This document shows positions 1 to 64,000 of a stretch of DNA of 64,000 bases, in pieces. The stretch spans positions 1-64,000 of the forward strand of contig JABJQG010000018.1 in NCBI GenBank assembly GCA_018663505.1, in the 5' to 3' direction. This stretch comes from Pseudobdellovibrionaceae bacterium (GTDB lineage Bacteria > Bdellovibrionota > Bdellovibrionia > Bdellovibrionales > UBA1609). The notes beneath the pieces are model-generated. The model was given only the letters and a program-made list of their open reading frames with translations. It did not search any database and had not been told where the DNA came from. Every line of letters starts with the position of its first letter. Within the stretch, counting starts at the first letter, position 1. The position numbers and the translations under genes are program-made.

Positions 1-370
1 GATATCGAAATATGCATTATTTCAAGCTTAAAATACTCCAAACTTGTGGGTATTTAAACTCAAGGTACATCACAGATCCATATATGCTGTAGCTTTGAGA
101 TGAAACTAAAATGAAATAGAAACTTGTTGGTGTCGAAGTTTTATACGATTTACGAATTTTTATTACTTCTTTTCAAATAATTATTTTTTCCACTAAAAAT
201 GTAACTTAAGTGATATTATTGCTGAAAAGTTTTAACATTACCGGTGCTTAATGGAGAATGATATTCTTAGTGTTTAGAATATTATTTTTCGGATAAAATG
301 TGTACTTACCTGTAAGTCATGAAAGTTTTTCTTTTCCTACCTTAACCCTTAACAATTATGGAGATATTCA
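1..370. other. Intergenic/leader region with a palindrome
   Basis: No gene is seen here. The stretch is very AT-rich and leads into the ankyrin gene. At 304-317 there is a near-perfect dyad, ACTTAC-CT-GTAAGT, about 54 bases upstream of the start codon, which could be an operator. Its TTAC/GTAA half-sites resemble the TTAC-N3-GTAA LexA site that I recall being reported for Bdellovibrio, but with a 2-base instead of a 3-base spacer, so SOS control is only a guess. Confidence 0.35.
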
Positions 371-1591
371 ATGAGAAGTTTAAAATTATTTTTTGTAATC
401 AGTTTGGCTGTTTCTAGTTTTTCGGCATATTCGTCTATTTTCCCATCTTGGGTACCTTTAATTGGCGACTCTGGTGATAATAAATCTCAACTCACGAAAC
501 AAAATAAGTCTAAAAATAAGAAATTGAGAGATGAGGCTGCTAAAAAAGATCAGATTATTAATAAATGTGCTTCAAAACTAAGAACACAGAGTAATGATTT
601 CTCTGAAGAGAATGTTATGGAATGCCATAACAATGGATACCGATACTCTCTTCATCTTGCTGCATTATATGGTTATCATAATCTAATTCCAACATTCAAA
701 AAGGAACAAAAAGTTAATCTCAATACTTCGAATAAAGTTGCTCTCCCTCCATTATATTATGCTGCGCTGAATGGACATAAGGAAACGTTTAGGGTCTTGT
801 ACACTTTAGGGGCTAATATTAACCAAAGAATTGTATTTAAAAATGTGGAAGTATCTCTATTGCATCTTGCTGCTTTAACAAATTATGAATTAGCTTTATA
901 TTTAATTAGTGAAGGAGCTGATGTTAGTGAACGGGCTTCAAATACAGGTGACTCAATTCTACATTATGCTGCTCTTAATGTTGATGAGAATACTGATGAG
1001 CTAATAGTTGCATTAATTGAAAAAGGTTTTGATATAAATATTAAAAATAAAAAAAATGAAACCCCTTTATACCAAGCGGCCCAAGCTAAGTTAGTTAGTA
1101 ATGTAAATACTCTTTTAAATCTTGGAGCAAACATAGAATCAAACTTTAATTTTACTCTTTTAAATGAAGAGTTTTTAAATGATCTCATTGAATATGGAGA
1201 GTTAAATAATAGTCAAATTAGGACTATTGGAAAAGAAATGCTTAACAAGAAAAATAATTTTAGTGAAGATTTGATGGGCAGGTTTTATCCAATACTTTAT
1301 TTAGCAATTGCTGAAGATAGCTATGAAGCAGAATGCGTCAGTAAGCTTGATCCAATTGATTTTAAAAGCATAGATTTAGCAAGTAAATATCACACTGGAG
1401 AACTTCCTGAGGAACAAAAAAGAAAGTTCCATAAAAAGTTTGGTCCTGTAGCATGCTTTGATATTTTATATAGTTCTAAACGTGCTGTGAAGGGCGACTT
1501 AAAGCCAATAAGTGAATTTGGACAGCGATTTGCTAGTGACTTGGCTGAGAAATTGAATCTCCGTATGGATTTACTAGGTGCAGCTAACTAA
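371..1591 (+). CDS. Exported ankyrin-repeat protein
   Basis: The 406-residue product begins with a clear signal peptide (residues 1 to about 21, hydrophobic core then S-A-Y-S-S), followed by a short lysine-rich linker. Residues about 90-260 hold at least four ankyrin repeats, visible from the recurring L-H-x-A-A-L and G-A-x-I/V pattern (LHLAALYGYHN, PPLYYAALNGHKE, LLHLAALTNYE, ILHYAALNVDE). The C-terminal 130 residues are not recognised. Ankyrin repeats mediate protein binding, so a periplasmic or secreted adaptor is likely, but no partner can be named. A Shine-Dalgarno GGAG sits about 7 bases before the ATG. The next gene follows after 46 bases and also encodes an exported repeat protein, so the two may be co-transcribed. 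Confidence 0.85.
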   Translation: MRSLKLFFVISLAVSSFSAYSSIFPSWVPLIGDSGDNKSQLTKQNKSKNKKLRDEAAKKDQIINKCASKLRTQSNDFSEENVMECHNNGYRYSLHLAALYGYHNLIPTFKKEQKVNLNTSNKVALPPLYYAALNGHKETFRVLYTLGANINQRIVFKNVEVSLLHLAALTNYELALYLISEGADVSERASNTGDSILHYAALNVDENTDELIVALIEKGFDINIKNKKNETPLYQAAQAKLVSNVNTLLNLGANIESNFNFTLLNEEFLNDLIEYGELNNSQIRTIGKEMLNKKNNFSEDLMGRFYPILYLAIAEDSYEAECVSKLDPIDFKSIDLASKYHTGELPEEQKRKFHKKFGPVACFDILYSSKRAVKGDLKPISEFGQRFASDLAEKLNLRMDLLGAAN

Positions 1592-1637
1592 AGCAGATTT
1601 TGAGTTAGGATTTATAAACACTATAATAGGATAAATA

Positions 1638-2870
1638 ATGAAACTGTTTTCTAAGAATTTTTTGAATCAAGGACTATTGTTTATATTCACTAGTGTTTCA
1701 ATAAATGCACAAGCTCTTACTTTTGATGAGGCTGAAGTTGGAATGAGTGTTTTTGATGTGCAAGATTCTTTGGTTAGTAGTATAGGCACCATTGAATCAA
1801 AAACAAAAGGTCGTCTTTGGTATGATGATGTTGTAAAGATCAAACTGCCTGATGGTAGTATTGTTGAACTAGAGAATATTGATGAAACTGATTTAAATTC
1901 CTATAAATCAGATGGATGCCTCCCTGGTAATGACACACAGTGTGTCAGTGATAAGACTATAGTTATGAAGCTCTCTCAATACGATTCTTTTCTAGGATTT
2001 AGAAATGCTGAAATTATTGGATTAGTCGGGACAAAAGTTATAGCAAAAAATTTAGATTCTAAGGACGGTGCTCTTTTTCTTGGATACCCCGTACTTTCTA
2101 CAACTCATGGTGAATGTGGTACTGGACCACTTTGTATTGGAGATGATGTGCTGGTTGAAGGATATGATAAAAAGGCAACAATTGTAGCTACATTTAAAGC
2201 ACATTCATGCACTAACGGTTGGGCCATAGGAGGGTATGCAATTAAGACTAATAATGGTACTTTAGAACTTGTTAGCCCTGATTGTAAAATGATTGGTAAG
2301 ATTCCTAATGATAATATGCTGGCTAACAATGAGAGTCTAACTCATGGGGACCTAGTATATAGATCTAGAGTAGAATATGGAGGTTTCAATAACCCTCCAA
2401 AGTATTATACAGCGAAAGCCAATGTTGTCATATCGGCAGGAATACTTGCTAAGTTGCAATATCAACAGAACGATAGAGCCACTGAGGTTGTTGGAAGAGA
2501 GAGTTTAGCTGTTCCAAGAGGCTGTCTACCAGATGGCGGTCCATGTGTTGACCAGAAAGTTTTTATAAAACCCATGCGAAAAGTTGGAACTGTTATAGCC
2601 GTGTATCCTAAAGATAGTTTAATTATAAATTTTCCAGAAGATAATAATGAAGAACTATTCAGTTTTAGTTTAGATAACATCATGCTGACTGGTTCAGAAG
2701 ATTGTACATTAAATAATGAGTTATGCGCAGAGCAAATTGTGGTGGAAAAGTTATCTGGGCGAACAGCCAAAGTTATCGCTGTAATAGGCAGTGAAATAGC
2801 AGTACAATTTGAGGGCGAAGAGGATATTGGGCTGAATTGGACAGAATCAGATTTTATGTTAAAAAAATAG
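1638..2870 (+). CDS. Exported protein with Cys-paired repeats, family unknown
   Basis: This 410-residue protein has a signal peptide (about residues 1-26, ending I-N-A-Q-A). I do not recognise a family. It contains about four units of roughly 70-90 residues, each opening with two cysteines 4-7 residues apart followed by D-x-x-V/I-x-V (GCLPGNDTQC, GECGTGPLC, GCLPDGGPC, EDCTLNNELC). Each unit then has a beta-rich stretch such as GTVIAVYPKDSLIINF or AKVIAVIGSEIAVQF. The pattern suggests small disulfide-capped SH3- or KOW-like barrels in the periplasm or on the surface; that is an inference from spacing and beta pattern only. It follows the ankyrin gene closely and probably shares its transcript. 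A weak AAAATAG/CTATTTT inverted repeat overlaps the stop codon. Confidence 0.8.
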   Translation: MKLFSKNFLNQGLLFIFTSVSINAQALTFDEAEVGMSVFDVQDSLVSSIGTIESKTKGRLWYDDVVKIKLPDGSIVELENIDETDLNSYKSDGCLPGNDTQCVSDKTIVMKLSQYDSFLGFRNAEIIGLVGTKVIAKNLDSKDGALFLGYPVLSTTHGECGTGPLCIGDDVLVEGYDKKATIVATFKAHSCTNGWAIGGYAIKTNNGTLELVSPDCKMIGKIPNDNMLANNESLTHGDLVYRSRVEYGGFNNPPKYYTAKANVVISAGILAKLQYQQNDRATEVVGRESLAVPRGCLPDGGPCVDQKVFIKPMRKVGTVIAVYPKDSLIINFPEDNNEELFSFSLDNIMLTGSEDCTLNNELCAEQIVVEKLSGRTAKVIAVIGSEIAVQFEGEEDIGLNWTESDFMLKK

Positions 2871-3065
2871 GATTTTATTTTCTATTTTGAGTTTGTGTCT
2901 TAAATGCAATATAATTGGATGAGAAGAGGTTAGTGGGAAGGCCACATTTCACCTGTATCCAGCTCTGAGTAGATGAAATCCTATAGATTTAACACACCAA
3001 GTCCGAAAATCAAAAAAGTGCCTTTAAAAAGTTCCTTTTTTTGAGGAAATTGACTATAAAGTGCC

Positions 3066-3659
3066 ATGGCTATACTAGAAATTCTTACTTTCCCACATCC
3101 AAATTTACGTAAAAAATCCAAACCTGTTGAGGCAGGGGATAGCTCTATTGAAGAGCTAGTGGAAAACATGACCGAAACCATGTATGAATCCCATGGCATA
3201 GGATTAGCTGCACCCCAGATTAATGTGCAAAAACGAGTGGTTGTTATTGATACTCGTCCCAAAGAAGATGGGCGTTACACTATCGAAGGATTGACTGAGC
3301 TTGAACAAAAAGTGGAACAACCCTTAATTTTAATTAATCCAGAGGTCACCGAAAAAGAAGGGGAGACCACCTACGACGAAGGCTGTTTAAGCGTTCCTAG
3401 CTATTTTGAAACTGTAACCCGCTTTGAGAACATTACTGTGAAGACCTTGAATCTTAAAGGTGAAACAATTGAATTTCATGTGGATGGGCTATTGGCCATC
3501 GCAATTCAGCATGAGATAGATCATCTTGATGGAAAACTATTTATAGATCGCCTTTCTGTGATTAAAGGCAACCGTATTAAAGCTAAAATCAAAAAATTTG
3601 GTTACCCCGATCCCGAAGAAGATGAAGACGAGGAAGATCACACGGATCATAACTTATAG
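3066..3659 (+). CDS. def: Peptide deformylase
   Basis: Def removes the formyl group from the N-terminal methionine of new proteins, using a bound metal ion. All three family motifs are present in order: GIGLAAPQ (motif I), EGCLSVP with the metal-binding Cys (motif II) and QHEIDHLDG with the HExxH metal ligands and catalytic Glu (motif III). Length is 197 residues, slightly longer than usual because of an acidic tail (EEDEDEED). The next gene, fmt, starts 12 bases after the stop; pairing def with fmt is the common bacterial arrangement. The gene heads an apparent operon def-fmt-rpe-hutH-hutU. There is no strong Shine-Dalgarno at the chosen ATG, but MAILEILTFPHPNLR matches the usual Def N-terminus. 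Confidence 0.97.
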   Translation: MAILEILTFPHPNLRKKSKPVEAGDSSIEELVENMTETMYESHGIGLAAPQINVQKRVVVIDTRPKEDGRYTIEGLTELEQKVEQPLILINPEVTEKEGETTYDEGCLSVPSYFETVTRFENITVKTLNLKGETIEFHVDGLLAIAIQHEIDHLDGKLFIDRLSVIKGNRIKAKIKKFGYPDPEEDEDEEDHTDHNL

Positions 3660-3671
3660 GTGGGGGACCAA

Positions 3672-4658
3672 ATGAAACCCATTCCCATAATATTTCTAGG
3701 TACTCCTGGTTTTGCTAAATCTCATTTACAGGCTTTGATTGAAGACCCTCAGTTTGAGGTTAGGGGAGTTGTGTCTCAGCCAGATCGTAAATCTGGACGA
3801 AAAATGAAGCTCACACCATCAGTGGTTAAGCAATGTGCTCTAGATAATAATATTCCTGTATTAAGCCCAGAAAGTATTAATTTACCTGAAGTTATTGAGC
3901 AGCTAGATGTTTGGGGAGCAGATGCTTTGGTTGTAGTGGCTTTTGGCCAACTTATTGGTGATGTGATTTTAGAAAAATATAAAAATAAAATAGTAAATGT
4001 ACATGGAAGTCTGTTGCCACTTTGGCGAGGGGCAGCACCTATTCAACGCTCCATAATGGCAGGAGACTTGGAAAGCGGTGTGAGTTTACAAGTGATGGTT
4101 AAAAAATTAGATGCAGGTAATGTGATAGGTTAACGTAAGATTGCTATTACTGATGAAATGGATGCATTAATACTTCATGATAAAATGCAAGACTTGGGTG
4201 TGGACTTATTGAAAACTGATTTTGTTCAATATTTAAATAATGAAATTACTCCAGTGAAACAAGATGAAACTTTGGTGAGCTATGCCCATAAAATTGATAA
4301 AGCGGAATCAAAAGTGGATTGGAGTTTAAGTGCTCGGGAGCTTTTTAATAGAATGCGTGGATTAAAAATGGGTCCAGGTAGTTATGGAATTTTAAATGGA
4401 AAGAAGCTTAAGTTTCATGAGTTTACCTTGTTAGAGGAAGCTAGTGAAATTGCAGATGGTAAAGCATTGGGCACAGAGGGTGTTACTGCCCCTAAAAAAC
4501 CAGGGACTATAGTAGGTATTGATAAAGATTTATTTCAAGTGAGCTGTGCCGAGGGAGCCTTGGCGTTTACACGGGTTCAGCCGGAATCCAAACCTAAAAT
4601 GTTAGTGAGTGATTTTTTAAAAGGAAATCAACTGAGTGTAGGAGATTGTTTTGAGTAA
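3672..4658 (+). pseudogene. fmt: Methionyl-tRNA formyltransferase interrupted by an in-frame TAA
   Basis: Fmt formylates initiator Met-tRNA using 10-formyl-tetrahydrofolate. Residues 1-153 carry the catalytic formyltransferase domain, including the VNVHGSLLPLWRGAAPIQ signature (Asn and His of the active site) and LDAGNV, which corresponds to the LD(T/A)GD segment. The codon at 4131-4133 is TAA. Translation then continues in the same frame with R-K-I-A-I-T-D-E-M-D-A and a normal Fmt C-terminal domain to 4658. There is no length change, so this is a single nonsense codon and not a frameshift. The base after the stop is C, a context known to favour readthrough. The start is the ATG at 3672, just after a GGTGGGGGA ribosome site; a GTG at 3660 is less likely. 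It could be a real mutation, a readthrough product or a sequence error. Confidence 0.9.
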
Positions 4659-5355
4659 AGAAATGATAATAGCCCCAAGTATATTGGCTGCAGATTTTGC
4701 TAATTTAGAATTGGAAATTAATAGAGTACAAAAAGCAGGGGCTCAATGGGTGCATGTGGATGTTATGGATGGTCACTTTGTTCCAAATATCACTTTGGGC
4801 GCGCCCATTGTTAAAAGTTTACGGCCAGTAACGGATTTAGTTTTAGATATTCATTTGATGATCGAGGAACCCGAAAAGTATATTGATGATTTTATAAATG
4901 CTGGTAGTGATTATATTACTATTCATGTGGAGTCCACCAAAGACCCAAGCGCTGTTTTAAAAATGATTAAAGAAAAAGGGGCTAAGGCGGGGATCACCTT
5001 AAAGCCAGCTACTGCTGTTGAAGATATTTTACCACTATTGTCGCTTGTTGATTTGGTTTTAATTATGACGGTTAATCCTGGTTTTGGCGGGCAAAGTTTT
5101 ATGCAGGACCAATTAGAGAAAGTCATTGTGGTAAGAAATGAGCTTCAGAAGTTGAATCATAAAGCTCTTATTGAGGTAGACGGTGGGGTGAACGATAAAA
5201 CAATTAGTATGTGCCAGGATTTTGATGTGCTAGTTGCCGGTAGCTATGTTTTTAAAAAATCTAACGAAATGTCGGAATTGGACATTCAAAAAAGTTATGA
5301 CAAAAAAGTGGGAATATTAAAAGGTTTACTTGGGGGTAGTGATGAGTCACTTTAA
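4651..5355 (+). CDS. rpe: Ribulose-phosphate 3-epimerase
   Basis: Rpe interconverts ribulose 5-phosphate and xylulose 5-phosphate in the pentose phosphate pathway (cytoplasmic TIM barrel, metal dependent). Family hallmarks are present in order: IAPSILAADFANL at the N-terminus, HVDVMDGHFVPNITLG (metal-binding His and Asp), LDIHLMI, MTVNPGFGGQSF and IEVDGGVN with the catalytic Asp near the C-terminus. The TTG start at 4651 has a GGAG about 7 bases upstream and overlaps the fmt stop by 8 bases. The ATG at 4663 lacks a ribosome site but would give the more usual N-terminus. The overlap implies translational coupling with fmt, so a stop inside fmt could also lower rpe translation. Confidence 0.96.
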   Translation: MSKEMIIAPSILAADFANLELEINRVQKAGAQWVHVDVMDGHFVPNITLGAPIVKSLRPVTDLVLDIHLMIEEPEKYIDDFINAGSDYITIHVESTKDPSAVLKMIKEKGAKAGITLKPATAVEDILPLLSLVDLVLIMTVNPGFGGQSFMQDQLEKVIVVRNELQKLNHKALIEVDGGVNDKTISMCQDFDVLVAGSYVFKKSNEMSELDIQKSYDKKVGILKGLLGGSDESL

Positions 5356-6916
5356 TTCGGTTCAAGAAGAGGTACTATCCTTAAATGGGGCTTCTATTGA
5401 TTTAAGATCTGTATGGGCGGTGGCCGCTAAAAAAGCCACTGTAAAGTTAGCACAGGTCTCTGTAGATAAAATGAAAGCTTCTAGAGGTTATATTGAAGGT
5501 CGGTTGAGCAAAGGGGATGTGATTTATGGAGTCAACACAGGCTTTGGTGCATTTTCTGAAGTAAAGATTTCTGATAAAGATATTGTGCAGTTACAGAAAA
5601 ATTTAATTCGCTCTCACTCGGTGGGTATTGGTAGATCTTTTGACCCAACCTATGTCAGGGCTATTATGTATTTAAGAGCTAATGCTTTAGCTCGAGGTCA
5701 TAGTGGTATTCGAGTGGAAGTTGTTGAAAAAATTATTGAATTTATCAATAACGACATTATCCCAGTGATTCCTAAGCAGGGGAGTGTGGGCGCCTCTGGT
5801 GATCTTGCTCCTTTATCTCATTTAGCTTTAGCTTTAATTGGTGAAGGTGAAGTTTGGAAAGACCCAGATGCGGAACATTTAGTTAAAGTTCATGTGAGTG
5901 AAAAACTAAAAGAAAAAAATATAGAACCTTTAGAGCTTCAGGCGAAAGAGGGACTTTCTTTAATTAATGGCTGCCAAGTAATGACGGCTGTTGGTTTGTT
6001 AAACACCTATGAAGCCACTCGATTGCTGTGGATGCTAGATTTAGCAGGGGCCATGTCTCTAGAGGCTCTTCGGGGTTCTCGTTCGGCATTCGACCCCATA
6101 ATTACTAATACTCGTCCGCATATTGGAGAAGCAATGACGGCTAGAAACATACTGAAGCTTCTTGGAGAAGAATCAGATATTTCAAAATCTCATGCTAATT
6201 GTAGTGAAGTGCAAGATGCTTACTCCCTTAGGTGTATGCCCGCCGTACATGGAGCAGCTAAAGATGCTTTAAGAAACTCATTGAGTGTTTTAGAGATTGA
6301 GGCCAACTCTTCCACCGATAACCCCTTGGTATTTTGTAATGAGAATAAAATTTTATCTTGCGGCAACTTTCATGGTGAGCCGGTGGCTTTTGCCTTAGAT
6401 TTTTTATGTATTGCCATGTCAGCATCGGCAAGTATTTCTGAGTGTCGAATAGAAAAGTTAATCAATAAAAATATGAGTGGCTTACCTGCATTTTTAGCTC
6501 CAAACGGAGGGCTTAATAGTGGTATGATGATTGTCCAAGTGGCTGCGGCTTCTTTAGTGAGTGAAAATAAAATTTTATCCCATCCCGCATCAGTGGATTC
6601 TATTCCCACTTCTGCAGATAAAGAAGATCATGTGAGTATGGGGACTATCGCTGCGAGAAAATTGGGTAAGATTGTAAGAAATGCTGAAAACATTGTGGCA
6701 ATGGAGCTTTTATGCGCATCCCAAGCGTTAGGGATTTTAGAACCCATGAACTCTTCTGCGGCTGTTAAAGCGGCATACGATGTGATTCGTAAACATGTAC
6801 CTTTTGCTAATGAAGATCGTGTTTTTCAAAAAGATATTGAAAAGATTAAAGAATTGATTAGAGATCATAGTTTGTTAAATGCCGTTAAGGATAGTGTAGG
6901 GGATTTAGAATGGTAA
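5342..6916 (+). CDS. hutH: Histidine ammonia-lyase
   Basis: HutH deaminates L-histidine to trans-urocanate, the first step of histidine degradation. The self-cyclising Ala-Ser-Gly triad that forms the MIO prosthetic group is at residues 151-153, inside [14 protein letters not shown]. Other family blocks are YGVNTGFG near the N-terminus and NSSTDNPL in the middle. I start it at the ATG at 5342, which has GGGGG 5 bases upstream; a TTG at 5330 is possible. It overlaps the end of rpe by 14 bases, so it is the fourth gene of the def operon. That is an unusual host for hut genes, which normally form their own regulated cluster. No HutC-like repressor gene is present in this window. Confidence 0.97.
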
Positions 6917-8550
6917 AAAATATTAAGGCTCCAACGGGGACAAAGCTTAACTGTAAAGGCTGGTTGCAAGAAGCCGCCTATAGAATGATTCAAAATAATT
7001 TAGATGCAGATGTGGCAGAAGATCCAGATCATTTAATAGTTTATGGCGGACGTGGCAAAGCTGCTAGAAATTGGCCCGCTTATGAAGCCATTTTAAAAAG
7101 CTTAAAAGAACTGGAAAATGATGAAACTCTTTTGGTACAGTCGGGAAAACCAGTTGGCATTATTAAAACCCATAAGGATGCTCCACGGGTTTTAATTGCC
7201 AATTCTAACCTTGTGCCCAACTGGGCCAACTGGAAACATTTTGATGAACTAGATAAAAAAGGTCTTATGATGTACGGGCAAATGACCGCAGGATCATGGA
7301 TCTATATTGGTTCTCAGGGGATTGTTCAAGGCACCTATGAGACTTTTAATTCTCTGGCTGATATGCATTTTGATGGTACTTTAAAAGGGCGAACTATTTT
7401 AACTGCTGGTCTTGGTGGAATGGGGGGAGCACAACCCTTAGCAGGAGTTTTTGCTGGAGCTACGGTACTTGCAGTAGAGGTAGATATAACTAGGATCCAA
7501 AAACGTATAGACTCAGGATATGTAGATGAAATGTGTACTGATATTGATGATGCAATAAAAAGGATAAATGCTTATAAGGAAAAAGGCGAAGCCAAGTCGG
7601 TAGCTCTTTTAGGTAATATGAGCGAGGTTATTTATCAATTGATGGACAAAGGGTTTTTACCAGATGTACTTACAGATCAAACCTCTGCTCATGATCCTCT
7701 TTTAGGTTATATCCCAAAGGGACATAGTTTAGAACAAGCTGCCCAGATAAGAGAAGTTGATCCGGATAAATATGTTCAATTAGCTAAGCAGTCTATGGGA
7801 CTGCATGTAGAAGGTATGCTTCAGATGCAAAAAAAAGGTGTGATCACTTTTGATTATGGTAATAATATTCGAGCAGAAGCACAGAGTGTGGGTGTGGAAA
7901 ATGCATTTGATATTCCTGGGTTTGTGCCTGAGTATATCAGACCTTTGTTTTGTAAAGGCAGTGGTCCATTTCGTTGGGTGGCCTTATCGGGAGACCCACA
8001 GGATATAAAAGTCACAGATGATGCATTAAGAGAGTTGTTTCCACATAAAAAGCCACTACTAAACTGGTTAGATATGGCCCAAGAACGCATTCAGTTTCAA
8101 GGCTTACCTGCTCGGATTTGTTGGTTAGAATATGGTGAACGGGCAAAAGCGGGCTTAAAATTTAATGAACTGGTGAAGCAAGGAAAAATTAAAGCCCCTA
8201 TAGTTATTGGACGAGACCATTTAGATTCTGGTTCTGTAGCATCACCTAATCGAGAGACCGAAGGCATGAAAGATGGCTCAGACGCAGTGGCAGATTGGCC
8301 TATTTTAAATGCTCTAGTAAACACAGCCTGTGGCGCTAGCTGGGTGAGTTTTCATCACGGTGGTGGTGTTGGTATGGGTTATTCTTTGCATGCAGGACAG
8401 GTGATTGTAGCTGATGGCACGGAAGAGGCGGCTGAACGTTTAAAAAGAGTTCTCACTGCCGATCCAGCAATGGGTGTTATTCGACATGCGGATGCTGGTT
8501 ATGAAGATGCTATTGAGGTGGCTAAAGAGCGTGGGGTAAAGAGACCTTAG
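6910..8550 (+). CDS. hutU: Urocanate hydratase
   Basis: HutU converts urocanate to 4-imidazolone-5-propanoate with tightly bound NAD+ acting as an electrophile. The 546-residue product is close to the usual length of about 555. It shows the typical N-terminal block ([20 protein letters not shown]), [11 protein letters not shown], the glycine-rich NAD-binding [13 protein letters not shown], and the [12 protein letters not shown] and [12 protein letters not shown] motifs. The ATG overlaps the hutH stop (ATGGTAA), so the pair is translationally coupled. It ends the def-fmt-rpe-hutH-hutU run; no strong terminator follows. The imidazolonepropionase gene for the next step lies about 2.2 kb downstream after two unrelated envelope genes. 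Confidence 0.97.
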
Positions 8551-8806
8551 TTTTTTTAGTTAAAGTTGCCTGAATTTAATATTGTTAGAGCTGGAAAGTC
8601 ATACTACTCCAACATAGTTTTTAGCTCTAAGAGTTCGGAAGAACTCCCGCAAAAAGCCAAATACCTAATTTTTGTCTCAGAAATTGACAGTGTATGTATT
8701 ATAGACGTAAAACTCAGAATTTTATTCTCACAAGTACCTAAAATGAGTGGGTGTCTAGACGTAGGCACTAATCTTGCTTAGATTAAAGTACTATGGGGGT
8801 AGTACT

Positions 8807-9472
8807 ATGGGGGCATTGTTAAGATATATTAAATTTTTTATATCAATTAGTTTTGGACTTGTATTGATGGTATGCTTTCAAAACTGTTCTAAGCCATTAA
8901 TTCTTGAAGAATCTGGGGATATTCAAACTTCTGAAGAAATTTTAGATACCATAATACCAATAGATAATGCTCCCCTTGAAGAGACCACGTCTGTGGTTAA
9001 ATCACCGACTCCAGATGTTCCATCAGAACCAGAGAGTTCTGTGCCTGTGGTCACTACACCGACTCCTGTTAGTTCTAATGAACCAGAAAGCGCTACATGC
9101 TCAGATGTAAACGTGGATGCAATTTGTTATGAATATCATCCAGCAAAAGATCCAACAAACCCAGAGAATTCTAATTATGTTTCACCAGAATATCATATGA
9201 CCTCTCTATTTAGCGATGGTAATCTAACACTCTCACCAACTAGAATTGTGGCAGTTAGAGGTACGTTTCTGTATGCAGTTTGGTTTAAAGGGAAAATTGG
9301 TCTTGGCTTTAATAAAGTAATCATAGATGACGTTAAATATTCTTTGGATGGGCGAGATTTAATTATTCATAACGTTGATTCATCAGATTCTGCAGATTAT
9401 TTAATGGAGTTTAGATCGAACCCGATTATTCCATCAGATATTATAAATTTTGTAAGGATTATTGTTAATTAA
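8807..9472 (+). CDS. Lipoprotein with FQNC lipobox, unknown function
   Basis: A 222-residue product begins with a basic/hydrophobic stretch and a candidate lipidation site, MVCFQNC, with the Cys at residue 27. Next comes a Thr/Pro/Glu/Ser-rich linker (about residues 45-95) and a C-terminal beta-rich domain of about 110 residues that I cannot assign. Asn at the -1 position of the lipobox is atypical, but the same FQNC is found in the beta-helix lipoprotein at 39.3-41.0 kb. The ATG at 8807 has GGGGG about 7 bases upstream. The 11-base string TACTATGGGGG is repeated around the start, so an earlier TTG at 8774 was not chosen. It lies alone between hutU and a porin-like gene. Confidence 0.75.
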   Translation: MGALLRYIKFFISISFGLVLMVCFQNCSKPLILEESGDIQTSEEILDTIIPIDNAPLEETTSVVKSPTPDVPSEPESSVPVVTTPTPVSSNEPESATCSDVNVDAICYEYHPAKDPTNPENSNYVSPEYHMTSLFSDGNLTLSPTRIVAVRGTFLYAVWFKGKIGLGFNKVIIDDVKYSLDGRDLIIHNVDSSDSADYLMEFRSNPIIPSDIINFVRIIVN

Positions 9473-9610
9473 AACTATTTGAGAATAAACCCTATACCAA
9501 TAAAAATTCGAATAGCGTACGGAGATTATTGATTTACTGTTGTGATACTCACGGTATGTCCTAAAACCAATCAGTACAAAAATATCAAATAAATTGTGAT
9601 CATCACCCAG

Positions 9611-9624
9611 CGGCGTACCTTTTA
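9611..9624 (+). repeat. Short motif shared with the hutI leader (copy 1)
   Basis: CGGCGTACCTTTTA occurs here and again at 10681-10694, directly upstream of hutI, where it is the right half of a perfect palindrome. A 14-base match alone could arise by chance in 64 kb. Both copies lie in short gaps just upstream of start codons, which makes a shared regulatory site possible. Confidence 0.3.
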
Positions 9625-9666
9625 AATAAACTGACAGTTCGTTGTTTTTCAGAGACACTTTTGGTT

Positions 9667-10515
9667 ATGTTATTTTTTCGTGGGATTCTATTTGTTTTAG
9701 TTGTGTTTTTGTTCTCTGGAGTGAGAGGTCAGAAGTACTTAAGTGATGGGAAAGAGGCTTTGCCGGAACTAGAGTTGGGTATTCTGGGGATTCATTTTCA
9801 GGTTCCGGATTACCCAGGTTCTGATCACAGCCGTAGTTTTACTGTCCCATTTCCTTATGGGGTGTATCGGGGTAAATATATACAAGCAGATGATGAAGAA
9901 GGTGTGCGTTCAGACTTGTTTGAAAATGGTTGGGTGAAGCTTGGGGTTAGCTTACGTGGAGGGCTGCCATCTTACTCTGAAGATAATATTATTCGAAAGG
10001 ATATGCCTGACTTACACTGGCTGGGTGAATTTGGTCCAAAGTTAACGTTTTATTTATACCAGAGGGGTGATTTTAAAATTCATATTGATACCCCTGTTCG
10101 TTTTGTGTTCTCTACAAATGGCCAACACTCAGAGGAGCAAGGTTTTGTTTTTAGTCCTTTTTTATCCATACGTAAAGGTGGATTTTTAAAAAATGCGCAA
10201 TGGCTTTTTAGAGTGAACTCTGCATGGTCCACTAAAAAGCTAATGCAGTATTTTTATGATATTGAGCCGCGCTATGTGACAGCAGATCGACAACTTTATA
10301 ATGCACAACCAGGTTTGCTTCAACAATCTGTAGTTGTTGGATGGAATTATCACTATGATGGAAAAACCACTTATTTTGCTGGATTTAAAAAACAATTTTT
10401 TGTTAAAGCCACAAATACCCAGAGTGACCTGCATGTGGTGGATGAAAATATATCTTTTGCTGTTGGTGTTACATGGCTGATGTATGAGTCTCAGGAAAGG
10501 CAACAGCTTAGGTAA
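9667..10515 (+). CDS. MipA/OmpV-type outer membrane protein
   Basis: The 282-residue product has a signal peptide (cleavage near G-V-R-G-Q) and an all-beta pattern ending in an aromatic strand. The order of motifs matches the MipA/OmpV family as I know it: VPDYPGSDHSRS near the N-terminus, then PFPYGVYRGKY, a DDEEGVRSDLF loop, GLPSYSEDNIIRKDMPDL and LGEFGPKLTFYL. Members are outer-membrane beta barrels; some bind murein-processing enzymes, others are porin-like or stress related, so the role here is open. The ATG at 9667 is preferred over a TTG at 9661; neither has a strong ribosome site. Neighbours are a lipoprotein and hutI, giving no clear functional link. Confidence 0.75.
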   Translation: MLFFRGILFVLVVFLFSGVRGQKYLSDGKEALPELELGILGIHFQVPDYPGSDHSRSFTVPFPYGVYRGKYIQADDEEGVRSDLFENGWVKLGVSLRGGLPSYSEDNIIRKDMPDLHWLGEFGPKLTFYLYQRGDFKIHIDTPVRFVFSTNGQHSEEQGFVFSPFLSIRKGGFLKNAQWLFRVNSAWSTKKLMQYFYDIEPRYVTADRQLYNAQPGLLQQSVVVGWNYHYDGKTTYFAGFKKQFFVKATNTQSDLHVVDENISFAVGVTWLMYESQERQQLR

Positions 10516-10670
10516 AGCGAATGTTCAGGTGATTTATGCAATAACTTAGGTGAAGACGAATTATGCTTCAATTAAATTTTTTCTGATGGATTTCTGTGTT
10601 ATTTACTCTGAAGGAAGTGGAAAAGATTACTAAAAAAAACTGCGTAGCTGATTTATGACGCTAAGCTAAA

Positions 10671-10694
10671 CCAAAAGGTACGGCGTACCTTTTA
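10671..10694 (+). promoter_or_regulatory. Perfect palindrome in the hutI leader
   Basis: AAAAGGTAC-GGC-GTACCTTTT is a perfect inverted repeat (9-base arms, 3-base centre), ending about 13 bases before the hutI ATG and overlapping its ribosome-binding region. The position suits an operator or an RNA hairpin that controls translation initiation. It is unlike the usual HutC operator I know of, and no cognate regulator is visible. Confidence 0.45.
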
Positions 10695-10706
10695 TAAAGG
10701 TAAGTG

Positions 10707-11960
10707 ATGTCTGGATTAAATATTTATAGTGGAATTTCGGAGTTAATTACTCTTAAGGGAGCAGCTAAGAAACAGGCACGGCAGCCTGTAGAAAAAGATT
10801 TAGGCTTAGTTAAGAATGCAAGTCTGGTTACCTATAAGGGGAGTGTTATTTGGACAGGTCCATCGGCTAAGCTGACAAAGGCTATTCTCGCTCCATATGG
10901 TGGAATTAAGAATTCTAATGAAATTAAATTGAGTTCAGGAACAGTTATGCCTTCATTTATTGAATCCCATACCCATTTAGTATTTGCTGGTGAAAGAAAA
11001 AATGAATTTGAATTAAGAAACCAGGGGGTGAGTTATGGGGAAATAGCTAAAGCCGGTGGAGGTATTTTATCCACAGTAAAGGCCACCCGTAAAGCCAGCC
11101 AGAAAGATCTTAAGAGTGCTGCCCAAAAAAGAGTGAATGAATTTGTGTCTCAGGGGGTAACTACTTTAGAAATTAAAAGTGGATATGCTTTAAATTTAAA
11201 AGATGAACTTAAAATGTTAGAAGTGGCAAAGAGTCTAAAAGGGCCTCATATAGTTAAAACATTTTTAGGAGCACATGCTTTGCCCTCAAATTTTAAAACT
11301 TATGATGCCTATATTGATTTTCTACTTCAAAAGGTACTTCCCAAGGTAGCCCAATCTCAATTAGCTGAAAGAGTAGATATATTTATTGATGAAGGTTATT
11401 TTCAAAAATCTCATGGAGAAAAACTTTTTAAAGCAGCACAATCTTTTGGTTTAGGCTTAACAATGCACGCTGATCAAATGAAGCTCACTAAGGCCTATGA
11501 TTTGGCTATAAAATATAATGCACATTCTGTGGATCACTTAGTCCAGATAAAGAAAATGGATATTAAAAAGTTAGCCCAATCCTCGCTCACATGTAATCTG
11601 TTGCCTGGAGCGGATTTTTATCTAAAAATGCCATACCCACCAGCAAGAGCTCTTATTGATGCTGGAGCACGGGTATCTTTGGCCACAGATTTTAATCCGG
11701 GGAGTTGCCCTACTCAGGATCTATCTTTTATAGGTGTACTTGCTCGCTTAGAAATGAAAATGTCTTTGGCGGAAGTGATTACTGCTTATACCTTGGGAGC
11801 CGCTTTTGCCTTGAATCTTCAAAATCAAAAGGGTTCATTAACCACAGGTAAAGATGCTGATTTTATTTTAATTGATGGTAGTTATAAGGATTTGTTTTAC
11901 CAAGTGGGCCACCATCCTGTTGTGGGGTCCTGGTTAAAGAATAAAAAATTAATAAAATAA
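10707..11960 (+). CDS. hutI: Imidazolonepropionase
   Basis: HutI hydrolyses 4-imidazolone-5-propanoate to N-formimino-L-glutamate, the third step of histidine degradation. It is a metal-dependent amidohydrolase: the first metal-binding motif is ESHTHLVFAGERKNEFELR, then LEIKSGYALN, the HADQMKLT block with a further metal His, SVDHLVQI, and the conserved ATDFNPGSCPTQ with the metal Asp. Length is 417 residues, as usual. The start is ATG 10707; GTG 10704 immediately before it is an alternative. It is separated from hutH-hutU by two envelope genes and has its own leader with a palindrome, so it is probably transcribed independently. No formiminoglutamate-processing gene (hutG or hutF type) lies in this window. 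Confidence 0.97.
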   Translation: MSGLNIYSGISELITLKGAAKKQARQPVEKDLGLVKNASLVTYKGSVIWTGPSAKLTKAILAPYGGIKNSNEIKLSSGTVMPSFIESHTHLVFAGERKNEFELRNQGVSYGEIAKAGGGILSTVKATRKASQKDLKSAAQKRVNEFVSQGVTTLEIKSGYALNLKDELKMLEVAKSLKGPHIVKTFLGAHALPSNFKTYDAYIDFLLQKVLPKVAQSQLAERVDIFIDEGYFQKSHGEKLFKAAQSFGLGLTMHADQMKLTKAYDLAIKYNAHSVDHLVQIKKMDIKKLAQSSLTCNLLPGADFYLKMPYPPARALIDAGARVSLATDFNPGSCPTQDLSFIGVLARLEMKMSLAEVITAYTLGAAFALNLQNQKGSLTTGKDADFILIDGSYKDLFYQVGHHPVVGSWLKNKKLIK

Positions 11961-12112
11961 AAAAAAGGTTTGCCTTGTAGTGAAAATATTTTCTAGAGTT
12001 ATATTATAGAAATATGTTATTATAGATTGCCAACTTTTATAAACAACAGGATGTTGTTTTCTTACAGGTGCGTAGGCTTTTTATGGGAACACCACTTCAT
12101 GGAGGAAGATTT

Positions 12113-12535
12113 ATGGATTCGCAACAGGGCGTAATTACGCAGTCAAAGTATTATTCACCAATTTTTGATGTAGCAGTATTTGATGGACCATTTAGAATCT
12201 ATTTTTCTCAAAATCAAGAGACCGTAGCCTTAAAAACCTACTATCGTATTAAGAAAAATTTAGAGTTTCAGTTTTCTGAAAAAGTGTTGCAACAGAATCA
12301 AAATGTTTTGTTTCTAATGATTTACCCAGACAAAGAGAGCTTTTCCGCTGTTTTTAATGAGTCTCAAGATAACATTGGGGTTGGAAAAGTGGGGGATCGT
12401 CATGTTGTTGGAGTGTATCGAGAGCATGATGAAGAGGATATTGAGACCAAATTAAGCCAAGTTTTAATTTCTATGGTAAAAAGTTGGAATTTAGCTGCTC
12501 CTGCAGCTAATAATGATGATATATTGGGGCTATGA
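12113..12535 (+). CDS. Conserved-looking small cytoplasmic protein, unknown
   Basis: I do not recognise this 140-residue protein. It has no signal peptide or membrane segment. The first two thirds look like an alpha/beta domain (SPIFDVAVFDGPFRIYF, then LKTYYRIKKNLEFQF), and the C-terminus is amphipathic helix plus an Ala/Asn-rich tail. The start is decided by the ribosome site: GGAGGA lies 7 bases before the ATG at 12113, whereas the ATG at 12083 and GTG at 12068 have none. Its stop overlaps the ATG of the next gene (ATGA), so it is translationally coupled to a small pilin-like membrane protein and may act with it. Confidence 0.75.
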   Translation: MDSQQGVITQSKYYSPIFDVAVFDGPFRIYFSQNQETVALKTYYRIKKNLEFQFSEKVLQQNQNVLFLMIYPDKESFSAVFNESQDNIGVGKVGDRHVVGVYREHDEEDIETKLSQVLISMVKSWNLAAPAANNDDILGL

Positions 12536-12714
12536 CTGCAAAAAATAATTCAGGTCAAATTGTAGTAGAGTACATACTATTATTAATAGTAGGGGTGATG
12601 ATTGCCTCACTAATTACAACAGTTTTTGTGAGTAGAAATGCCGAAAACCCAGGCATATTGACCACAAAATGGCGCCAAATCATTGAAGTCATAGCCAAAG
12701 ATAAGATAGATTAA
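12532..12714 (+). CDS. Small pilin-like membrane protein
   Basis: The 60-residue product has a short polar N-terminus, then S-G-Q-I-V-V-E-Y directly followed by about 20 hydrophobic residues and a polar tail. The G-x4-E-Y entry into a hydrophobic helix is the hallmark of Flp/TadE-like pilins and of class III (pilin-type) signal peptides, with the invariant Glu at mature position 5. That suggests a prepilin peptidase substrate or pseudopilin, although no pilus assembly gene is in the window. It overlaps the preceding gene by 4 bases (ATGA). The glycerol kinase gene follows after 35 bases and may be in the same transcript. Confidence 0.7.
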   Translation: MTAKNNSGQIVVEYILLLIVGVMIASLITTVFVSRNAENPGILTTKWRQIIEVIAKDKID

Positions 12715-12749
12715 ATTTTATTAAATTAGATGAGAATAAGGACTTCAAA

Positions 12750-14234
12750 ATGGAAAAGTATATTATAGCCATTGATCAGGGAACCACTGGCACCACAGTA
12801 AATTTGATTAATGAAAAAGGTATTTGTATTGAAAAAGTGAATAAAGAATTCCCGCAAATCTTTCCTAAAGCAGCTTGGGTGGAACACAATCTAGATGATA
12901 TTTGGCAAACAGTTTTGTATGGACTAGAGTTCGTCGTTCAAAAATCAAATATTAATCCTAAAAACATTGTTGCAATTGGTATTACTAATCAAAGAGAAAC
13001 TGTGGCTCTATGGGATAAAAAAACAGGTAAAAGTGTATATAATGCTATTGTTTGGCAGTGTCGTCGGACCACAGAGTATTGTGAAAAGTTAAAAAAGAAA
13101 GGGCTAGAAAAAACGATTAAGGCTAAGACGGGGTTAATGCTAGATCCCTATTTTTCTGCTTCTAAGGTCAACTGGGTATTGAAAAATGTCAAAGGTGTGC
13201 GTGATAAAGTTAAAAAATCACAGTTAGTTTTAGGAACTATTGATACTTATTTATTATGGAAACTCACTCAAGGGAAGTCTCATAAAACTGACGTATCCAA
13301 TGCTTCACGAACCATGTTAATGAATATTAAAACAGGGTCCTGGGATAAGGAACTGTTAAAAATATTTTCCATAAATGAAAATTTATTGCCAGAAATCTGT
13401 GCTTCCAATGAAGTTTTTGGAGTTACTAAAAACATTAAAGGCTTACCTGATGGTATTCCAATTTCAGGTATTGCAGGTGATCAGCAGGCCGCTTTATTTG
13501 GTCAAGCTTGCTTTTTGGCGGGAGAAGCTAAATGTACTTTTGGCACTGGCAGCTTTATTTTAATGAACACAGGTTCTGAGTTAAAAAAATCAAAATCCGG
13601 TCTATTGACCACTGTGGCTTGGCAGCTTAAGGGTAAAAAAATAAATTATGCCTTAGAGGGCGGTGCCTTTGTTTGTGGTGCAACTATTCAGTGGTTAAGA
13701 GATGAAATGAACTTTGTAAAAGAAAGCCCTGAAATAGAGGAGTTAGCCAGAACCGTGCCCGATACCCAGGGGGTAGAATTGGTACCCGCTTTTGCTGGCC
13801 TAGGGGCGCCATACTGGAAGCCGGAGGCACGAGGTATTATTTGTGGTCTCACTCGTGGGACAAAAAAAGCACATATTGCAAGGGCAGCTTTAGAAGCCAT
13901 GGCTTTACAAAATGTGGATATTTTAAAAGCTATGGAAAAAGACCTATCAAAATCATTAAGGAGTTTAAAAGTTGATGGGGGAGCTTCAAAAAATAATTTA
14001 TTGATGCAAATGCAAAGTGATTTTTTAGGCAAAACCATTGTCCGTCCAAAAATGATAGAGACCACATCGTTGGGAGCTGCCTATTTAGCAGGATTAGGGG
14101 TAGGTCTTTGGAAAAATACAAAAGCCATTAAAGATATTTGGTCCATGGATAAAAGCTTTAAACCCGCAATGCCTGCCTCAAAACGCAAAGCACGGCTTGA
14201 GCTTTGGCAGAGTAATGTGAAGAGGTCTTTTTAA
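12750..14234 (+). CDS. glpK: Glycerol kinase
   Basis: GlpK phosphorylates glycerol to sn-glycerol 3-phosphate using ATP, feeding phospholipid synthesis and glycolysis. The product is 494 residues, the standard length. FGGY-kinase blocks are clear: IIAIDQGTTGTT (phosphate 1 loop), AIGITNQRETVALWD, VWQCRRT, GIAGDQQAALFGQACF, TFGTGSFILMNTG, PAFAGLGAPYWKPEARG and the C-terminal VDGGASKN. No glpF or glpD homologue is nearby. The gene ends only 8 bases before the left arm of a 60-bp inverted repeat, which could act as a terminator. Confidence 0.97.
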   Translation: MEKYIIAIDQGTTGTTVNLINEKGICIEKVNKEFPQIFPKAAWVEHNLDDIWQTVLYGLEFVVQKSNINPKNIVAIGITNQRETVALWDKKTGKSVYNAIVWQCRRTTEYCEKLKKKGLEKTIKAKTGLMLDPYFSASKVNWVLKNVKGVRDKVKKSQLVLGTIDTYLLWKLTQGKSHKTDVSNASRTMLMNIKTGSWDKELLKIFSINENLLPEICASNEVFGVTKNIKGLPDGIPISGIAGDQQAALFGQACFLAGEAKCTFGTGSFILMNTGSELKKSKSGLLTTVAWQLKGKKINYALEGGAFVCGATIQWLRDEMNFVKESPEIEELARTVPDTQGVELVPAFAGLGAPYWKPEARGIICGLTRGTKKAHIARAALEAMALQNVDILKAMEKDLSKSLRSLKVDGGASKNNLLMQMQSDFLGKTIVRPKMIETTSLGAAYLAGLGVGLWKNTKAIKDIWSMDKSFKPAMPASKRKARLELWQSNVKRSF

Positions 14235-14242
14235 TTGTTGGT

Positions 14243-14512
14243 TTATGATTGGGCTTTGAGGTATGGATTTCCCATTGGTACCTTTCCATCCATGGGAGAT
14301 CGAGGCTTGCTGCCTCGAGCACCACAATCTAATGGCATCGTGCCATTAGACCTAAAAAAACATTAATACCTGCGACAAACAGAATTTATTTCTTTCATTA
14401 GATTCCCCCACACGACGTGGGGGAATTGGTGGGTTCGGGCCGCCTTTAGGCCCGATCTCCCATGGATGGAAAGGTACCAATGGGAAATCCATACCTCAAA
14501 GCCCAATCATAA
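14243..14512. repeat. 270-bp foldback element: perfect 60-bp inverted repeat enclosing four hairpins
   Basis: The left arm 14243-14302 is the exact reverse complement of the right arm 14453-14512 (60 of 60 bases by my reading). The 150-base interior contains four hairpins: 14300-14318 (TCGAGGC/GCCTCGA), 14328-14350 (10-bp stem, TCG loop), 14402-14426 (10-bp stem around ATTCCCCCAC) and 14435-14455 (TCGGGCC/GGCCCGA). The first and last share bases with the main stem, so they are alternative folds. It fills the gap between glpK and trxA. It contains no credible ORF and has no obvious target-site duplication. It could be a non-autonomous transposable element, a structured RNA or a cruciform site; no class I know of fits. 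Confidence 0.9.
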
Positions 14513-14635
14513 GCCCATAAAGACTGACATAGATCAGATTTTTCATATATTACAGAATTCATATTTGAGGTGTACATTTAATTAAATTTTATATAAATTT
14601 AATTGAATAAAACTAAATGTTTCAAAGGATGTAAT

Positions 14636-15010
14636 ATGGCTTTAATGGATCTGAATGATGCTAACTTTAAAAGTACTCTTGAAGGCAACGGTATCATTAT
14701 TATTGATTTTTGGGCGCCATGGTGTGGACCATGTCAGTCTTTCAAACCTATATTTGAGAAGGCTGCAGAGAAGTATCCAGAGGTTGTTTTTGGTAAAGTG
14801 AATACCGAAGATGAACAAAAACTAGCTATGCACTTTAGTATTCGAAGCATTCCAACCATTATGGTTATTCGTGATCAAATTGAAGTCTTTTTTCAACCAG
14901 GTGTTCTTCAGGAAGCTCAGTTGCATGAGCTTGTTAACAAAGTGAAAGAACTAGATATGGAAGAAGTGAAAAAGAAAGTGGCCGAAGAAGAGGCTGCTGC
15001 TGAGCAATAG
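14636..15010 (+). CDS. trxA: Thioredoxin
   Basis: Small cytoplasmic disulfide reductase. The active site WCGPC is at residues 29-33, preceded by the usual DFWAP. The cis-proline motif is SIPT, in IRSIPTIMVI. The 124-residue product is about 15 longer than classical thioredoxin because of a charged helical tail (EEVKKKVAEEEAAAEQ), common in some lineages. The start is set by AGGAT 7 bases upstream of the ATG at 14636; the in-frame upstream codons add a non-homologous stretch. It stands alone between the foldback element and an intrinsic terminator, so it is likely monocistronic. Confidence 0.96.
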   Translation: MALMDLNDANFKSTLEGNGIIIIDFWAPWCGPCQSFKPIFEKAAEKYPEVVFGKVNTEDEQKLAMHFSIRSIPTIMVIRDQIEVFFQPGVLQEAQLHELVNKVKELDMEEVKKKVAEEEAAAEQ

Positions 15011-15065
15011 AGCTAGTTACATATACTAATTATTATTGGAAGACCATCTTCAATGATCTATTTTT

Positions 15066-15092
15066 AAAATGTCCCAATTAATGGGACATTTT
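15066..15092 (+). terminator. Intrinsic terminator after trxA
   Basis: A perfect 11-bp stem (AAAATGTCCCA / TGGGACATTTT) with a 5-base loop lies 56 bases after the trxA stop. Because the stem is flanked by A and T runs it can work in both directions, so it may also end the convergent gene at 15121-15843. Confidence 0.8.
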
Positions 15093-15120
15093 ATATGATT
15101 TGGATAATTATATTTTTAGG

Positions 15121-15843
15121 TTATTTCCACAAATTCACAATGTTATTTATAGACTGACCGTTTAGGGACCTTACATGAAGGAGTACTCGGCCTTTTCCGT
15201 GCCCCTCTAGAGAGACTTCGTGATTAAAAGGAGTGTCAGCGGGGTGACAGTTGCCCATTCCCATTTTAGCAACAGGTAAAACAGCGATGCTGTCTGAATT
15301 CGCCCCTCTGTGAACTTTTACCGTATCCATGCTCATGCATGAATTTGTAAATCTTCCGTGCAAAATAATTCTTGCGGCTTTGTTGCTTCGAGCTGGTTTA
15401 AATGTAACACGGTCAACTGGGGCATATAGATAATCGTCCTGCGATGGAGCAGTAGATTGAGCTATAGGTAACATTCCCATGGGTTCATTCCTCTCAGATC
15501 CATCAAAGTGGACAGAGTAGTTTCCTGGTTTAAGTAGTCCAAGGTTAATTACTTTCGAATAACCTACGATGACCATTAAACAAAAATCATTTTCATAAAC
15601 ATAAGTTTTGTTGTAAACAGTGATTTTTTTTCTCTCTTCATCAATTGTGTGTGTGGGCAATCCAGAACGATAACAAGAGTTCATATACTGTCCCTCGATA
15701 ACTATCTCAGAGGAATCATTACTATCAAATCCAATGGGAATATAAACCTTAGATGGCACTAGACTTGTTGTTTTTGGTAAAGCAAAAGCAATCACTGGTA
15801 TTATTAGTGCTATAAAAAAGATCACTATTTTATTAAAAATCAT
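15121..15843 (-). CDS. Exported protein with two similar halves, unknown
   Basis: The 240-residue product has a signal peptide (about residues 1-21, ending IAFA-LP). The mature part appears to be an internal duplication: EIVIEGQYMNSCYRSG in the first half corresponds to RIILHGRFTNSCMSMDTV in the second, each followed by a V-x-V strand and, further on, a second Cys (ENDFC and GMGNC). Four cysteines, two per half, suggest one disulfide per domain. I do not recognise the family. The AGGGGGA ribosome site just upstream supports the start. It is convergent with trxA and divergent from the lytic transglycosylase gene. Confidence 0.75.
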   Translation of the reverse strand: MIFNKIVIFFIALIIPVIAFALPKTTSLVPSKVYIPIGFDSNDSSEIVIEGQYMNSCYRSGLPTHTIDEERKKITVYNKTYVYENDFCLMVIVGYSKVINLGLLKPGNYSVHFDGSERNEPMGMLPIAQSTAPSQDDYLYAPVDRVTFKPARSNKAARIILHGRFTNSCMSMDTVKVHRGANSDSIAVLPVAKMGMGNCHPADTPFNHEVSLEGHGKGRVLLHVRSLNGQSINNIVNLWK

Positions 15844-16158
15844 ATTTCCCCCTTAATGAAACATAGTTGTTTTAATACAACTACTATGTAATTTTTATAT
15901 CAATTAGTTGTGTCAAAAAACACTCTTTCAATCAAGTTCACAGTTGATAGATGTCACAAGTTGTTATTGCTGTTTCAGCAGTGATGTCTGGAGAGGTTTT
16001 GCAAAAGTGAAATGCTGCGACGTGATAGGCTATCAGATCAGAAAGAGCTACCAGACCTTTATAGGGAAGCTCACTGCGGATTATGCCTACAATGAAATTG
16101 GAGAAAACTAGACGGTTACCGGCTCACTCTAGCCCCCAAATTAAGGTAACATATAGGG
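15844..16158. other. Intergenic region with possible structured leader
   Basis: This 315-base gap separates two divergent genes. Its second half looks less AT-rich than the surroundings and has several complementary segments: GTCTGG near 15987 with CCAGAC near 16050, TGATAGGCTATCA near 16024-16036, and GTTACC/GGTAAC bracketing 16114-16150 just ahead of the transglycosylase ATG. I tested the c-di-GMP-I riboswitch idea by eye and did not find its core. No protein gene is convincing. Confidence 0.35.
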
Positions 16159-18630
16159 ATGTTGTCACTGCAAAAGTCAGTATTATTAATCGCTTTATTA
16201 TTAAGCAGCTCAAGGGCTTTTACTCAAATTAGTGAAAGTGTGGATGAGTTGCCCTGGAAAGACACACGTTCTTTGATTTTGTCCCAGGATTATCTGAAAG
16301 CACTTGGTAAACTTTCTGAAAAAGAAAAAAATGCTTTAAAAAAAGAAGATCAGGATTTACTGCTTTTTGCTAAATCCGTACTCAATTTAAAAACCCAAAA
16401 TAATAAAGCGGCCATTTTTGGTTTTGAAACTTATATTGTTCAAAAAGGGCGGTTACGATCATATGCTCATTTTTACCTTGGAGAATATTACTTTAATAAT
16501 AATAATTATAAAAAAGCAAAGTTGCACCTTAACAAGTCAGATGCCTTAAAGCCGCCGCGAAATATTAAATATAAAATTAAAGAGTACTTAGGTGAGATAT
16601 ATTTAGAAAAAAAATCCTTTAAAAGTGCATTTAAAAAGTTTAACTATTTAGAGAGAAAGCATCGGGGTGAAATTAAGCACCCAGATTTAGTATGGAAGAT
16701 GCTTGAGGTTGAGCTTGGTCGGAAAAGAAAATGGAAGGCTTGCAAGTGGCTAAAAAAGATATATTCAAAGTATCCACTAGAGGAGAGTGCCTCTTATTGG
16801 GATATGGACTTAAAAAATATAAAAGTATTTGGTCAGAATCCAAACTGTTTAGCAAGTATAGAAGATAAGAAAAAGAGAATTAGGCGGCTACAATGGTCAG
16901 GACATGCACCAAGAGCTCGAGAAGAGTTAGATAAACTGATTAAGAAATCTGCCAAAAAATCATCATATGCCGGGGACTACCTACTAGCAAATTATTTAAT
17001 TAATGAGGGCTATGTAAGTGATGCATTGAAGCTACTGCTTAGCTACTATGACTCTCATGCAAAAAATTCTAAATACCTAGGTTTACTTGCTAAAGCTGCA
17101 GCTAGATCTGAAAAATATCAATTAGCCTCACATAGTTACTATTTAATTTATCAAAATAATCCAAAGTCCAATGTGGGTCGTAATGGATTATTTCAATCTG
17201 CATTTTTAGATTATACGTTCCAAGATTACGATAGTGCTCATAGTAAGTTTTCTAAATTTATTAATACATATCGAAAAACAAAATTGCTGGTGGATGTACA
17301 TTGGTATAAAAGTTGGGTCAGTTATTTAAGAGAAGATTTTGATGGAGCAGCTAAGGGTTTTAAGTATATTTTGTCTCAGAAAAAAAGAAGGCGTAGAAGG
17401 TATATTTGGAGAAATATACCTGAGGATAAGTTAAAATACTGGTTGGCTAAAAGTTACTATAAGAAAAATGAACTATTAAAAGCAGAGAAGATTTTTAAGA
17501 AGTTATCTGAGGATAATCTGTTGTCTTATTACTCATATTTATCTAAAACACATTTGAAAATTATTGCTCCAAAAATTAAGGCGTATACTGATAATATTAA
17601 TAAATCTGCTGATCAAATTATGACTAGGGAAATTAGCTCTTATGGTGGCTATGCATCAATTGTACGGATGCAAAGGGATGATTATGTAAATGATCTGAAT
17701 GCCATTGAGCGTGATCGTCTTAAAGAAGCAGACGAGGATATTGAAGAAGCAGAGGAAGAAGCAAAAGAAAGTTTATTCTCAGGATTGTTTGAGGATAAAG
17801 ATGTTGAGCTAGATGAGGCAATAAAAGTCACTTCGAAAAAAAGTAGAAAGATAAAAAGTAGATTTAAACAAGCCAAAGAATTGTTGCTAGTGGGGCTGTA
17901 TGATTTAGCTCTTTGGGAGCTTTATGAAATTGAGCGAAGAACGTCTAATCCACAATATTTAAGAGCTCTGATTTTTGCATATAAAAAAATTGGTGCATAT
18001 CATCGTTCTTCTTACATTAGTCAGGTGTATTTCTCTAAGGAAAGGGAAAAATATGGTTATAAAGGGAGACCTGAATTATGGTCATTTAGTTACCCAGAGG
18101 CTTATAAGCAATACGTAGAAAAAATATCTAATGACTTTCAGGTACCTAAGGAATTTATATGGGGAATAATGAAGGCAGAAAGTAATTATAAAAAAGATAT
18201 TCAATCTGCGGTTGGGGCAAAAGGTTTGATGCAGCTTATGCCATTCACGGCAAAAAAAGTTGCAGAGATGCTTCAATTAAAAGGTTTTGAAGTGGAAAAA
18301 CTTATTCTACCAAAGATAAATATTTTATTAGGCACAAGGTATTTAAAAAGGCTTGGTAGTGAGTTTCACTCTTTGCCTCTTATGGCTGCGGGTTATAATG
18401 CCGGACCTCATAGGGTGAAATTATGGACAAGACATTTCGGTAGATTAGATAGAGATGAGTTTATAGAGCATATACCTTATTCGGAAACTCGAAACTATGT
18501 AAAAAAAGTAATGCGTTACTATGGTATTTATAATGAAATTTATGGTAAAAATAAAATGTCACTCAATCAACTTGTTGAACCTAATGAATATTCGCCAAAT
18601 GGTCAGTTAGTGCATCGAGAAATCTGGTGA
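16159..18630 (+). CDS. Periplasmic lytic transglycosylase with N-terminal TPR-like helical repeats
   Basis: The 823-residue exported protein (signal peptide to about residue 21) has a long helical repeat region resembling Slt70's superhelix (about residues 30-620), with TPR-like pairs such as AHFYLGEYYFNNNNYKKAKLHL. It contains an acidic insert near residues 515-545. The C-terminal 170 residues form the SLT catalytic domain: the catalytic Glu is E674 in IMKAESNYKK, followed by SAVGAKGLMQLMPFTAK, AAGYNAGPHRV and the closing ETRNYVKKVMRYYG. It would cleave the MurNAc-GlcNAc bond of peptidoglycan, forming 1,6-anhydro ends, in wall remodelling. It appears to be transcribed alone. Confidence 0.92.
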   Translation: MLSLQKSVLLIALLLSSSRAFTQISESVDELPWKDTRSLILSQDYLKALGKLSEKEKNALKKEDQDLLLFAKSVLNLKTQNNKAAIFGFETYIVQKGRLRSYAHFYLGEYYFNNNNYKKAKLHLNKSDALKPPRNIKYKIKEYLGEIYLEKKSFKSAFKKFNYLERKHRGEIKHPDLVWKMLEVELGRKRKWKACKWLKKIYSKYPLEESASYWDMDLKNIKVFGQNPNCLASIEDKKKRIRRLQWSGHAPRAREELDKLIKKSAKKSSYAGDYLLANYLINEGYVSDALKLLLSYYDSHAKNSKYLGLLAKAAARSEKYQLASHSYYLIYQNNPKSNVGRNGLFQSAFLDYTFQDYDSAHSKFSKFINTYRKTKLLVDVHWYKSWVSYLREDFDGAAKGFKYILSQKKRRRRRYIWRNIPEDKLKYWLAKSYYKKNELLKAEKIFKKLSEDNLLSYYSYLSKTHLKIIAPKIKAYTDNINKSADQIMTREISSYGGYASIVRMQRDDYVNDLNAIERDRLKEADEDIEEAEEEAKESLFSGLFEDKDVELDEAIKVTSKKSRKIKSRFKQAKELLLVGLYDLALWELYEIERRTSNPQYLRALIFAYKKIGAYHRSSYISQVYFSKEREKYGYKGRPELWSFSYPEAYKQYVEKISNDFQVPKEFIWGIMKAESNYKKDIQSAVGAKGLMQLMPFTAKKVAEMLQLKGFEVEKLILPKINILLGTRYLKRLGSEFHSLPLMAAGYNAGPHRVKLWTRHFGRLDRDEFIEHIPYSETRNYVKKVMRYYGIYNEIYGKNKMSLNQLVEPNEYSPNGQLVHREIW

Positions 18631-18846
18631 GAGTAATGACTTGTTTCAAGTTGTAATGACACATTCACATTTAAGTAATTCCCTTATTGTTTGGAAGCTT
18701 TATCATGAGAAGGTTTCGTACTCTCTAAAAGTCATGGGATAATTAGAATTAAAAACTTTTAATATACGATATATTAATATTTGAAAGGGGCTCTTATTAC
18801 CCATTTATTTGACATGGTGTGAGGAGAAACAGGACCTGGCACCGAA

Positions 18847-21654
18847 TTAAAAACTACCGAAGGAGAGGTGGATGCGTTGGGTATCTTCGTTGAAATCAGA
18901 TTGGGGATCTAATTTAAATCCAAACTGTAAGTTTAGGGGGCCCACTGGAGTGTTATAATGAATTCCAAAGCCAGCAGATTGCCTAAAGGGTTTTGACTGA
19001 TCAATTCCCGTTACGATCACTGCACCAGCATCGTAAAATATAAATCCATTAAAGTTTCCGTATAAAGGAAATCTCAGTTCTGTTTTGAATAAATGGTAGT
19101 TAGAATTATTTTGTATCACAAGTTGCTCTTTGCCATCGGGATCAAGTTCTGATGACTTAGGTATTCTTTCTGAGAAATAAAAGCCGCGTAGAGTAAAGTG
19201 GCCACCCAGAAAAAATGCATGACTATCAGGAACACCACTGCCTTGAATATTACTTAAATTTTCAAGATAGCCGCCCTGTATGGAATTGGCCCAAATAACT
19301 TTTGGACCTAGCAGTCTAAGATAATGAGTGTATAAAAAGTCGGTTTTATAAAAATGTATTTTTTCAGAACTGCCTATGTCAGGGGAGGAGTATTCTAACC
19401 CCCACCTAGAGTAATAGCCTTTGGTGGGTAGAAATTGGTTATCACGTTTATCGTAATCTAAATTTGGCCCAATAGTGACAATTTGTTGGGTAGAGAGGTC
19501 ATCAAGGTTTTCTGCTTTATCAATATAATGAAAAGCCTTACGGAAATCCATGCTCCAGAAATTCCAAATAAATTTCAAATCATTAGTTATATTACGTTCC
19601 AGTAAAATAGCGGCTTTACTACTATCATTGACCGTGGCTCTGTCTACACCGTCAACAGTTGTGAGATCAGTAAGTTTCCTTAGCTGAGTGAGTATAATAC
19701 GACCCCGTGTTCTAGTGTTAAACAGAAAGGGCTCTAGATAGCCAATTGAAGCTTTATGAGTGATGTAGTCAAATATTTCGAAATGGTTAGAAAGCTCAAC
19801 ACGACCACTGAGTGCTCTTGCAGTTCCAGATAAGTTATTGTAAGAGAGTCCCATAAACCCACGCATGGTTCCTTGCAGACGAGTATGAAAACCAATTCCT
19901 GTTTTAAATGTTCCAGGATCTTTTTCTGTAACAGAGATGATGAGTGTTCGTCTGGCAACGCTGGAGTTTTCTTCTACGGTTTTAAGGTCTACATAGCTAA
20001 AGATTCCTAAGGCGTGTAGACGTAGTTTTATTTGTTTAATGAGTTCTGGGGTAAGTAGGTCTCCTCTATTGATATCAATTTCATTGCTGATGACGTAGTC
20101 TTTAGTAAAACTATTTCCTTCGTAGAATACATTTTCTACGAATACTTTAGGTCCCTCGTGAATTTTGAAATGGATTTTAGCTTGAGTATTGTTATTTATA
20201 TATGAGACAAGGTTACCACTTTTATTTAGAATCTTAATATCCAGATAGCCCTTTGAAGTATAGAAATTTTGAATAAGTTCTAAAGTGTAATCTAGATTTT
20301 TAACCTTAAAGGCTTCATTGATTTTAAGAGGCATGATTGCCAGAAGTTGCTCTGCAGAAAAATCTTTGATACCAGAAAAATTTATATATTTAGTCTGCGT
20401 TAAGGGACCTTCATCAATCGATAAGTGAACATTAACAGAGCTTTTGTTTCGGATAAATTCAGCCTTTGATGCAATGACTTTTGCACTCAGGTAGCCTTCA
20501 CTTTTTAAGTAATATATGAGTTCTTTAAAGGCTAAGTCGAGCTCTCTTTTATTGTAAATTCCAGATTTGAGAAGGGGAACATTAAAGCTTTTAAGTATCT
20601 TAAAATAGTAGGAGTCAGACTTAGAAAAGTTTCCCTTTAAAATTAGGTTAGAAAAACGAACTTTTGGTCCCTCTTTAATGTTAATTTTCAGCCATTTTTT
20701 TAACTTGTCAGAATTCTTGCTCTCAAGATAGGAGATTTGAACATTAGCATAGCCTTGGTCTAAGTAAATGTTTCTGAGTTTGTTGACGATGGTGATGCTG
20801 GGATCTGTGACTTTACGATCAACGTCTGATAATTGTAATCGTCTATAAAGTTCAAGAGTTAGAATGTCTTTGTTTCCATCGAGTATAACCTCGTATTTAA
20901 TGGGGTCTTTAATGGTAAACTTAAGGTAAGCTTGGGTTTTTTTACCATTAAAGGCAATTTCAGGATTAGTAATAATTGCCGAAAGGAACCGGTTAGTAAG
21001 CAAATGTTGGTTTATTTCTTCATAAAGATCTTTTTGGTTATTAAAAGTAAGAGTTTTGCCAATATAACTATTGAATTTACTTAAAAGAGTATTTTTGAGC
21101 TGAGTATTGGTGGTTTCATATATAATTTCTTTAATTGAGCATTGTTTTTTTTCTATTATTTTAAATGTTATTGTTATTCGTTGAGGGTTTGTTTCTTGAA
21201 TACTTGCATTGATAACCGCATTTAAGAATCCCTTTTTCTGATAGTGCTTAGTAAGCCTGTCCCCGACTTCCAGCAATTTTTCTTTATCTAGTTTTTCCCC
21301 AATATTTATACGAGAAATGTTCATTAAGTCATTTGAGTTAACATTAGAGTTACCTTGGAAGCTAATTTGGGAAATGAGTTTTATGGGTTCAGCAAATACG
21401 ATATAAGTATTATCTTTAAATTCTACTGATGCAGTCTCAAATTTTTTAGTCTGCATAAGGAATTTAACGATTTTATCTGATGTTCTTGGTGAAATAGTGT
21501 GTTTCTTAAGGCTAGGAAACTTTTTATTTAGAGTTTTTACCCAATAAGAAGACATATGTTTAAATTCAAATTTAACTTTAGCTTCTGCGCTATTGAAAAG
21601 CAAAAGAGCAGCTATTAAAGCTATTTTATTTGAAATTAATTTTGTATTCAACAT
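18847..21654 (-). CDS. tamA: Omp85-family outer membrane assembly factor, TamA-like, with about seven POTRA repeats
   Basis: The product (935 residues, signal peptide to about residue 25, ending SAEA) has an N-terminal series of POTRA-like units. Each ends in a strand such as FKIIEK, INIKEGP, LSIDEGP, KIHEGP or VTEKDP, and I count about seven. The C-terminal 330 residues are a beta barrel containing GGHFTLRGFYFSE, the L-R-G-F motif of loop 6, and a final strand ending in Phe. E. coli TamA has three POTRAs and BamA five, so this is long for either. The name TamA rests on the overlap with tamB: the ATG lies inside the last 29 bases of tamB with GGAG just upstream. It probably inserts or transports envelope components with TamB. 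Confidence 0.88.
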   Translation of the reverse strand: MLNTKLISNKIALIAALLLFNSAEAKVKFEFKHMSSYWVKTLNKKFPSLKKHTISPRTSDKIVKFLMQTKKFETASVEFKDNTYIVFAEPIKLISQISFQGNSNVNSNDLMNISRINIGEKLDKEKLLEVGDRLTKHYQKKGFLNAVINASIQETNPQRITITFKIIEKKQCSIKEIIYETTNTQLKNTLLSKFNSYIGKTLTFNNQKDLYEEINQHLLTNRFLSAIITNPEIAFNGKKTQAYLKFTIKDPIKYEVILDGNKDILTLELYRRLQLSDVDRKVTDPSITIVNKLRNIYLDQGYANVQISYLESKNSDKLKKWLKINIKEGPKVRFSNLILKGNFSKSDSYYFKILKSFNVPLLKSGIYNKRELDLAFKELIYYLKSEGYLSAKVIASKAEFIRNKSSVNVHLSIDEGPLTQTKYINFSGIKDFSAEQLLAIMPLKINEAFKVKNLDYTLELIQNFYTSKGYLDIKILNKSGNLVSYINNNTQAKIHFKIHEGPKVFVENVFYEGNSFTKDYVISNEIDINRGDLLTPELIKQIKLRLHALGIFSYVDLKTVEENSSVARRTLIISVTEKDPGTFKTGIGFHTRLQGTMRGFMGLSYNNLSGTARALSGRVELSNHFEIFDYITHKASIGYLEPFLFNTRTRGRIILTQLRKLTDLTTVDGVDRATVNDSSKAAILLERNITNDLKFIWNFWSMDFRKAFHYIDKAENLDDLSTQQIVTIGPNLDYDKRDNQFLPTKGYYSRWGLEYSSPDIGSSEKIHFYKTDFLYTHYLRLLGPKVIWANSIQGGYLENLSNIQGSGVPDSHAFFLGGHFTLRGFYFSERIPKSSELDPDGKEQLVIQNNSNYHLFKTELRFPLYGNFNGFIFYDAGAVIVTGIDQSKPFRQSAGFGIHYNTPVGPLNLQFGFKLDPQSDFNEDTQRIHLSFGSF

Positions 21655-24600
21655 CTACTCCAAAATTAGATTTCTCCACATTATCTGTGGAATCCTCTTC
21701 GACACTATCATATAACCCAATAACTGAAAAATTCTTATTAAAATTATATTTAAACTTTACATCATTTTTTGGAGCTTTTTCAATGGTGCGACTCGCTGCT
21801 GCCGAGAATTTTTTTGTAAGTTGCTTTTTTAAAGTAAATTTAGGCACAGATGTGTTTGAGTCGTCAATATCTGAAGAGATTTGAACATCAACACCAAATT
21901 TGCTTTTTACCTGTTTGCCAATGGGACTAGCTAAAATGGCAGACCCGATCTGATAGGTTGTTTGATTGGCAAGCTCTTGTTCATCAATATTTTTTTTGTC
22001 AATCTCTGTATTACTCACACCAAGAGCAAGCAAGGATACAATCTCGTTGTGCTGTAGTGGTGGTTGGCTGGAAAGTTGAATTTCTGGTTTTGTGGCTACA
22101 CCCTGGGCAGTGAGTTTAATATCATATGTAAAATCTTCGTCGTCAAATTGAGTGAGTGCAACCACATCAAGACTTGGCTGCTCTGGTAGGGAGTTATTGT
22201 ATATGATATTTGCATGGGAAATATTGAAGATATTGTCTCTAAAATTAATTTCACCTTGAGTTGCTGTAATATTACCAGTGAGTAAGGGTGAATATGGAGT
22301 TCCGAGTATGTTAAGTTGTCCAGTAACTCTACCATCGAACTGAGAGTTTTTAACGATAATGGGGTTGAAAAATTGTGCATTTATATTCAAATGAATAGGA
22401 TCAAAGGAGTCATTAGTTAATATCTGCGGTAAAAGCCTTATATAGCTTGGAGTTTTAGATGCTCCAGAACTGTTGAACTCCATATCAATTAAGCCTTCGT
22501 CTACAATAAAGTTGGTTGCCAGTTCATATGGAAACCAGTTACCCGAAAACTTAACCTCCCCTGATCCCTTGACTTTAATTCCATCAATTACGCTGAGGGT
22601 AGTATTGTTAATCTGACCTGAGATATTAACAGGAATATTTTTGAATTTTTTAAATTGGACTCTACCTGAAGCATTAAAATCACCACCGGCTAACTGACCC
22701 ATTGCAGAATTGAGCACCAAGTGTTTTTCATTGAATAACAAATCATAATTTATTTTTTCAAAGGGATGATTGAATCCAGGAAATTTAACATAAGCATTTT
22801 TAGAATAAGAGGATCCCAATATTTTTGGAGACAGAGCAGGCCCTGATGTTTTCAAGCTAAAAGACATGGGGCCTTTAAGCTCATCAAGAGGCGTGAGTAA
22901 GGTTATTAAACTGAGATCAATATTACCGGTGGTTTCTTTGTTAAAACTACTTTTTTCAAAATTGAGTAACTTAAATTTTACAAATGAGTTCCCGCCAAGA
23001 ACTTCAAATTCAGCAGCTTTAGCTTTGCCATTTTCAAACTCAATGAGTAGGGGGGAGTGAGACTTTAGGGTTTTGTTACCTCTTTCAACAAAAATATCAT
23101 TAATATTTAGAAATCCATTACTTTCCCAAGGATCACCTGATTTAGAATATAAATTAATATTAGCATTAAGCTTAGAGTCGTAAAATTTGCGCAACTCAGA
23201 GTTATTAAAAATAGAGAAAAAGTTTAAAAAATTGAAATTATTAGTTTTTAATTGAAAGAAAAAAGGTTCGTTGTCTACTTTTGGAATATTAAATTTGGAA
23301 ATAATTTTATTTCCAAATATTGAATTCGAGCCAGCAATTCTTTTATTATTTAGTTCTAGTTGGAAAAATGAGTCCAGTAAAGGTTCGTTATCAAAATACA
23401 CATTACTTAAAATGCCTTTACTTTTTGAGTCAGGAGAAAGAATGTGGCCAGTTAGCTGGGAAGTGAAGTTGAGATTACCGTTAATGTTAATTCCAAGTTG
23501 GTTAACATGCTCAAATTCTTTTAGAAAAAGCTGATTTCCTGAGATAAGTAATTTAATCTGACCATCTGGATTGGCAGTTCCACTCATACGGATAGTGCCA
23601 CTCCCTTTTTTTAAATAGATACTTTTACTTTTTACAAAACCTTTCTTTGAAACAACTTGAAATCGAGTGACATCAAAAGACTCTTTGGCCACTTGTCCTC
23701 TATAAAAAGAAGAGTCCAAATCATAGCTGAGCCTGTTAAACTGTAATGGGCCAAAAACATTTAGGGTAGCACTTCCTGTTCCGCTAACACTGAAAGGCAG
23801 ATCGACTTTTCTATCAAAAACACTTTTAAGATCACTAGCATCCAAAAATGGGCTGTACCCATGCACCTTAATGGTGGAGTTTTTTAAGAAAATAGAGACG
23901 TCACCAGTGTACTGTGAACTTTTAATTTTCCCTTTGATGTTTTTTATATTTAGGGTACCTGCTTTGTAGCCTAAGGAAAAGCTACTATCACCAAGCTTGT
24001 AGTCTTCGAGCCAAAGATTTTTAGATTTAGCTTTAAGTTGAATGCGGCCAAAGGAAGTGTTTCCCCATGTTCTGCCCTTGACGTCTGCGGCACCTTCGAA
24101 TTTAAGCTGTGCGAGATTTTTAATATCTTTAAAGTTAACATTTGTGCCCTCATAGTGAATATTAAAGCCCTTTTTGTATGAAATGACACCATGAGAAGCA
24201 CCTTGGGCCGTGGGAAGCTTTAGTTTAGCTTTGTATTCAACCTGCTGGTTGTTTATGGTAACGCTGCCGTTTGCATCTAAAGTCTCAACATCAACAATAG
24301 CAAATTTGTCTGGTTCACCAGAATGTACGCTTAGATTTTCTGCAGTTAATGTGGGTTCACATTTGATGAGTAAGTTTGGAACTATTTCCCCATCACATTT
24401 TGCTTTACCCGATATATCAAGGTGTAAAGGGATTTCTCCGACGGTTAAGTTTTTCAATAGTTGTTTGAGTTCTAAGTCATGAATAACTAGGTCTGTGCTA
24501 AAATTAGTTTTCTCAGCAATGTTCAAGTTAAATTTATCAAGGGTAATGTGGCCAGATGAGTTTTTTAGTTTGAGTTTTTTAAGGTTTACTTCAAATTTAT

Positions 24601-25606
24601 TTTTACTATATCTATTTAAGGTACCATCAGTATGTAGATCTCCGATTATGAAATTATTAACAGCTACTTTTTTGGACCCAAATTCAAACTTAATCCGCCC
24701 CTTGTTTAGTGATTGATTGTCAACTAGGGTGTTTAAGCTAATTTTCCCAGTGAGTTTAGGAAGCTGGATATCTTGATTTATGTAGTTTTTAATTTGTTCT
24801 AAGTGAGATAGGTTAGCATTTAAATTGGATTTGACTTTAAAGCTTGATATTTTTGAATGTAGAAAATCTCCAGAAATCTTTCCATTACTTTTGAACTCGA
24901 TATGTTTTTCTTTGATACTTAAATTTGTTAATAGTAGTGACTCGTTATTAATTAAAAACCTAGTGCTGAATGATAAGTTTAATTTATTTTTTTGTTTATT
25001 TTTTTTAATATTTAGGTGAGGTACAGATAGATCAAAAAACAGTGAGTCAGTTTGTTTTTGTAAAACTAAGTTTAAATTTTTTGTAAATAGAGAGTGGTTA
25101 AGGCGGTCAATTTTGACTAAAAGCCACATGTTTTGAATTTCTATTCGACCTAAGGGTAATTGATCAATTTGTTTGTAATCGAATGGAAACGCATTGTTTG
25201 TTTGTGTTTTAGGGGTCTTTTGCCAGAGATCTTTTTCTTTGAGTATTATATTAATCTTTGGGTCTATAAATTTGATTGCACTAAATTTTAAGTCTCCCAC
25301 AATTAAGTCGATATAACTGAGGTAAATATGTACTTCTTTTATGTTGATGTTTGTTATTTTGTCATTCAGCTCTTTTTTAGGAGTCGCTTTAATATTACGT
25401 GCAATTACGCCAAACGGAAAAAGGTTTACATCAATGGATTCGGTTAGAATTACAAAAGGTAGCTGTGCTTTTGAGATGTCATAGATTTTTACTATAGCCC
25501 ATTTTTTTAATTGTGGTAGATGAAAGGTGTAATAAAAACCTAGGGTAAAAAATAAAGATGCAAAAATAATTATAACTTTGAATATGCGGGATTTTAGAAA
25601 ATTCAT
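21626..25606 (-). CDS. tamB: Translocation and assembly module protein TamB (AsmA-like)
   Basis: This 1326-residue protein has one N-terminal membrane anchor (about residues 8-28) followed by a very long all-beta stretch of repeating strands, as in the AsmA-like bridge proteins that span the periplasm. The C-terminal DUF490/TamB domain is visible: GNITATQGEINFRDNIF, SLDVVALTQ, and PEIQLSSQPPLQHNEIVSLLALG. TamB works with TamA and, as a lipid-transfer bridge, helps move phospholipid to the outer membrane. The start is fixed by a strong AAGGAG 8 bases before the ATG at 25606, which overlaps the stop of the upstream gene (ATGA). TamA overlaps its 3' end. Confidence 0.93.
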   Translation of the reverse strand: MNFLKSRIFKVIIIFASLFFTLGFYYTFHLPQLKKWAIVKIYDISKAQLPFVILTESIDVNLFPFGVIARNIKATPKKELNDKITNINIKEVHIYLSYIDLIVGDLKFSAIKFIDPKINIILKEKDLWQKTPKTQTNNAFPFDYKQIDQLPLGRIEIQNMWLLVKIDRLNHSLFTKNLNLVLQKQTDSLFFDLSVPHLNIKKNKQKNKLNLSFSTRFLINNESLLLTNLSIKEKHIEFKSNGKISGDFLHSKISSFKVKSNLNANLSHLEQIKNYINQDIQLPKLTGKISLNTLVDNQSLNKGRIKFEFGSKKVAVNNFIIGDLHTDGTLNRYSKNKFEVNLKKLKLKNSSGHITLDKFNLNIAEKTNFSTDLVIHDLELKQLLKNLTVGEIPLHLDISGKAKCDGEIVPNLLIKCEPTLTAENLSVHSGEPDKFAIVDVETLDANGSVTINNQQVEYKAKLKLPTAQGASHGVISYKKGFNIHYEGTNVNFKDIKNLAQLKFEGAADVKGRTWGNTSFGRIQLKAKSKNLWLEDYKLGDSSFSLGYKAGTLNIKNIKGKIKSSQYTGDVSIFLKNSTIKVHGYSPFLDASDLKSVFDRKVDLPFSVSGTGSATLNVFGPLQFNRLSYDLDSSFYRGQVAKESFDVTRFQVVSKKGFVKSKSIYLKKGSGTIRMSGTANPDGQIKLLISGNQLFLKEFEHVNQLGININGNLNFTSQLTGHILSPDSKSKGILSNVYFDNEPLLDSFFQLELNNKRIAGSNSIFGNKIISKFNIPKVDNEPFFFQLKTNNFNFLNFFSIFNNSELRKFYDSKLNANINLYSKSGDPWESNGFLNINDIFVERGNKTLKSHSPLLIEFENGKAKAAEFEVLGGNSFVKFKLLNFEKSSFNKETTGNIDLSLITLLTPLDELKGPMSFSLKTSGPALSPKILGSSYSKNAYVKFPGFNHPFEKINYDLLFNEKHLVLNSAMGQLAGGDFNASGRVQFKKFKNIPVNISGQINNTTLSVIDGIKVKGSGEVKFSGNWFPYELATNFIVDEGLIDMEFNSSGASKTPSYIRLLPQILTNDSFDPIHLNINAQFFNPIIVKNSQFDGRVTGQLNILGTPYSPLLTGNITATQGEINFRDNIFNISHANIIYNNSLPEQPSLDVVALTQFDDEDFTYDIKLTAQGVATKPEIQLSSQPPLQHNEIVSLLALGVSNTEIDKKNIDEQELANQTTYQIGSAILASPIGKQVKSKFGVDVQISSDIDDSNTSVPKFTLKKQLTKKFSAAASRTIEKAPKNDVKFKYNFNKNFSVIGLYDSVEEDSTDNVEKSNFGVDVEYKINFK

Positions 25607-26616
25607 ATTGTGAACTCCTTTTCCCAAGTATTGAGCAATATATTTGCTGAGGCATATTCTGGATTAATCTTTACCAAAGCTTTAAGTTTGTTAATTGCCT
25701 GCTGGTGTTCCGTAAGGGCCCAAAGGCACTTAGCACTTAAATACGTACTGGCAAAGATATTATTATCTTTAGAAGTTTTAGAAATGCTGTCTAAAAGGTT
25801 TAGACAGTCAATGTAACGACTGTTTAAAAAGAGTAGGTCAGCTTTATATAAACTATTATAAAAATTATTGTCATACTTTAATAGATCTAGGGCTTTGTTA
25901 AAGTCTTCAAAAAAATAAAACATTAAAGACAGGTGAAAAGAGGCTGTAGGTTTATTTGAGCAGATTTGTTTAGCTTCATTATAAATTTGTGTTAAGGTTT
26001 TAGTTTCACTGTCATTAAAATTCGCCTTGAGAGGTTTAAGCTGAAATTCGCCTATGCGTTTTTTATTTTCAATGAGCCACTTGGCCCAACGTTCATTTAA
26101 GTCCTTTTTCCAATCTAGTAGTTCACTAGAATTTGGTTGTAAAAATAATAATTCATTTAATGTTTCTTTTTCTTTGTTAATCAGATTTTCAACTTTAAAA
26201 AAATTGAGTTTATCAAACAGTTTCTTTTGTATAAGAATCTGTTTCTCGGTAAGGGACTCTATGAATTCTTCACGTGCATGGCTTATCAAATCTGAGTATA
26301 AGTCCAACCCTTTGAAGATAATGACATTAGATACGGTCTGAGTTTGCTCCATAGTTTTGGAAAGTGTACTAGCCAGATGAGGTGAAATTGGAATTCGATT
26401 TTTGTCTAAATATAGGAAAAGAGAAAAGAGATTAGGCTTATTGTTTTTTTCAAATTCCTCTTGCATTAAGGTAAGTGCTTTTTTTTCGTATCCCTGATGG
26501 ATTAACATATTTAAAAAAATCTGCTGCTGTTTTTCTTCTGGAGCAAAATATATAGAAGAGTCTTGATCAGACTCGGGTAAATCTAAATAGGATTTGATTT
26601 TATTTTTTAAACTCAA
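25603..26616 (-). CDS. Helical (TPR-like) protein, unknown, in the tam operon
   Basis: The 337-residue protein has no signal peptide and is almost entirely predicted helix. The C-terminal half shows TPR-like pairs, for example FHLSLMFYFFEDFNKALDLL and AKCLWALTEHQQAINKLKALVKINPEYASA. The N-terminus is charged. I do not recognise a named family. It starts at TTG (26616) and is coupled to tamB through a 4-base ATGA overlap. Its own ribosome site lies in the arm of an 8-bp hairpin after efp. Location between efp and tamB is the only clue to function. Confidence 0.75.
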   Translation of the reverse strand: MSLKNKIKSYLDLPESDQDSSIYFAPEEKQQQIFLNMLIHQGYEKKALTLMQEEFEKNNKPNLFSLFLYLDKNRIPISPHLASTLSKTMEQTQTVSNVIIFKGLDLYSDLISHAREEFIESLTEKQILIQKKLFDKLNFFKVENLINKEKETLNELLFLQPNSSELLDWKKDLNERWAKWLIENKKRIGEFQLKPLKANFNDSETKTLTQIYNEAKQICSNKPTASFHLSLMFYFFEDFNKALDLLKYDNNFYNSLYKADLLFLNSRYIDCLNLLDSISKTSKDNNIFASTYLSAKCLWALTEHQQAINKLKALVKINPEYASANILLNTWEKEFTI

Positions 26617-26620
26617 TTCA

Positions 26621-26645
26621 CTAACCCTAGTACATTAAGGGTTAG
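26621..26645 (-). promoter_or_regulatory. Hairpin between efp and the tam-operon TPR gene
   Basis: CTAACCCT / AGGGTTAG forms a perfect 8-bp stem with a 9-base loop, in the 35-base gap after efp. On the minus-strand transcript the AGGGTTAG arm is the only candidate ribosome site for the downstream TTG start, so the hairpin would mask it. There is no T run, so it is not a typical terminator. Confidence 0.5.
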
Positions 26646-26651
26646 TGTGAA

Positions 26652-27215
26652 CTATCCCTTTGTGCGTTCAAGATACTCACAAGTACGAGTATCAACTTTT
26701 AATCTATCTCCAATGCTAATATGCAGAGGAACGTATACTTTTGCGCCGGTCTCTAGAATAGCAGGCTTGGTTGCGCCAGTCACTGTATTCCCCTTATGAC
26801 CTGGGTCTGTTTCTGTAACTTCTAGGACTACAGTATTGGGTACTTCGATTAATATGGCACGTTCGTTAAACAGGCAAATTTTTACTTCTAAATTTTCAGT
26901 TAAAAAAAGTGCTGGTTCTCCTACGACTTCTGCTGATAGGTCCAGTTGTTCGTAATTACTTTGGTTCATAAAGTGGAAACCAGAATCGTCTTTGTAAAGG
27001 AAGTTCATGTCTACATACTCAACGTCTGGAACGGCAAATTTTTCTCCCGATTTTATGGTTCTCTCTAGGTTTGTACCTGAGATTAAATTTTTCATTTTGG
27101 TACGAGTAAATTGGTTACCTTTACCTGGCTTAACGTGTTGAAAATCGGTTATGACATAGGGCTGGTCGTCAATTAAGAGTTTTGCGCCTTTTTTAAAATC
27201 ACTAGTACCAATCAT
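26652..27215 (-). CDS. efp: Translation elongation factor P
   Basis: EF-P rescues ribosomes stalled at polyproline stretches. The 187-residue length and three-barrel layout fit. The loop that reaches the peptidyl-transferase centre reads KPGKGNQF, with the modifiable Lys at residue 32 (the E. coli Lys34 equivalent), and the C-terminus has the signature DRLKVDTRTCEYLERTKG. The Lys/Gly context resembles beta-lysylated EF-P of proteobacteria; the modifying enzymes are not in this window. AAGGAG upstream of the ATG lies in the 9-base gap after the upstream TPR gene, so it is co-transcribed with it. Confidence 0.97.
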   Translation of the reverse strand: MIGTSDFKKGAKLLIDDQPYVITDFQHVKPGKGNQFTRTKMKNLISGTNLERTIKSGEKFAVPDVEYVDMNFLYKDDSGFHFMNQSNYEQLDLSAEVVGEPALFLTENLEVKICLFNERAILIEVPNTVVLEVTETDPGHKGNTVTGATKPAILETGAKVYVPLHISIGDRLKVDTRTCEYLERTKG

Positions 27216-27224
27216 GAGAACTCC

Positions 27225-28025
27225 TTAAGTTTTCTTATCTAACTTATTCAATAGTTTTTTTAATACTGCAATCTTTTTTTCTGGTAGGAATATTTGCTCG
27301 GAAGCAATAGGGGAGGTGTACTCAACCTGCTCTTCCGCTTGTTCTTTATTCATTAAATTTAATCTTCGAGTGATTGATTCTTGGTCACCAAACTCTTGTT
27401 GAGCTTTCTCTAGGGAAGTCTTGGCTTTCTGGAAATTATTACGTGAAATGAAAGCATCTGCTAGTGATAACTGCCTTTCCAGAGCTGCAAGGATTTTTTC
27501 TTGCTGAGGTTTGTGACTGGTTTCCTTAGGTGTTTCATCTTGTTTGACAATGGTTTGAGGACTAGTTGTAGTGAAAACTCCTTCAAAACATGCATTGGAA
27601 AACTCATCAGCAGTGAGGCTTTCTAGTTTTTGTACCACCTTAGAGGCTTTTTTGTGTTCAGGGTTAAAAAATAAAACCATTTTAAAATGTTTAAGAGCGC
27701 TCTTTGGTTTATGCAGGTGTAGCCAGCTTTGCCCAAGCAAGAACTGAGCTAAAATATTTTCAGGGGAAAGGCTTATGGTTTTTTGTAAGTGAAGGGCTGC
27801 TTTTTCAAACTCACTTTTATCAAAATAACAGCGAGCTAGGGCCAGGTAGCCGCTGGCAAAATTAGGGTGAAGCTTAACTCCGTCTCTGCAAAGTTGAGTA
27901 GCGTCTTCTAGCCATCCAGCTTGTCGATAGTACTCAGCCACAGGTGCAAAGACTTTTGACGAGGGATCTTTTTCCAAAATCATTTGATATTTTTCAATAA
28001 TTTGCGGATTAAATTTTTCGTCCAT
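27225..28025 (-). CDS. TPR-repeat protein upstream of efp
   Basis: The 266-residue cytoplasmic protein carries at least three consecutive tetratricopeptide repeats in residues 10-150: EKDPSSKVFAPVAEYYRQAG, LHPNFASGYLALARCYFDKS and LSPENILAQFLLGQSWLHL, each with the usual small/large residue pattern. The C-terminal half is charged, with an isolated helical pair around ERQLSLADAFISRNNFQKAK. TPRs are scaffolds for protein binding; no catalytic motif is present. It is the first gene of the minus-strand operon TPR-efp-unknown-tamB-tamA and is divergent from ruvC. Confidence 0.85.
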   Translation of the reverse strand: MDEKFNPQIIEKYQMILEKDPSSKVFAPVAEYYRQAGWLEDATQLCRDGVKLHPNFASGYLALARCYFDKSEFEKAALHLQKTISLSPENILAQFLLGQSWLHLHKPKSALKHFKMVLFFNPEHKKASKVVQKLESLTADEFSNACFEGVFTTTSPQTIVKQDETPKETSHKPQQEKILAALERQLSLADAFISRNNFQKAKTSLEKAQQEFGDQESITRRLNLMNKEQAEEQVEYTSPIASEQIFLPEKKIAVLKKLLNKLDKKT

Positions 28026-28107
28026 AGACCTTAGTTTAATTTATTGCTGATTTTACGCAAGATTATACGGTCTTAATGCGTCAAGACGCCCAGTTAGAGA
28101 TTCTCTT

Positions 28108-28135
28108 TTACCTGGCAAATAAAATAGTGTAAGTT
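28108..28135. promoter_or_regulatory. Possible SOS-type site(s) upstream of ruvC
   Basis: TTACCTGGCAA at 28108-28118 differs by one base from TTAC-N3-GTAA, which I recall as the LexA site of Bdellovibrio. TGTAAGTT at 28128-28135 is the reverse complement of AACTTACA, the string repeated twice upstream of umuD. ruvCAB and umuDC are often SOS controlled in other bacteria. The link is suggestive only. Confidence 0.3.
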
Positions 28136-28141
28136 TAGTGT

Positions 28142-28684
28142 ATGAAAATAGTGATGGGGATAGATCCTGGTAGTCGTTATCTAGGTTTTGGGATTATTTC
28201 AGTGAGTGCACAAAATGAGATTAAGCATTTAGACCATGGAGTAATATCCACTGATGGAATATTTGACTTCCCTCAACGATTAAACGTTATTTCTCAGGAA
28301 CTTCATTTTTTGTTAAATGAATATAAGCCACATGACGTGGTCGTAGAAAATATATTTTTAGGAAAAAACCCTCAAAGTATATTCCGCTTAAGTCATGTGA
28401 GAGGGGTTTGTTTGCAAAAAGGTGCTGAATTTAAGGCCAATATATTTGAGTATGCACCTAGGACCATAAAAAAAATAGTAACTGGTTCTGGCGCAGCCTC
28501 TAAAGAGCATGTTAGGTTGGTGACCTTATCTGAGTTGCAAATCGAAACTCGAGCTATGCTGGATGCCACCGACGCACTATCCTTAGCTTTGGGACACCAT
28601 TATGCTCAGAGAACTAAAAATAAACTAAATGCAGAGCTGGATAAAATCGAAAAAATGAAAACTTTAAATACGGAGAATATATGA
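28142..28684 (+). CDS. ruvC: Crossover junction endodeoxyribonuclease RuvC
   Basis: RuvC is the Holliday-junction resolvase. The 180-residue product opens with MGIDPGSRYLGFGII (first catalytic Asp), has VVENIFLGKNPQS (catalytic Glu and the DNA-binding segment), and ends with LDATDALSLALGHHYA (last catalytic Asp pair). The last four bases overlap the ruvA start (ATGA), so translation is coupled. It is the first gene of a ruvC-ruvA-ruvB-lipoprotein run, with a promoter presumably in the 116-base gap to the divergent TPR gene, which also contains the short palindrome GCGTCAAGACGC. Confidence 0.96.
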   Translation: MKIVMGIDPGSRYLGFGIISVSAQNEIKHLDHGVISTDGIFDFPQRLNVISQELHFLLNEYKPHDVVVENIFLGKNPQSIFRLSHVRGVCLQKGAEFKANIFEYAPRTIKKIVTGSGAASKEHVRLVTLSELQIETRAMLDATDALSLALGHHYAQRTKNKLNAELDKIEKMKTLNTENI

Positions 28685-29262
28685 TAGCACGATTGATTGG
28701 AAAAACTTTTGTGGAATCCGATGGCGTGGTCATTCTAGATGTGAACGGCGTGGGTTATGAACTTCTTTGTTCGCAAAATACAATTATGGATTTTGAGGTG
28801 CAAAAAGAAAAAACAACAGCTTATGTATATACTTATATTAGAGAAGATCTTATGCAGCTGTTTGGTTTTTCCACAAGAGCAGAAAAACAACTTTTTTTAA
28901 ATTTAGTGAGTGTGAATGGCGTGGGTCCAAAGATGGCCATTGGAATATTATCGGGCTGTCAAAAAGAACAGCTGCTACAAGCCATTGATAATGAAGACGT
29001 TAAGTTTTTGTCTAAACTTCCAAAAATTGGTAAGAAAAAGGCCGAGCAAATCATACTGACTCTGCGTGGAAAGTTAGTGATTGAGGAGACAGTAGGAGTT
29101 GGTATTTCTGCTTCTTCAAATAAAAAAGATATAATTTCGGCTTTAACGCACTTGGGTTTTCAACTGAATGATGTGGAAACCGTTGTTTCCCAAATGCCTG
29201 TAGATATTGAAGTACAACAGGGTGTAAGGGATGGGCTTTCTCAATTAGGTGCACAGTTTTAA
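28681..29262 (+). CDS. ruvA: Holliday junction DNA helicase subunit RuvA
   Basis: RuvA binds four-way junctions as a tetramer and loads RuvB. The 193-residue protein has the N-terminal OB fold (MIARLIGKTFVESDGVVILDVNGVGYEL), the tandem helix-hairpin-helix motifs (VNGVGPKMAIGIL and LPKIGKKKAEQIILTL) and a C-terminal UBA-like domain (DIISALTHLGF) that contacts RuvB. The ATG overlaps ruvC, and ruvB follows after 18 bases. Confidence 0.97.
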   Translation: MIARLIGKTFVESDGVVILDVNGVGYELLCSQNTIMDFEVQKEKTTAYVYTYIREDLMQLFGFSTRAEKQLFLNLVSVNGVGPKMAIGILSGCQKEQLLQAIDNEDVKFLSKLPKIGKKKAEQIILTLRGKLVIEETVGVGISASSNKKDIISALTHLGFQLNDVETVVSQMPVDIEVQQGVRDGLSQLGAQF

Positions 29263-29280
29263 TTTTAAAAAGGAAATATA

Positions 29281-30327
29281 ATGTCATTGGAAAGATTTAG
29301 TGAAATGCCAAAATCTGTGGATAAAAGCAAAAGTGAAGATAAGAAACAGCGTCTGGTGTTTGGTGATGCTGTGGAAAAAGATCAAAAGCTGGATGTAAAA
29401 TTGAGACCTATTTCTTTTGATGAGTTTCCAGGGCAAACAGCCTTAAAATCTCAGTTAGGCATATTTGTCCAAGCGGCCAAAAAACGAGAAGAACCTTTGG
29501 ATCATATTTTATTTTGTGGACCTCCTGGTTTAGGAAAAACCACTTTAGCGCATATTGTTTCTCATACTATGGACGTTCCATTTATTTCCACATCAGGTCC
29601 AGCTTTGCATCGCAAGGGAGACTTAGCGGCAATTTTAACTAGTATGAAACCTAATTCTGTTTTTTTTATTGATGAAATTCATAGGTTAAGTCGAGATGTA
29701 GAAGAATATCTCTATAGTGCTATGGAGGACTATTTTATTGATATTGTTACTGGCGAGGGTCTTGGGGCAAGAAGTATGCGTTTTCAGTTGGCCCCTTTTA
29801 CTTTAATAGGTGCAACAACAAGAGCTGGCTTACTTAAAGCACCATTTAGAGATCGTTTTGGAATTATTCAACGTTTGCAGTTTTATAATAAGAATGAGCT
29901 GGTGGAAATTATAAATCGTTCCGCAGGCTTGTTAAATATTGAAATTGTGGCGCATGGGGCTTTGGAGTTAGCACGGCGATCTCGAGGAACACCAAGGGTT
30001 GCTAATCGTTTATTAAAACGTGTGCGTGACTATGCCCAAGTTAAGGGTGATGGCATTATTAATAAAAATTTAGCGCAGTATGCTCTTAACGAGTTACAAG
30101 TAGACGAGCTGGGTCTAGATATGATGGATCAAAAAATATTAAGTCTAATTTTAAACCAATTTACAGGTGGCCCCGTAGGCATAGACACCTTGGCTGCAAG
30201 TCTCTCTGAAGAATCTGACACCATTGAAGAGGTTTACGAGCCATTTTTAATTCAAGAGGGTTTGCTACAAAAAACACCTCGTGGTCGAATGATAACAGAA
30301 AAAGCAAAAAAGCATTTTGAAAAATAA
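29281..30327 (+). CDS. ruvB: Holliday junction DNA helicase motor RuvB
   Basis: RuvB is the AAA+ hexameric motor for branch migration. In the 348-residue product the Walker A is GPPGLGKTT, the Walker B is FFIDEIHRL, sensor 1 lies in [10 protein letters not shown], the arginine finger in APFRDRFG and sensor 2 in [18 protein letters not shown]. The C-terminal winged helix is intact ([15 protein letters not shown]). An N-terminal extension of about 25 Lys/Ser-rich residues precedes [12 protein letters not shown]. The TTG start of a small lipoprotein overlaps its end by 11 bases. Confidence 0.98.
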
Positions 30328-30580
30328 AGTATTATTATTATTTTTAGTGGCTATGACTCTAGGTTGTGCAACTAGAGAATCTACTACTGGCAGAGAAGAC
30401 TATGATGAAGGGTCAAGTGCTCAAGGGCATGCTTATGTAGTAGATGCTATGACTGTCAGAACGCCTATGCCTAATAAGAAACCAAAATGGAAACCCATAG
30501 ATTTTTATTATAAAAGATGTTCAGAGGTAGGACAAAAACACCCTTGGACCAAAACTTATTACGAGTGTAACTTTCCCTAA
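30317..30580 (+). CDS. Small lipoprotein, unknown
   Basis: The 87-residue product begins with a short basic N-terminus, a hydrophobic stretch and a conventional lipobox T-L-G-C, with the Cys near residue 18. The mature part is polar with two further cysteines (KRCSEVG and YYECNF), possibly a disulfide. I do not recognise the family. It begins with TTG and overlaps ruvB by 11 bases, so it is probably made by translational coupling. The functional connection with ruvCAB is unclear. Confidence 0.7.
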
Positions 30581-31073
30581 AGATGATTTTTAAGGTGAAC
30601 CTTTTTCATTTATATGTGAAAGCTGAGATGTAATCTTTCAGACCTCAAAACGAACTTTTATTTGGTCGAATTAATTATGAAATAATGGCCAATACTTAAT
30701 AGAGTTGGAAGTAGGTTTTGGCGGAGTTACTTCCTTAAACAGGCCCGTCAAGAAGTCAGTGCATTTTTGTACAAATGTGGAACATGTCCAATCATCAGGG
30801 TACGTTCCAGTTTAAAAATATTTGATAATAAATTTTCCGATAATTTTTTTTCACGATTTACCATCTAGTTCAGCATGGCGAAATATGATACTCAAAAAGA
30901 TTGTTAAATTTGATTTATGACAACATTTTTTTTCGTAGCTGCATTTAAATTGCCAATCAATTTCGTTATGGGCAATTGTGTATTGTGAGTATAAATTAGA
31001 TATTAAGACATAATATTAGTTAAGCTATTTTGAAAAAAGTTACAAAGTTAAAAGTATTAAGGAAGACCGTCGC
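30581..31073. other. Intergenic region, 493 bp
   Basis: No gene is supported. It contains two imperfect hairpins: GAAAG...CTTTC around 30620-30643, about 40 bases after the lipoprotein stop, and GGAAGT...ACTTCC around 30709-30735. The remainder is AT-rich with poly-T runs. It lies between two convergent genes. Confidence 0.4.
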
Positions 31074-32420
31074 CTATTTACTTGAGGAGTTTTGTATTGA
31101 ATTATTAGAATTTTCTTGATTGTTAAAACATTTATTAAAATAAATATCTTTATAAAGAGATGCCGCATTTAAAGCTACACCAGTATAATATTTTCTAGAA
31201 AGAGTTGGGTCATTGGGCGGTCCTAATTTATTTAGGTAATTGTGCAGTAAATTTTTATAATTGATTTTACTTCCCATTCCATTTCTAAGTCGAAAATGTT
31301 CTGTATTTTCAAAACTTGGAAATCCATTGGAGAATGATACTTTGCCACCACCTTTTAATGTCTTTTTATTTTTCTCATCTTTTTGAAATTCAAAATACGC
31401 ATTTTCCCTATCAAATTTTATTTTAAAAATTGCTTTTTGATTATTAAAAGATAAGCCTCCCTTTTCATTCTCGGTTGGACATTTGATATCAATGTCATTA
31501 TCTTTTTTTACAGAATTATCAATTGATTTCACTAATTTAGAGCTTGTTTCTATAAATGAATTTCGAACAGCTTCAACTATTTTTGGATAGTTTTTACATA
31601 AGCGTTTGGTTTCTCCACCACCATTTAAAAGTGTAACAGCTCCGCGCTGGCTTAAAAAGCATCCTTTTTTTCCATTCATAGCATCCGACAATGAAGTTTT
31701 GAAATATCCGACAAGAGCACCTATGTTGTAATCAGAGCATGCTTCTTCAAGTGCATCTTTTTTAATAGCCAATCCCACTGCCAAGCCTAAAATTCCCCCT
31801 GTTAGGCCACCAGCAAGTTTAACTCTTGTTTTATATGCAGTGTTTAATTTTGGTTTAACTAGATTTATATAATTTCTATTGTTAATAACTTTGATTTTAA
31901 AGGGTTTAATTTTCTCATACTTTATTTTTTCACTTAACTTGATAGCTTGTAAATCATATTTTTTTTTATTTTTTACTAATTCCGCTTCATAGTAAAGTTG
32001 AAGAGCTCGCACTATAAAAAAAGTATGATTAATATTTTTAGGAACAAGACCTCCATTTTTTAATAATTTTGTTACAGCTTTTCTTTTTCCTAAGTGAGTT
32101 GTTGCATTCATAAAATTATTTTTAAAAACTTGATCAGTTCGAAATAATAACTTATCAAAACTCATTTTTGGATTAAATATCTTAGTGCCTATTTGTATTG
32201 ATCTAGTTAATGCTCGCCATTTCTTATCAACAACTATGCTACCACTTTGGGCTCCAATTATGCTGGTTTCAGTCGCAGCAGATATAGCTAACGTAGGGTG
32301 ATGTTCAATTGCTATATGCATTCGAGCAAAATCCTCTAATTCACGCTCACAACTTTGTTGTTCAGCTGCATTAACAGATAAGAAAGAGGCAAAAATAATA
32401 TGTAATAAAACCTTAACCAT
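31074..32420 (-). CDS. Exported protein of unknown family
   Basis: The 448-residue product starts with a signal peptide (about residues 1-19, ending VNA). A glycine-rich hydrophobic patch, GGLTGGILGLAVGLAI, sits near residues 205-220 and could insert into or span a membrane. Several cysteines are present (EEACSDY, KKGCFL, KRLCKNYP, IKCPTE, FNKCFN), so disulfides are likely. No catalytic motif was recognised. Low-complexity Lys/Asn content follows the local AT bias. Regions of 493 and 396 bases without genes flank it, so it is likely monocistronic. Confidence 0.65.
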   Translation of the reverse strand: MVKVLLHIIFASFLSVNAAEQQSCERELEDFARMHIAIEHHPTLAISAATETSIIGAQSGSIVVDKKWRALTRSIQIGTKIFNPKMSFDKLLFRTDQVFKNNFMNATTHLGKRKAVTKLLKNGGLVPKNINHTFFIVRALQLYYEAELVKNKKKYDLQAIKLSEKIKYEKIKPFKIKVINNRNYINLVKPKLNTAYKTRVKLAGGLTGGILGLAVGLAIKKDALEEACSDYNIGALVGYFKTSLSDAMNGKKGCFLSQRGAVTLLNGGGETKRLCKNYPKIVEAVRNSFIETSSKLVKSIDNSVKKDNDIDIKCPTENEKGGLSFNNQKAIFKIKFDRENAYFEFQKDEKNKKTLKGGGKVSFSNGFPSFENTEHFRLRNGMGSKINYKNLLHNYLNKLGPPNDPTLSRKYYTGVALNAASLYKDIYFNKCFNNQENSNNSIQNSSSK

Positions 32421-32816
32421 ATATTTCTATCGGAGATTGACCGCATTGATTTACGAGTCTATTGGCTAGAAATGATTTGTAGATGCTAAAAGCACGCTCC
32501 ATAGGAGTTCCAAAAAGTTTATAAAATTATAGAATCAGTAAAATAAGGGGTCCTAAAAAGTTGAATAAAACCTAATGGTTTGAAATAAAATTTACTCTAC
32601 AAGTCATTACATTCTTATTGAAAAACATCCAGGACCAAGTTTAAAGTAACGCCACAGACGCGACCTGGTCCAGTGACAGGAAATAAGTGCCACTTTAGAA
32701 TCTTATTTGGCCAAATTTGAATTTCAAATAATCAGATTAGTTGGGCCATACACGCAATACAGAGATCGGTCTAGCTAGACTCGTTTACTTTAATAGACAG
32801 TAAACAGAATAAAAAA
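32421..32816. other. Intergenic region, 396 bp, with hairpins and a repeated motif
   Basis: No gene is supported. GGACCAAGT at 32632-32640 can pair with ACCTGGTCC (one mismatch) near 32663-32671, followed by GGAAATAAGTGCCA at 32679-32692; a similar hairpin-plus-string arrangement occurs at 35245-35291. A stretch near 32720-32750 resembles one near 34165-34192. At 32783-32805 GTTTACT/AGTAAAC could terminate the minus-strand protease gene. Confidence 0.4.
32783..32805 (-). terminator. Possible terminator of the S41 protease gene
   Basis: A 7-bp perfect stem (GTTTACT / AGTAAAC, 9-base loop) lies 12 bases beyond the minus-strand stop codon. The run of T expected after a classic terminator is weak. 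Confidence 0.4.
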
Positions 32817-34001
32817 TCATTTACTTGATTCGACTAATTTTAAAGTTGCTTTGTAAGCATCTGTTCCTTTTGGTATTTTAATGTCAGGCGTGAACCCAAC
32901 AAATTCTCGCCATTTACGATCTTTATATTGCCAAAAATCTGAGGCCATTTGTACAATTACACCACTTTTTTTAAGTAGCAATTGTCCCATGTTTCCAAAT
33001 TGAACAAACCCTCCAGAGTTTTCTCCGACTAGCTTGGCGTATGGATGCCCTTTAAAGTCTGCAATAATGCTTTCACAGCTCGAAGCACAGGCTTTATCTA
33101 TTAAAATGAAAATTGGTTTTTTAATTGCCTTCTTTGCATCATAACTTGGCCCATTTAATTTAATAATTTTATCTGGATGATCTTTATTCTTAACAGCTAT
33201 CTCAAACTCTGCTTTCAGCTCACTAACATCTTGCTTTAAATATTGAGGTATGGATTTCCCTTTTTTATTTAAATAATACACTCTTAGTATTTTGCTATTA
33301 TAGCGAATTGCTTTTGTCTCAGGTGTTGTGCTTTTAATAATCTTATCTTCAAAAGAGGGTGCATCTTGTCCGAAAAAATATGCTGAAAGCTCGTGCCCCC
33401 TTGTGTCATCTCCACCATCATTCCCTCTGAGGTCAATAATATAGGCCTTAATGTTTTTGTTTCTTAGTTTCTTTAAAGCTTCTGTATATCCATTCCAAAT
33501 TTTACTTTTCCTAGATGGCATCCCTACAATGGATATGATCTTAATACCGTCTTTCTCTGAAATGCTCCAAGGACTATTCTTCCCAGCATTAATATTTTCT
33601 CCTACCTGACCATGTGCTTGAAAATCTTTACCTCCACAAAGCTTACCTTCATACCGAGCATGAATGTGATTGTCTGGAAGTTCCAATAGTGCTTTCCCAA
33701 TTAGGTCGCAAAACTCATTTGGAGTTAAACCAGGAAAATTAAAGCCTTCTATTTTATCAACAACTTTTCGAAGCTTATCTTTAGAAATAAACTTTCTACC
33801 ACCGTATGCCTTTTTTAAAGCATAAACTAACATCTTAGAATCATTTTTAATTTGCATTCTATTTAAAATTTCTGCTCTATAACTTAGATCGTCCAATTTA
33901 ATTAGGAGAGACTCTGGTTTCAGCTGAGGTGCACTTGGTTTTATGTGTGTGCAGGACATCAGTGCATACAACAAAAAAAACAGTAACATCCTAGGTTTCA
34001 T
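32817..34001 (-). CDS. S41-family (C-terminal processing type) serine protease, lipoprotein
   Basis: The 394-residue product has a lipoprotein signal with lipobox L-M-S-C (Cys about residue 17). The peptidase S41 core is in the C-terminal half: IKAYIIDLRGNDGGD is the strand-turn that precedes the active site, PIFILIDKACASSCESIIADF carries the nucleophilic Ser in the A-S-S-C-E segment, and KLVGENSGGFVQFGN is the conserved G-E-N-S-G-G loop. No PDZ domain was evident. Such proteases trim or degrade envelope proteins. The gene stands alone between two gene-poor regions; the GNAT gene lies 271 bases away on the same strand. Confidence 0.85.
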   Translation of the reverse strand: MKPRMLLFFLLYALMSCTHIKPSAPQLKPESLLIKLDDLSYRAEILNRMQIKNDSKMLVYALKKAYGGRKFISKDKLRKVVDKIEGFNFPGLTPNEFCDLIGKALLELPDNHIHARYEGKLCGGKDFQAHGQVGENINAGKNSPWSISEKDGIKIISIVGMPSRKSKIWNGYTEALKKLRNKNIKAYIIDLRGNDGGDDTRGHELSAYFFGQDAPSFEDKIIKSTTPETKAIRYNSKILRVYYLNKKGKSIPQYLKQDVSELKAEFEIAVKNKDHPDKIIKLNGPSYDAKKAIKKPIFILIDKACASSCESIIADFKGHPYAKLVGENSGGFVQFGNMGQLLLKKSGVIVQMASDFWQYKDRKWREFVGFTPDIKIPKGTDAYKATLKLVESSK

Positions 34002-34271
34002 ACTTTCCTTTTATAACAAAAATATTCAATTGGTCATCAAAATAATTTGAATCAATTCTCAAGAAAGTTAACAAAATTGCAGAAAAAATCCCATCTGAAA
34101 AGGTCCGGGTCGATACGAAACAAGTCTTACATTGTTTCCGCCATTTTGAGGCTTTGTCCCATAATTCAAAATAATCAGTTTGAGTGGGCCATACTTTTAT
34201 ATTGGATAACTGCTACAATCTGAAGATTGATTAATAGGTTAAATTGAGAAGTTCACTTAGATCCTTAATTA

Positions 34272-34730
34272 TCATATTTTATATTCCATATGAGGTAAAA
34301 ATAAGTCGGGTTTGATTCTTGATTGAACGCTACCAATCATATGAGCTCTATGTTTTGTGTAGAAGCCTTCAGCCTGTGGCTCTATTGCCATTCTAAAAAA
34401 AGTCCAACCTAATTTCTTAGCCTGAGAAACAGACTCAAGAAACAATATTGTACCAATCCCTCTTCCTATGAGCTTTGGCTCAATCCATAGGTGGTCTAGT
34501 CGTTGTTCGTCACCAATAATTTTGAGGGCAGAAAAGCCAACAATTCTATCCTCATAAAGCCCAACTGTCACAGGCCAATTCTCAACATAGTCAGAATCTA
34601 TTAGGAGTGCATTTCGACATTTTTCAATATAACTCTTAGGGTACTTCCAGTAAGACTTTGAGCGCAGCGCCAGTTCGGTTAACAAATTCGTTTCTTCCAA
34701 ACGAGCCTTTCTTAATGAAACATTATTCAT
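34272..34730 (-). CDS. GNAT-family N-acetyltransferase
   Basis: This 152-residue cytoplasmic enzyme would use acetyl-CoA to acetylate an amine of an unknown substrate. The fold elements are in order: LRKARLEETNLLTELALRSK at the N-terminus, VGLYEDRIVGFSALKI (beta strands 2-4), LDHLWIEPKLIGRGIGTILF (the acetyl-CoA pyrophosphate-binding R-G-x-G motif), and the C-terminal AIEPQAEGFYTKHRAHMIG. I chose the ATG at 34730, with GAGGTGAT upstream, instead of the ATG at 34754, which adds eight non-homologous residues. It is followed, in transcription order, by a 271-base gap. Confidence 0.85.
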   Translation of the reverse strand: MNNVSLRKARLEETNLLTELALRSKSYWKYPKSYIEKCRNALLIDSDYVENWPVTVGLYEDRIVGFSALKIIGDEQRLDHLWIEPKLIGRGIGTILFLESVSQAKKLGWTFFRMAIEPQAEGFYTKHRAHMIGSVQSRIKPDLFLPHMEYKI

Positions 34731-34790
34731 TGCCAAATCACCTCGTACTTCCATGTGTTACCATCATCTAAATAGACCCTGATCGGAGTG

Positions 34791-35057
34791 TTAGGCGAGT
34801 ACCAAAGCTTCGGCTTCTTCTGACGAAAGAGTTTCAACAACATCAAAGTCAGTAAGATCCGACCAGTTTGAAATCCATTGATCTAAAAGATCTTTGTCAG
34901 AGGTCTCCATAACTTGATAACAAACATCTAGATCTTTACTAATCCAGCTATTTACATAAGTTAATCCAGTAGGCATAAGCCTTCCCTTTGATTCAAGTCT
35001 TTTGTAAATGTTTTTTAGAGCACCGGGCTTAAATTTTTCTATAACCATATATTTCAT
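34791..35057 (-). CDS. DUF3303-type small protein
   Basis: The 88-residue protein begins MKYMVIEKFKPG and continues with GRLMPTGLTYVNSWI, VCYQVMETSD and WISNWSDLTDFDVVETLSS. This order and spacing match the DUF3303 family as I remember it (small ferredoxin-like fold, function unknown). No signal peptide is present. No strong ribosome site precedes the ATG. It lies about 60 bases upstream of the GNAT gene on the same strand, so the two may be co-transcribed. Confidence 0.75.
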   Translation of the reverse strand: MKYMVIEKFKPGALKNIYKRLESKGRLMPTGLTYVNSWISKDLDVCYQVMETSDKDLLDQWISNWSDLTDFDVVETLSSEEAEALVLA

Positions 35058-35402
35058 AGGAATTAATGATAAATACTTTTTTCCCTTTGCTCAACAAGCA
35101 AATATTTTGTGGCTTAAATTTGCTCAAAAAGCTTGCGATTTTACAGGAAACAACGCTCATGGGGCCGCTTCAATCCAATATGAAAGTAGTCTTTCATACA
35201 ATCACATTAAAAAGGACCATTGAAGGGCCCTGAAGTTAGCACAGGACCTTTTCGTAAGTGCGCCAAAAGGTCTGAACGGAAATAAGTGCCATTCCCTCAT
35301 ATTGTACGACAAAATCAAAACTTCAACTAAAATATATAAGATCAAGTATGTGCCGTTACAATTTATATGGTTATCCCTATGGATTAGCAACAGCCTTTGA
35401 TG
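35058..35402. other. Intergenic region, 345 bp, with hairpin and repeated string
   Basis: No convincing gene. GACCTTTT (35245-35252) pairs perfectly with AAAAGGTC (35265-35272), followed by GGAAATAAGTGCCA at 35278-35291, as in the similar arrangement at 32632-32692. It probably carries the promoter of the DUF3303/GNAT pair and the end of the SRAP gene. Confidence 0.4.
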
Positions 35403-36137
35403 TTAATTTGTAAATTTGTAGTTGTAAAAAACCGGTTCTTTTTGCTTCAGGAATTTATAGAGATCATGTTTGTTGAACTTATTGGGCTGCAGCCAATCGT
35501 CGATATGATTTTCTTTTAAAAAAATAGGACATCTATCGTGCCCCATTTCTTCTACTTCTTTTGGCGGATCATTTGTTAATAAAGCAAAGGACTCAAAGCT
35601 AATCTCTTTGTTATTAGAAGTCCATTGGTCATAAATTGCAGGGGCCCACATGGTGTCTCGATCTTGAGGAGTAAAACTTATGAGTTTCTTTTTTTTATTC
35701 TCGTCTTCCACCCATTCATAAAACTTTTTAAAAGGAAATAAACAATGGTTTTTTGTAAATATACTTTGCCAAGTTTTTCTTTTCTCTAGTGCGTCTAACC
35801 GGGCATTAAAAACGTTATATTTACTGGGTATCTCTTCGTTAGAATTATTTGGCCTTACTCTGTAGCGCATGAGTTTTATGTTTCGCTCATTGTTCTCAAA
35901 CACTATGACGGGGCAGTAATATCCTGGATATATACGGCCTCTCTCATCGGATTCTTTGAACACATTGGCGCTGGGTTTTCTTTTTAATCCCAGAAGTTCT
36001 TTGATCTCTATGGCTGTGTGCTCGTGTTCAAATTTTTGCAATGCTCTAAAGTGGTCTATAGACTCTTTTGACACCTTAGCTTTAAATCTTTTGGAAAGTT
36101 TTTTGAGGTCTTTATCGACCTGGACCGAAAAGCAAAT
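35403..36137 (-). CDS. SRAP (YedK/HMCES-like) DNA-protein crosslink protein, probable ATT start
   Basis: SRAP proteins form a thiazolidine crosslink with abasic sites through an N-terminal Cys2 exposed after Met removal. Core residues are here: FNARLDAL (N-A-R motif), KKFYEWVED (catalytic Glu) and EEMGHDRCPIFL (catalytic His). The only ATG (36164) gives MAHYSKGAHICFSV, which puts the Cys at position 11 and would block activity. Reading from the ATT codon at 36137 gives M-C-F-S-V, the expected N-terminus, and AAAGGAG lies 5 bases before that ATT, inside the ten extra codons. AUU starts are known (E. coli infC). I therefore favour the ATT start. It is divergent from umuDC, as expected for an SOS-linked gene. 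Confidence 0.85.
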   Translation of the reverse strand: MCFSVQVDKDLKKLSKRFKAKVSKESIDHFRALQKFEHEHTAIEIKELLGLKRKPSANVFKESDERGRIYPGYYCPVIVFENNERNIKLMRYRVRPNNSNEEIPSKYNVFNARLDALEKRKTWQSIFTKNHCLFPFKKFYEWVEDENKKKKLISFTPQDRDTMWAPAIYDQWTSNNKEISFESFALLTNDPPKEVEEMGHDRCPIFLKENHIDDWLQPNKFNKHDLYKFLKQKEPVFYNYKFTN

Positions 36138-36187
36138 GTGAGCTCCTTTGCTGTAATGTGCCATCTATCTTGGCTAAGTATATCAGT

Positions 36188-36206
36188 AACTTACAACTAA
36201 CTTACA
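36188..36206. promoter_or_regulatory. Direct repeat in the SRAP-umuDC divergent promoter region
   Basis: AACTTACA occurs at 36188-36195 and 36199-36206, with starts 11 bases apart, about one helical turn, between the divergent SRAP and umuD genes. The reverse complement occurs once just upstream of ruvC. A repressor or LexA-type operator is plausible but unproven. Confidence 0.4.
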
Positions 36207-36270
36207 CATTTTATGGATTCAAGTCTAATTAAATGATATTAGAGCTGCTACAATGATTATGCGAGGTAAT

Positions 36271-36774
36271 ATGAAGTCCAATATCAAATATACAGACGTT
36301 ATTGAAAAAGTAAATAAGGAAGCTGTAAAAAGTGCCTTGAGTAACAGGAAACCACGACTTGCTCTTGCTGAACCTGTGGGTAAAAGTTTAGAGTTGATTC
36401 CATTTTTTGGACAGCGGGTCTCATGTGGGCTTTTTGGTATTAGTGAGGATTATATAGAAAACTACCAATCCCTTGACGAGCGTTTTGTAAAAAATAAATC
36501 TTCCACTTTCTTTTTTCAGGCGGAAGGAAGCTCTATGCAGCCACTTATTTTTTCTGATGATGTGTTGATTGTGGATAGGTCTATAGAGTATATGCATGGC
36601 AGAGTATCTGTGTTTTCATTAGATGGAGACATGTTTTGTAAAAGAATATTCAAGCGTAATGGCAAGCTTGTGCTCAGTTCTGAGAATAAAAAATTTTCAG
36701 ATATTGTTATAAATGAAGAACAGGTCTTTCATTTATTTGGTGTTGTTGTAGCTATTGCCAGGGATATTCAATGA
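36271..36774 (+). CDS. umuD: UmuD-like DNA polymerase V subunit (self-cleaving, S24)
   Basis: UmuD is trimmed by RecA-stimulated self-cleavage to UmuD', which joins UmuC to form error-prone Pol V. The LexA-type features are present: a C-G cleavage site at C52-G53 (RVSCGLFG), the nucleophile S88 in EGSSMQP and the general-base lysine K124 in DMFCKRIF. The product (167 residues) has an N-terminal arm about 28 residues longer than the E. coli protein. The ATG at 36271 has GAGG 4 bases upstream; ATGs at 36253 and 36259 are alternatives. Its stop overlaps umuC (ATGA). Confidence 0.92.
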   Translation: MKSNIKYTDVIEKVNKEAVKSALSNRKPRLALAEPVGKSLELIPFFGQRVSCGLFGISEDYIENYQSLDERFVKNKSSTFFFQAEGSSMQPLIFSDDVLIVDRSIEYMHGRVSVFSLDGDMFCKRIFKRNGKLVLSSENKKFSDIVINEEQVFHLFGVVVAIARDIQ

Positions 36775-38039
36775 ACAAGGTATTTGCCTTAGTTGATTGC
36801 AATGCATTTTTTTGTAGTTGTGAAATTCTTTTTCGTCCAGATCTTATTGGTAAACCCGTTGGTGTGCTTTCAAATAATGATGGTTGTTTTGTTTCAAGAA
36901 CAAAAGAGTTAAAAAAAATAGGTGTTAAAATGGGAGACCCTTATTTTAAAGTTAAAGATTTGTGTAAGAAACATAATGTCACAGTGTTTTCTTCAAATTT
37001 TTCTTTATATACCAACTTATCAGACCGTGTGATGGCAGTGCTCTCTCAGTTTTCACCCTTAATGGAGGTTTACTCTGTGGACGAAGCTTTTTTAGATCTC
37101 ACAGGGCAATCAGATTTAAGAAATTTTGGAGCTAAGATTAAAAGAGCTGTGGAGAGAAATACAGGAATACCAGTAGGGGTTGGTATTGGTTCAACTAAAA
37201 CGCTGGCCAAAATTGCCAATCATATTGCTAAAAAATATCCTGCCTATAATGGAGTGGTTGAGTTAACTCATAAAGATAATCTAGATAAAGCTCTATCACA
37301 TATTAAAGTTAATGATATTTGGGGAGTGGGAAAAGCCAGTACTCATAAGTTACATAGCTTAAAAATTTATACGGCAAAGGACTATAGAGATTATAAAAAT
37401 GATAGACTTATTAAAAAAATATTTACCAAAGTAGGTCTACAAAGAAAAGATGAGTTAAGTGGAGTTTCACGGTTTCCCCTGGAAGTAACTACAAAAAAGA
37501 AAAAAGAAATAATTTGTAGTCGTACATTTGGGGCACCGGTTTTTACAAAAGAGAGCCTTAAGGAATCTGTTGCCAACTATGTTTCTTCTGCTTGTGAAAA
37601 ACTAAGAAAACAGAGTTCTGTTTGTGGTGAAATCACAGTATTTATGAGAACTTCACCTTTTAAGTCGGTATCTCAGTATTACGCCATGGACTCCATAAAG
37701 TTACTGTCACATTCCTGTGACACTAGAGTATTGATTAAATATGCATTTATCATATTAGAAGATTTGTACCAATCAGGTATTGAGTACAAGAAGGCCGGAA
37801 TAAAATTATCTGAAATTAGAGATAAGTCACACACTCAGCTCAGTTTATTTGAAATGACTGACTTTATAAGCTCTGACCACTTAATGAAAGCTATGGATCG
37901 AGTAAATACAAGAGAGGGAAGTGGGAGTTTAAAAACAGCGGTGTGTGGTGTAACTAATAAAGCCTGGGCTATGAATAGAAACCATAAATCTAAAAGATTT
38001 CTCACTGGGTGGAATGATTTGAAAGGAATCAGTTGTTGA
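36771..38039 (+). CDS. umuC: UmuC-like Y-family DNA polymerase (Pol V catalytic subunit)
   Basis: The 422-residue length equals that of E. coli UmuC. Y-family polymerase motifs are clear: ALVDCNAFFCSCE with the first catalytic Asp, VYSVDEAFLDL with the Asp-Glu pair, GVGIGSTKTLAKIANHIAKK in the palm, and NDIWGVGKAST in the thumb. QLSLFEM near the C-terminus matches the beta-clamp-binding motif Q-L-S-L-F. The protein would carry out translesion synthesis. It is coupled to umuD by a 4-base overlap and ends at a strong hairpin. Confidence 0.96.
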   Translation: MNKVFALVDCNAFFCSCEILFRPDLIGKPVGVLSNNDGCFVSRTKELKKIGVKMGDPYFKVKDLCKKHNVTVFSSNFSLYTNLSDRVMAVLSQFSPLMEVYSVDEAFLDLTGQSDLRNFGAKIKRAVERNTGIPVGVGIGSTKTLAKIANHIAKKYPAYNGVVELTHKDNLDKALSHIKVNDIWGVGKASTHKLHSLKIYTAKDYRDYKNDRLIKKIFTKVGLQRKDELSGVSRFPLEVTTKKKKEIICSRTFGAPVFTKESLKESVANYVSSACEKLRKQSSVCGEITVFMRTSPFKSVSQYYAMDSIKLLSHSCDTRVLIKYAFIILEDLYQSGIEYKKAGIKLSEIRDKSHTQLSLFEMTDFISSDHLMKAMDRVNTREGSGSLKTAVCGVTNKAWAMNRNHKSKRFLTGWNDLKGISC

Positions 38040-38069
38040 ATATACCCATTAAGTGCATGGGTATATTCA
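38037..38069. terminator. Hairpin at the end of umuC, convergent genes
   Basis: A perfect 12-bp stem (TGAATATACCCA / TGGGTATATTCA) with a 9-base loop begins on the umuC stop codon. It lies between umuC and the convergent exported-protein gene. There is no T run, so efficiency as an intrinsic terminator is uncertain. Confidence 0.6.
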
Positions 38070-38098
38070 TTGATCATAAAGCTAGAGCTTTTGGATCC

Positions 38099-38956
38099 TT
38101 ACTTTCTATGGCAGGAATACTGAACAAGAAACTGTTTATCTTTTACACTGTTGTCAGCAGCATGGTTTATGGTTCCATAATATTCACTGGCTTCCTGGGA
38201 AAAACTTTGTTCTAGGTCAACGATCTGGGCACCTACTGAAAATGAAGAGCATTTTTTTCTATTTGGTGTAAATGTTATTTTTGCACCAACGAGAGATTTC
38301 TCATAATTAAAAGAATTTTTAGTGTGATTAAACTCTCCAGATCTATCGGCAGCATAAGCTTCGAGTTCCCATTGAGTTTCATTAAGTACATATCTTACAG
38401 CTGCCGAAAGTTCACTAGCTATACTTGGCATAAATGTAGTGCCGAGGTCAGAAACTAAAAGATCCCTATCCTCAATTCCACCCAAGACAGTATTCTCCTC
38501 ATAAAGGGTTACCGAGGAGGCCCAGTTAAATCTTGCTTGTCCAGATAAGACTAGGGAAAAACCAGCATTTTCGTTTCCAATAACTTTAGTAACATCGACA
38601 CTTACAATTTCAAATCCAAACTCTCTACCAATTAAAGGGTGAATTTCATCCCAATAAAGTGAAAGGGCTTGAACACTAGAAACTGCATTTATGCTTGAAA
38701 GTTCAATATCATTAACTCTACCAGAGCCAAATTTAAAGTCTCTAATTTCTGTTTCACCGTTATGATCTGAAATGGTGAATGAGTAAGGAAGGTATCCTCC
38801 CTCGTCCTCCATCTTTGCCGCAATAGCGCTGTACTCCATTGAAACAATATCAGAATCCGAATTTACTTTATTCTGATCGGTATTATCCTCCACAGTAGAT
38901 AATGCAAACGTTAGTTGTGTGCTTAATGTAAGTAGTAATAACATTATTAATTTCAT
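38099..38956 (-). CDS. Exported protein, unknown, beta-rich
   Basis: The 285-residue product has a signal peptide (about residues 1-18, ending TFA-LS). The mature part begins with an acidic Asn/Asp-rich region and then shows alternating strands (ALSLYWDEIHPLIG, FSLVLSGQARFNWASSV, LSAAVRYVLNETQWELEAYAAD) that end in a Cys pair near the C-terminus (KKCSSF and YSCHRK). The pattern could be a small outer-membrane beta barrel. I do not recognise a family. AGGAG lies 7 bases before the ATG. The upstream region has a CAACGG/CCGTTG palindrome. Confidence 0.7.
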   Translation of the reverse strand: MKLIMLLLLTLSTQLTFALSTVEDNTDQNKVNSDSDIVSMEYSAIAAKMEDEGGYLPYSFTISDHNGETEIRDFKFGSGRVNDIELSSINAVSSVQALSLYWDEIHPLIGREFGFEIVSVDVTKVIGNENAGFSLVLSGQARFNWASSVTLYEENTVLGGIEDRDLLVSDLGTTFMPSIASELSAAVRYVLNETQWELEAYAADRSGEFNHTKNSFNYEKSLVGAKITFTPNRKKCSSFSVGAQIVDLEQSFSQEASEYYGTINHAADNSVKDKQFLVQYSCHRK

Positions 38957-39264
38957 AATTATTCTCCTAATAAACTTTTATAAGTCATTGATAACTCAAA
39001 TTCTCTCAACGGACCGTTGTAAATCGGTAATATTCGGAAACCATTTCCCATAAAGAACCGAACCTGTTTTTTAATACGGAGACACTAACATGAAAAATTT
39101 TATAATTAAAAAAAAAGTGTAGAATTGTAAATAAGTAAAAAGCTACTGGGAACAGCATGCTATGTCATGTAAAAAAGCTTTCTACAGTGTAATCAACTAT
39201 GTTTAGACAGCGAAAAGGAATTTTCCAATGGTGACTGTGTAGAGGTTAAGTTCGTGTCACTCAG
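38957..39264. other. Intergenic region, 308 bp, with palindrome
   Basis: No gene is supported. CAACGG-A-CCGTTG at 39007-39019 is a perfect 13-base dyad, about 50 bases upstream of the exported-protein start, a reasonable operator position. A plus-strand ATG at 39090 with GGAG upstream would encode only ten residues and is probably incidental. Confidence 0.4.
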
Positions 39265-40956
39265 TTAATCTATAAATTCAAGAGCTCCTATGTCCATTGT
39301 CTCTCGAAGATAGCCATTAAAGTCTAAAATTAAAAAATCTATAATGGAGCTATTGCCCTTATCTATTGAAGGGCTTCCTTCTAAAACATTAAAGATTCCA
39401 TTTTCAGAATTTATTAATAAAAGGGGCTCTTGATTTACAGCGTCAGCGTCCATACCTGGATATATTCCTGCTCCGTAATAAAGGTTATGGCTCGCTAAAA
39501 CTCCTTGAGTATCATCATCGATATATAGGTGATCTGTATTTGCCAAATGTATAATGTTATTGTGAATTTTTGAGGTAATTACACGACTACCAGAAACATA
39601 AAAACCACTGGATTGAGAATTATAAATAGTATTATTGAAAAAGGCCCCATGAGCAGAGTTTTGATACATAGCTGGTTGGGTGGAAGTACCGCAGGCATTT
39701 ACAATATTGTTATAAACATAAGTTGTCTCAGGCTCGTTTTCGTCACCGTCATCCCACGATTGGTCAAAAAGGCCAATGCCACGACTGGGGTATTTAGTGC
39801 AATCAACTACATTGTCATGAATATAGTGGGATTTTAAATACACAGAAGATGAGCACCTATTTTCTTGATGATTGACCACTAACATGGGGCCACGATCAAA
39901 GTTATTATCATAAGAATAGTTCCAGCCTAATTCCACTCCAAGATTGGGAGAACAACCATTTATATATATTGCATGATCCAATCTGTTGGCCGTACTTCCG
40001 CCGTGGACAGCGTTGCCCAAAACCTTTGCTCCGTCGCCGCCAACAACAATAATACCTGTACCTGAGTGGAAGACCTGTCCCCCAATTAAATCATTGCCTA
40101 CTATTCTTGAGTAGGAGCCTCCTTGCACACCGCTAGATCTTGCACGCATTTTCATTTTAGATACCGTAGTCCAAGTGTTTTGAAAATTAAATGAGGTATG
40201 AAAGTCATCGTCAGTACCATTTGTAAGCGCATCAAACATGGGTTGTTCACCTGGGTAGGCAACAAAGGCAATGGGACGTTCTTCAGTGCCAGAGGCTTCA
40301 GAACTTCTTATCCATATGTTTTGTTTCCCACCATTGTATTTTTGATCGTATAAGCCCTCTCTAAAGTAAACGGTATCTCCGGCACTCATAGTATCTATAA
40401 AAGAAGAGGGGTTAGACCATGGGTCTCCGTGAGCGCCTGAACCACTTGTGCTTGCATTAATATCCACAAAGAAAATTCTTCCATCATCATTGACTCTAAA
40501 TGACACAGAGTTTGACTCAAGACCATCAACGGTAACAGAGATACCCCCAGCTCCTATTGGAACTGAGGAGTTCAAGAAAAATGAAATACGCTGCAGAAAA
40601 GGTAGGGGTTTTCCTAACTCACCCCATGCTTCTGGATAATCACTGTTTTGACTCAACTTTACACCACTCACCTTAACAAAACTACTTTGGCGAGAGGAAG
40701 CAAATCCTTTCCCCCAAAGAGTGACCACCGCACCTTTATTAGGCTCGCTAGAGCTCCACCCATGGTTGGGACCGGCGGTTAAATCCGAAAAAAATATGAC
40801 AGGAGCACCAGCTTTATATTGATATGGGCTTTCTTTATCAGGAAAATTCTGCAATGGGGAGTCACGAGATTCAAGTAAATGGCTTTGAAAACTATTACAG
40901 TTTTGAAAGAGCAAAATTAGTAACAAAGCAGAAAAGGCAATTAAAACCTGTCTCAT
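39265..40956 (-). CDS. Lipoprotein with right-handed beta-helix domain
   Basis: The 563-residue product has a lipoprotein signal ending LLFQNC (Cys20), the same unusual FQNC lipobox as the protein at 8807-9472. The next segment, about residues 40-165, resembles an IPT/TIG-type domain (VVTLWGKGFASSRQSSFVKVSGVKL). From about 175 to 560 there is a parallel beta-helix of the pectate-lyase type: GAHGDPWSNPSSFIDTMSAGDTVYFREGLY opening, then turns rich in Asn/Gly (RIVGNDLIGG, AKVLGNAVHGG, SYDNNFDRG, VYNNIVNACG, FFNNTIYNSQ, KIHNNIIHL). These often bind or cleave polysaccharide; no catalytic residues are assigned. The ATG at 40956 is chosen because GGGGAA precedes it. Confidence 0.85.
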   Translation of the reverse strand: MRQVLIAFSALLLILLFQNCNSFQSHLLESRDSPLQNFPDKESPYQYKAGAPVIFFSDLTAGPNHGWSSSEPNKGAVVTLWGKGFASSRQSSFVKVSGVKLSQNSDYPEAWGELGKPLPFLQRISFFLNSSVPIGAGGISVTVDGLESNSVSFRVNDDGRIFFVDINASTSGSGAHGDPWSNPSSFIDTMSAGDTVYFREGLYDQKYNGGKQNIWIRSSEASGTEERPIAFVAYPGEQPMFDALTNGTDDDFHTSFNFQNTWTTVSKMKMRARSSGVQGGSYSRIVGNDLIGGQVFHSGTGIIVVGGDGAKVLGNAVHGGSTANRLDHAIYINGCSPNLGVELGWNYSYDNNFDRGPMLVVNHQENRCSSSVYLKSHYIHDNVVDCTKYPSRGIGLFDQSWDDGDENEPETTYVYNNIVNACGTSTQPAMYQNSAHGAFFNNTIYNSQSSGFYVSGSRVITSKIHNNIIHLANTDHLYIDDDTQGVLASHNLYYGAGIYPGMDADAVNQEPLLLINSENGIFNVLEGSPSIDKGNSSIIDFLILDFNGYLRETMDIGALEFID

Positions 40957-41163
40957 AATATATTTCCCCAGCACTCTTTATTATATAAGGTTCACCGAGG
41001 AATCTGCTAAAAAAACACAAGAAATCTCAAAATCAGACAGCTTACAGGTGTAAAAAAACTCTAATCAAGCACCAGCATTTCTATAGTCCTATACACTTTG
41101 TTTTTTGTCTTAATAGGTATTCCCTGGTGGCTTGACACTACACAGTCACCCTAGAGAATAGAT

Positions 41164-44100
41164 TTATTTGCGGGCATATATGAATTTTAGGCCGGCTGTA
41201 AAACCAATGATTGATAGTAAGAACGTAATTTCTAGCATAATATTCATTAGGCCAATATTCTTTGGTGCCTGACCTTCAGCAAATGCTAGGCAGCCGCCAC
41301 CACCAGAACCGTTAGAGTTGGATCTTGGAGCTGGTGCCGATGGTTCTTCTATGTAGTCTACAGTTTCTTCTACGCCGCTAAAACTATCTGAAGGGAGTTT
41401 TAAGGCGGGATCTCCAAATAGTGTCCAGCTTTGTAATGCATCTTTACTTACACTATCTTCGCCTTGAAGGACTTTTGCTCTTAAAAATAAATCACCAATA
41501 CGAACATCTTCATACACAGCTTTTGTTTTAGTGCCTAATTGAGTCATTAGTGATGTTGATAAATTACGTTGAATAATTGGTGCTGTTTGAGAAGTAGAAC
41601 CCCAAAACGCAATGGCTCCACCATTAGGGTTGAGAATTAATTCTTCACCTAAGGATTTTGCGGTTTCGTCGGCATCATAATAATAGGAATTTAAGCAGTT
41701 TAGAGCCACAACAATGGGTAGGGTGTCATTATTTAATGCTTTGGCATCTGTGTCGTTAAACATATTTGCGGAAGACCAAACATTTTCAGCACCATGACCA
41801 TAGTAATTAATAAATAAATGCCCTGAATCGAATTCATTTATCACAGCTTGCTTGGCGTCGGCATCCGTAGAGCTATCAGTACGATAAACTTTTTTAACAG
41901 TCATGTTTTGATCTACCGAGCTTAAAGAGTTTGCTAAGTGATCAATTTGTTTATCATAGTTTTCATTGATGCTGTCGGCACCTGATATCATAACATTGGA
42001 TCTTGCTTTGGCACCCACAGGTGATCTATGGCCATTTTCATAATCAATTAATTTATCAATGTAACTTAATAATAAGTTACTGCTATTTGTAGGGATACGT
42101 CCAACAGCTAATGTGGGTAAATGAGAATCTGATGATTCAACAAAATAGTTATCCGAAGCAAAATCCATGGCTAAGCCTTTTTCCAAAGCTACAGGCATTA
42201 AGGTTTCTGTGGCCATACCTAAAGCATCGGCAGGGTCATAGGTAGCATCTCCAAGTAATAATAAATACTTTGGCGATTTTTGGTAATTTACTTTTGAATA
42301 GTCAATAAAATCTCTGATAGCTTTTGCTGATTTACGACCATGTGAAAACTCAGCGTATATTTGATCAACACTTGCCGTAAGAACAAGTAGGCCTTGAGCT
42401 TTTCTGTGTTCTATTAAATCATGTGCGGTACTAATTAGTTTTTTAGGTCCCACTATGATGTAGTCAGCGCTATTTGCAGTATCTTTTAATGGTATTGAAG
42501 CACCATATGAAAGTGATAAGCTTGCAGCTGTTTTTAATGCTGAAGCTTCTACTAGAACTAATGTTTTTCCACTTTGTCCCTCGTTGCCAGCATAGGTATT
42601 AATATTTAGAATTTGTTCGCCAGAAATATCATTACTTGCATAACTAGCATACTTCATGGCTTCATAAGGGCTAGATACGTCGTAAATCATTACAGGAGTA
42701 GCAACACTAAAAGCTCCTAAATCTAAGTAAGTATCTGGTGTTAAATCTGTAAGTTTTAAATAGCCATTTTCTGCATCTTTGTAAGCCGTGTATTTAACTT
42801 CTAATTTATTAATATCCATTAAATCATAATCTCCAGAATTCACAAAATTGGCCGAAGACTCTAAACGAATATTATTCACGCCATCTATGAATAAAGCAGG
42901 GTTTAGGTGAAACTCTAAAACCACCGGATCTGTACCAGTAAAGCTTTGTGCACCTCTTAGTATAGAGTTATTATTTATATAAATATTTAATTCATGTTTT
43001 GGATTTTGCGCCATAACACCACGCCCACGCAGATGAACAGTAACAATCACATCATCTATTGTGTTCGATTTTAAACCACTGAGCGTGGCTGCAAAATCAT
43101 GCCAAGAGTTAGAATTTTTTGCAGCCCCATTCACACTAAAAATACGTGCCCAGTAAATATGATCTACATATCCACCAATGGGAGTATCGAAAATTGGGTT
43201 GTTATTTACTTCAAAGAGATTTGTTTTTAAATAAAGTCCATTGTCAGCAATTGGATTTACAGGAGCTGGAATATTTGTTGTTATTATTCTTAGAGGATCA
43301 GGGAAGTTTTCTGCTTGGAATACATCCACAGTAAAATCATTTGTTGTGAGAACGATCTCGTCTGATAAATCTTCAAATGAAGGTTCAAATGGGGCGAAGT
43401 ACCTTAAGGTATCCCCTGAATTAAAAAGACCATCGGCACTTTCAATCTCTATGGGTATTTCTTTACTATGGTAGTAAAGCCTCAAAGTACTTAAATCCAC
43501 ATCACTGAATGGTCCTTCTACATTGGCTGTGACTAAATCATCATAGGCCAGTTGATACATACCCTCTGATTCATATTTAATTCTTAGGTTTCCTGCAAGT
43601 GAAGCCGGTGTGGCTTCATAGCTTCCACTTGGAGCTGGGGAGTCCCAAAGGCTTCCATCAAGGCTAAGTTCTAAAACTACTTTGTCTAAGCGAATCAAAG
43701 AGTCTTGCACAGGATTGTATTGGGTAGGCCATACTTTTATTTCTATAAAATGTTTGCCGTTAATTTGACGAGTTGCAGTTGCAACTTCATAAGTAATACT
43801 TGGCAAAAGTAGATCATTGGCATAAGCAGCTGCGTCTTCTGCATAATTGGGTTGTAGTACATTATTAGAGTCTAGACTCCAAAGGGCTGAAGGTGTAATT
43901 TTTTGACCTGTTAAGCCCGCTGAGCTATCAGAGGTGAGTAGGTGCACTTCGCTATAGGAAACATTAGTATAAGCTTCATCTGTTTCAAGTAAAATAGTTC
44001 TTGTAAGCAGTTCAGGAGTTCCAGCTGTAACAGTTTTGGAGTATCCAGGAATATATATTTCTTTATATGAGTTATCCCAATCAGAATTTGAAAATGTTAA

Positions 44101-47100
44101 TGCTTGAGGGACAATTTGAATTTTTATACTATTTCCAGTTTCTGTAATTACAGAATATCCGCCACCTTGATCTGTGGATACAGGTGGGTTAGAACTCTCT
44201 TCGTTTGTTGCCGGATCTGCAGGGGTTGCTGGAGCTGCACCGAGTGCACCCAAAGGTATGGCAAAAACAGGACCATGAAGTTCCTTAACTCCATTAATGG
44301 AAACATCTTCGATCATGTAATAATATAAGTTTCCGTCGGTTAAATTTTCATCCACATAACGGTATGTACCTCTAAAGGTTGTGGAGTTACTGAAGTTGCG
44401 GATGAGTTCAGAGTTCACTTGTGTATAGTCGCCATAAGCATCATTGCTGCGGAAAATATTAAAACCAAGGTGATCGGTTTCAGCGCCTGTTTCCCAATTG
44501 AGTTCAACGGAGGCCGCATAAGGCACAGCATTAAATGATTTTAAATTCACAGGAGATGCTGAGATATCAATAGAAACCTGGCAGTCTGGTCCTGAGTCAT
44601 CAATATCATGAATTTTTGTTTCCATATCCATTCCACCTGCGGCATAGAAATCTCCAAACCATTGGTCAAAAATAAGTGCAGAGCTTCCACAAGAAGGTGC
44701 GTATACAAGGAAGTAGGCGTCTGCAGGGCTAGGGTCTGAAGCAAATGTTGCGTTTGCTAGTCCCCAGTTAAAGCCAACATTTGAGGCCACTGATTCTGAA
44801 ATATTTGTAGATGTATTCAGTTGAATAGCCTTAACTGGCGTGGAGTAATCTTTTAGTAAATGAGTGAATTGCCCACCATCTAGTGCCGATAAATTTGAAT
44901 TTCCAGAGATGTTTAAACCACTGCCATCAATGTAATCTACAATAAATCCAGTGAAAGCAACTTCACCACCTGTGGCATTAAATCCCCAGCGTCCTGATCC
45001 ATTTATACCCAGAATTCCTTTGTTGGATGTGGCCTGTGGAAAGGCATCATTCACACCGGAAACCATAAATTTTCCACCTGTAACATCTATGCTTTGAGTG
45101 TCACCAACTAAAACGGAACCACCAGCGTCCACATCAAAGGTACCGCCAGCAACTGTCATTCCATTGGGAACAACAAGTGTTTTTCCATTTATAATTCTAA
45201 AAATAAAATTACTTCCACTTGCCATATTGAGATCATTAACAGTTAAGCTAGTGTCAGTGAAAGTAAAAGTTCCACCCGCTGTTTTTGAAAATCTGAGTTT
45301 ACCTAAACTTGCTGGCTGACTCATTGTTTGGTTTGTTGACACCACGCCTTTATCATTAATGGAAAGCGTATTGTCGTTTAAATTTAATGTTCCCGTATTA
45401 GAAAAGTTTCCATACACTTCTAAAACTGATGCGGATGATGTGGTTAAGGTAACAGTTCCATTACTTATAGTAATATCACGACAACTGGCTATCCCTGAGC
45501 TTATTACGGGGTCGTTGGCTTTATCTGAAATTAAACAGTTTAAAGATGAAGAGGGAACACCATTTGACCAGTTTGAAGCATTGCTCCAGTCAGTAGAAAC
45601 AGCACCAGACCATTCGGTGGTTGTGGAAGTAACACCCCATTTTAAGGCAAGATAATCTTCCACATTTCCAACTTCAGTAGCATTTAATGCTCTATCAAAA
45701 ATAATGAGTTCAGCAAGCGACCCGCCCCATGTACGTTCACCGCAACAGCTAGTCCTATCTTGAGAAAAACTACTGGCGGTCACGCTACCTGATGTTACAA
45801 GGCTTAATACGGATTCAGCAGTAGGCATGTTTTCCACTGTACCGTCTATACTTGTTTTGTTTAAATTTAAAGTGCCTCCGCGAACACTTGCAGAAGAGTT
45901 TGTGCTATGAAATATTGGTCCAAGTGTGGAGTCTCTGTGAAAATCAGAAGTGGCTCCGCTGGGATCTCCAAGTAAGAAAGAAGTGTTTCCAGGGTTAGAA
46001 GCATCTTCTTTGAGGACCCAAAAAACAGTTCTAATGGCAGAGTTTGTTCCGAAATCTAAAGATTTATCTGAAGAGCCACTAAAATAAATGGAGGGCTTTC
46101 CGTTGAAATCTGAAGATTTGTAAACGGGCATATTTGCAGAGGTAGATTGAACAGCATGATTATCTAATCCTGATTTATCCTTTATACAACCCACAGAATC
46201 ATTATTACTAGCGGGGGATGTGCAAGCCGCTGATTGGTATATGGATGCTGCTTCATTAGTATCTAGCCATAAACTTAAACTTGTAGCACTAACGCCTCCT
46301 GGGGAGGAAAGAGTCCAAGGTGTTGTTGTTGTAGTACCGGATACTTTTGATAAAGCATCAACCCCGCGTACCGAAACATAATACACAGTTCCGTAATTTA
46401 AATAGGGAGAGATATTGGTAAATTGATAAGAATTAACATTGCCCACATTAGTCCATGTTTTAACTTCTGAACCGCCAGAGGTCGTCCCAAGTGCTAACTC
46501 GTAATGAGAAAATGCGCAATCATCAGTGGTGCTAGACCAGTTTACGGTACGAGCAGAAGAGAGTGAGGCATTGTTTTGAGTAGTAATAGAAGCCGGAGTG
46601 GCAGGAGGAGCTGTGTCAGTACAGCTAGAAAAGTTCCATAAACTGGAGCTAATATTTGCTGAATTATTGCTAGCGCTATCCACGCCTCTTACAGAGATAT
46701 AATAATCTGTGTTTGCCAGTAGTGTTTGACCAGTATATTGATGAGAAGTATTACTGCCTATGGAGGCCCAAGAGCTCACTTCGGTACCACCAGAACTTGT
46801 TCCTAATGCCACTTCATAATGTGAAAAAGAACATGAATCAGTAGAGGGATTCCAAGAAAGAGATTTAGAAGTTGTGGCATTAGCTGTTCCTGCAAGAGTG
46901 AGCGTGGTTGGGTCTGTTGGTGACACCCCATCATAACCCGCAAAGGAAGACGAAACTATAGAAGATGTATATCCATCGGTGTCTACGGCACGAACCGAAG
47001 CAAAGTAGCTCACACATTGACTCATGGATAGGCCATTAAATTGATAGCTATTAACTAAGCCAATATTTGTCCAACCAGATAGATCGTTGCTTCCCGAAGA

Positions 47101-50100
47101 TGTGCCAAGTGCCACTTCGTAATGATCTAAATCGGGAGCGGTAGAATGGGTCCAATTTAAGCTGGGTGTGGAAGCTGAGTTTGTAGAATATTGAGAGTCA
47201 AAACTTAAACTGGAAATTTCACTAGGGTTGGCTGAAAACCATTTGCTATACAAATAGTTCTCAACAGCTGTAATCTCTGAAGCATCTAGAGGACGGTTGT
47301 AAATAATAACCTCAGTGACATCTCCACCAAAGTAACGTCCACTTGTCCCTCTATCTGAAGAGATATTACCCACAGTCACATTAGCATTTGCCACTGCGGA
47401 AATTAAAGAATAAGAGCTCGTCTGTGTAAATGTGGTTGGTGAACTTACGGGAGTTCTGTCCACACGCCAAGAGCCAGAAACTAAATCGCTACTAGCCACA
47501 GAGCCATTAAGAAGAGTGCTGGTAGAAGTGTAAAAATGTTGGGTTGTGCTATCGCCTAAAACCAACTGAAAAGTTGACCCTGAGGATTTATTCACCACAA
47601 AAACTGTTCGTGCTGTGGTTACAGAAGACGATAAGTTTAAAACATCATTTGACCCATCAAACCTTAAAACCGGCAAAGTGTTGAACTGATTGGTTCTGTA
47701 TGTGGGCCGTTGATTGGATGTTCCCATAGTGGCGTTGTTAGCCTGAGATGATTTATCTTTCCAACACTGTATTGTGGATGTGTCTGCAGCAGCTGCAGAG
47801 CAACCAGCATCGGTAAAAAGTGTAGTTGAGTCATTAGCGTCCAACCATAAAACAAGTCCTGTGGAAACATCTCCTGGAGAATCCAACTGCCATGCCGTAG
47901 AACTCACAACATTGGATGTATTGCCTGCTAAATCTACGGATCGGATTGAGGAATAGTAATTTTGATTAGTACTCAAGCCTGGTGTAACCGAGAAAAATTT
48001 ATAAGTGAGGGCATCACCGATATTGATCCAACTGATGGAATTCGAAGCTCCTGAAGTTGTACCCACTGCCATTTCGTAATGTGAAAAACCACAGGCATCT
48101 GTGGAGGAAGACCAAGAGTGAGAAGGCGTGGTAGATGAAGATGCTGAACCAGAAAAAGTAAAAGCCGCAGGGTCAGTGGGATTAACTACATCAGAGGCTA
48201 CGCAAGTGTCCACCTGCCATGCAACAGAAGAGACAACATTTGTGATATTTCCAGCACTATCGTAACCACGGATAGAAATAAAATAGTCTGTTGCAGTAGA
48301 TAAACTTAAGCCAGTGAATTGATGTGATGTTGTATTTCCAATATTAGTCCAAGTGACAATGTCGGAACCTCCTGAACTACTCCCAAGAGCGGCTTCATAA
48401 TAAGCAAAGGAGCAAGTGTCCACGGCAGAGGACCAACTCAGCAGTTTGGATGAGGCCGTAGATGAAGAACCAGAAAGAACTAAAGTATTAGGGTCAGATG
48501 GAGATGTGTTATCAAAGCGTAAAAATTCTGTAGTAATTGCAGTAGATTCATCAAGATCTGTGGCCACAGCTTTTACCGAAGCATAGTAGTCTGTGCACGA
48601 AGAAAGGCTGAGACCTGAAATACTAGTAGAGGTGACGTTGCCTTTACTTGCATAGGCACTAATCTCTTCTCCACCAGCGGTAGTGCCAAGGGCCACTTTA
48701 TAGTCATTTACATCTTGAGAAATACTAGCAGTCCACGAGAAGTTCGGCGTTTGTGAAGAGCTTGTAGTGTATGTGCTTGCTAATGATAAATTTGTGGCAG
48801 GTTGAGGATCTGGCCAACGATCAGTGAGGTAAGTGTGAAATCCTAGAGCATCTGTATTATCAATGGCATAGTTGTAAATAATTAGCTCGAAAAGATCCCC
48901 GGAGAAATAATCACCATCTCCACCTGAAGAACCTGTATGATATCGAGTACCACCAGCCTTTGCCCCAATGGCAATAGCACCAGAGTGACCGTAAAGTAAA
49001 CTAGTGGTTGTTCCCAAAGATGAAAATTCCACACCGTTAATATGCCCCCTAAGTTGTCCATCAGGGCCTGCTCCACCGGTATAATTTGAGTAATCTAATA
49101 CTAAAGTGGAATAGTAATGTGTGTTAGCTGTAATTACTGTACTGGCAGATGTAAAGGCTTGTACTCCATCTCCGTCATTGGTGTCATTCCAAAAACCAAT
49201 ATATAGACTGCCGCTAAGGATATAAGCATTCATTCCACGAGTACCACCACCTTCTTCGTAAATAACTTGAGGGCTTGTGATATCAGTACCTGTTTTAAAT
49301 GCTACAACAATGGTTCTTTGGTGAATGGTAGATAAATTGAGATCTGTATGGTTTGTTATGTCAAAGTGATCATTAACGCCATCGAATTGAATCATTTTAT
49401 TTACTGTATCAAATGTAGGTTGGCTAGATGCTGTTAACTGAAAAGAATCATGTATATTTGAACTACCAGAAATATCCTTAGCAGTGGATACAGTGCCTGA
49501 GAATGATAAATCGTTGGCATTTCTGGAGCTCTCATCCAGAATAGAAGTGAAATCATTAGAATCAATATGAATGACTTTATCGGGAGTACAATCAGCTATG
49601 GATCCAACACATGAAGGAGCTGTGGCATCAGCCACCTTGATTAAAGTAAGAAGTCCAGGGCTGGCATCATTTACAGTTCCTGACACGGCCTCAAGTGCTT
49701 TTTCTACAGAGACAACATCTCCGTCAGATAAACCTTCCAACAAGTAAGTTAAAGAACAAGAGGAATCATTATGTCCGGTCGTGTTTCTAATATATGAGGT
49801 CTTACATGAAATTTTATTTTTTGAAGAATTATTAATTTTAATTTTCGTAATTGCATTTGCTCGGGCCACAGTTCCAGTTAAGTGATCATTGTAAACCAAT
49901 AGATAATGGCCATCACTATTTATTGTAATTTGGTGAGAATTTGTAGATGTGGAATGGGTAAATGCAGTGGCGTCATTAAGATATTCGGTGGTCCATTTTA
50001 CTTCGGAACTGGAAGGGTTCCAGCTGGTACCAGTCATGGTGGTTGTTGCTGATAAGGAAATGACGTCACTGGAAGTATCCAGTTTTTCAATAAATATTGA

Positions 50101-51111
50101 AGCTGATGAGCCTGAGGTTATTCTTACATCAGCAGTGGCAGAGGTCTCTCTATCTGTGGTCACAGTAAGTACCTGGCCAGCAGTGACTCCTCTGACCAGC
50201 CCAGCCCAATGTAATGAAGAGCTATCATGCCCTTCTATGCAACGTATATAACCTTGTGCACCGGTGCCGCCAGTGACAGTTGTGCCAGCTATTTTAATAC
50301 GAATCCTAGGGTTTAATCGATCATTGCTTCCACAAGTGCCATTTCTCTCCACCGGCATATTTACATACACCATATAGTCTCCAGAATTATCAATGGAGAT
50401 ATTTTGAGGGCTACTAACATCACTATGTGTATAGCCAGAATCTTTTATATTTTCTGACCAATTTAGAGTGGTTGTTGCATTTACACTGAAGTCGTTATCG
50501 GTTCTTTTTGCCTCTGCAGAAAAAATAACTTTTGTAGCATCCATATACTGCAAAAATAGCTGAGCACCATCCGTTGTTACCTTGCCTAGTTCAGTAGTAT
50601 TCCCCTTAACTTTAATTTCAATGAGGTCATTGCTGCTTAAATTATCAAGTAAAAGGGCCATATGTAGAGAAGACTCGGAATGCCCTGATGCTTGTCTAAT
50701 ATACCCAGAATCTGCACGACCGTAACTTAAGGCCGATCCGTTCACATAGACTTCTGCCATAATTGCACGGCGATTGCTACTTGTGTTTGTCAAGGTATAT
50801 GGCAAAGTAAAAGTAAGTTTATAGTCTCCGGAGCTTTTGATTCTGACTTGGTGAGAAAAGGAAGATGATGAGTGTTCAAAATAAGCGCCGTCTATGTTGC
50901 TGGATGCCCACTTCATGGAAAAAGGTGAAGATATACTTTGGTTTAAATCTGTAGGATCAATAGTGTTAGTAGTTTCAGAGCCATTTAATATAGCTATTTT
51001 AGCAGAGTTCTCCGCCAGGATATTTGTGCTAAATGCCACAGAGATAATTAAGCTTATGAAAATAAACTTAAAATTGGAATATAAGTGGTTGAACCAACGT
51101 TTCGCTACCAT
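41164..51111 (-). CDS. Giant modular surface protein with C25 gingipain-like protease domain
   Basis: The 3315-residue protein has a signal peptide (to about residue 33) and three N-terminal repeats of about 150 residues (to about 505), each with S/G-Y-I-R-x(4)-G-H-x-x-S-S. Three LamG-like domains follow at about 510-770, 1077-1290 and 1604-1824. Six fibronectin-like repeats with H-Y-E-x-A-L-G-T-S-S-G lie between them. A beta-helical stretch (1824-2180) and another FN3-like domain come next. Residues about 2870-3245 are a peptidase C25 domain: H3106 in NYYGHGAENVW and C3139 in ALNCLNSYYY, 33 apart as in gingipains. The C-terminus is Gly4-Cys, a hydrophobic helix and Arg-Lys, a sorting signal. 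It is likely a cell-surface protease-adhesin. Confidence 0.9.
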   Translation of the reverse strand: MVAKRWFNHLYSNFKFIFISLIISVAFSTNILAENSAKIAILNGSETTNTIDPTDLNQSISSPFSMKWASSNIDGAYFEHSSSSFSHQVRIKSSGDYKLTFTLPYTLTNTSSNRRAIMAEVYVNGSALSYGRADSGYIRQASGHSESSLHMALLLDNLSSNDLIEIKVKGNTTELGKVTTDGAQLFLQYMDATKVIFSAEAKRTDNDFSVNATTTLNWSENIKDSGYTHSDVSSPQNISIDNSGDYMVYVNMPVERNGTCGSNDRLNPRIRIKIAGTTVTGGTGAQGYIRCIEGHDSSSLHWAGLVRGVTAGQVLTVTTDRETSATADVRITSGSSASIFIEKLDTSSDVISLSATTTMTGTSWNPSSSEVKWTTEYLNDATAFTHSTSTNSHQITINSDGHYLLVYNDHLTGTVARANAITKIKINNSSKNKISCKTSYIRNTTGHNDSSCSLTYLLEGLSDGDVVSVEKALEAVSGTVNDASPGLLTLIKVADATAPSCVGSIADCTPDKVIHIDSNDFTSILDESSRNANDLSFSGTVSTAKDISGSSNIHDSFQLTASSQPTFDTVNKMIQFDGVNDHFDITNHTDLNLSTIHQRTIVVAFKTGTDITSPQVIYEEGGGTRGMNAYILSGSLYIGFWNDTNDGDGVQAFTSASTVITANTHYYSTLVLDYSNYTGGAGPDGQLRGHINGVEFSSLGTTTSLLYGHSGAIAIGAKAGGTRYHTGSSGGDGDYFSGDLFELIIYNYAIDNTDALGFHTYLTDRWPDPQPATNLSLASTYTTSSSQTPNFSWTASISQDVNDYKVALGTTAGGEEISAYASKGNVTSTSISGLSLSSCTDYYASVKAVATDLDESTAITTEFLRFDNTSPSDPNTLVLSGSSSTASSKLLSWSSAVDTCSFAYYEAALGSSSGGSDIVTWTNIGNTTSHQFTGLSLSTATDYFISIRGYDSAGNITNVVSSVAWQVDTCVASDVVNPTDPAAFTFSGSASSSTTPSHSWSSSTDACGFSHYEMAVGTTSGASNSISWINIGDALTYKFFSVTPGLSTNQNYYSSIRSVDLAGNTSNVVSSTAWQLDSPGDVSTGLVLWLDANDSTTLFTDAGCSAAAADTSTIQCWKDKSSQANNATMGTSNQRPTYRTNQFNTLPVLRFDGSNDVLNLSSSVTTARTVFVVNKSSGSTFQLVLGDSTTQHFYTSTSTLLNGSVASSDLVSGSWRVDRTPVSSPTTFTQTSSYSLISAVANANVTVGNISSDRGTSGRYFGGDVTEVIIYNRPLDASEITAVENYLYSKWFSANPSEISSLSFDSQYSTNSASTPSLNWTHSTAPDLDHYEVALGTSSGSNDLSGWTNIGLVNSYQFNGLSMSQCVSYFASVRAVDTDGYTSSIVSSSFAGYDGVSPTDPTTLTLAGTANATTSKSLSWNPSTDSCSFSHYEVALGTSSGGTEVSSWASIGSNTSHQYTGQTLLANTDYYISVRGVDSASNNSANISSSLWNFSSCTDTAPPATPASITTQNNASLSSARTVNWSSTTDDCAFSHYELALGTTSGGSEVKTWTNVGNVNSYQFTNISPYLNYGTVYYVSVRGVDALSKVSGTTTTTPWTLSSPGGVSATSLSLWLDTNEAASIYQSAACTSPASNNDSVGCIKDKSGLDNHAVQSTSANMPVYKSSDFNGKPSIYFSGSSDKSLDFGTNSAIRTVFWVLKEDASNPGNTSFLLGDPSGATSDFHRDSTLGPIFHSTNSSASVRGGTLNLNKTSIDGTVENMPTAESVLSLVTSGSVTASSFSQDRTSCCGERTWGGSLAELIIFDRALNATEVGNVEDYLALKWGVTSTTTEWSGAVSTDWSNASNWSNGVPSSSLNCLISDKANDPVISSGIASCRDITISNGTVTLTTSSASVLEVYGNFSNTGTLNLNDNTLSINDKGVVSTNQTMSQPASLGKLRFSKTAGGTFTFTDTSLTVNDLNMASGSNFIFRIINGKTLVVPNGMTVAGGTFDVDAGGSVLVGDTQSIDVTGGKFMVSGVNDAFPQATSNKGILGINGSGRWGFNATGGEVAFTGFIVDYIDGSGLNISGNSNLSALDGGQFTHLLKDYSTPVKAIQLNTSTNISESVASNVGFNWGLANATFASDPSPADAYFLVYAPSCGSSALIFDQWFGDFYAAGGMDMETKIHDIDDSGPDCQVSIDISASPVNLKSFNAVPYAASVELNWETGAETDHLGFNIFRSNDAYGDYTQVNSELIRNFSNSTTFRGTYRYVDENLTDGNLYYYMIEDVSINGVKELHGPVFAIPLGALGAAPATPADPATNEESSNPPVSTDQGGGYSVITETGNSIKIQIVPQALTFSNSDWDNSYKEIYIPGYSKTVTAGTPELLTRTILLETDEAYTNVSYSEVHLLTSDSSAGLTGQKITPSALWSLDSNNVLQPNYAEDAAAYANDLLLPSITYEVATATRQINGKHFIEIKVWPTQYNPVQDSLIRLDKVVLELSLDGSLWDSPAPSGSYEATPASLAGNLRIKYESEGMYQLAYDDLVTANVEGPFSDVDLSTLRLYYHSKEIPIEIESADGLFNSGDTLRYFAPFEPSFEDLSDEIVLTTNDFTVDVFQAENFPDPLRIITTNIPAPVNPIADNGLYLKTNLFEVNNNPIFDTPIGGYVDHIYWARIFSVNGAAKNSNSWHDFAATLSGLKSNTIDDVIVTVHLRGRGVMAQNPKHELNIYINNNSILRGAQSFTGTDPVVLEFHLNPALFIDGVNNIRLESSANFVNSGDYDLMDINKLEVKYTAYKDAENGYLKLTDLTPDTYLDLGAFSVATPVMIYDVSSPYEAMKYASYASNDISGEQILNINTYAGNEGQSGKTLVLVEASALKTAASLSLSYGASIPLKDTANSADYIIVGPKKLISTAHDLIEHRKAQGLLVLTASVDQIYAEFSHGRKSAKAIRDFIDYSKVNYQKSPKYLLLLGDATYDPADALGMATETLMPVALEKGLAMDFASDNYFVESSDSHLPTLAVGRIPTNSSNLLLSYIDKLIDYENGHRSPVGAKARSNVMISGADSINENYDKQIDHLANSLSSVDQNMTVKKVYRTDSSTDADAKQAVINEFDSGHLFINYYGHGAENVWSSANMFNDTDAKALNNDTLPIVVALNCLNSYYYDADETAKSLGEELILNPNGGAIAFWGSTSQTAPIIQRNLSTSLMTQLGTKTKAVYEDVRIGDLFLRAKVLQGEDSVSKDALQSWTLFGDPALKLPSDSFSGVEETVDYIEEPSAPAPRSNSNGSGGGGCLAFAEGQAPKNIGLMNIMLEITFLLSIIGFTAGLKFIYARK

Positions 51112-51545
51112 ATGACCTATTCGGTCAGTGATTCATTAGACTTAAGGGCTGTTCTCATAATGAAGCTATCTATTTTAATTATTAGTGAAGATGATCTTGA
51201 ATGTAGATTTTTGGAGTTTTAATTGGCTTAGAATTAAGGTTTTTTGTCTCAATTCTATATAATTAAGAAAAGTGCTTGTTTTGATAACTCAAGACATCAT
51301 TAAGACTGTGTGACTGGATAAGTGATCCATTGCCTTGAGGTAGAACAGTAATTTAGTCCACCCACAAAAAAGATAAAGACCTGAAGTAGTGGCTTTTTTA
51401 CAACTTTTAAGTTGAGAATTGGCTTTTTTATGCGGTAGGGATAGCTTAACCACATACTGGAGTCTGGGTTTGACCATAATTATTGGATTTTCTTTGTGAA
51501 ATTCAATAATCTATCTATAAGAGACTCGCTTAGTTTTAGGATTAT
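51112..51545. other. Intergenic region, 434 bp, between giant gene and lpxC
   Basis: No gene is supported. TGACC-TATTC-GGTCA at 51115-51129 is a short dyad immediately upstream of the giant gene's start and could be an operator. The rest is AT-rich and presumably carries divergent promoters for the giant gene and lpxC. Confidence 0.35.
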
Positions 51546-52454
51546 ATGTATTTAGAACGAACAATTCGAAAAAGAGCAGTGGTGGAAGGTGTAGGTCTTC
51601 ATACAGGGGAACCTGCAAAACTTGTGTTTTGCCCAGCGCCAGAAGGCACAGGAGTCTATTTTGTACGCAGAGATTTGCCAGGATCGCCTTCATTAAAAGC
51701 TGATGCTAATTTTGTACAGGCCACAACAAATGCAACTGTTTTAGGTGGACAGGCTTTTTCTGTTTCTACTGTGGAACATTGCTTGTCGGCACTTTCTGCT
51801 TTGCGCATAGATAATTTATTTATAGAACTGGATGGACCAGAAATTCCTATTGGTGATGGGAGTGCAAAAGTCTTTTTTGAAGCTATTATTGCTGCGGGAA
51901 TTGTGGAGCAAGAAAAACCCAGAGAGTACCTTTATGTGACTCAACCCATATACTACGGGGATGATGAAAAACATGCTTATGTGCTGCCTTATAATGGTTT
52001 GAGAATTTCTTGTACAATTGATTTTCCTCATCAGGTTATTGGCAAGCAAACCATTGATTTAGAAATTAATGAGCACACTTTTTCAAGAGATATCAGCTCT
52101 GCTCGTACTTTTGGATTTATGAAGGATGTGGAAATGTTAAAGTCCATGGGGTTAATTAAAGGTGGAAGCCTTGATAATGCTGTGGTCTTAGATGATCACG
52201 AGGTGTTGAACCCTGAAGGACTACGCTACGCTAATGAGTTTGTTAGGCATAAAGTTTTGGATGCTTGTGGTGATTTAGTGACCTTGGGTGCTCCACTATT
52301 AGGGCATGTTGTTTTGTATAAAGCGGGACATGATGTGATGAATCGGCTGGTTAAAAAGATTCGTTCCACCCCAGAATCATTCAGATATATAGAGCTGGGT
52401 GCTGATTTACCCATGGATGCCATAGACTCTGGTCACTATCTTTGGGCTTATTAG
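51546..52454 (+). CDS. lpxC: UDP-3-O-acyl-N-acetylglucosamine deacetylase
   Basis: LpxC is the zinc deacetylase that commits to lipid A synthesis. The 302-residue protein shows VEGVGLHTGEP near the N-terminus, the first zinc His H78 in TVEHCLSAL, GPEIPIGDGSA, the second zinc site in FVRHKVLDACGD (H235 and D239), and the conserved GHxV/M His in KAGHDVMNRL. The start is the ATG at 51546; MYLERTIRKRAVVEGVGLHTG is the classic LpxC beginning. It shows that the organism makes lipid A. No other lpx gene is adjacent; a foldback repeat lies about 170 bases downstream. Confidence 0.97.
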   Translation: MYLERTIRKRAVVEGVGLHTGEPAKLVFCPAPEGTGVYFVRRDLPGSPSLKADANFVQATTNATVLGGQAFSVSTVEHCLSALSALRIDNLFIELDGPEIPIGDGSAKVFFEAIIAAGIVEQEKPREYLYVTQPIYYGDDEKHAYVLPYNGLRISCTIDFPHQVIGKQTIDLEINEHTFSRDISSARTFGFMKDVEMLKSMGLIKGGSLDNAVVLDDHEVLNPEGLRYANEFVRHKVLDACGDLVTLGAPLLGHVVLYKAGHDVMNRLVKKIRSTPESFRYIELGADLPMDAIDSGHYLWAY

Positions 52455-53036
52455 CCCCATACACACTTCCTTGCAAACCTAAAAGGGTTTTTAGATAAGT
52501 TATGGATTTATCTTTTCGCAAGGGTCCCTGCGCACCCCAAGTGTTATGATTTTTTAGGCGATATATTCCCTGGGTAACGTCAAAAAGTCTTCGGATATTA
52601 TGAATGAATACCTGGGGCTTTGATTCGGCTGAAGAAAAAATGGCCCTTGATCATAACTAATACCAGCCTCTTCTTCTCACTAATTACTGCGTAATTAGTC
52701 GAGATCAATAAATATAACCTATTAATATAATATACTTTTTTTAAAATCTCGAAAAATTTCTTAGAAATTTTTGAGAAGAAGAGGCTGAAATAGATTTTGA
52801 CCAAGCTGCAGTTTTTTCTTCAGCCGAATCCACGACCCATAAATTTTGCCTTATAATATTCGAGGACTTTGTGACGTTACCCTTTCCTGAAATAGGGGAC
52901 TAATTACATAAAATAAGTGCTTTGTAGTATTATCCATGGAGGTCCCTTGTAACATTATTATTGGAGACACCTTAAAGATCTACTAATGGCCCAAGGAACC
53001 TACTAACGAACATAAAATTTTGGCGTTACCAAAATT
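52455..53036. other. Intergenic region, 582 bp, containing foldback repeat copy A
   Basis: Apart from the foldback repeat, no gene is seen. A weak CTAAAA/TTTTAG pair about 25 bases after lpxC could serve as terminator. Confidence 0.5.
52618..52830. repeat. Dispersed foldback repeat, copy A (complete)
   Basis: The outer stem is 19 bp (52622-52640 with 52812-52830) and an inner stem 16 bp (52664-52679 with 52772-52787), separated by unmatched spacers of about 26 bases. Inside lie CTAATTAC-TGC-GTAATTAG (52680-52698), TCGAGAT/ATCTCGA (52699-52705 with 52746-52752) and an AAAAATTTC/GAAATTTTT hairpin (52752-52772). The left 87 bases (52618-52704) recur at 57998-58084 with the same spacing, so this is a repeat family. 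There is no ORF inside; it sits downstream of lpxC. Confidence 0.9.
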
Positions 53037-54125
53037 TTAAACCACCATATGCTCACTAATATGATGTCCCCGACATAACAAAACCATATTTGAAAGTTGA
53101 TTTGTTCCTCCCTGAGAAACTGACTGCATGTGGTGGATATCTAACCAGCTTCTCTCATGGCAAGGTTTTCCATCTAGATCATGGTGCTGACAAGTGCCGT
53201 GATCTCTAAGATAAACCTCATGCTTAAGGTGAGCTGGTAAAAAAACACGTTTAAGTGTTTTTACAGGACGGAAGGATCTTTCAGAAGTGAAGGACCCTCC
53301 AGAGGTAGAGGATTTGACAGGAGAATTTATCTTCTTGTATTTTTTTTGTTCCCGGGGAGAGATCTCCTCCTTCTGGCTTCCCCTTGGGCTTTCAAAGACA
53401 TTTTTGGGTGGCACAGTCTTTTTTAAATCTTCTTTAGTTTCGCTTTTTAAAACTACGCCCGCTTTAGCTTTCAAAACTTTTTTTGATTTCTTCTCTAATA
53501 TTCGTTTGGCCTTAACCACAGGATCATTTCTTTCTATATAGTCATCGCACAGAATTTCTATAATATCTTGCATTTTCAATACATCATTAGTTTTTTGACT
53601 CAATATCTCACTCACTCTCTGGAATTTTTTAAACCTCCCCTCAGTCATAGGAAGCTGCATTTTTATTAAATTCTCGGCAACATAACGGGCGTGTTCTGAA
53701 ACGCGAGTGCATGGGTCCGCTTTTGCCACTAATTTTTCAAGTTCTCGTTTTGACATCTTCTTTACACGTTCTACCCACTCTTCCTCATTAGAAGGGTCAA
53801 TATGAGCCATCACTTGTTTTAATTTAGAAACTGAAATTTCTTTATTTTTTAAAGCCAGATCCATCACCCGGCACTGGCGAGCTTTACGGGAAACACCAAT
53901 ATAACTATAAGCCTGGGACTCGCTTAACTGAAGCGTAGAAACCGCATATTGAAACAGGCTACGAAAACCGTAGTAAGCATACACTTTCTTATGATCCACT
54001 TCTTGTAAAATTTTAATTAAATCATATTCTGCATTTTTTAAAACTCCCACAGCATGAATGGCGTTTTGATTAATGAAAGCATATTGTTTTTGCGTGAGTT
54101 TTTCGTATGTTTTTTTGTAGGCCAT
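53037..54125 (-). CDS. HNH endonuclease domain protein
   Basis: The 362-residue product ends in an HNH nuclease domain: LKHEVYLRDHGTCQH, LDGKPCHERSWLDIHHMQSVSQGG and NQLSNMVLLCRGHHISEH, with a Cys pair, the catalytic His pair and the final H-H. The first 200 residues are helical with no known name. They resemble the N-terminal part of a family of HNH proteins that I recall as multi-copy in Bdellovibrio genomes. A Lys/Ser-rich linker joins the parts. AAGGAG is 9 bases before the ATG. An ATATAAGTCC/GGACTTATAT inverted repeat lies just upstream at 54164-54192. A mobile-element or restriction role is possible; no partner methylase is near. Confidence 0.85.
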   Translation of the reverse strand: MAYKKTYEKLTQKQYAFINQNAIHAVGVLKNAEYDLIKILQEVDHKKVYAYYGFRSLFQYAVSTLQLSESQAYSYIGVSRKARQCRVMDLALKNKEISVSKLKQVMAHIDPSNEEEWVERVKKMSKRELEKLVAKADPCTRVSEHARYVAENLIKMQLPMTEGRFKKFQRVSEILSQKTNDVLKMQDIIEILCDDYIERNDPVVKAKRILEKKSKKVLKAKAGVVLKSETKEDLKKTVPPKNVFESPRGSQKEEISPREQKKYKKINSPVKSSTSGGSFTSERSFRPVKTLKRVFLPAHLKHEVYLRDHGTCQHHDLDGKPCHERSWLDIHHMQSVSQGGTNQLSNMVLLCRGHHISEHMVV

Positions 54126-54163
54126 GATATTTTCTCCTTAATGGGTAGCTAAAAAATAAATTT

Positions 54164-54192
54164 ATATAAGTCCAAAAATTAAGGACTTATAT
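54164..54192 (-). promoter_or_regulatory. Inverted repeat upstream of the HNH gene
   Basis: ATATAAGTCC at 54164-54173 pairs with GGACTTATAT at 54183-54192 (10-bp perfect stem, 9-base loop). It is about 40 bases upstream of the HNH start, a position that suits an operator or attenuator. Confidence 0.5.
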
Positions 54193-54306
54193 GTATGCAG
54201 AGAACATAACACGGCTTTTGAAAATGAAATTTTAGCACTTAAACAGCTGATAGTTAGGATGAAATTAAAAAGCTTTCCCCGGGGATAAAATAAAATATAT
54301 AATTAG

Positions 54307-54350
54307 AAGGAGGTGCTTTATGTAAGTATAAGGCATGGGCTAAGCCTTAT
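54307..54350 (+). other. Start-stop element (perfect SD, ATG-TAA) and hairpin
   Basis: AAGGAGGTG (54307-54315), fully complementary to the 16S anti-Shine-Dalgarno, is followed after 4 bases by ATG at 54320 and directly by TAA at 54323. A 7-bp hairpin (ATAAGGC/GCCTTAT, 54328-54350) follows 2 bases after the TAA. Start-stop pairs can trap or stall ribosomes. Alternatively it is a gene remnant whose second codon became a stop. There is no gene on this strand within the following 400 bases. Confidence 0.4.
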
Positions 54351-54777
54351 GTGTGGAATACAATTAAATTGAATTATTTTTGAGTTTTATGTGTCAATAA
54401 AATAGTTAAATGATGCGTATTTCCTTTAATCTAGAAGCGTTTCGTTAAAGCTGTCATATTAAAATTTCTATGAAACAGTCACTCGGGACTTAAACTGGCT
54501 AGTGGTATTGTCTGCATATTCAAATACAATAATCTGTGTTTACTAGAGCTATATGAAATAAAGATTTCATAATGTTCAGTCATAAAAGTCCTATAGATTA
54601 TTCATGAAATTTTCCAAATTACTAAAACAACCGGCTTAGCACTGTATTAACGCTCAAGTGAGTGTCTTTAACATTTTCTTTTCGTCCACTGAGTTTCTCG
54701 GATATTGGCCACTTGTTTTCTTAGAATGGTCATGCTAGAAACTCCCTAACATTGAATATATTGATCAAGGGGGATTT

Positions 54778-55155
54778 ATGAAAATTCTAATTCTATTAGT
54801 TTTATTGACATCGTTCAAAGGTATATATGCAGCTGAAAAACCTTCCTGCTCCGAAGTAGCTGGCGAAAAGGGTTGGGTACTGAAATATGATGGCTCTGAG
54901 CGATTCAAGCCAGATGCAAACTGTTCTGAGAAGGAAGTTGTTTGCCACGCCATTGGTTCAAGGTCCGAAGGCTGGTGGGCCAAAGAGGACCACCCTATTC
55001 ACATCGACAGAGCACGAACTGTCCAGCTGACCTGTAATTCAGATTATGGCAAAGAACTACTTGATTTAGATTTTCGTGATTACTTCTGCAAAGATGGGTT
55101 CGTTTACGAGAGCTACTTTGACCTATTGATGTACGACGGTTGTGGAAGCTTATAA
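54778..55155 (+). CDS. Small secreted Cys-rich protein, unknown
   Basis: The 125-residue product has a signal peptide (about residues 1-19, ending YA-AE). The mature domain of about 105 residues has six cysteines (PSC, ANC, VVC, LTC, YFC, DGC), suggesting up to three disulfides, and a Trp-rich patch (EGWWAKED). I do not recognise the family. AAGGGGGA upstream of the ATG supports the start. It stands alone in a gene-poor stretch. Confidence 0.75.
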   Translation: MKILILLVLLTSFKGIYAAEKPSCSEVAGEKGWVLKYDGSERFKPDANCSEKEVVCHAIGSRSEGWWAKEDHPIHIDRARTVQLTCNSDYGKELLDLDFRDYFCKDGFVYESYFDLLMYDGCGSL

Positions 55156-55480
55156 TTTTAAGCCTCGAACCACCGATGACAATGCTTTTAGTATAAAAAC
55201 TGTCCACTGGTTTAAAATTAGAATTTGGTAGTTTGAGTTCAGTTAACTTGTGCAATTACAAAACCTAGCTTTAGTGATCTTTATGGATCAACGTGAGTCT
55301 AAAGAACTCATGGTCTGTATTTTTGATTGGCACAGTTAAGCTTTAATAATTTTGAAAATTTGCCTGTGGAATAAGAGTTTAATGGCACATATCACCACAC
55401 AGACCTCTTGTAATTATTCTCGAAAGATCCTGTGGGTAGAAAGCATTGACTGCAAAACCCCCTGCACCTAGGATAAAATT
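55156..55480. other. Intergenic region, 325 bp
   Basis: Only a weak GCTTATAATTTTAAGC hairpin directly after the upstream stop codon is noticeable; it could be a terminator. Nothing else is seen. Confidence 0.4.
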
Positions 55481-55666
55481 ATGGATCAATATATTTATGT
55501 ATTCTTATCTTTCTTTTGCCCGTATCTAGGGAGCCTTATAATGCAAGCTTTGATTGCTCGAAGGAAAGAAAATAAAATTTTTTTTGTGGCAATAAAAGAT
55601 CCAAGTGTTCAAAGTCTGTCTCTTCTTATCGGTTTGATGTCGGCCTCTTTTACTCAGTTTAAGTAA
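55481..55666 (+). CDS. Possible small membrane protein
   Basis: The 61-residue open frame has AGGAT 7 bases before the ATG and two hydrophobic segments (residues about 4-24 and 44-58) separated by a basic loop (ARRKENK), which fits a small two-helix inner-membrane protein. There are no homologues I can name. A frame of this length can also occur by chance in AT-rich DNA, so confidence is low. Confidence 0.35.
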   Translation: MDQYIYVFLSFFCPYLGSLIMQALIARRKENKIFFVAIKDPSVQSLSLLIGLMSASFTQFK

Positions 55667-55833
55667 ATATTAATGGGTTTGTGTCACTTTAAGGGCGCAG
55701 TTAAAGACACTTGGTTTTGTTCAAAATATTTTTGAAACTCAGTGGGATTCTGACTGCACAGTATTCCTTAACAATCATGATAATTTCTGAATAATAAGTA
55801 GGAATTAAAAAATAACATATTGTTATTTGAACA

Positions 55834-56388
55834 TTACTTATAAGGAGAAACTCGGAGAACTAATTTCACTTTATCATTATTTTTAGACAGTACCTTATCA
55901 ACTTTTAGTTGGGTCACTTTAACAAGTATGGGAACTAGTCTTAACCAACTAATAGGAGGTGAAAATTTAGACTTTAAGCTTGTAGTACGATAAAAAGATA
56001 AGCCTTTTTGAAAATATGAGGCATTATACTCCGATATTAACATCTCTCTAATTAGTTTTTTCTTTAGGTATATTTCAACTTTAAAAATCCCTAAAAATTC
56101 ATAGCCTTTACCTCCATTTCTAAAATTTGAATGAAAAGTATTCTTTGCAAAACTGAGTGCTATTTCATGATCATATCTATATTTCGGTAATATTTTATAT
56201 TCCTTAGTAAAGCCTTTTTGTGAAAAATCAAAATCTGAGTCTGACACTAAAGGGGTATAGAAGTCTTTAGGTTTACTAAATGAGTGCTTAACCCACCAAA
56301 AAACACTTCCACAGCTAGAAAAAGTTAATAATGAAAATCCTACTAAGCCCAATAGGATTACTTCCTTTCCCTTTAAAGAGAATTTCAT
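55834..56388 (-). CDS. Lipoprotein, unknown
   Basis: The 184-residue product has a basic N-terminus, a hydrophobic stretch and a lipobox-like F-S-S-C (Cys at about residue 26). The mature part is beta-rich with conserved-looking segments (GYEFLGIFKVEIYLKKKLIRE, LSFYRTTSLKSKFSPPISW). I cannot assign a family with confidence. AAGGTGG upstream of the ATG supports the start. It is divergent from ald and not obviously in an operon. Confidence 0.7.
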   Translation of the reverse strand: MKFSLKGKEVILLGLVGFSLLTFSSCGSVFWWVKHSFSKPKDFYTPLVSDSDFDFSQKGFTKEYKILPKYRYDHEIALSFAKNTFHSNFRNGGKGYEFLGIFKVEIYLKKKLIREMLISEYNASYFQKGLSFYRTTSLKSKFSPPISWLRLVPILVKVTQLKVDKVLSKNNDKVKLVLRVSPYK

Positions 56389-56867
56389 TTTACCACCTTA
56401 GTTTTACTTAGTTAGCTTATTGCTAAATTGAATTCCTGTCATCAAAACCAATGTTATACAAAAAAATTTAATTTTTAGACTCTACAATTCAGATATTCAA
56501 TACTTTCAGTATTTTAAAGCTAGTATTCGTAATCAAATATTAGAAAATGAATCCTGTTAAGGAATGTGGGTTTATGGCAGTTCTTTTTAAATATTTATGG
56601 CTGCAAGCTGAATGTACCTTAAAAATCAAATGATACTTATTAATTCGCAATTATGGAAAAATCCATATTTTCTCACAGAGATCCACCTGAAAGCTATTGA
56701 GGCGGATTGTACGGATAAAGGGGGCTTGTTTAGCCTTAAAGTGACCTAAATTTGTAACTCGTATTCCCATAATATTAAGTTTTCTCACCCCCTATATTGA
56801 CCCTCCATCCATGAAGTGATTTATTTGGTCATCTGTTTTTTTTACATGAAAATGAAAGGGTGATGAG
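56389..56867. other. Intergenic region, 479 bp, upstream of ald
   Basis: No gene or strong repeat is seen. It must contain the divergent promoters for the lipoprotein and ald. The ald ribosome site, GGGTGATGAG, directly precedes its ATG. Confidence 0.45.
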
Positions 56868-57974
56868 ATGATTATTGGAGTTCCTAAGGAAATTAAAATT
56901 AGTGAGAATAGAGTGGGTTTAACTGAAAAAGGAGTTAAGCAATTAGTGGGCGAGGGTCACACTCTTTATGTAGAAAAAGACGCTGGCGTTGGCTGTTTGA
57001 TTTCCAATGAGGATTTTGAAAAAGCAGGGGCTAAAATTCTTGATACTAAAAAAGAAGTTTATGAAAAAGCAGAAATGATCGTAAAAGTTAAAGAACCTTT
57101 GCCTGATGAATATGAATTAATGCAAGAAGGACAAATATTATATACTTATTTACATTTAGCCGCTGAGCCTAAATTAACAAAGGTTTTGTGTGAGAAAAAA
57201 ATTAAAGCTGTGGCTTATGAAACCATTGAATTTCCAGATAGATCATTACCATTATTAACGCCAATGAGTGAAGTAGCAGGAAGAATGGCTACTCAAGTAG
57301 GCGCTTTCTATTTGCAAAAAGACAATGGTGGCAAAGGGATTTTACTTGGTGGAGTTACCGGTGTTCAAAGAGGTCATGTGACTATAATTGGTGGTGGTGT
57401 TGTTGGAACAAATGCAGCCAAAATGGCAGTGGGCCTTGGTGCTGAAGTGACTATTTTAGATGTGAACCACAAACGCTTAGAGTATCTTGACGATATTTTT
57501 CAAGGGCGTGTAAGAACACTATATTCTAATATTGTTAATATTGAGGAAGCAGTGAAAACTTCAGATTTACTCATCGGTGCTGTTCTAATTCCAGGTGCAA
57601 AAGCTCCCCAGCTGGTTTCTCAGGAAATGGTTGAGTCTATGGCACCAGGTAGTGTTGTTGTGGATGTGGCTGTTGATCAGGGCGGTTGTATTGCGACCTG
57701 TAAGCCTACCTCGCACACCCATCCCACATATGAAGTTAACGGTGTTATTCATTACTGTGTTCCAAATATGCCAGGAGTTGTGGCTAGAACATCTACCTAT
57801 GCCTTAACCAATGCCACTATGAAATATTGCTCTATGATTGCTGAAATGGGTATTGAAGACGCTGTTTCTAAAGATGAGGCTTTGTATAAAGGTGTGAACG
57901 CATATGATGGTTATGTTACTTATGAGCCTGTGGCACGTGATTTGGGGTTAGAGTATCGTCCTTTGTCACTATAG
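56868..57974 (+). CDS. ald: Alanine dehydrogenase
   Basis: Ald reversibly converts L-alanine and NAD+ to pyruvate, ammonia and NADH. The 368-residue protein matches the family throughout: MIIGVPKEIKISENRVGLT at the N-terminus, VKVKEPL with the substrate-binding Lys, YLHLAAEP with the catalytic His, the NAD-binding GGGVVGTNAAKMAVGLGAEVTILD with the acidic residue that selects NAD, and DQGGC plus PNMPGVVARTST toward the C-terminus. This would let the cell use amino acids as carbon and nitrogen sources, in line with the hut genes. A truncated foldback repeat begins 24 bases downstream and may help terminate transcription. Confidence 0.97.
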   Translation: MIIGVPKEIKISENRVGLTEKGVKQLVGEGHTLYVEKDAGVGCLISNEDFEKAGAKILDTKKEVYEKAEMIVKVKEPLPDEYELMQEGQILYTYLHLAAEPKLTKVLCEKKIKAVAYETIEFPDRSLPLLTPMSEVAGRMATQVGAFYLQKDNGGKGILLGGVTGVQRGHVTIIGGGVVGTNAAKMAVGLGAEVTILDVNHKRLEYLDDIFQGRVRTLYSNIVNIEEAVKTSDLLIGAVLIPGAKAPQLVSQEMVESMAPGSVVVDVAVDQGGCIATCKPTSHTHPTYEVNGVIHYCVPNMPGVVARTSTYALTNATMKYCSMIAEMGIEDAVSKDEALYKGVNAYDGYVTYEPVARDLGLEYRPLSL

Positions 57975-57997
57975 TTTTTGATTATGAATATTTTCGT

Positions 57998-58084
57998 CTT
58001 TGATTCGGCTGAAGAAACATATATTTTCAGTCGTAACTTATTTCAGCCTCTTCTTCTCACTAATTACTGCGTAATTAGTCGAGA
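57998..58084 (+). repeat. Dispersed foldback repeat, copy B (left half only)
   Basis: Identical to 52618-52637 in its first 20 bases and to 52664-52704 in its last 41 bases, with 26 divergent bases between, exactly as in copy A. The right half of the element is missing. GGCTGAA/TTCAGCC lets this half fold alone, followed by the CTAATTAC-TGC-GTAATTAG hairpin. Directly after it, GACTAATAAAAAAA is repeated in tandem twice. It sits just downstream of ald and may act as a terminator. Confidence 0.9.
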
Positions 58085-58133
58085 CTAATAAAAAAAGACT
58101 AATAAAAAAATAAGTGAAATATACATAAATTTA

Positions 58134-58868
58134 TTAGTAGCCTAAATTTATTATAATATTTCCCCACTCCTGAGTGTTAATATGAGGGATTCCCATTTTT
58201 GATAATCTTTGTTCTACGATCTTATGTGGGTGTCCATAGCGTGATTTTCTATTGCTTGCTAAGGATTGTTTTAGGTGTGGCAGGGATTTTAATAGTAAAG
58301 TGGAAGTACTTGTTAAACTGCCGTGATGACCAAGAACTAAATAATAAATTTTTTGCTTTAATTTTTTTGCCCACCGAGTTTCATCTTTTTTGGTGGAGTC
58401 TCCAGGAATAAGGATTTGTTGCTCAACACTATAGACCTTGCTGCTTGCATTGGTGGAAAGAGTTGACTTGCTAAATAAAACTTCCTTGTAGTTATTACTT
58501 GCTTCTGTACATCTAGGTACCCTACTTAAGAACTTTTTGTTGCGCCAGTGATGAAATTGACCACCAGGTAGATCTAAGATGCATAGTGAGTAAACTTTAT
58601 ATGAAAATTTTTTTGTTAGGTTTATATGATCTATATCCCAATGAGAGAAGGAAACTATATTTTTTTTAAGACCGCAATATTGTATTATTTTTTCCCATGG
58701 GGCTTTTTCACCTCCCATATCAAAGTGATGGCAGTAGTCTGATGAAATAAGAGTGGCCCATTGGCCTTGTCCCACGTCCCATAATATCAACTTTTTTACC
58801 TGTTCATTCAATGTAGGTATACAATTTAACATAATAGAAAAAAATAAAAATAATTTAGTAAGATACAT
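58134..58868 (-). CDS. ComEC-type metallo-beta-lactamase domain protein (separate gene)
   Basis: The 244-residue product corresponds to the C-terminal periplasmic domain of ComEC, the DNA-uptake channel protein: WDVGQGQWATL (D-V-G-Q-G), SFSHWDIDHIN (metal-binding H-x-D-x-D-H), VLGHHGSLTSTSTLL and SRYGHPHKIVEQRL. An N-terminal hydrophobic stretch (LTKLFLFFSIMLNC) could export it to the periplasm, where the full-length ComEC domain would sit. It overlaps the membrane-domain gene by 14 bases. The pair therefore reads as a comEC gene divided at the domain boundary and not as a random break. Confidence 0.88.
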   Translation of the reverse strand: MYLTKLFLFFSIMLNCIPTLNEQVKKLILWDVGQGQWATLISSDYCHHFDMGGEKAPWEKIIQYCGLKKNIVSFSHWDIDHINLTKKFSYKVYSLCILDLPGGQFHHWRNKKFLSRVPRCTEASNNYKEVLFSKSTLSTNASSKVYSVEQQILIPGDSTKKDETRWAKKLKQKIYYLVLGHHGSLTSTSTLLLKSLPHLKQSLASNRKSRYGHPHKIVEQRLSKMGIPHINTQEWGNIIINLGY

Positions 58869-59796
58869 GTTTTTTAATCAGCAAGTTAGAGCAGTAGGTT
58901 AAAATTAAGAGAAAAAGTAAATAGGACCATAGGGCGGGTGTGGTTAATTTATAATGATATGCAGAAATATTAGAGTAGGACGATACTTGCTCTAGTACTA
59001 GAAATACAAAATCATAAATTTGGTCTGTCACCCCGTGCAATGGTGGGATAATGGCAGTGAGAAAGCTCACCGGGATAAAAATTAAGAATAGAATTGGGGC
59101 TAAGATGATTTGAAACAATATGGTAAGGGGGCTTGGTAAAAAGTGAAATTGGATAATTATCGGTGAACTCAGTAAATAAATAAAGCTAGCTTTACATAAA
59201 GAATTATATTTCTTGAAAAACGCTTTGTTATGTAGATTGAAGGCTATGAAAAAATCATCATGAATCACTAATGTACATAGAGAGCTGAGTATGAGAGATT
59301 TGGAATGTATTAATTTTGGAAACAAAATAAAACAACATAACAAAACTATTAAAATTTGAATGGGCAGAGGAATAAAAAACTTATGATTTTTCGAGACTTT
59401 TTTTAAACAGAGGGCAATAAAAGCTCTTAAGACGGGACTGCTAAGATCACATATTAAGGTGTATACTCCAATTAAGCTGAGTATTAAATGGTTTTTAAAT
59501 TTCAGCTTGTGTAATGTTAATATTAGAAATTTATGTATAAAAATTAAATGAGCTCCTGAGATCACTGTTATATGTATCAGTCCAAGTTTTAAAAATACTA
59601 ATTTTTTTTCAGGGGCTTCAAGTTTTTTTGCACAAATGAGTGACTGATGAAAAAATGACCAACTGCCTAGTTGTGATGTGTGAACAAGGCACCAGTTGTG
59701 TAACGAACTGCTGAACTCTGCTAAACCATTATGCAAACTAAGCGTTTCAGTTGTGATATAAAATGTAAGCAAAGTTAAAATATAACCCATGGACAT
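58855..59796 (-). CDS. comEC: ComEC/Rec2-type competence membrane domain protein
   Basis: The 313-residue membrane protein carries the competence domain: LGLIHITVISGAHLIFI matches the S-G-L-x-H-L-L-A-I-S-G-L-H-V core of ComEC, and DLSSPVLRAFIALCL matches the P-x-x-R-A motif. About eight hydrophobic segments follow. The N-terminal OB-like domain of full ComEC is short or absent. The protein would translocate single-stranded DNA through the inner membrane. It starts at MSMGY (ATG 59796) with no good ribosome site. The stop lies 14 bases inside the metallo-beta-lactamase gene, so the two are co-translated. dprA lies about 2.5 kb away. Confidence 0.88.
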   Translation of the reverse strand: MSMGYILTLLTFYITTETLSLHNGLAEFSSSLHNWCLVHTSQLGSWSFFHQSLICAKKLEAPEKKLVFLKLGLIHITVISGAHLIFIHKFLILTLHKLKFKNHLILSLIGVYTLICDLSSPVLRAFIALCLKKVSKNHKFFIPLPIQILIVLLCCFILFPKLIHSKSLILSSLCTLVIHDDFFIAFNLHNKAFFKKYNSLCKASFIYLLSSPIIIQFHFLPSPLTILFQIILAPILFLIFIPVSFLTAIIPPLHGVTDQIYDFVFLVLEQVSSYSNISAYHYKLTTPALWSYLLFLLILTYCSNLLIKKHVSY

Positions 59797-60216
59797 GTGT
59801 GAAATGCAGTATTAATGCCATATTCAGTGGACGTAATCATTGATCTTACTAGATCTAGTTGTCCGAATTTTAAAATTTAAGGTTCTGTACTCGGACAATG
59901 ATGAAAATAGCAATATAGTGACTATACTTCATAATTTCATATAGTTAGACTTGCTAAAAGCGTTAGCATTCCGCTAAAACCTGCATGGATACTTAGGTCT
60001 AAAGTCTTGGTACATAAGCAGTCCACATTGGTTGTGGATAAGTGTGTGTTTATGGTTAGGTCTTTGTAAGAATATGAAAAAATACTAGTAACATGACTTT
60101 AATGCATGTCATAATAATGCTAGATATTTAAGACATTAGTTACTTAAATTAGGAATGTGTCTGTGAAAAAGAATCCGGGCCAAGCAAATTGATAATTCAA
60201 AACAAGGATGTTTTGC
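59797..60216. other. Intergenic region, 420 bp, with one DnaA-box-like site
   Basis: No gene is supported. TGTGGATAA at 60033-60041 is the reverse complement of the consensus DnaA box TTATCCACA. No second box was seen near it, so it is not evidence of an origin. The region contains promoters of the divergent comEC and LysM genes. Confidence 0.4.
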
Positions 60217-62214
60217 ATGAAGTTGAGTTTATCTCTATTTGTATTACTTATTTCACTTAGTATTTTTCTTAGCATTTCCTTTGAACATAAAGTTTTTATT
60301 AATGCTGTTCATGCTCAAGATGACTTTGATGAAGCGTTTGGAGAGGAATCTTCGGATGACTTTGGTGGAGAATCCTCAGATGATTTTGATGAGTTTGAAG
60401 ATGATGATTTTGAAACAACAAAAAAAACTGATGGTGATCAGCCAGCAGAAGATCTTGAAGATGAGGTTAAGGTAGCGGAAGAAGATACAGGTGATGATGA
60501 AACAGAAAAAGCTGAAGTAGAGGACCCTCCACCTGCTGAAGATCCAAATCTTCAAGAGGAGGAAATTGCCGAGGAAGATATTGAACAGCCTGAGGCTAAT
60601 CCTGTTGAGCCCGAAGAGGAAGTTGTGGTTGAGAATAATATCCCTGATGAGGTTCCACCGGAGATTGAAGAAGAGCCTCCACAGCAAATTGCCCAAGATG
60701 AATTGTCCAGGCAGCCTGATGACCCAAATTATCAATATGAAGCTAAGCTGTATGAAATATATGTAAACTATTACAAAAACCCCATTCCTCAGCAGGCGTG
60801 GAGTAAGATTATTGGTCAACGAGAAAAAGATAGTTATAAAATACAAAAAGGCGATTCTCTTTGGGGTATAAGCCAAGTGTTATTTGGTGATGGTCATTAT
60901 TGGCCAAAGGTTTGGTCAAAAAATGGCTCTATTCAAAATCCACATTTGATATCTAGTGGAAATAGTATTCATTTCTTATTAGGAAACGAAGATAGTGGAC
61001 CGTCTTTTTCCATTGCTGAAAATGAAAAAGAGGAGAACTCCTCTCCTGAGCTACAAATAGCTAAAAAGCCTACTGATGAAGAAAATGAATATGAAATCAA
61101 ATTACCTCCACCCTCAATTGAGAGCATGCCTGTTTTAAATGTACTGCCAGCAAGTTTACCAAATTTGGTGATTAAACAAGATAACTCCACATATGATGAG
61201 TTTGGTGTAGCTAACATTTCGGGAGGAAAAACTAAAACAAAATCTGTGATTTTGGTTACAAACTATATCCAAGAAACTCCTATTCCTTCTGTGGGTTTAG
61301 TAAAAGAAGTGGAATCTGGTTTAAATTCTGCGGCAAGATTTCAATATGTTTTTGTTGAGTTCCCAAAAGGCGCAACTAAGATTGGTGAAAAGTACCTTGT
61401 TTTAGAAAATGTAGGAAAATTAGAGAGTGGTCTAGATAATGAAATGCTTGCCGATAAGGATATGCAGGGGTTTGTTGTGGAGATTCTTGGTGAGATTGAA
61501 ATAGTAGATCAAGTTGGCTATGAAGATGAAGATGAGTTAGAAAGAGGCCAGGATATTTTTAGAGCTTTAGTTTCTCAAAGTTATCATTTAGTTAAGGTGG
61601 GCGATCGTTTAGTAAAGGGTCATGTGAAAATGGAATCTTCTGGTTCGCAAGGAGTGGATTCTGAAGTTGTGGCTCAGGTCATCGGTGGAGATGGTGTACA
61701 CAAAAATAAACGATTTGGACAAAGCTCACTTGTTTATCTCAATCGAGGAAGAAGTGACGGGATGGAAATAGGGCAGATTTTACCAGTCCGTAGTGTTAGA
61801 AAGCTGAGGTTTAGTGATTCGTTGGTCAGGTCACAAAGTAAGGTGATAGGTAAAATTAAGATTGTGAAAACCACACCAAAGTACTCCACAGCTGTTGTTG
61901 TTGAGAGTTCTAGTTTTATTGAAATCGGTGACCTTACTGGTATTGGAAAGCTATTGCCTCAAAATTCTCCTTTAAAAGCAAAAAAATCATTGGCAGAAAA
62001 TCTTATAGATGACCTTAAAGATGAGAGAGAAGAGCAAGACTCAGAGGACATAGCTGGCGAACCAGAAGATATTGAAGGTGAGGAATTGCAAACAGCTCAA
62101 GGTAAGGAACCTCCCACAGATGAATCTGATGAGCTGGTGGACGACAGTGAGCAAGGTGATTCTTCTGATGACCCTATCGATGATTTTGATGACACAGGTG
62201 ACTTGGAAGAATAG
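60217..62214 (+). CDS. Exported LysM-domain protein with acidic flanks
   Basis: The 665-residue product has a signal peptide ending HAQDD. A long Asp/Glu/Pro-rich region (about residues 30-165) precedes a LysM domain at about 205-250: YKIQKGDSLWGISQVLFG, then YWPKVWSKNGSIQNPHLISSGNSIHFL. LysM binds peptidoglycan. The following 350 residues are beta-rich and not recognised (ATKIGEKYLVLENVG, QSSLVYLNRGRSDGMEIGQILPV). The C-terminus is again strongly acidic. The ATG at 60217 has AAGGAT upstream; an ATG at 60208 is possible. The gene stands alone upstream of dprA. Confidence 0.85.
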   Translation: MKLSLSLFVLLISLSIFLSISFEHKVFINAVHAQDDFDEAFGEESSDDFGGESSDDFDEFEDDDFETTKKTDGDQPAEDLEDEVKVAEEDTGDDETEKAEVEDPPPAEDPNLQEEEIAEEDIEQPEANPVEPEEEVVVENNIPDEVPPEIEEEPPQQIAQDELSRQPDDPNYQYEAKLYEIYVNYYKNPIPQQAWSKIIGQREKDSYKIQKGDSLWGISQVLFGDGHYWPKVWSKNGSIQNPHLISSGNSIHFLLGNEDSGPSFSIAENEKEENSSPELQIAKKPTDEENEYEIKLPPPSIESMPVLNVLPASLPNLVIKQDNSTYDEFGVANISGGKTKTKSVILVTNYIQETPIPSVGLVKEVESGLNSAARFQYVFVEFPKGATKIGEKYLVLENVGKLESGLDNEMLADKDMQGFVVEILGEIEIVDQVGYEDEDELERGQDIFRALVSQSYHLVKVGDRLVKGHVKMESSGSQGVDSEVVAQVIGGDGVHKNKRFGQSSLVYLNRGRSDGMEIGQILPVRSVRKLRFSDSLVRSQSKVIGKIKIVKTTPKYSTAVVVESSSFIEIGDLTGIGKLLPQNSPLKAKKSLAENLIDDLKDEREEQDSEDIAGEPEDIEGEELQTAQGKEPPTDESDELVDDSEQGDSSDDPIDDFDDTGDLEE

Positions 62215-62283
62215 ACCACCTTGTACTTAGAAAAATTTTGGCAAGATTATTGAATACGGACCTAACAAAAAAGGAAGGTTCGT

Positions 62284-63141
62284 ATGTACAGTATAAATTC
62301 AAAAATTAAAATAGCATGCCTAGGCTGGTTAAAACAAAATCTCAAGCCTGAGGTACTCACTCCCTTGGTAGAGCTCCCGCTGGATCGGTTAGATGAAGGA
62401 ATATTAAGTCTCAAAATCAAGTCATTAAATTTAATTATTGAGAATAATGAAGACTGGAATTCGGATTTTAGCAAAGCTATGCTTTGGTTAAAAAAAAATA
62501 ATGTTCAGTTTGTGACATATTGGGATGATGAGTATCCTATGGTTTTTAGAGAGTTGAAGTATCCTCCTCTTATTTTGACATATAAAGGAGTACCGGCTTG
62601 GCTGTCTCACCGTTGTATTTCAGTTGTAGGGAGCAGAAATCCAGGAGCCTATTCTGAACAGTGGATGCAGGAGGAATTAACAGCCTACTTAAAAGAGAGT
62701 GACGGAATATGCTTAGTCAGTGGTGGTGCAAGAGGCGTGGATCAAAGAGCGCATAAAATTGCAATTCGGTGTGAAAAGCCTAGCCTGTGTTTTTTACCTT
62801 CTGGGATAGGTAATGTTTACCCAAGTAATCTAACGCCATGGCTAAAGGAAATTACCAATTGTGGGGGAGCGGTAGTAAGTCAGTTTCATCCATTAGCTGA
62901 AATGAAAAAGTATTATTTTCAGTTAAGAAATGCGCTCATTGCAACAATATCAGAAAACACACTGATTATTGAGGCAAAACGTAAAAGCGGAACATTTATG
63001 ACGGCAAGACTAGCCATAGATTATGGCAGAGAAATTCAGGTTTTACCCATATCGCCAACAGAAAATGCCGGTTTAGGTGGTTTAGATTTAATATTTGCTG
63101 GAGCTCCTATTGTGAGGTCCTATGAAGATATTAACCCATGA
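62284..63141 (+). CDS. dprA: DNA processing protein DprA
   Basis: DprA binds incoming single-stranded DNA and loads RecA during transformation. The Rossmann-like core is present: SVVGSRNPGAYSEQW, LVSGGARGVDQRAHKIA, and FLPSGIGNVYPSNL, which corresponds to the usual G-x-G-x-D-x-x-Y-P block. FQLRNALIATISENTLIIEA and SGTFMTARLAIDYGREIQVLP follow. Length is 285 residues; the C-terminal winged-helix domain is absent, as in short DprA variants, while the N-terminal SAM-like domain seems shortened. GGAAGG precedes the ATG. With split comEC it implies natural transformation capacity. Confidence 0.94.
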   Translation: MYSINSKIKIACLGWLKQNLKPEVLTPLVELPLDRLDEGILSLKIKSLNLIIENNEDWNSDFSKAMLWLKKNNVQFVTYWDDEYPMVFRELKYPPLILTYKGVPAWLSHRCISVVGSRNPGAYSEQWMQEELTAYLKESDGICLVSGGARGVDQRAHKIAIRCEKPSLCFLPSGIGNVYPSNLTPWLKEITNCGGAVVSQFHPLAEMKKYYFQLRNALIATISENTLIIEAKRKSGTFMTARLAIDYGREIQVLPISPTENAGLGGLDLIFAGAPIVRSYEDINP

Positions 63142-63175
63142 CAATCTGTGAGTAGTTTTTTAGTATATAAAACAT

Positions 63176-64000
63176 ATGAAGGGAAAACTCTCACTATCAT
63201 TAGGCCGTTTGGCTATGAAATATATATTTTTTGAAACTCTACCGAGCTTTTTGTTTGGTGTTGTGGTTTTTGTCTTTATCTTATTAATGTTTCAAGCACT
63301 TCGGTTAACAGAGTTTGTTTTGGTTCATGGGGTAGAACTTCAAACCATTTTAAAAATAATGACGTATCTCACAGTGAGTTTTCTACCAGTGATCTTGCCC
63401 ATGAGTTTGTTGTTTGCCGTACTACTTACCTACGGTCGATTAAGCCATGATTCTGAAATAGTAGCCTTCAAATCTCTTGGTTTAAATCATTTCCATATAG
63501 CCTTACCAGCTTTTGTTTTAGCAATTTGTGCCAGTATAGCTTCGGCTCACACCTCATTTAGCTTGGCTCCATGGGGGAATCGAAAATTTGAAGTTATAAT
63601 TGATAAGATGAAAAAAACCAAAGCGGCAACTACTCTTAGAGCAGGTGTTTTTTCTGAAGGGTTCTATGATTTAGTAATATATACAAATGATGTGGATGAA
63701 GACACTGGAGAGTTAAAAAAAGTTTTTATCTATGATGAACGAAGTTCTGAGTCACCTTTAACAATTATTTCTCAAGAAGGGCAGATTATAAATAATCCTA
63801 ATATGCCCGGGCATAAATCTTTACTCAGGTTAAGAAAAGGCAGTATTCATAGAACTCAGTCAAAAAATTATACAAAAATTGATTTTGAAACTTATGATGT
63901 GAATTTGTTTGACCCAGTGGACACCTCATTTAAAGAAAAAACACTTTTATCCTTAACACTGGATGAGTTAAAAATTAAATTGCTAGATAAAAAGCTTTCT
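63176..64000 (+). CDS. LptF/LptG (YjgP/YjgQ)-family permease, partial
   Basis: The open frame runs off the window end; 275 residues are seen. The N-terminus is a membrane permease of the LptFG family, with helices at about residues 18-38 (YIFFETLPSFLFGVVVFVF) and 60-85 (TYLTVSFLPVILPMSLLFAVL), then YGRLSHDSEIVAFKSLG, the characteristic cytoplasmic loop, and a large periplasmic beta domain (AGVFSEGFYDLVIYTNDVDED). LptF and LptG move lipopolysaccharide from the inner membrane with LptB. I cannot tell which paralogue it is because the second half is outside. The start ATG at 63176 is preferred; no good ribosome site is visible. Confidence 0.88.
   Translation, partial: MKGKLSLSLGRLAMKYIFFETLPSFLFGVVVFVFILLMFQALRLTEFVLVHGVELQTILKIMTYLTVSFLPVILPMSLLFAVLLTYGRLSHDSEIVAFKSLGLNHFHIALPAFVLAICASIASAHTSFSLAPWGNRKFEVIIDKMKKTKAATTLRAGVFSEGFYDLVIYTNDVDEDTGELKKVFIYDERSSESPLTIISQEGQIINNPNMPGHKSLLRLRKGSIHRTQSKNYTKIDFETYDVNLFDPVDTSFKEKTLLSLTLDELKIKLLDKKLS

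Follow-up and report, generated by a model that had tools for sequence, protein, structure and literature searches.

The 64-kb window analysed here (64,000 nucleotides from a Pseudobdellovibrionaceae bacterium) carries on its forward strand a gene for a glpK-type glycerol kinase with FGGY_N and FGGY_C domains (12750–14234), whose closest named homologues are in Bdellovibrionaceae/Bdellovibrionales MAGs (60–63% identity), the group to which the host is assigned on this basis, and, downstream, a gene with a thioredoxin-domain match (14633–15010). Between them lies an inverted repeat of about 284 bp (14236–14519), somewhat wider than the 270 bp first described, which begins 2 nt past the glpK stop codon; no other inverted repeat in the window pairs a perfect 20-mer over a distance of up to 1.5 kb. 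As the earlier note had claimed, the segments at 14243–14302 and 14453–14512 are exact reverse complements at all 60 positions; when the arms are drawn to the limits of the family consensus (left arm, 14236–14302, reverse strand; right arm, 14453–14519, forward strand), 64 of 67 positions are complementary, and the inverted repeat can be extended to 73 nt at 93%. The predicted RNA fold of the element has a free energy of −188 kcal/mol, as compared with −80 ± 4.6 for shuffled sequences (z = −23), and no intrinsic terminator (a GC-rich hairpin followed by a U/T run) was found in the region.

Within the arms, the element consists of two half-units that face each other across a variable, A+T-rich spacer (14353–14400). 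The left half-unit (14283–14352, reverse strand) is recognized by our covariance model R1 with 81 bits (E 2.7e-20) and contains hairpin A of class alpha, CGAGGC-TTGCT-GCCTCG (14301–14317), and hairpin B, TCTAATGGCA-TCG-TGCCATTAGA (14328–14350), which has 10 bp and a 3-nt loop. The right half-unit (14401–14472, forward strand; 91.6 bits, E 2.0e-23) contains hairpin B, ATTCCCCCAC-ACGAC-GTGGGGGAAT (14402–14426), also of 10 bp, and hairpin A of class beta, CGGGCC-GCCTTTA-GGCCCG (14436–14454). These are the four loop hairpins, two with 10-bp stems and one with a 3-base loop, that had been listed previously, and all lie where they were said to lie; the inventory had overlooked a fifth, hairpin C (TCC-CATGGAT-GGA, 14458–14470, forward strand), which presents GGA in its loop and sits within the right arm, where it is an alternative to base pairing with the left arm.

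A family of structured half-units

The window element is one member of a large family. The host genome is a 3.78-Mb draft in 72 contigs, 97% complete, and the repeat is one of the main causes of its assembly breaks. A search for further copies, as the earlier note had advised, gave 81 BLAST matches at about 40 loci with the 270-bp query; the half-unit covariance model finds 116 half-units, or about 60 loci once half-units are paired and copies split by insertion sequences (IS) are counted in. The hairpin CCCCCACACGACGTGGGGG occurs at 47 sites per strand at up to 2 mismatches and its reversed pattern at none; since CCCCCACACGACGTGGGGG is near-palindromic, the two strands count the same sites. 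Each copy comprises two inverted half-units placed head-to-head, and the spacers are up to 93% alike between copies whose flanks are unrelated; in other words, the element has been dispersed as one unit. Two reduced forms were also seen, namely a short hairpin of arm ends alone with the interior gone, possibly a deletion fossil (L087, about 750–820; C6:12455–12518), and a copy whose interior has collapsed to a single short hairpin between the arms (L079, about 1520–1620; C72:47022–47118).

From the centre outwards, a half-unit (69–72 nt, with two or three hairpins) is made up of hairpin B (10-bp stem; ACGAC or ACGAT in the loop), some 10 nt, hairpin A (at least 6 bp), the foot GAT and the arm. 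An alignment of 66 distinct half-units reveals conserved loops and feet (GAT/ATTG and GAT) and free stems: 99.1% of stem cells hold standard pairs, changes on both sides number 239 as compared with 69 ± 6 after shuffling, and a shift of the pair partners by one column abolishes the signal. The covarying hairpins for which the earlier note had proposed to search are thus strongly in evidence, both here and in the relatives described below. The family also follows a heterodimer rule. Among 42 complete dimers, none has the same hairpin B stem class in both halves (about 13 expected) and one has the same hairpin A class as defined by regular expression (about 14 expected); even in this lone dimer the actual stems differ. 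With different stems in the two halves, the four inner hairpins are kept from pairing across halves, while the arms remain complementary.

The full arm of the family is about 69 nt long and has a sharp outer end at CTCATAAACCCATA, read outwards, most ends being of the form ...CCCATA. The two arms of a copy resemble each other more closely than arms re-paired at random do (mean score 16.8 vs 10.1 ± 1.1; 0 of 20,000 re-pairings as good), and the corresponding control with the sequence just outside the arms was not significant. The effect is bimodal: about ten copies have mutually best-matching arms, the window copy foremost among them, and the others are mosaics. The two window arms even have a small deletion in common, reading GCCCAATCATAA where the family has GCCACCCACTCATAA. 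The perfect stem had been taken as a possible sign of recent origin, a view that the copies do not support, as the closest pair of copies is 92% identical inside, no young copy was found, and the interior of the window copy reaches only 87% identity with that of its nearest relative; the perfect stem of this copy therefore does not mark a new insertion. Correction within the copy, templated by the hairpin, or selection on the stem would be the simpler reading. When the flanks were compared by eye, no common target-site duplication was recognized at the arm ends; the glpK loci of other genomes, where an empty site was sought, are not syntenic downstream.

Genomic context, insertion sequences and transposase genes

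The copies favour the space behind genes. Neighbouring genes could be called for 44 copies, which sit between convergent genes in 23 cases, tandem genes in 16 and divergent genes in 5; by mechanical ORF calls, the convergent share exceeds that of the window as a whole (7 of 41; Fisher p 0.0013). The copies abut stop codons, and most of them have one about half an element length from their centre.

The repeat is itself a target. An IS481-type insertion sequence with rve, rve_3 and LZ_Tnp_IS481 domains (L014, 54–1283, on contig C56 of the same genome; junctions in L009, L013, L038, L058, L065, L071–L078, L080 and L086) has inserted into copies of the family, and all eight of its assembled left ends fall at the same position in hairpin A, in the loop that corresponds to that of the class beta hairpin of the window copy. 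The junctions carry, by eye, a 4–5 bp duplication of the CCTT/CCCC type. Because the copies occupy only about half a percent of the genome, such insertion reflects a choice of target. Many contigs end inside copies of the repeat or inside an IS within them (e.g. C3, C24, C34, C38, C49, C53 and C64).

Candidate movers of the repeat were sought among RAYT-type and DDE transposases. The genome has 10 matches to PF01797, and none of the eight loci examined, which are those of the strongest matches, is flanked by the element, as judged by BLAST, a hairpin scan and the covariance model with filters off. At one IS200-type locus (L049), the hairpins GTGGGAGGAATTG and CCGCCTAAAGGC appeared similar by eye; the covariance model gives no match there and this candidate was dropped. 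In L051–L056, several of the Y1 (IS200/RAYT-type) genes have inverted repeats on their flanks, for example AAAAGGTACGCCGATACTTTTTGCGAC, that are unrelated to the element. For an autonomous DDE partner, searches of the 97%-complete draft with the arm core and the arm end yielded only copies of the element and fossils, and the arm-end search found no gene in this genome flanked by arms of the family.

Relatives and known systems

Outside the host genome, BLAST in 58 relatives gave no match, nor did the covariance model in 46 further members of the host's taxonomic family or searches of phages and plasmids, and the exact conserved hairpin was found in no GTDB or IMG/VR contig. According to the earlier note, a match to an Rfam family would have removed the novelty of the element; none was found at the gathering score, and the weak matches are attributable to chance. 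Elsewhere in the order, outside that taxonomic family, the first covariance model has matches in three genomes, G101 (at least 14 half-units), G119 and G041, and a retrained model adds G110, G113, G114 and G091, together with two weak matches elsewhere in the phylum. The second model was trained on the first model's matches in G101, G119 and G041 and not on the four added genomes; its scores in the first three are not independent, because these genomes are in the training set.

The relatives' half-units covary in their own right, with 94.7% of cells paired and 45 changes on both sides as compared with 18 after shuffling. Those of G101 have the spacer, hairpin A and foot in common with the family (GCGGAGCTCGAGGC..GCCTCGATTCTCAGGATGGA), and the complete G101 dimers seen combine an alpha half with a beta half, but have the same hairpin B core in both. 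Hairpin C is also present in other genera, where its stem covaries; its stem weight is 7.4, as compared with 4.2 ± 0.6 when the 3' sides are shuffled (0 of 5,000 as good), and a good stem is absent from 3 of 30 relative sequences and from two types in the host genome. Two species of a different genus in the order have a half-unit that lies between rpsG and fusA, antisense to the operon (L202, 3161–3230; L204, 3649–3718); they are G110 (one contig), a complete genome in which this is the single occurrence, and G119. Solitary copies of this kind in other genera, with their apparent retention at rpsG–fusA, are as compatible with a host function as with mobility. In other genera we also observed an abbreviated version that lacks hairpin A (CTGACGGCACGATGCCGTCAG followed by CCAAGGATGG) and lies downstream of genes or between them (L205, 2658–2702; L206, 2943–2987; L212, 3083–3139), and G101 half-units that adjoin other repeats (AAAGGTACCAGGTCGCTTTTCC and a long GTATATTATACGATTAGGTCGTCTATTATACC palindrome; L186, L190, L191 and L197).

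Knowledge of REP-type repeats comes mainly from gamma- and alphaproteobacteria; what moves them and what they are used for are both disputed. The earlier note held that the element fits no class known to its author, which is too strong: in organization, location and targeting by IS, the family is of the REP/BIME type. Like the GTAG and CGTC super-families of REP/BIME (PMC3733652), it consists of high-copy extragenic palindromes directly behind stop codons, with convergent genes enriched, arranged as head-to-head heterodimers with different stems that are hotspots for IS insertion. Di Nocera and colleagues (PMC3733652) place REP dimers, which are often heterodimers, at no more than 20 bp from the 3' end of convergent genes. 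Unlike a REP, which is one hairpin of 20–40 nt, the unit here has three hairpins and about 70 nt (dimer, about 284 nt), and no unpaired GTAG or CGTC tag is visible by eye in the alignments; in addition, the family is enclosed in 69-nt complementary arms and lives in Bdellovibrionales-type host genomes. Bdellovibrio is not mentioned in the REP survey (PMC3733652), and we found no account of such repeats in Bdellovibrio in the open-access literature. REPINs with their RAYTs (PMC3116915, PMC8266576) are likewise dispersed as two inverted hairpin units with a conserved fold rather than a conserved sequence, but no copy of the element flanks any of the eight Y1/RAYT-type loci examined here. Since the unit is too large and lacks the GTAG/CGTC tag, and no flanking RAYT was found at these loci, we regard the family as a new variant that resembles REPs rather than as a REP in the strict sense.

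Other classes share single features with it. The TIR families of TIRYT genes (PMC3733652) are also moderately abundant, partly self-complementary and without GTAG tags; however, no transposase gene lies between repeats of the present kind, and the Y1 genes inspected have inverted repeats of other kinds. ERIC, RU and Correia-type MITEs are intergenic palindromes of 100–300 bp that can be transcribed, and the present element is like them in this, but it has no Rfam, phage or plasmid match, forms four to six separate hairpins and has no visible target-site duplication. REPs are known IS targets (PMC1525189), and the exclusive use of one palindromic repeat by one IS recalls IS1397, ISKpn1 and ISPpu9/10; unlike these and the other REP-targeting IS listed in that 2006 survey, all of which belong to IS3, IS110, IS4, IS256 or IS5, the IS here is of the IS481 type.

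Origin and possible function

The window element probably belongs to a family of dispersed, structured repeats of the REP/BIME type that are non-autonomous and moved in trans. Two options put forward in the earlier note, a non-autonomous mobile element and a structured RNA, both survive, given a dispersed repeat with covarying hairpins. A trans-acting enzyme that recognizes the folded single strand may have spread the copies; it would read the ACGA and GGA loops and GAT/ATC feet, which are conserved, rather than the stems, and replication is the most plausible time for it to act, as has been suggested for REPINs. Thereafter, hairpin-templated correction or selection for a long stem could keep the arms of a copy alike. 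RNA read through from a neighbouring gene would fold in a similar way whichever side transcription came from, and might act at the 3' end as a stability element or RNase barrier rather than as an intrinsic terminator; the repeat is probably either tolerated or used as such a 3'-end RNA element. Counter-evidence to this proposal is that none of the eight Y1 transposase loci inspected is linked to the element, that neither a target-site duplication nor a recent copy was found, that no GTAG/CGTC tag was seen, and that the unit is oversized.

Could the host's use of the RNA have come first and the repeat second? The half-unit would then be a 3'-UTR motif bound by a protein via hairpin C and perhaps hairpin B, serving as a regulon-wide stabilizer or sponge. 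The GGA is invariant in the loop of a covarying hairpin in the relatives, the ACGA-type loop is conserved, copies lie directly 3' of genes, and the rpsG–fusA half-unit recurs in two species. Hairpin C has the form of a CsrA/RsmA site (GGA in a hairpin loop, ANGGA-like), although in form only, and the CsrA-like form of this predicted hairpin is a lead only. Among imperfect pairs G.T outnumbers A.C (15:3 and 6:1 overall), a strand bias that is suggestive overall, but hairpin B shows none of it in the full set (6:5), and we did not rely on it. In head-to-head copies, however, the long arm duplex swallows the GGA hairpin, and orientation to the gene is not fixed, such that we consider an RNA-first origin rather unlikely. 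A bolder version is a long shot: an order-wide RNA element, pairing a CsrA/Rsm-type GGA hairpin with an ACGA-loop hairpin at many 3' ends, through which one RNA-binding protein would act on a set of transcripts by way of a mobile repeat, the arm duplex representing the off state.

The arms might instead be the terminal inverted repeats of a DDE transposon (e.g. of the IS630 type, with a TA target) whose autonomous copy has been lost, which would make the element a classical MITE. The sharp outer end, mostly ...CCCATA, makes a TA target conceivable; this origin is nonetheless doubtful, as the arm-end search returned only copies and fossils with no arm-flanked gene, no target-site duplication was recognized by eye, conserved covarying internal hairpins are unexpected in a MITE, and lone half-units in other genera lack such arms. 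A bidirectional terminator, or a purely mechanical 3' barrier of local origin, would suit a very stable fold that separates convergent genes and follows directly on stop codons, but is distinctly improbable: the region has no hairpin with a T run, and a terminator needs neither dispersal, nor conserved loops and feet, nor homology across genera. Finally, a false second arm created by assembly would be easiest to imagine in a draft of 72 contigs, several of which end inside copies, and the earlier note had raised this concern; with dozens of independent two-armed copies of different sequence at unrelated loci, and likewise in one relative, it is very hard to credit.

The family represents a further and apparently unrelated system of REP-like repeats, in a predator-rich order, and its IS481-type element adds to the list of insertion sequences that specialize on palindromic repeats. 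The rules of the repeat are unusually legible: loops and feet are conserved, stems vary freely, the two halves strictly differ, and the arms of a copy match. As genomes with many copies can be compared with genomes with few, selection on structure after insertion, the identity of the recogniser and the likeness of the arms should all be amenable to testing.
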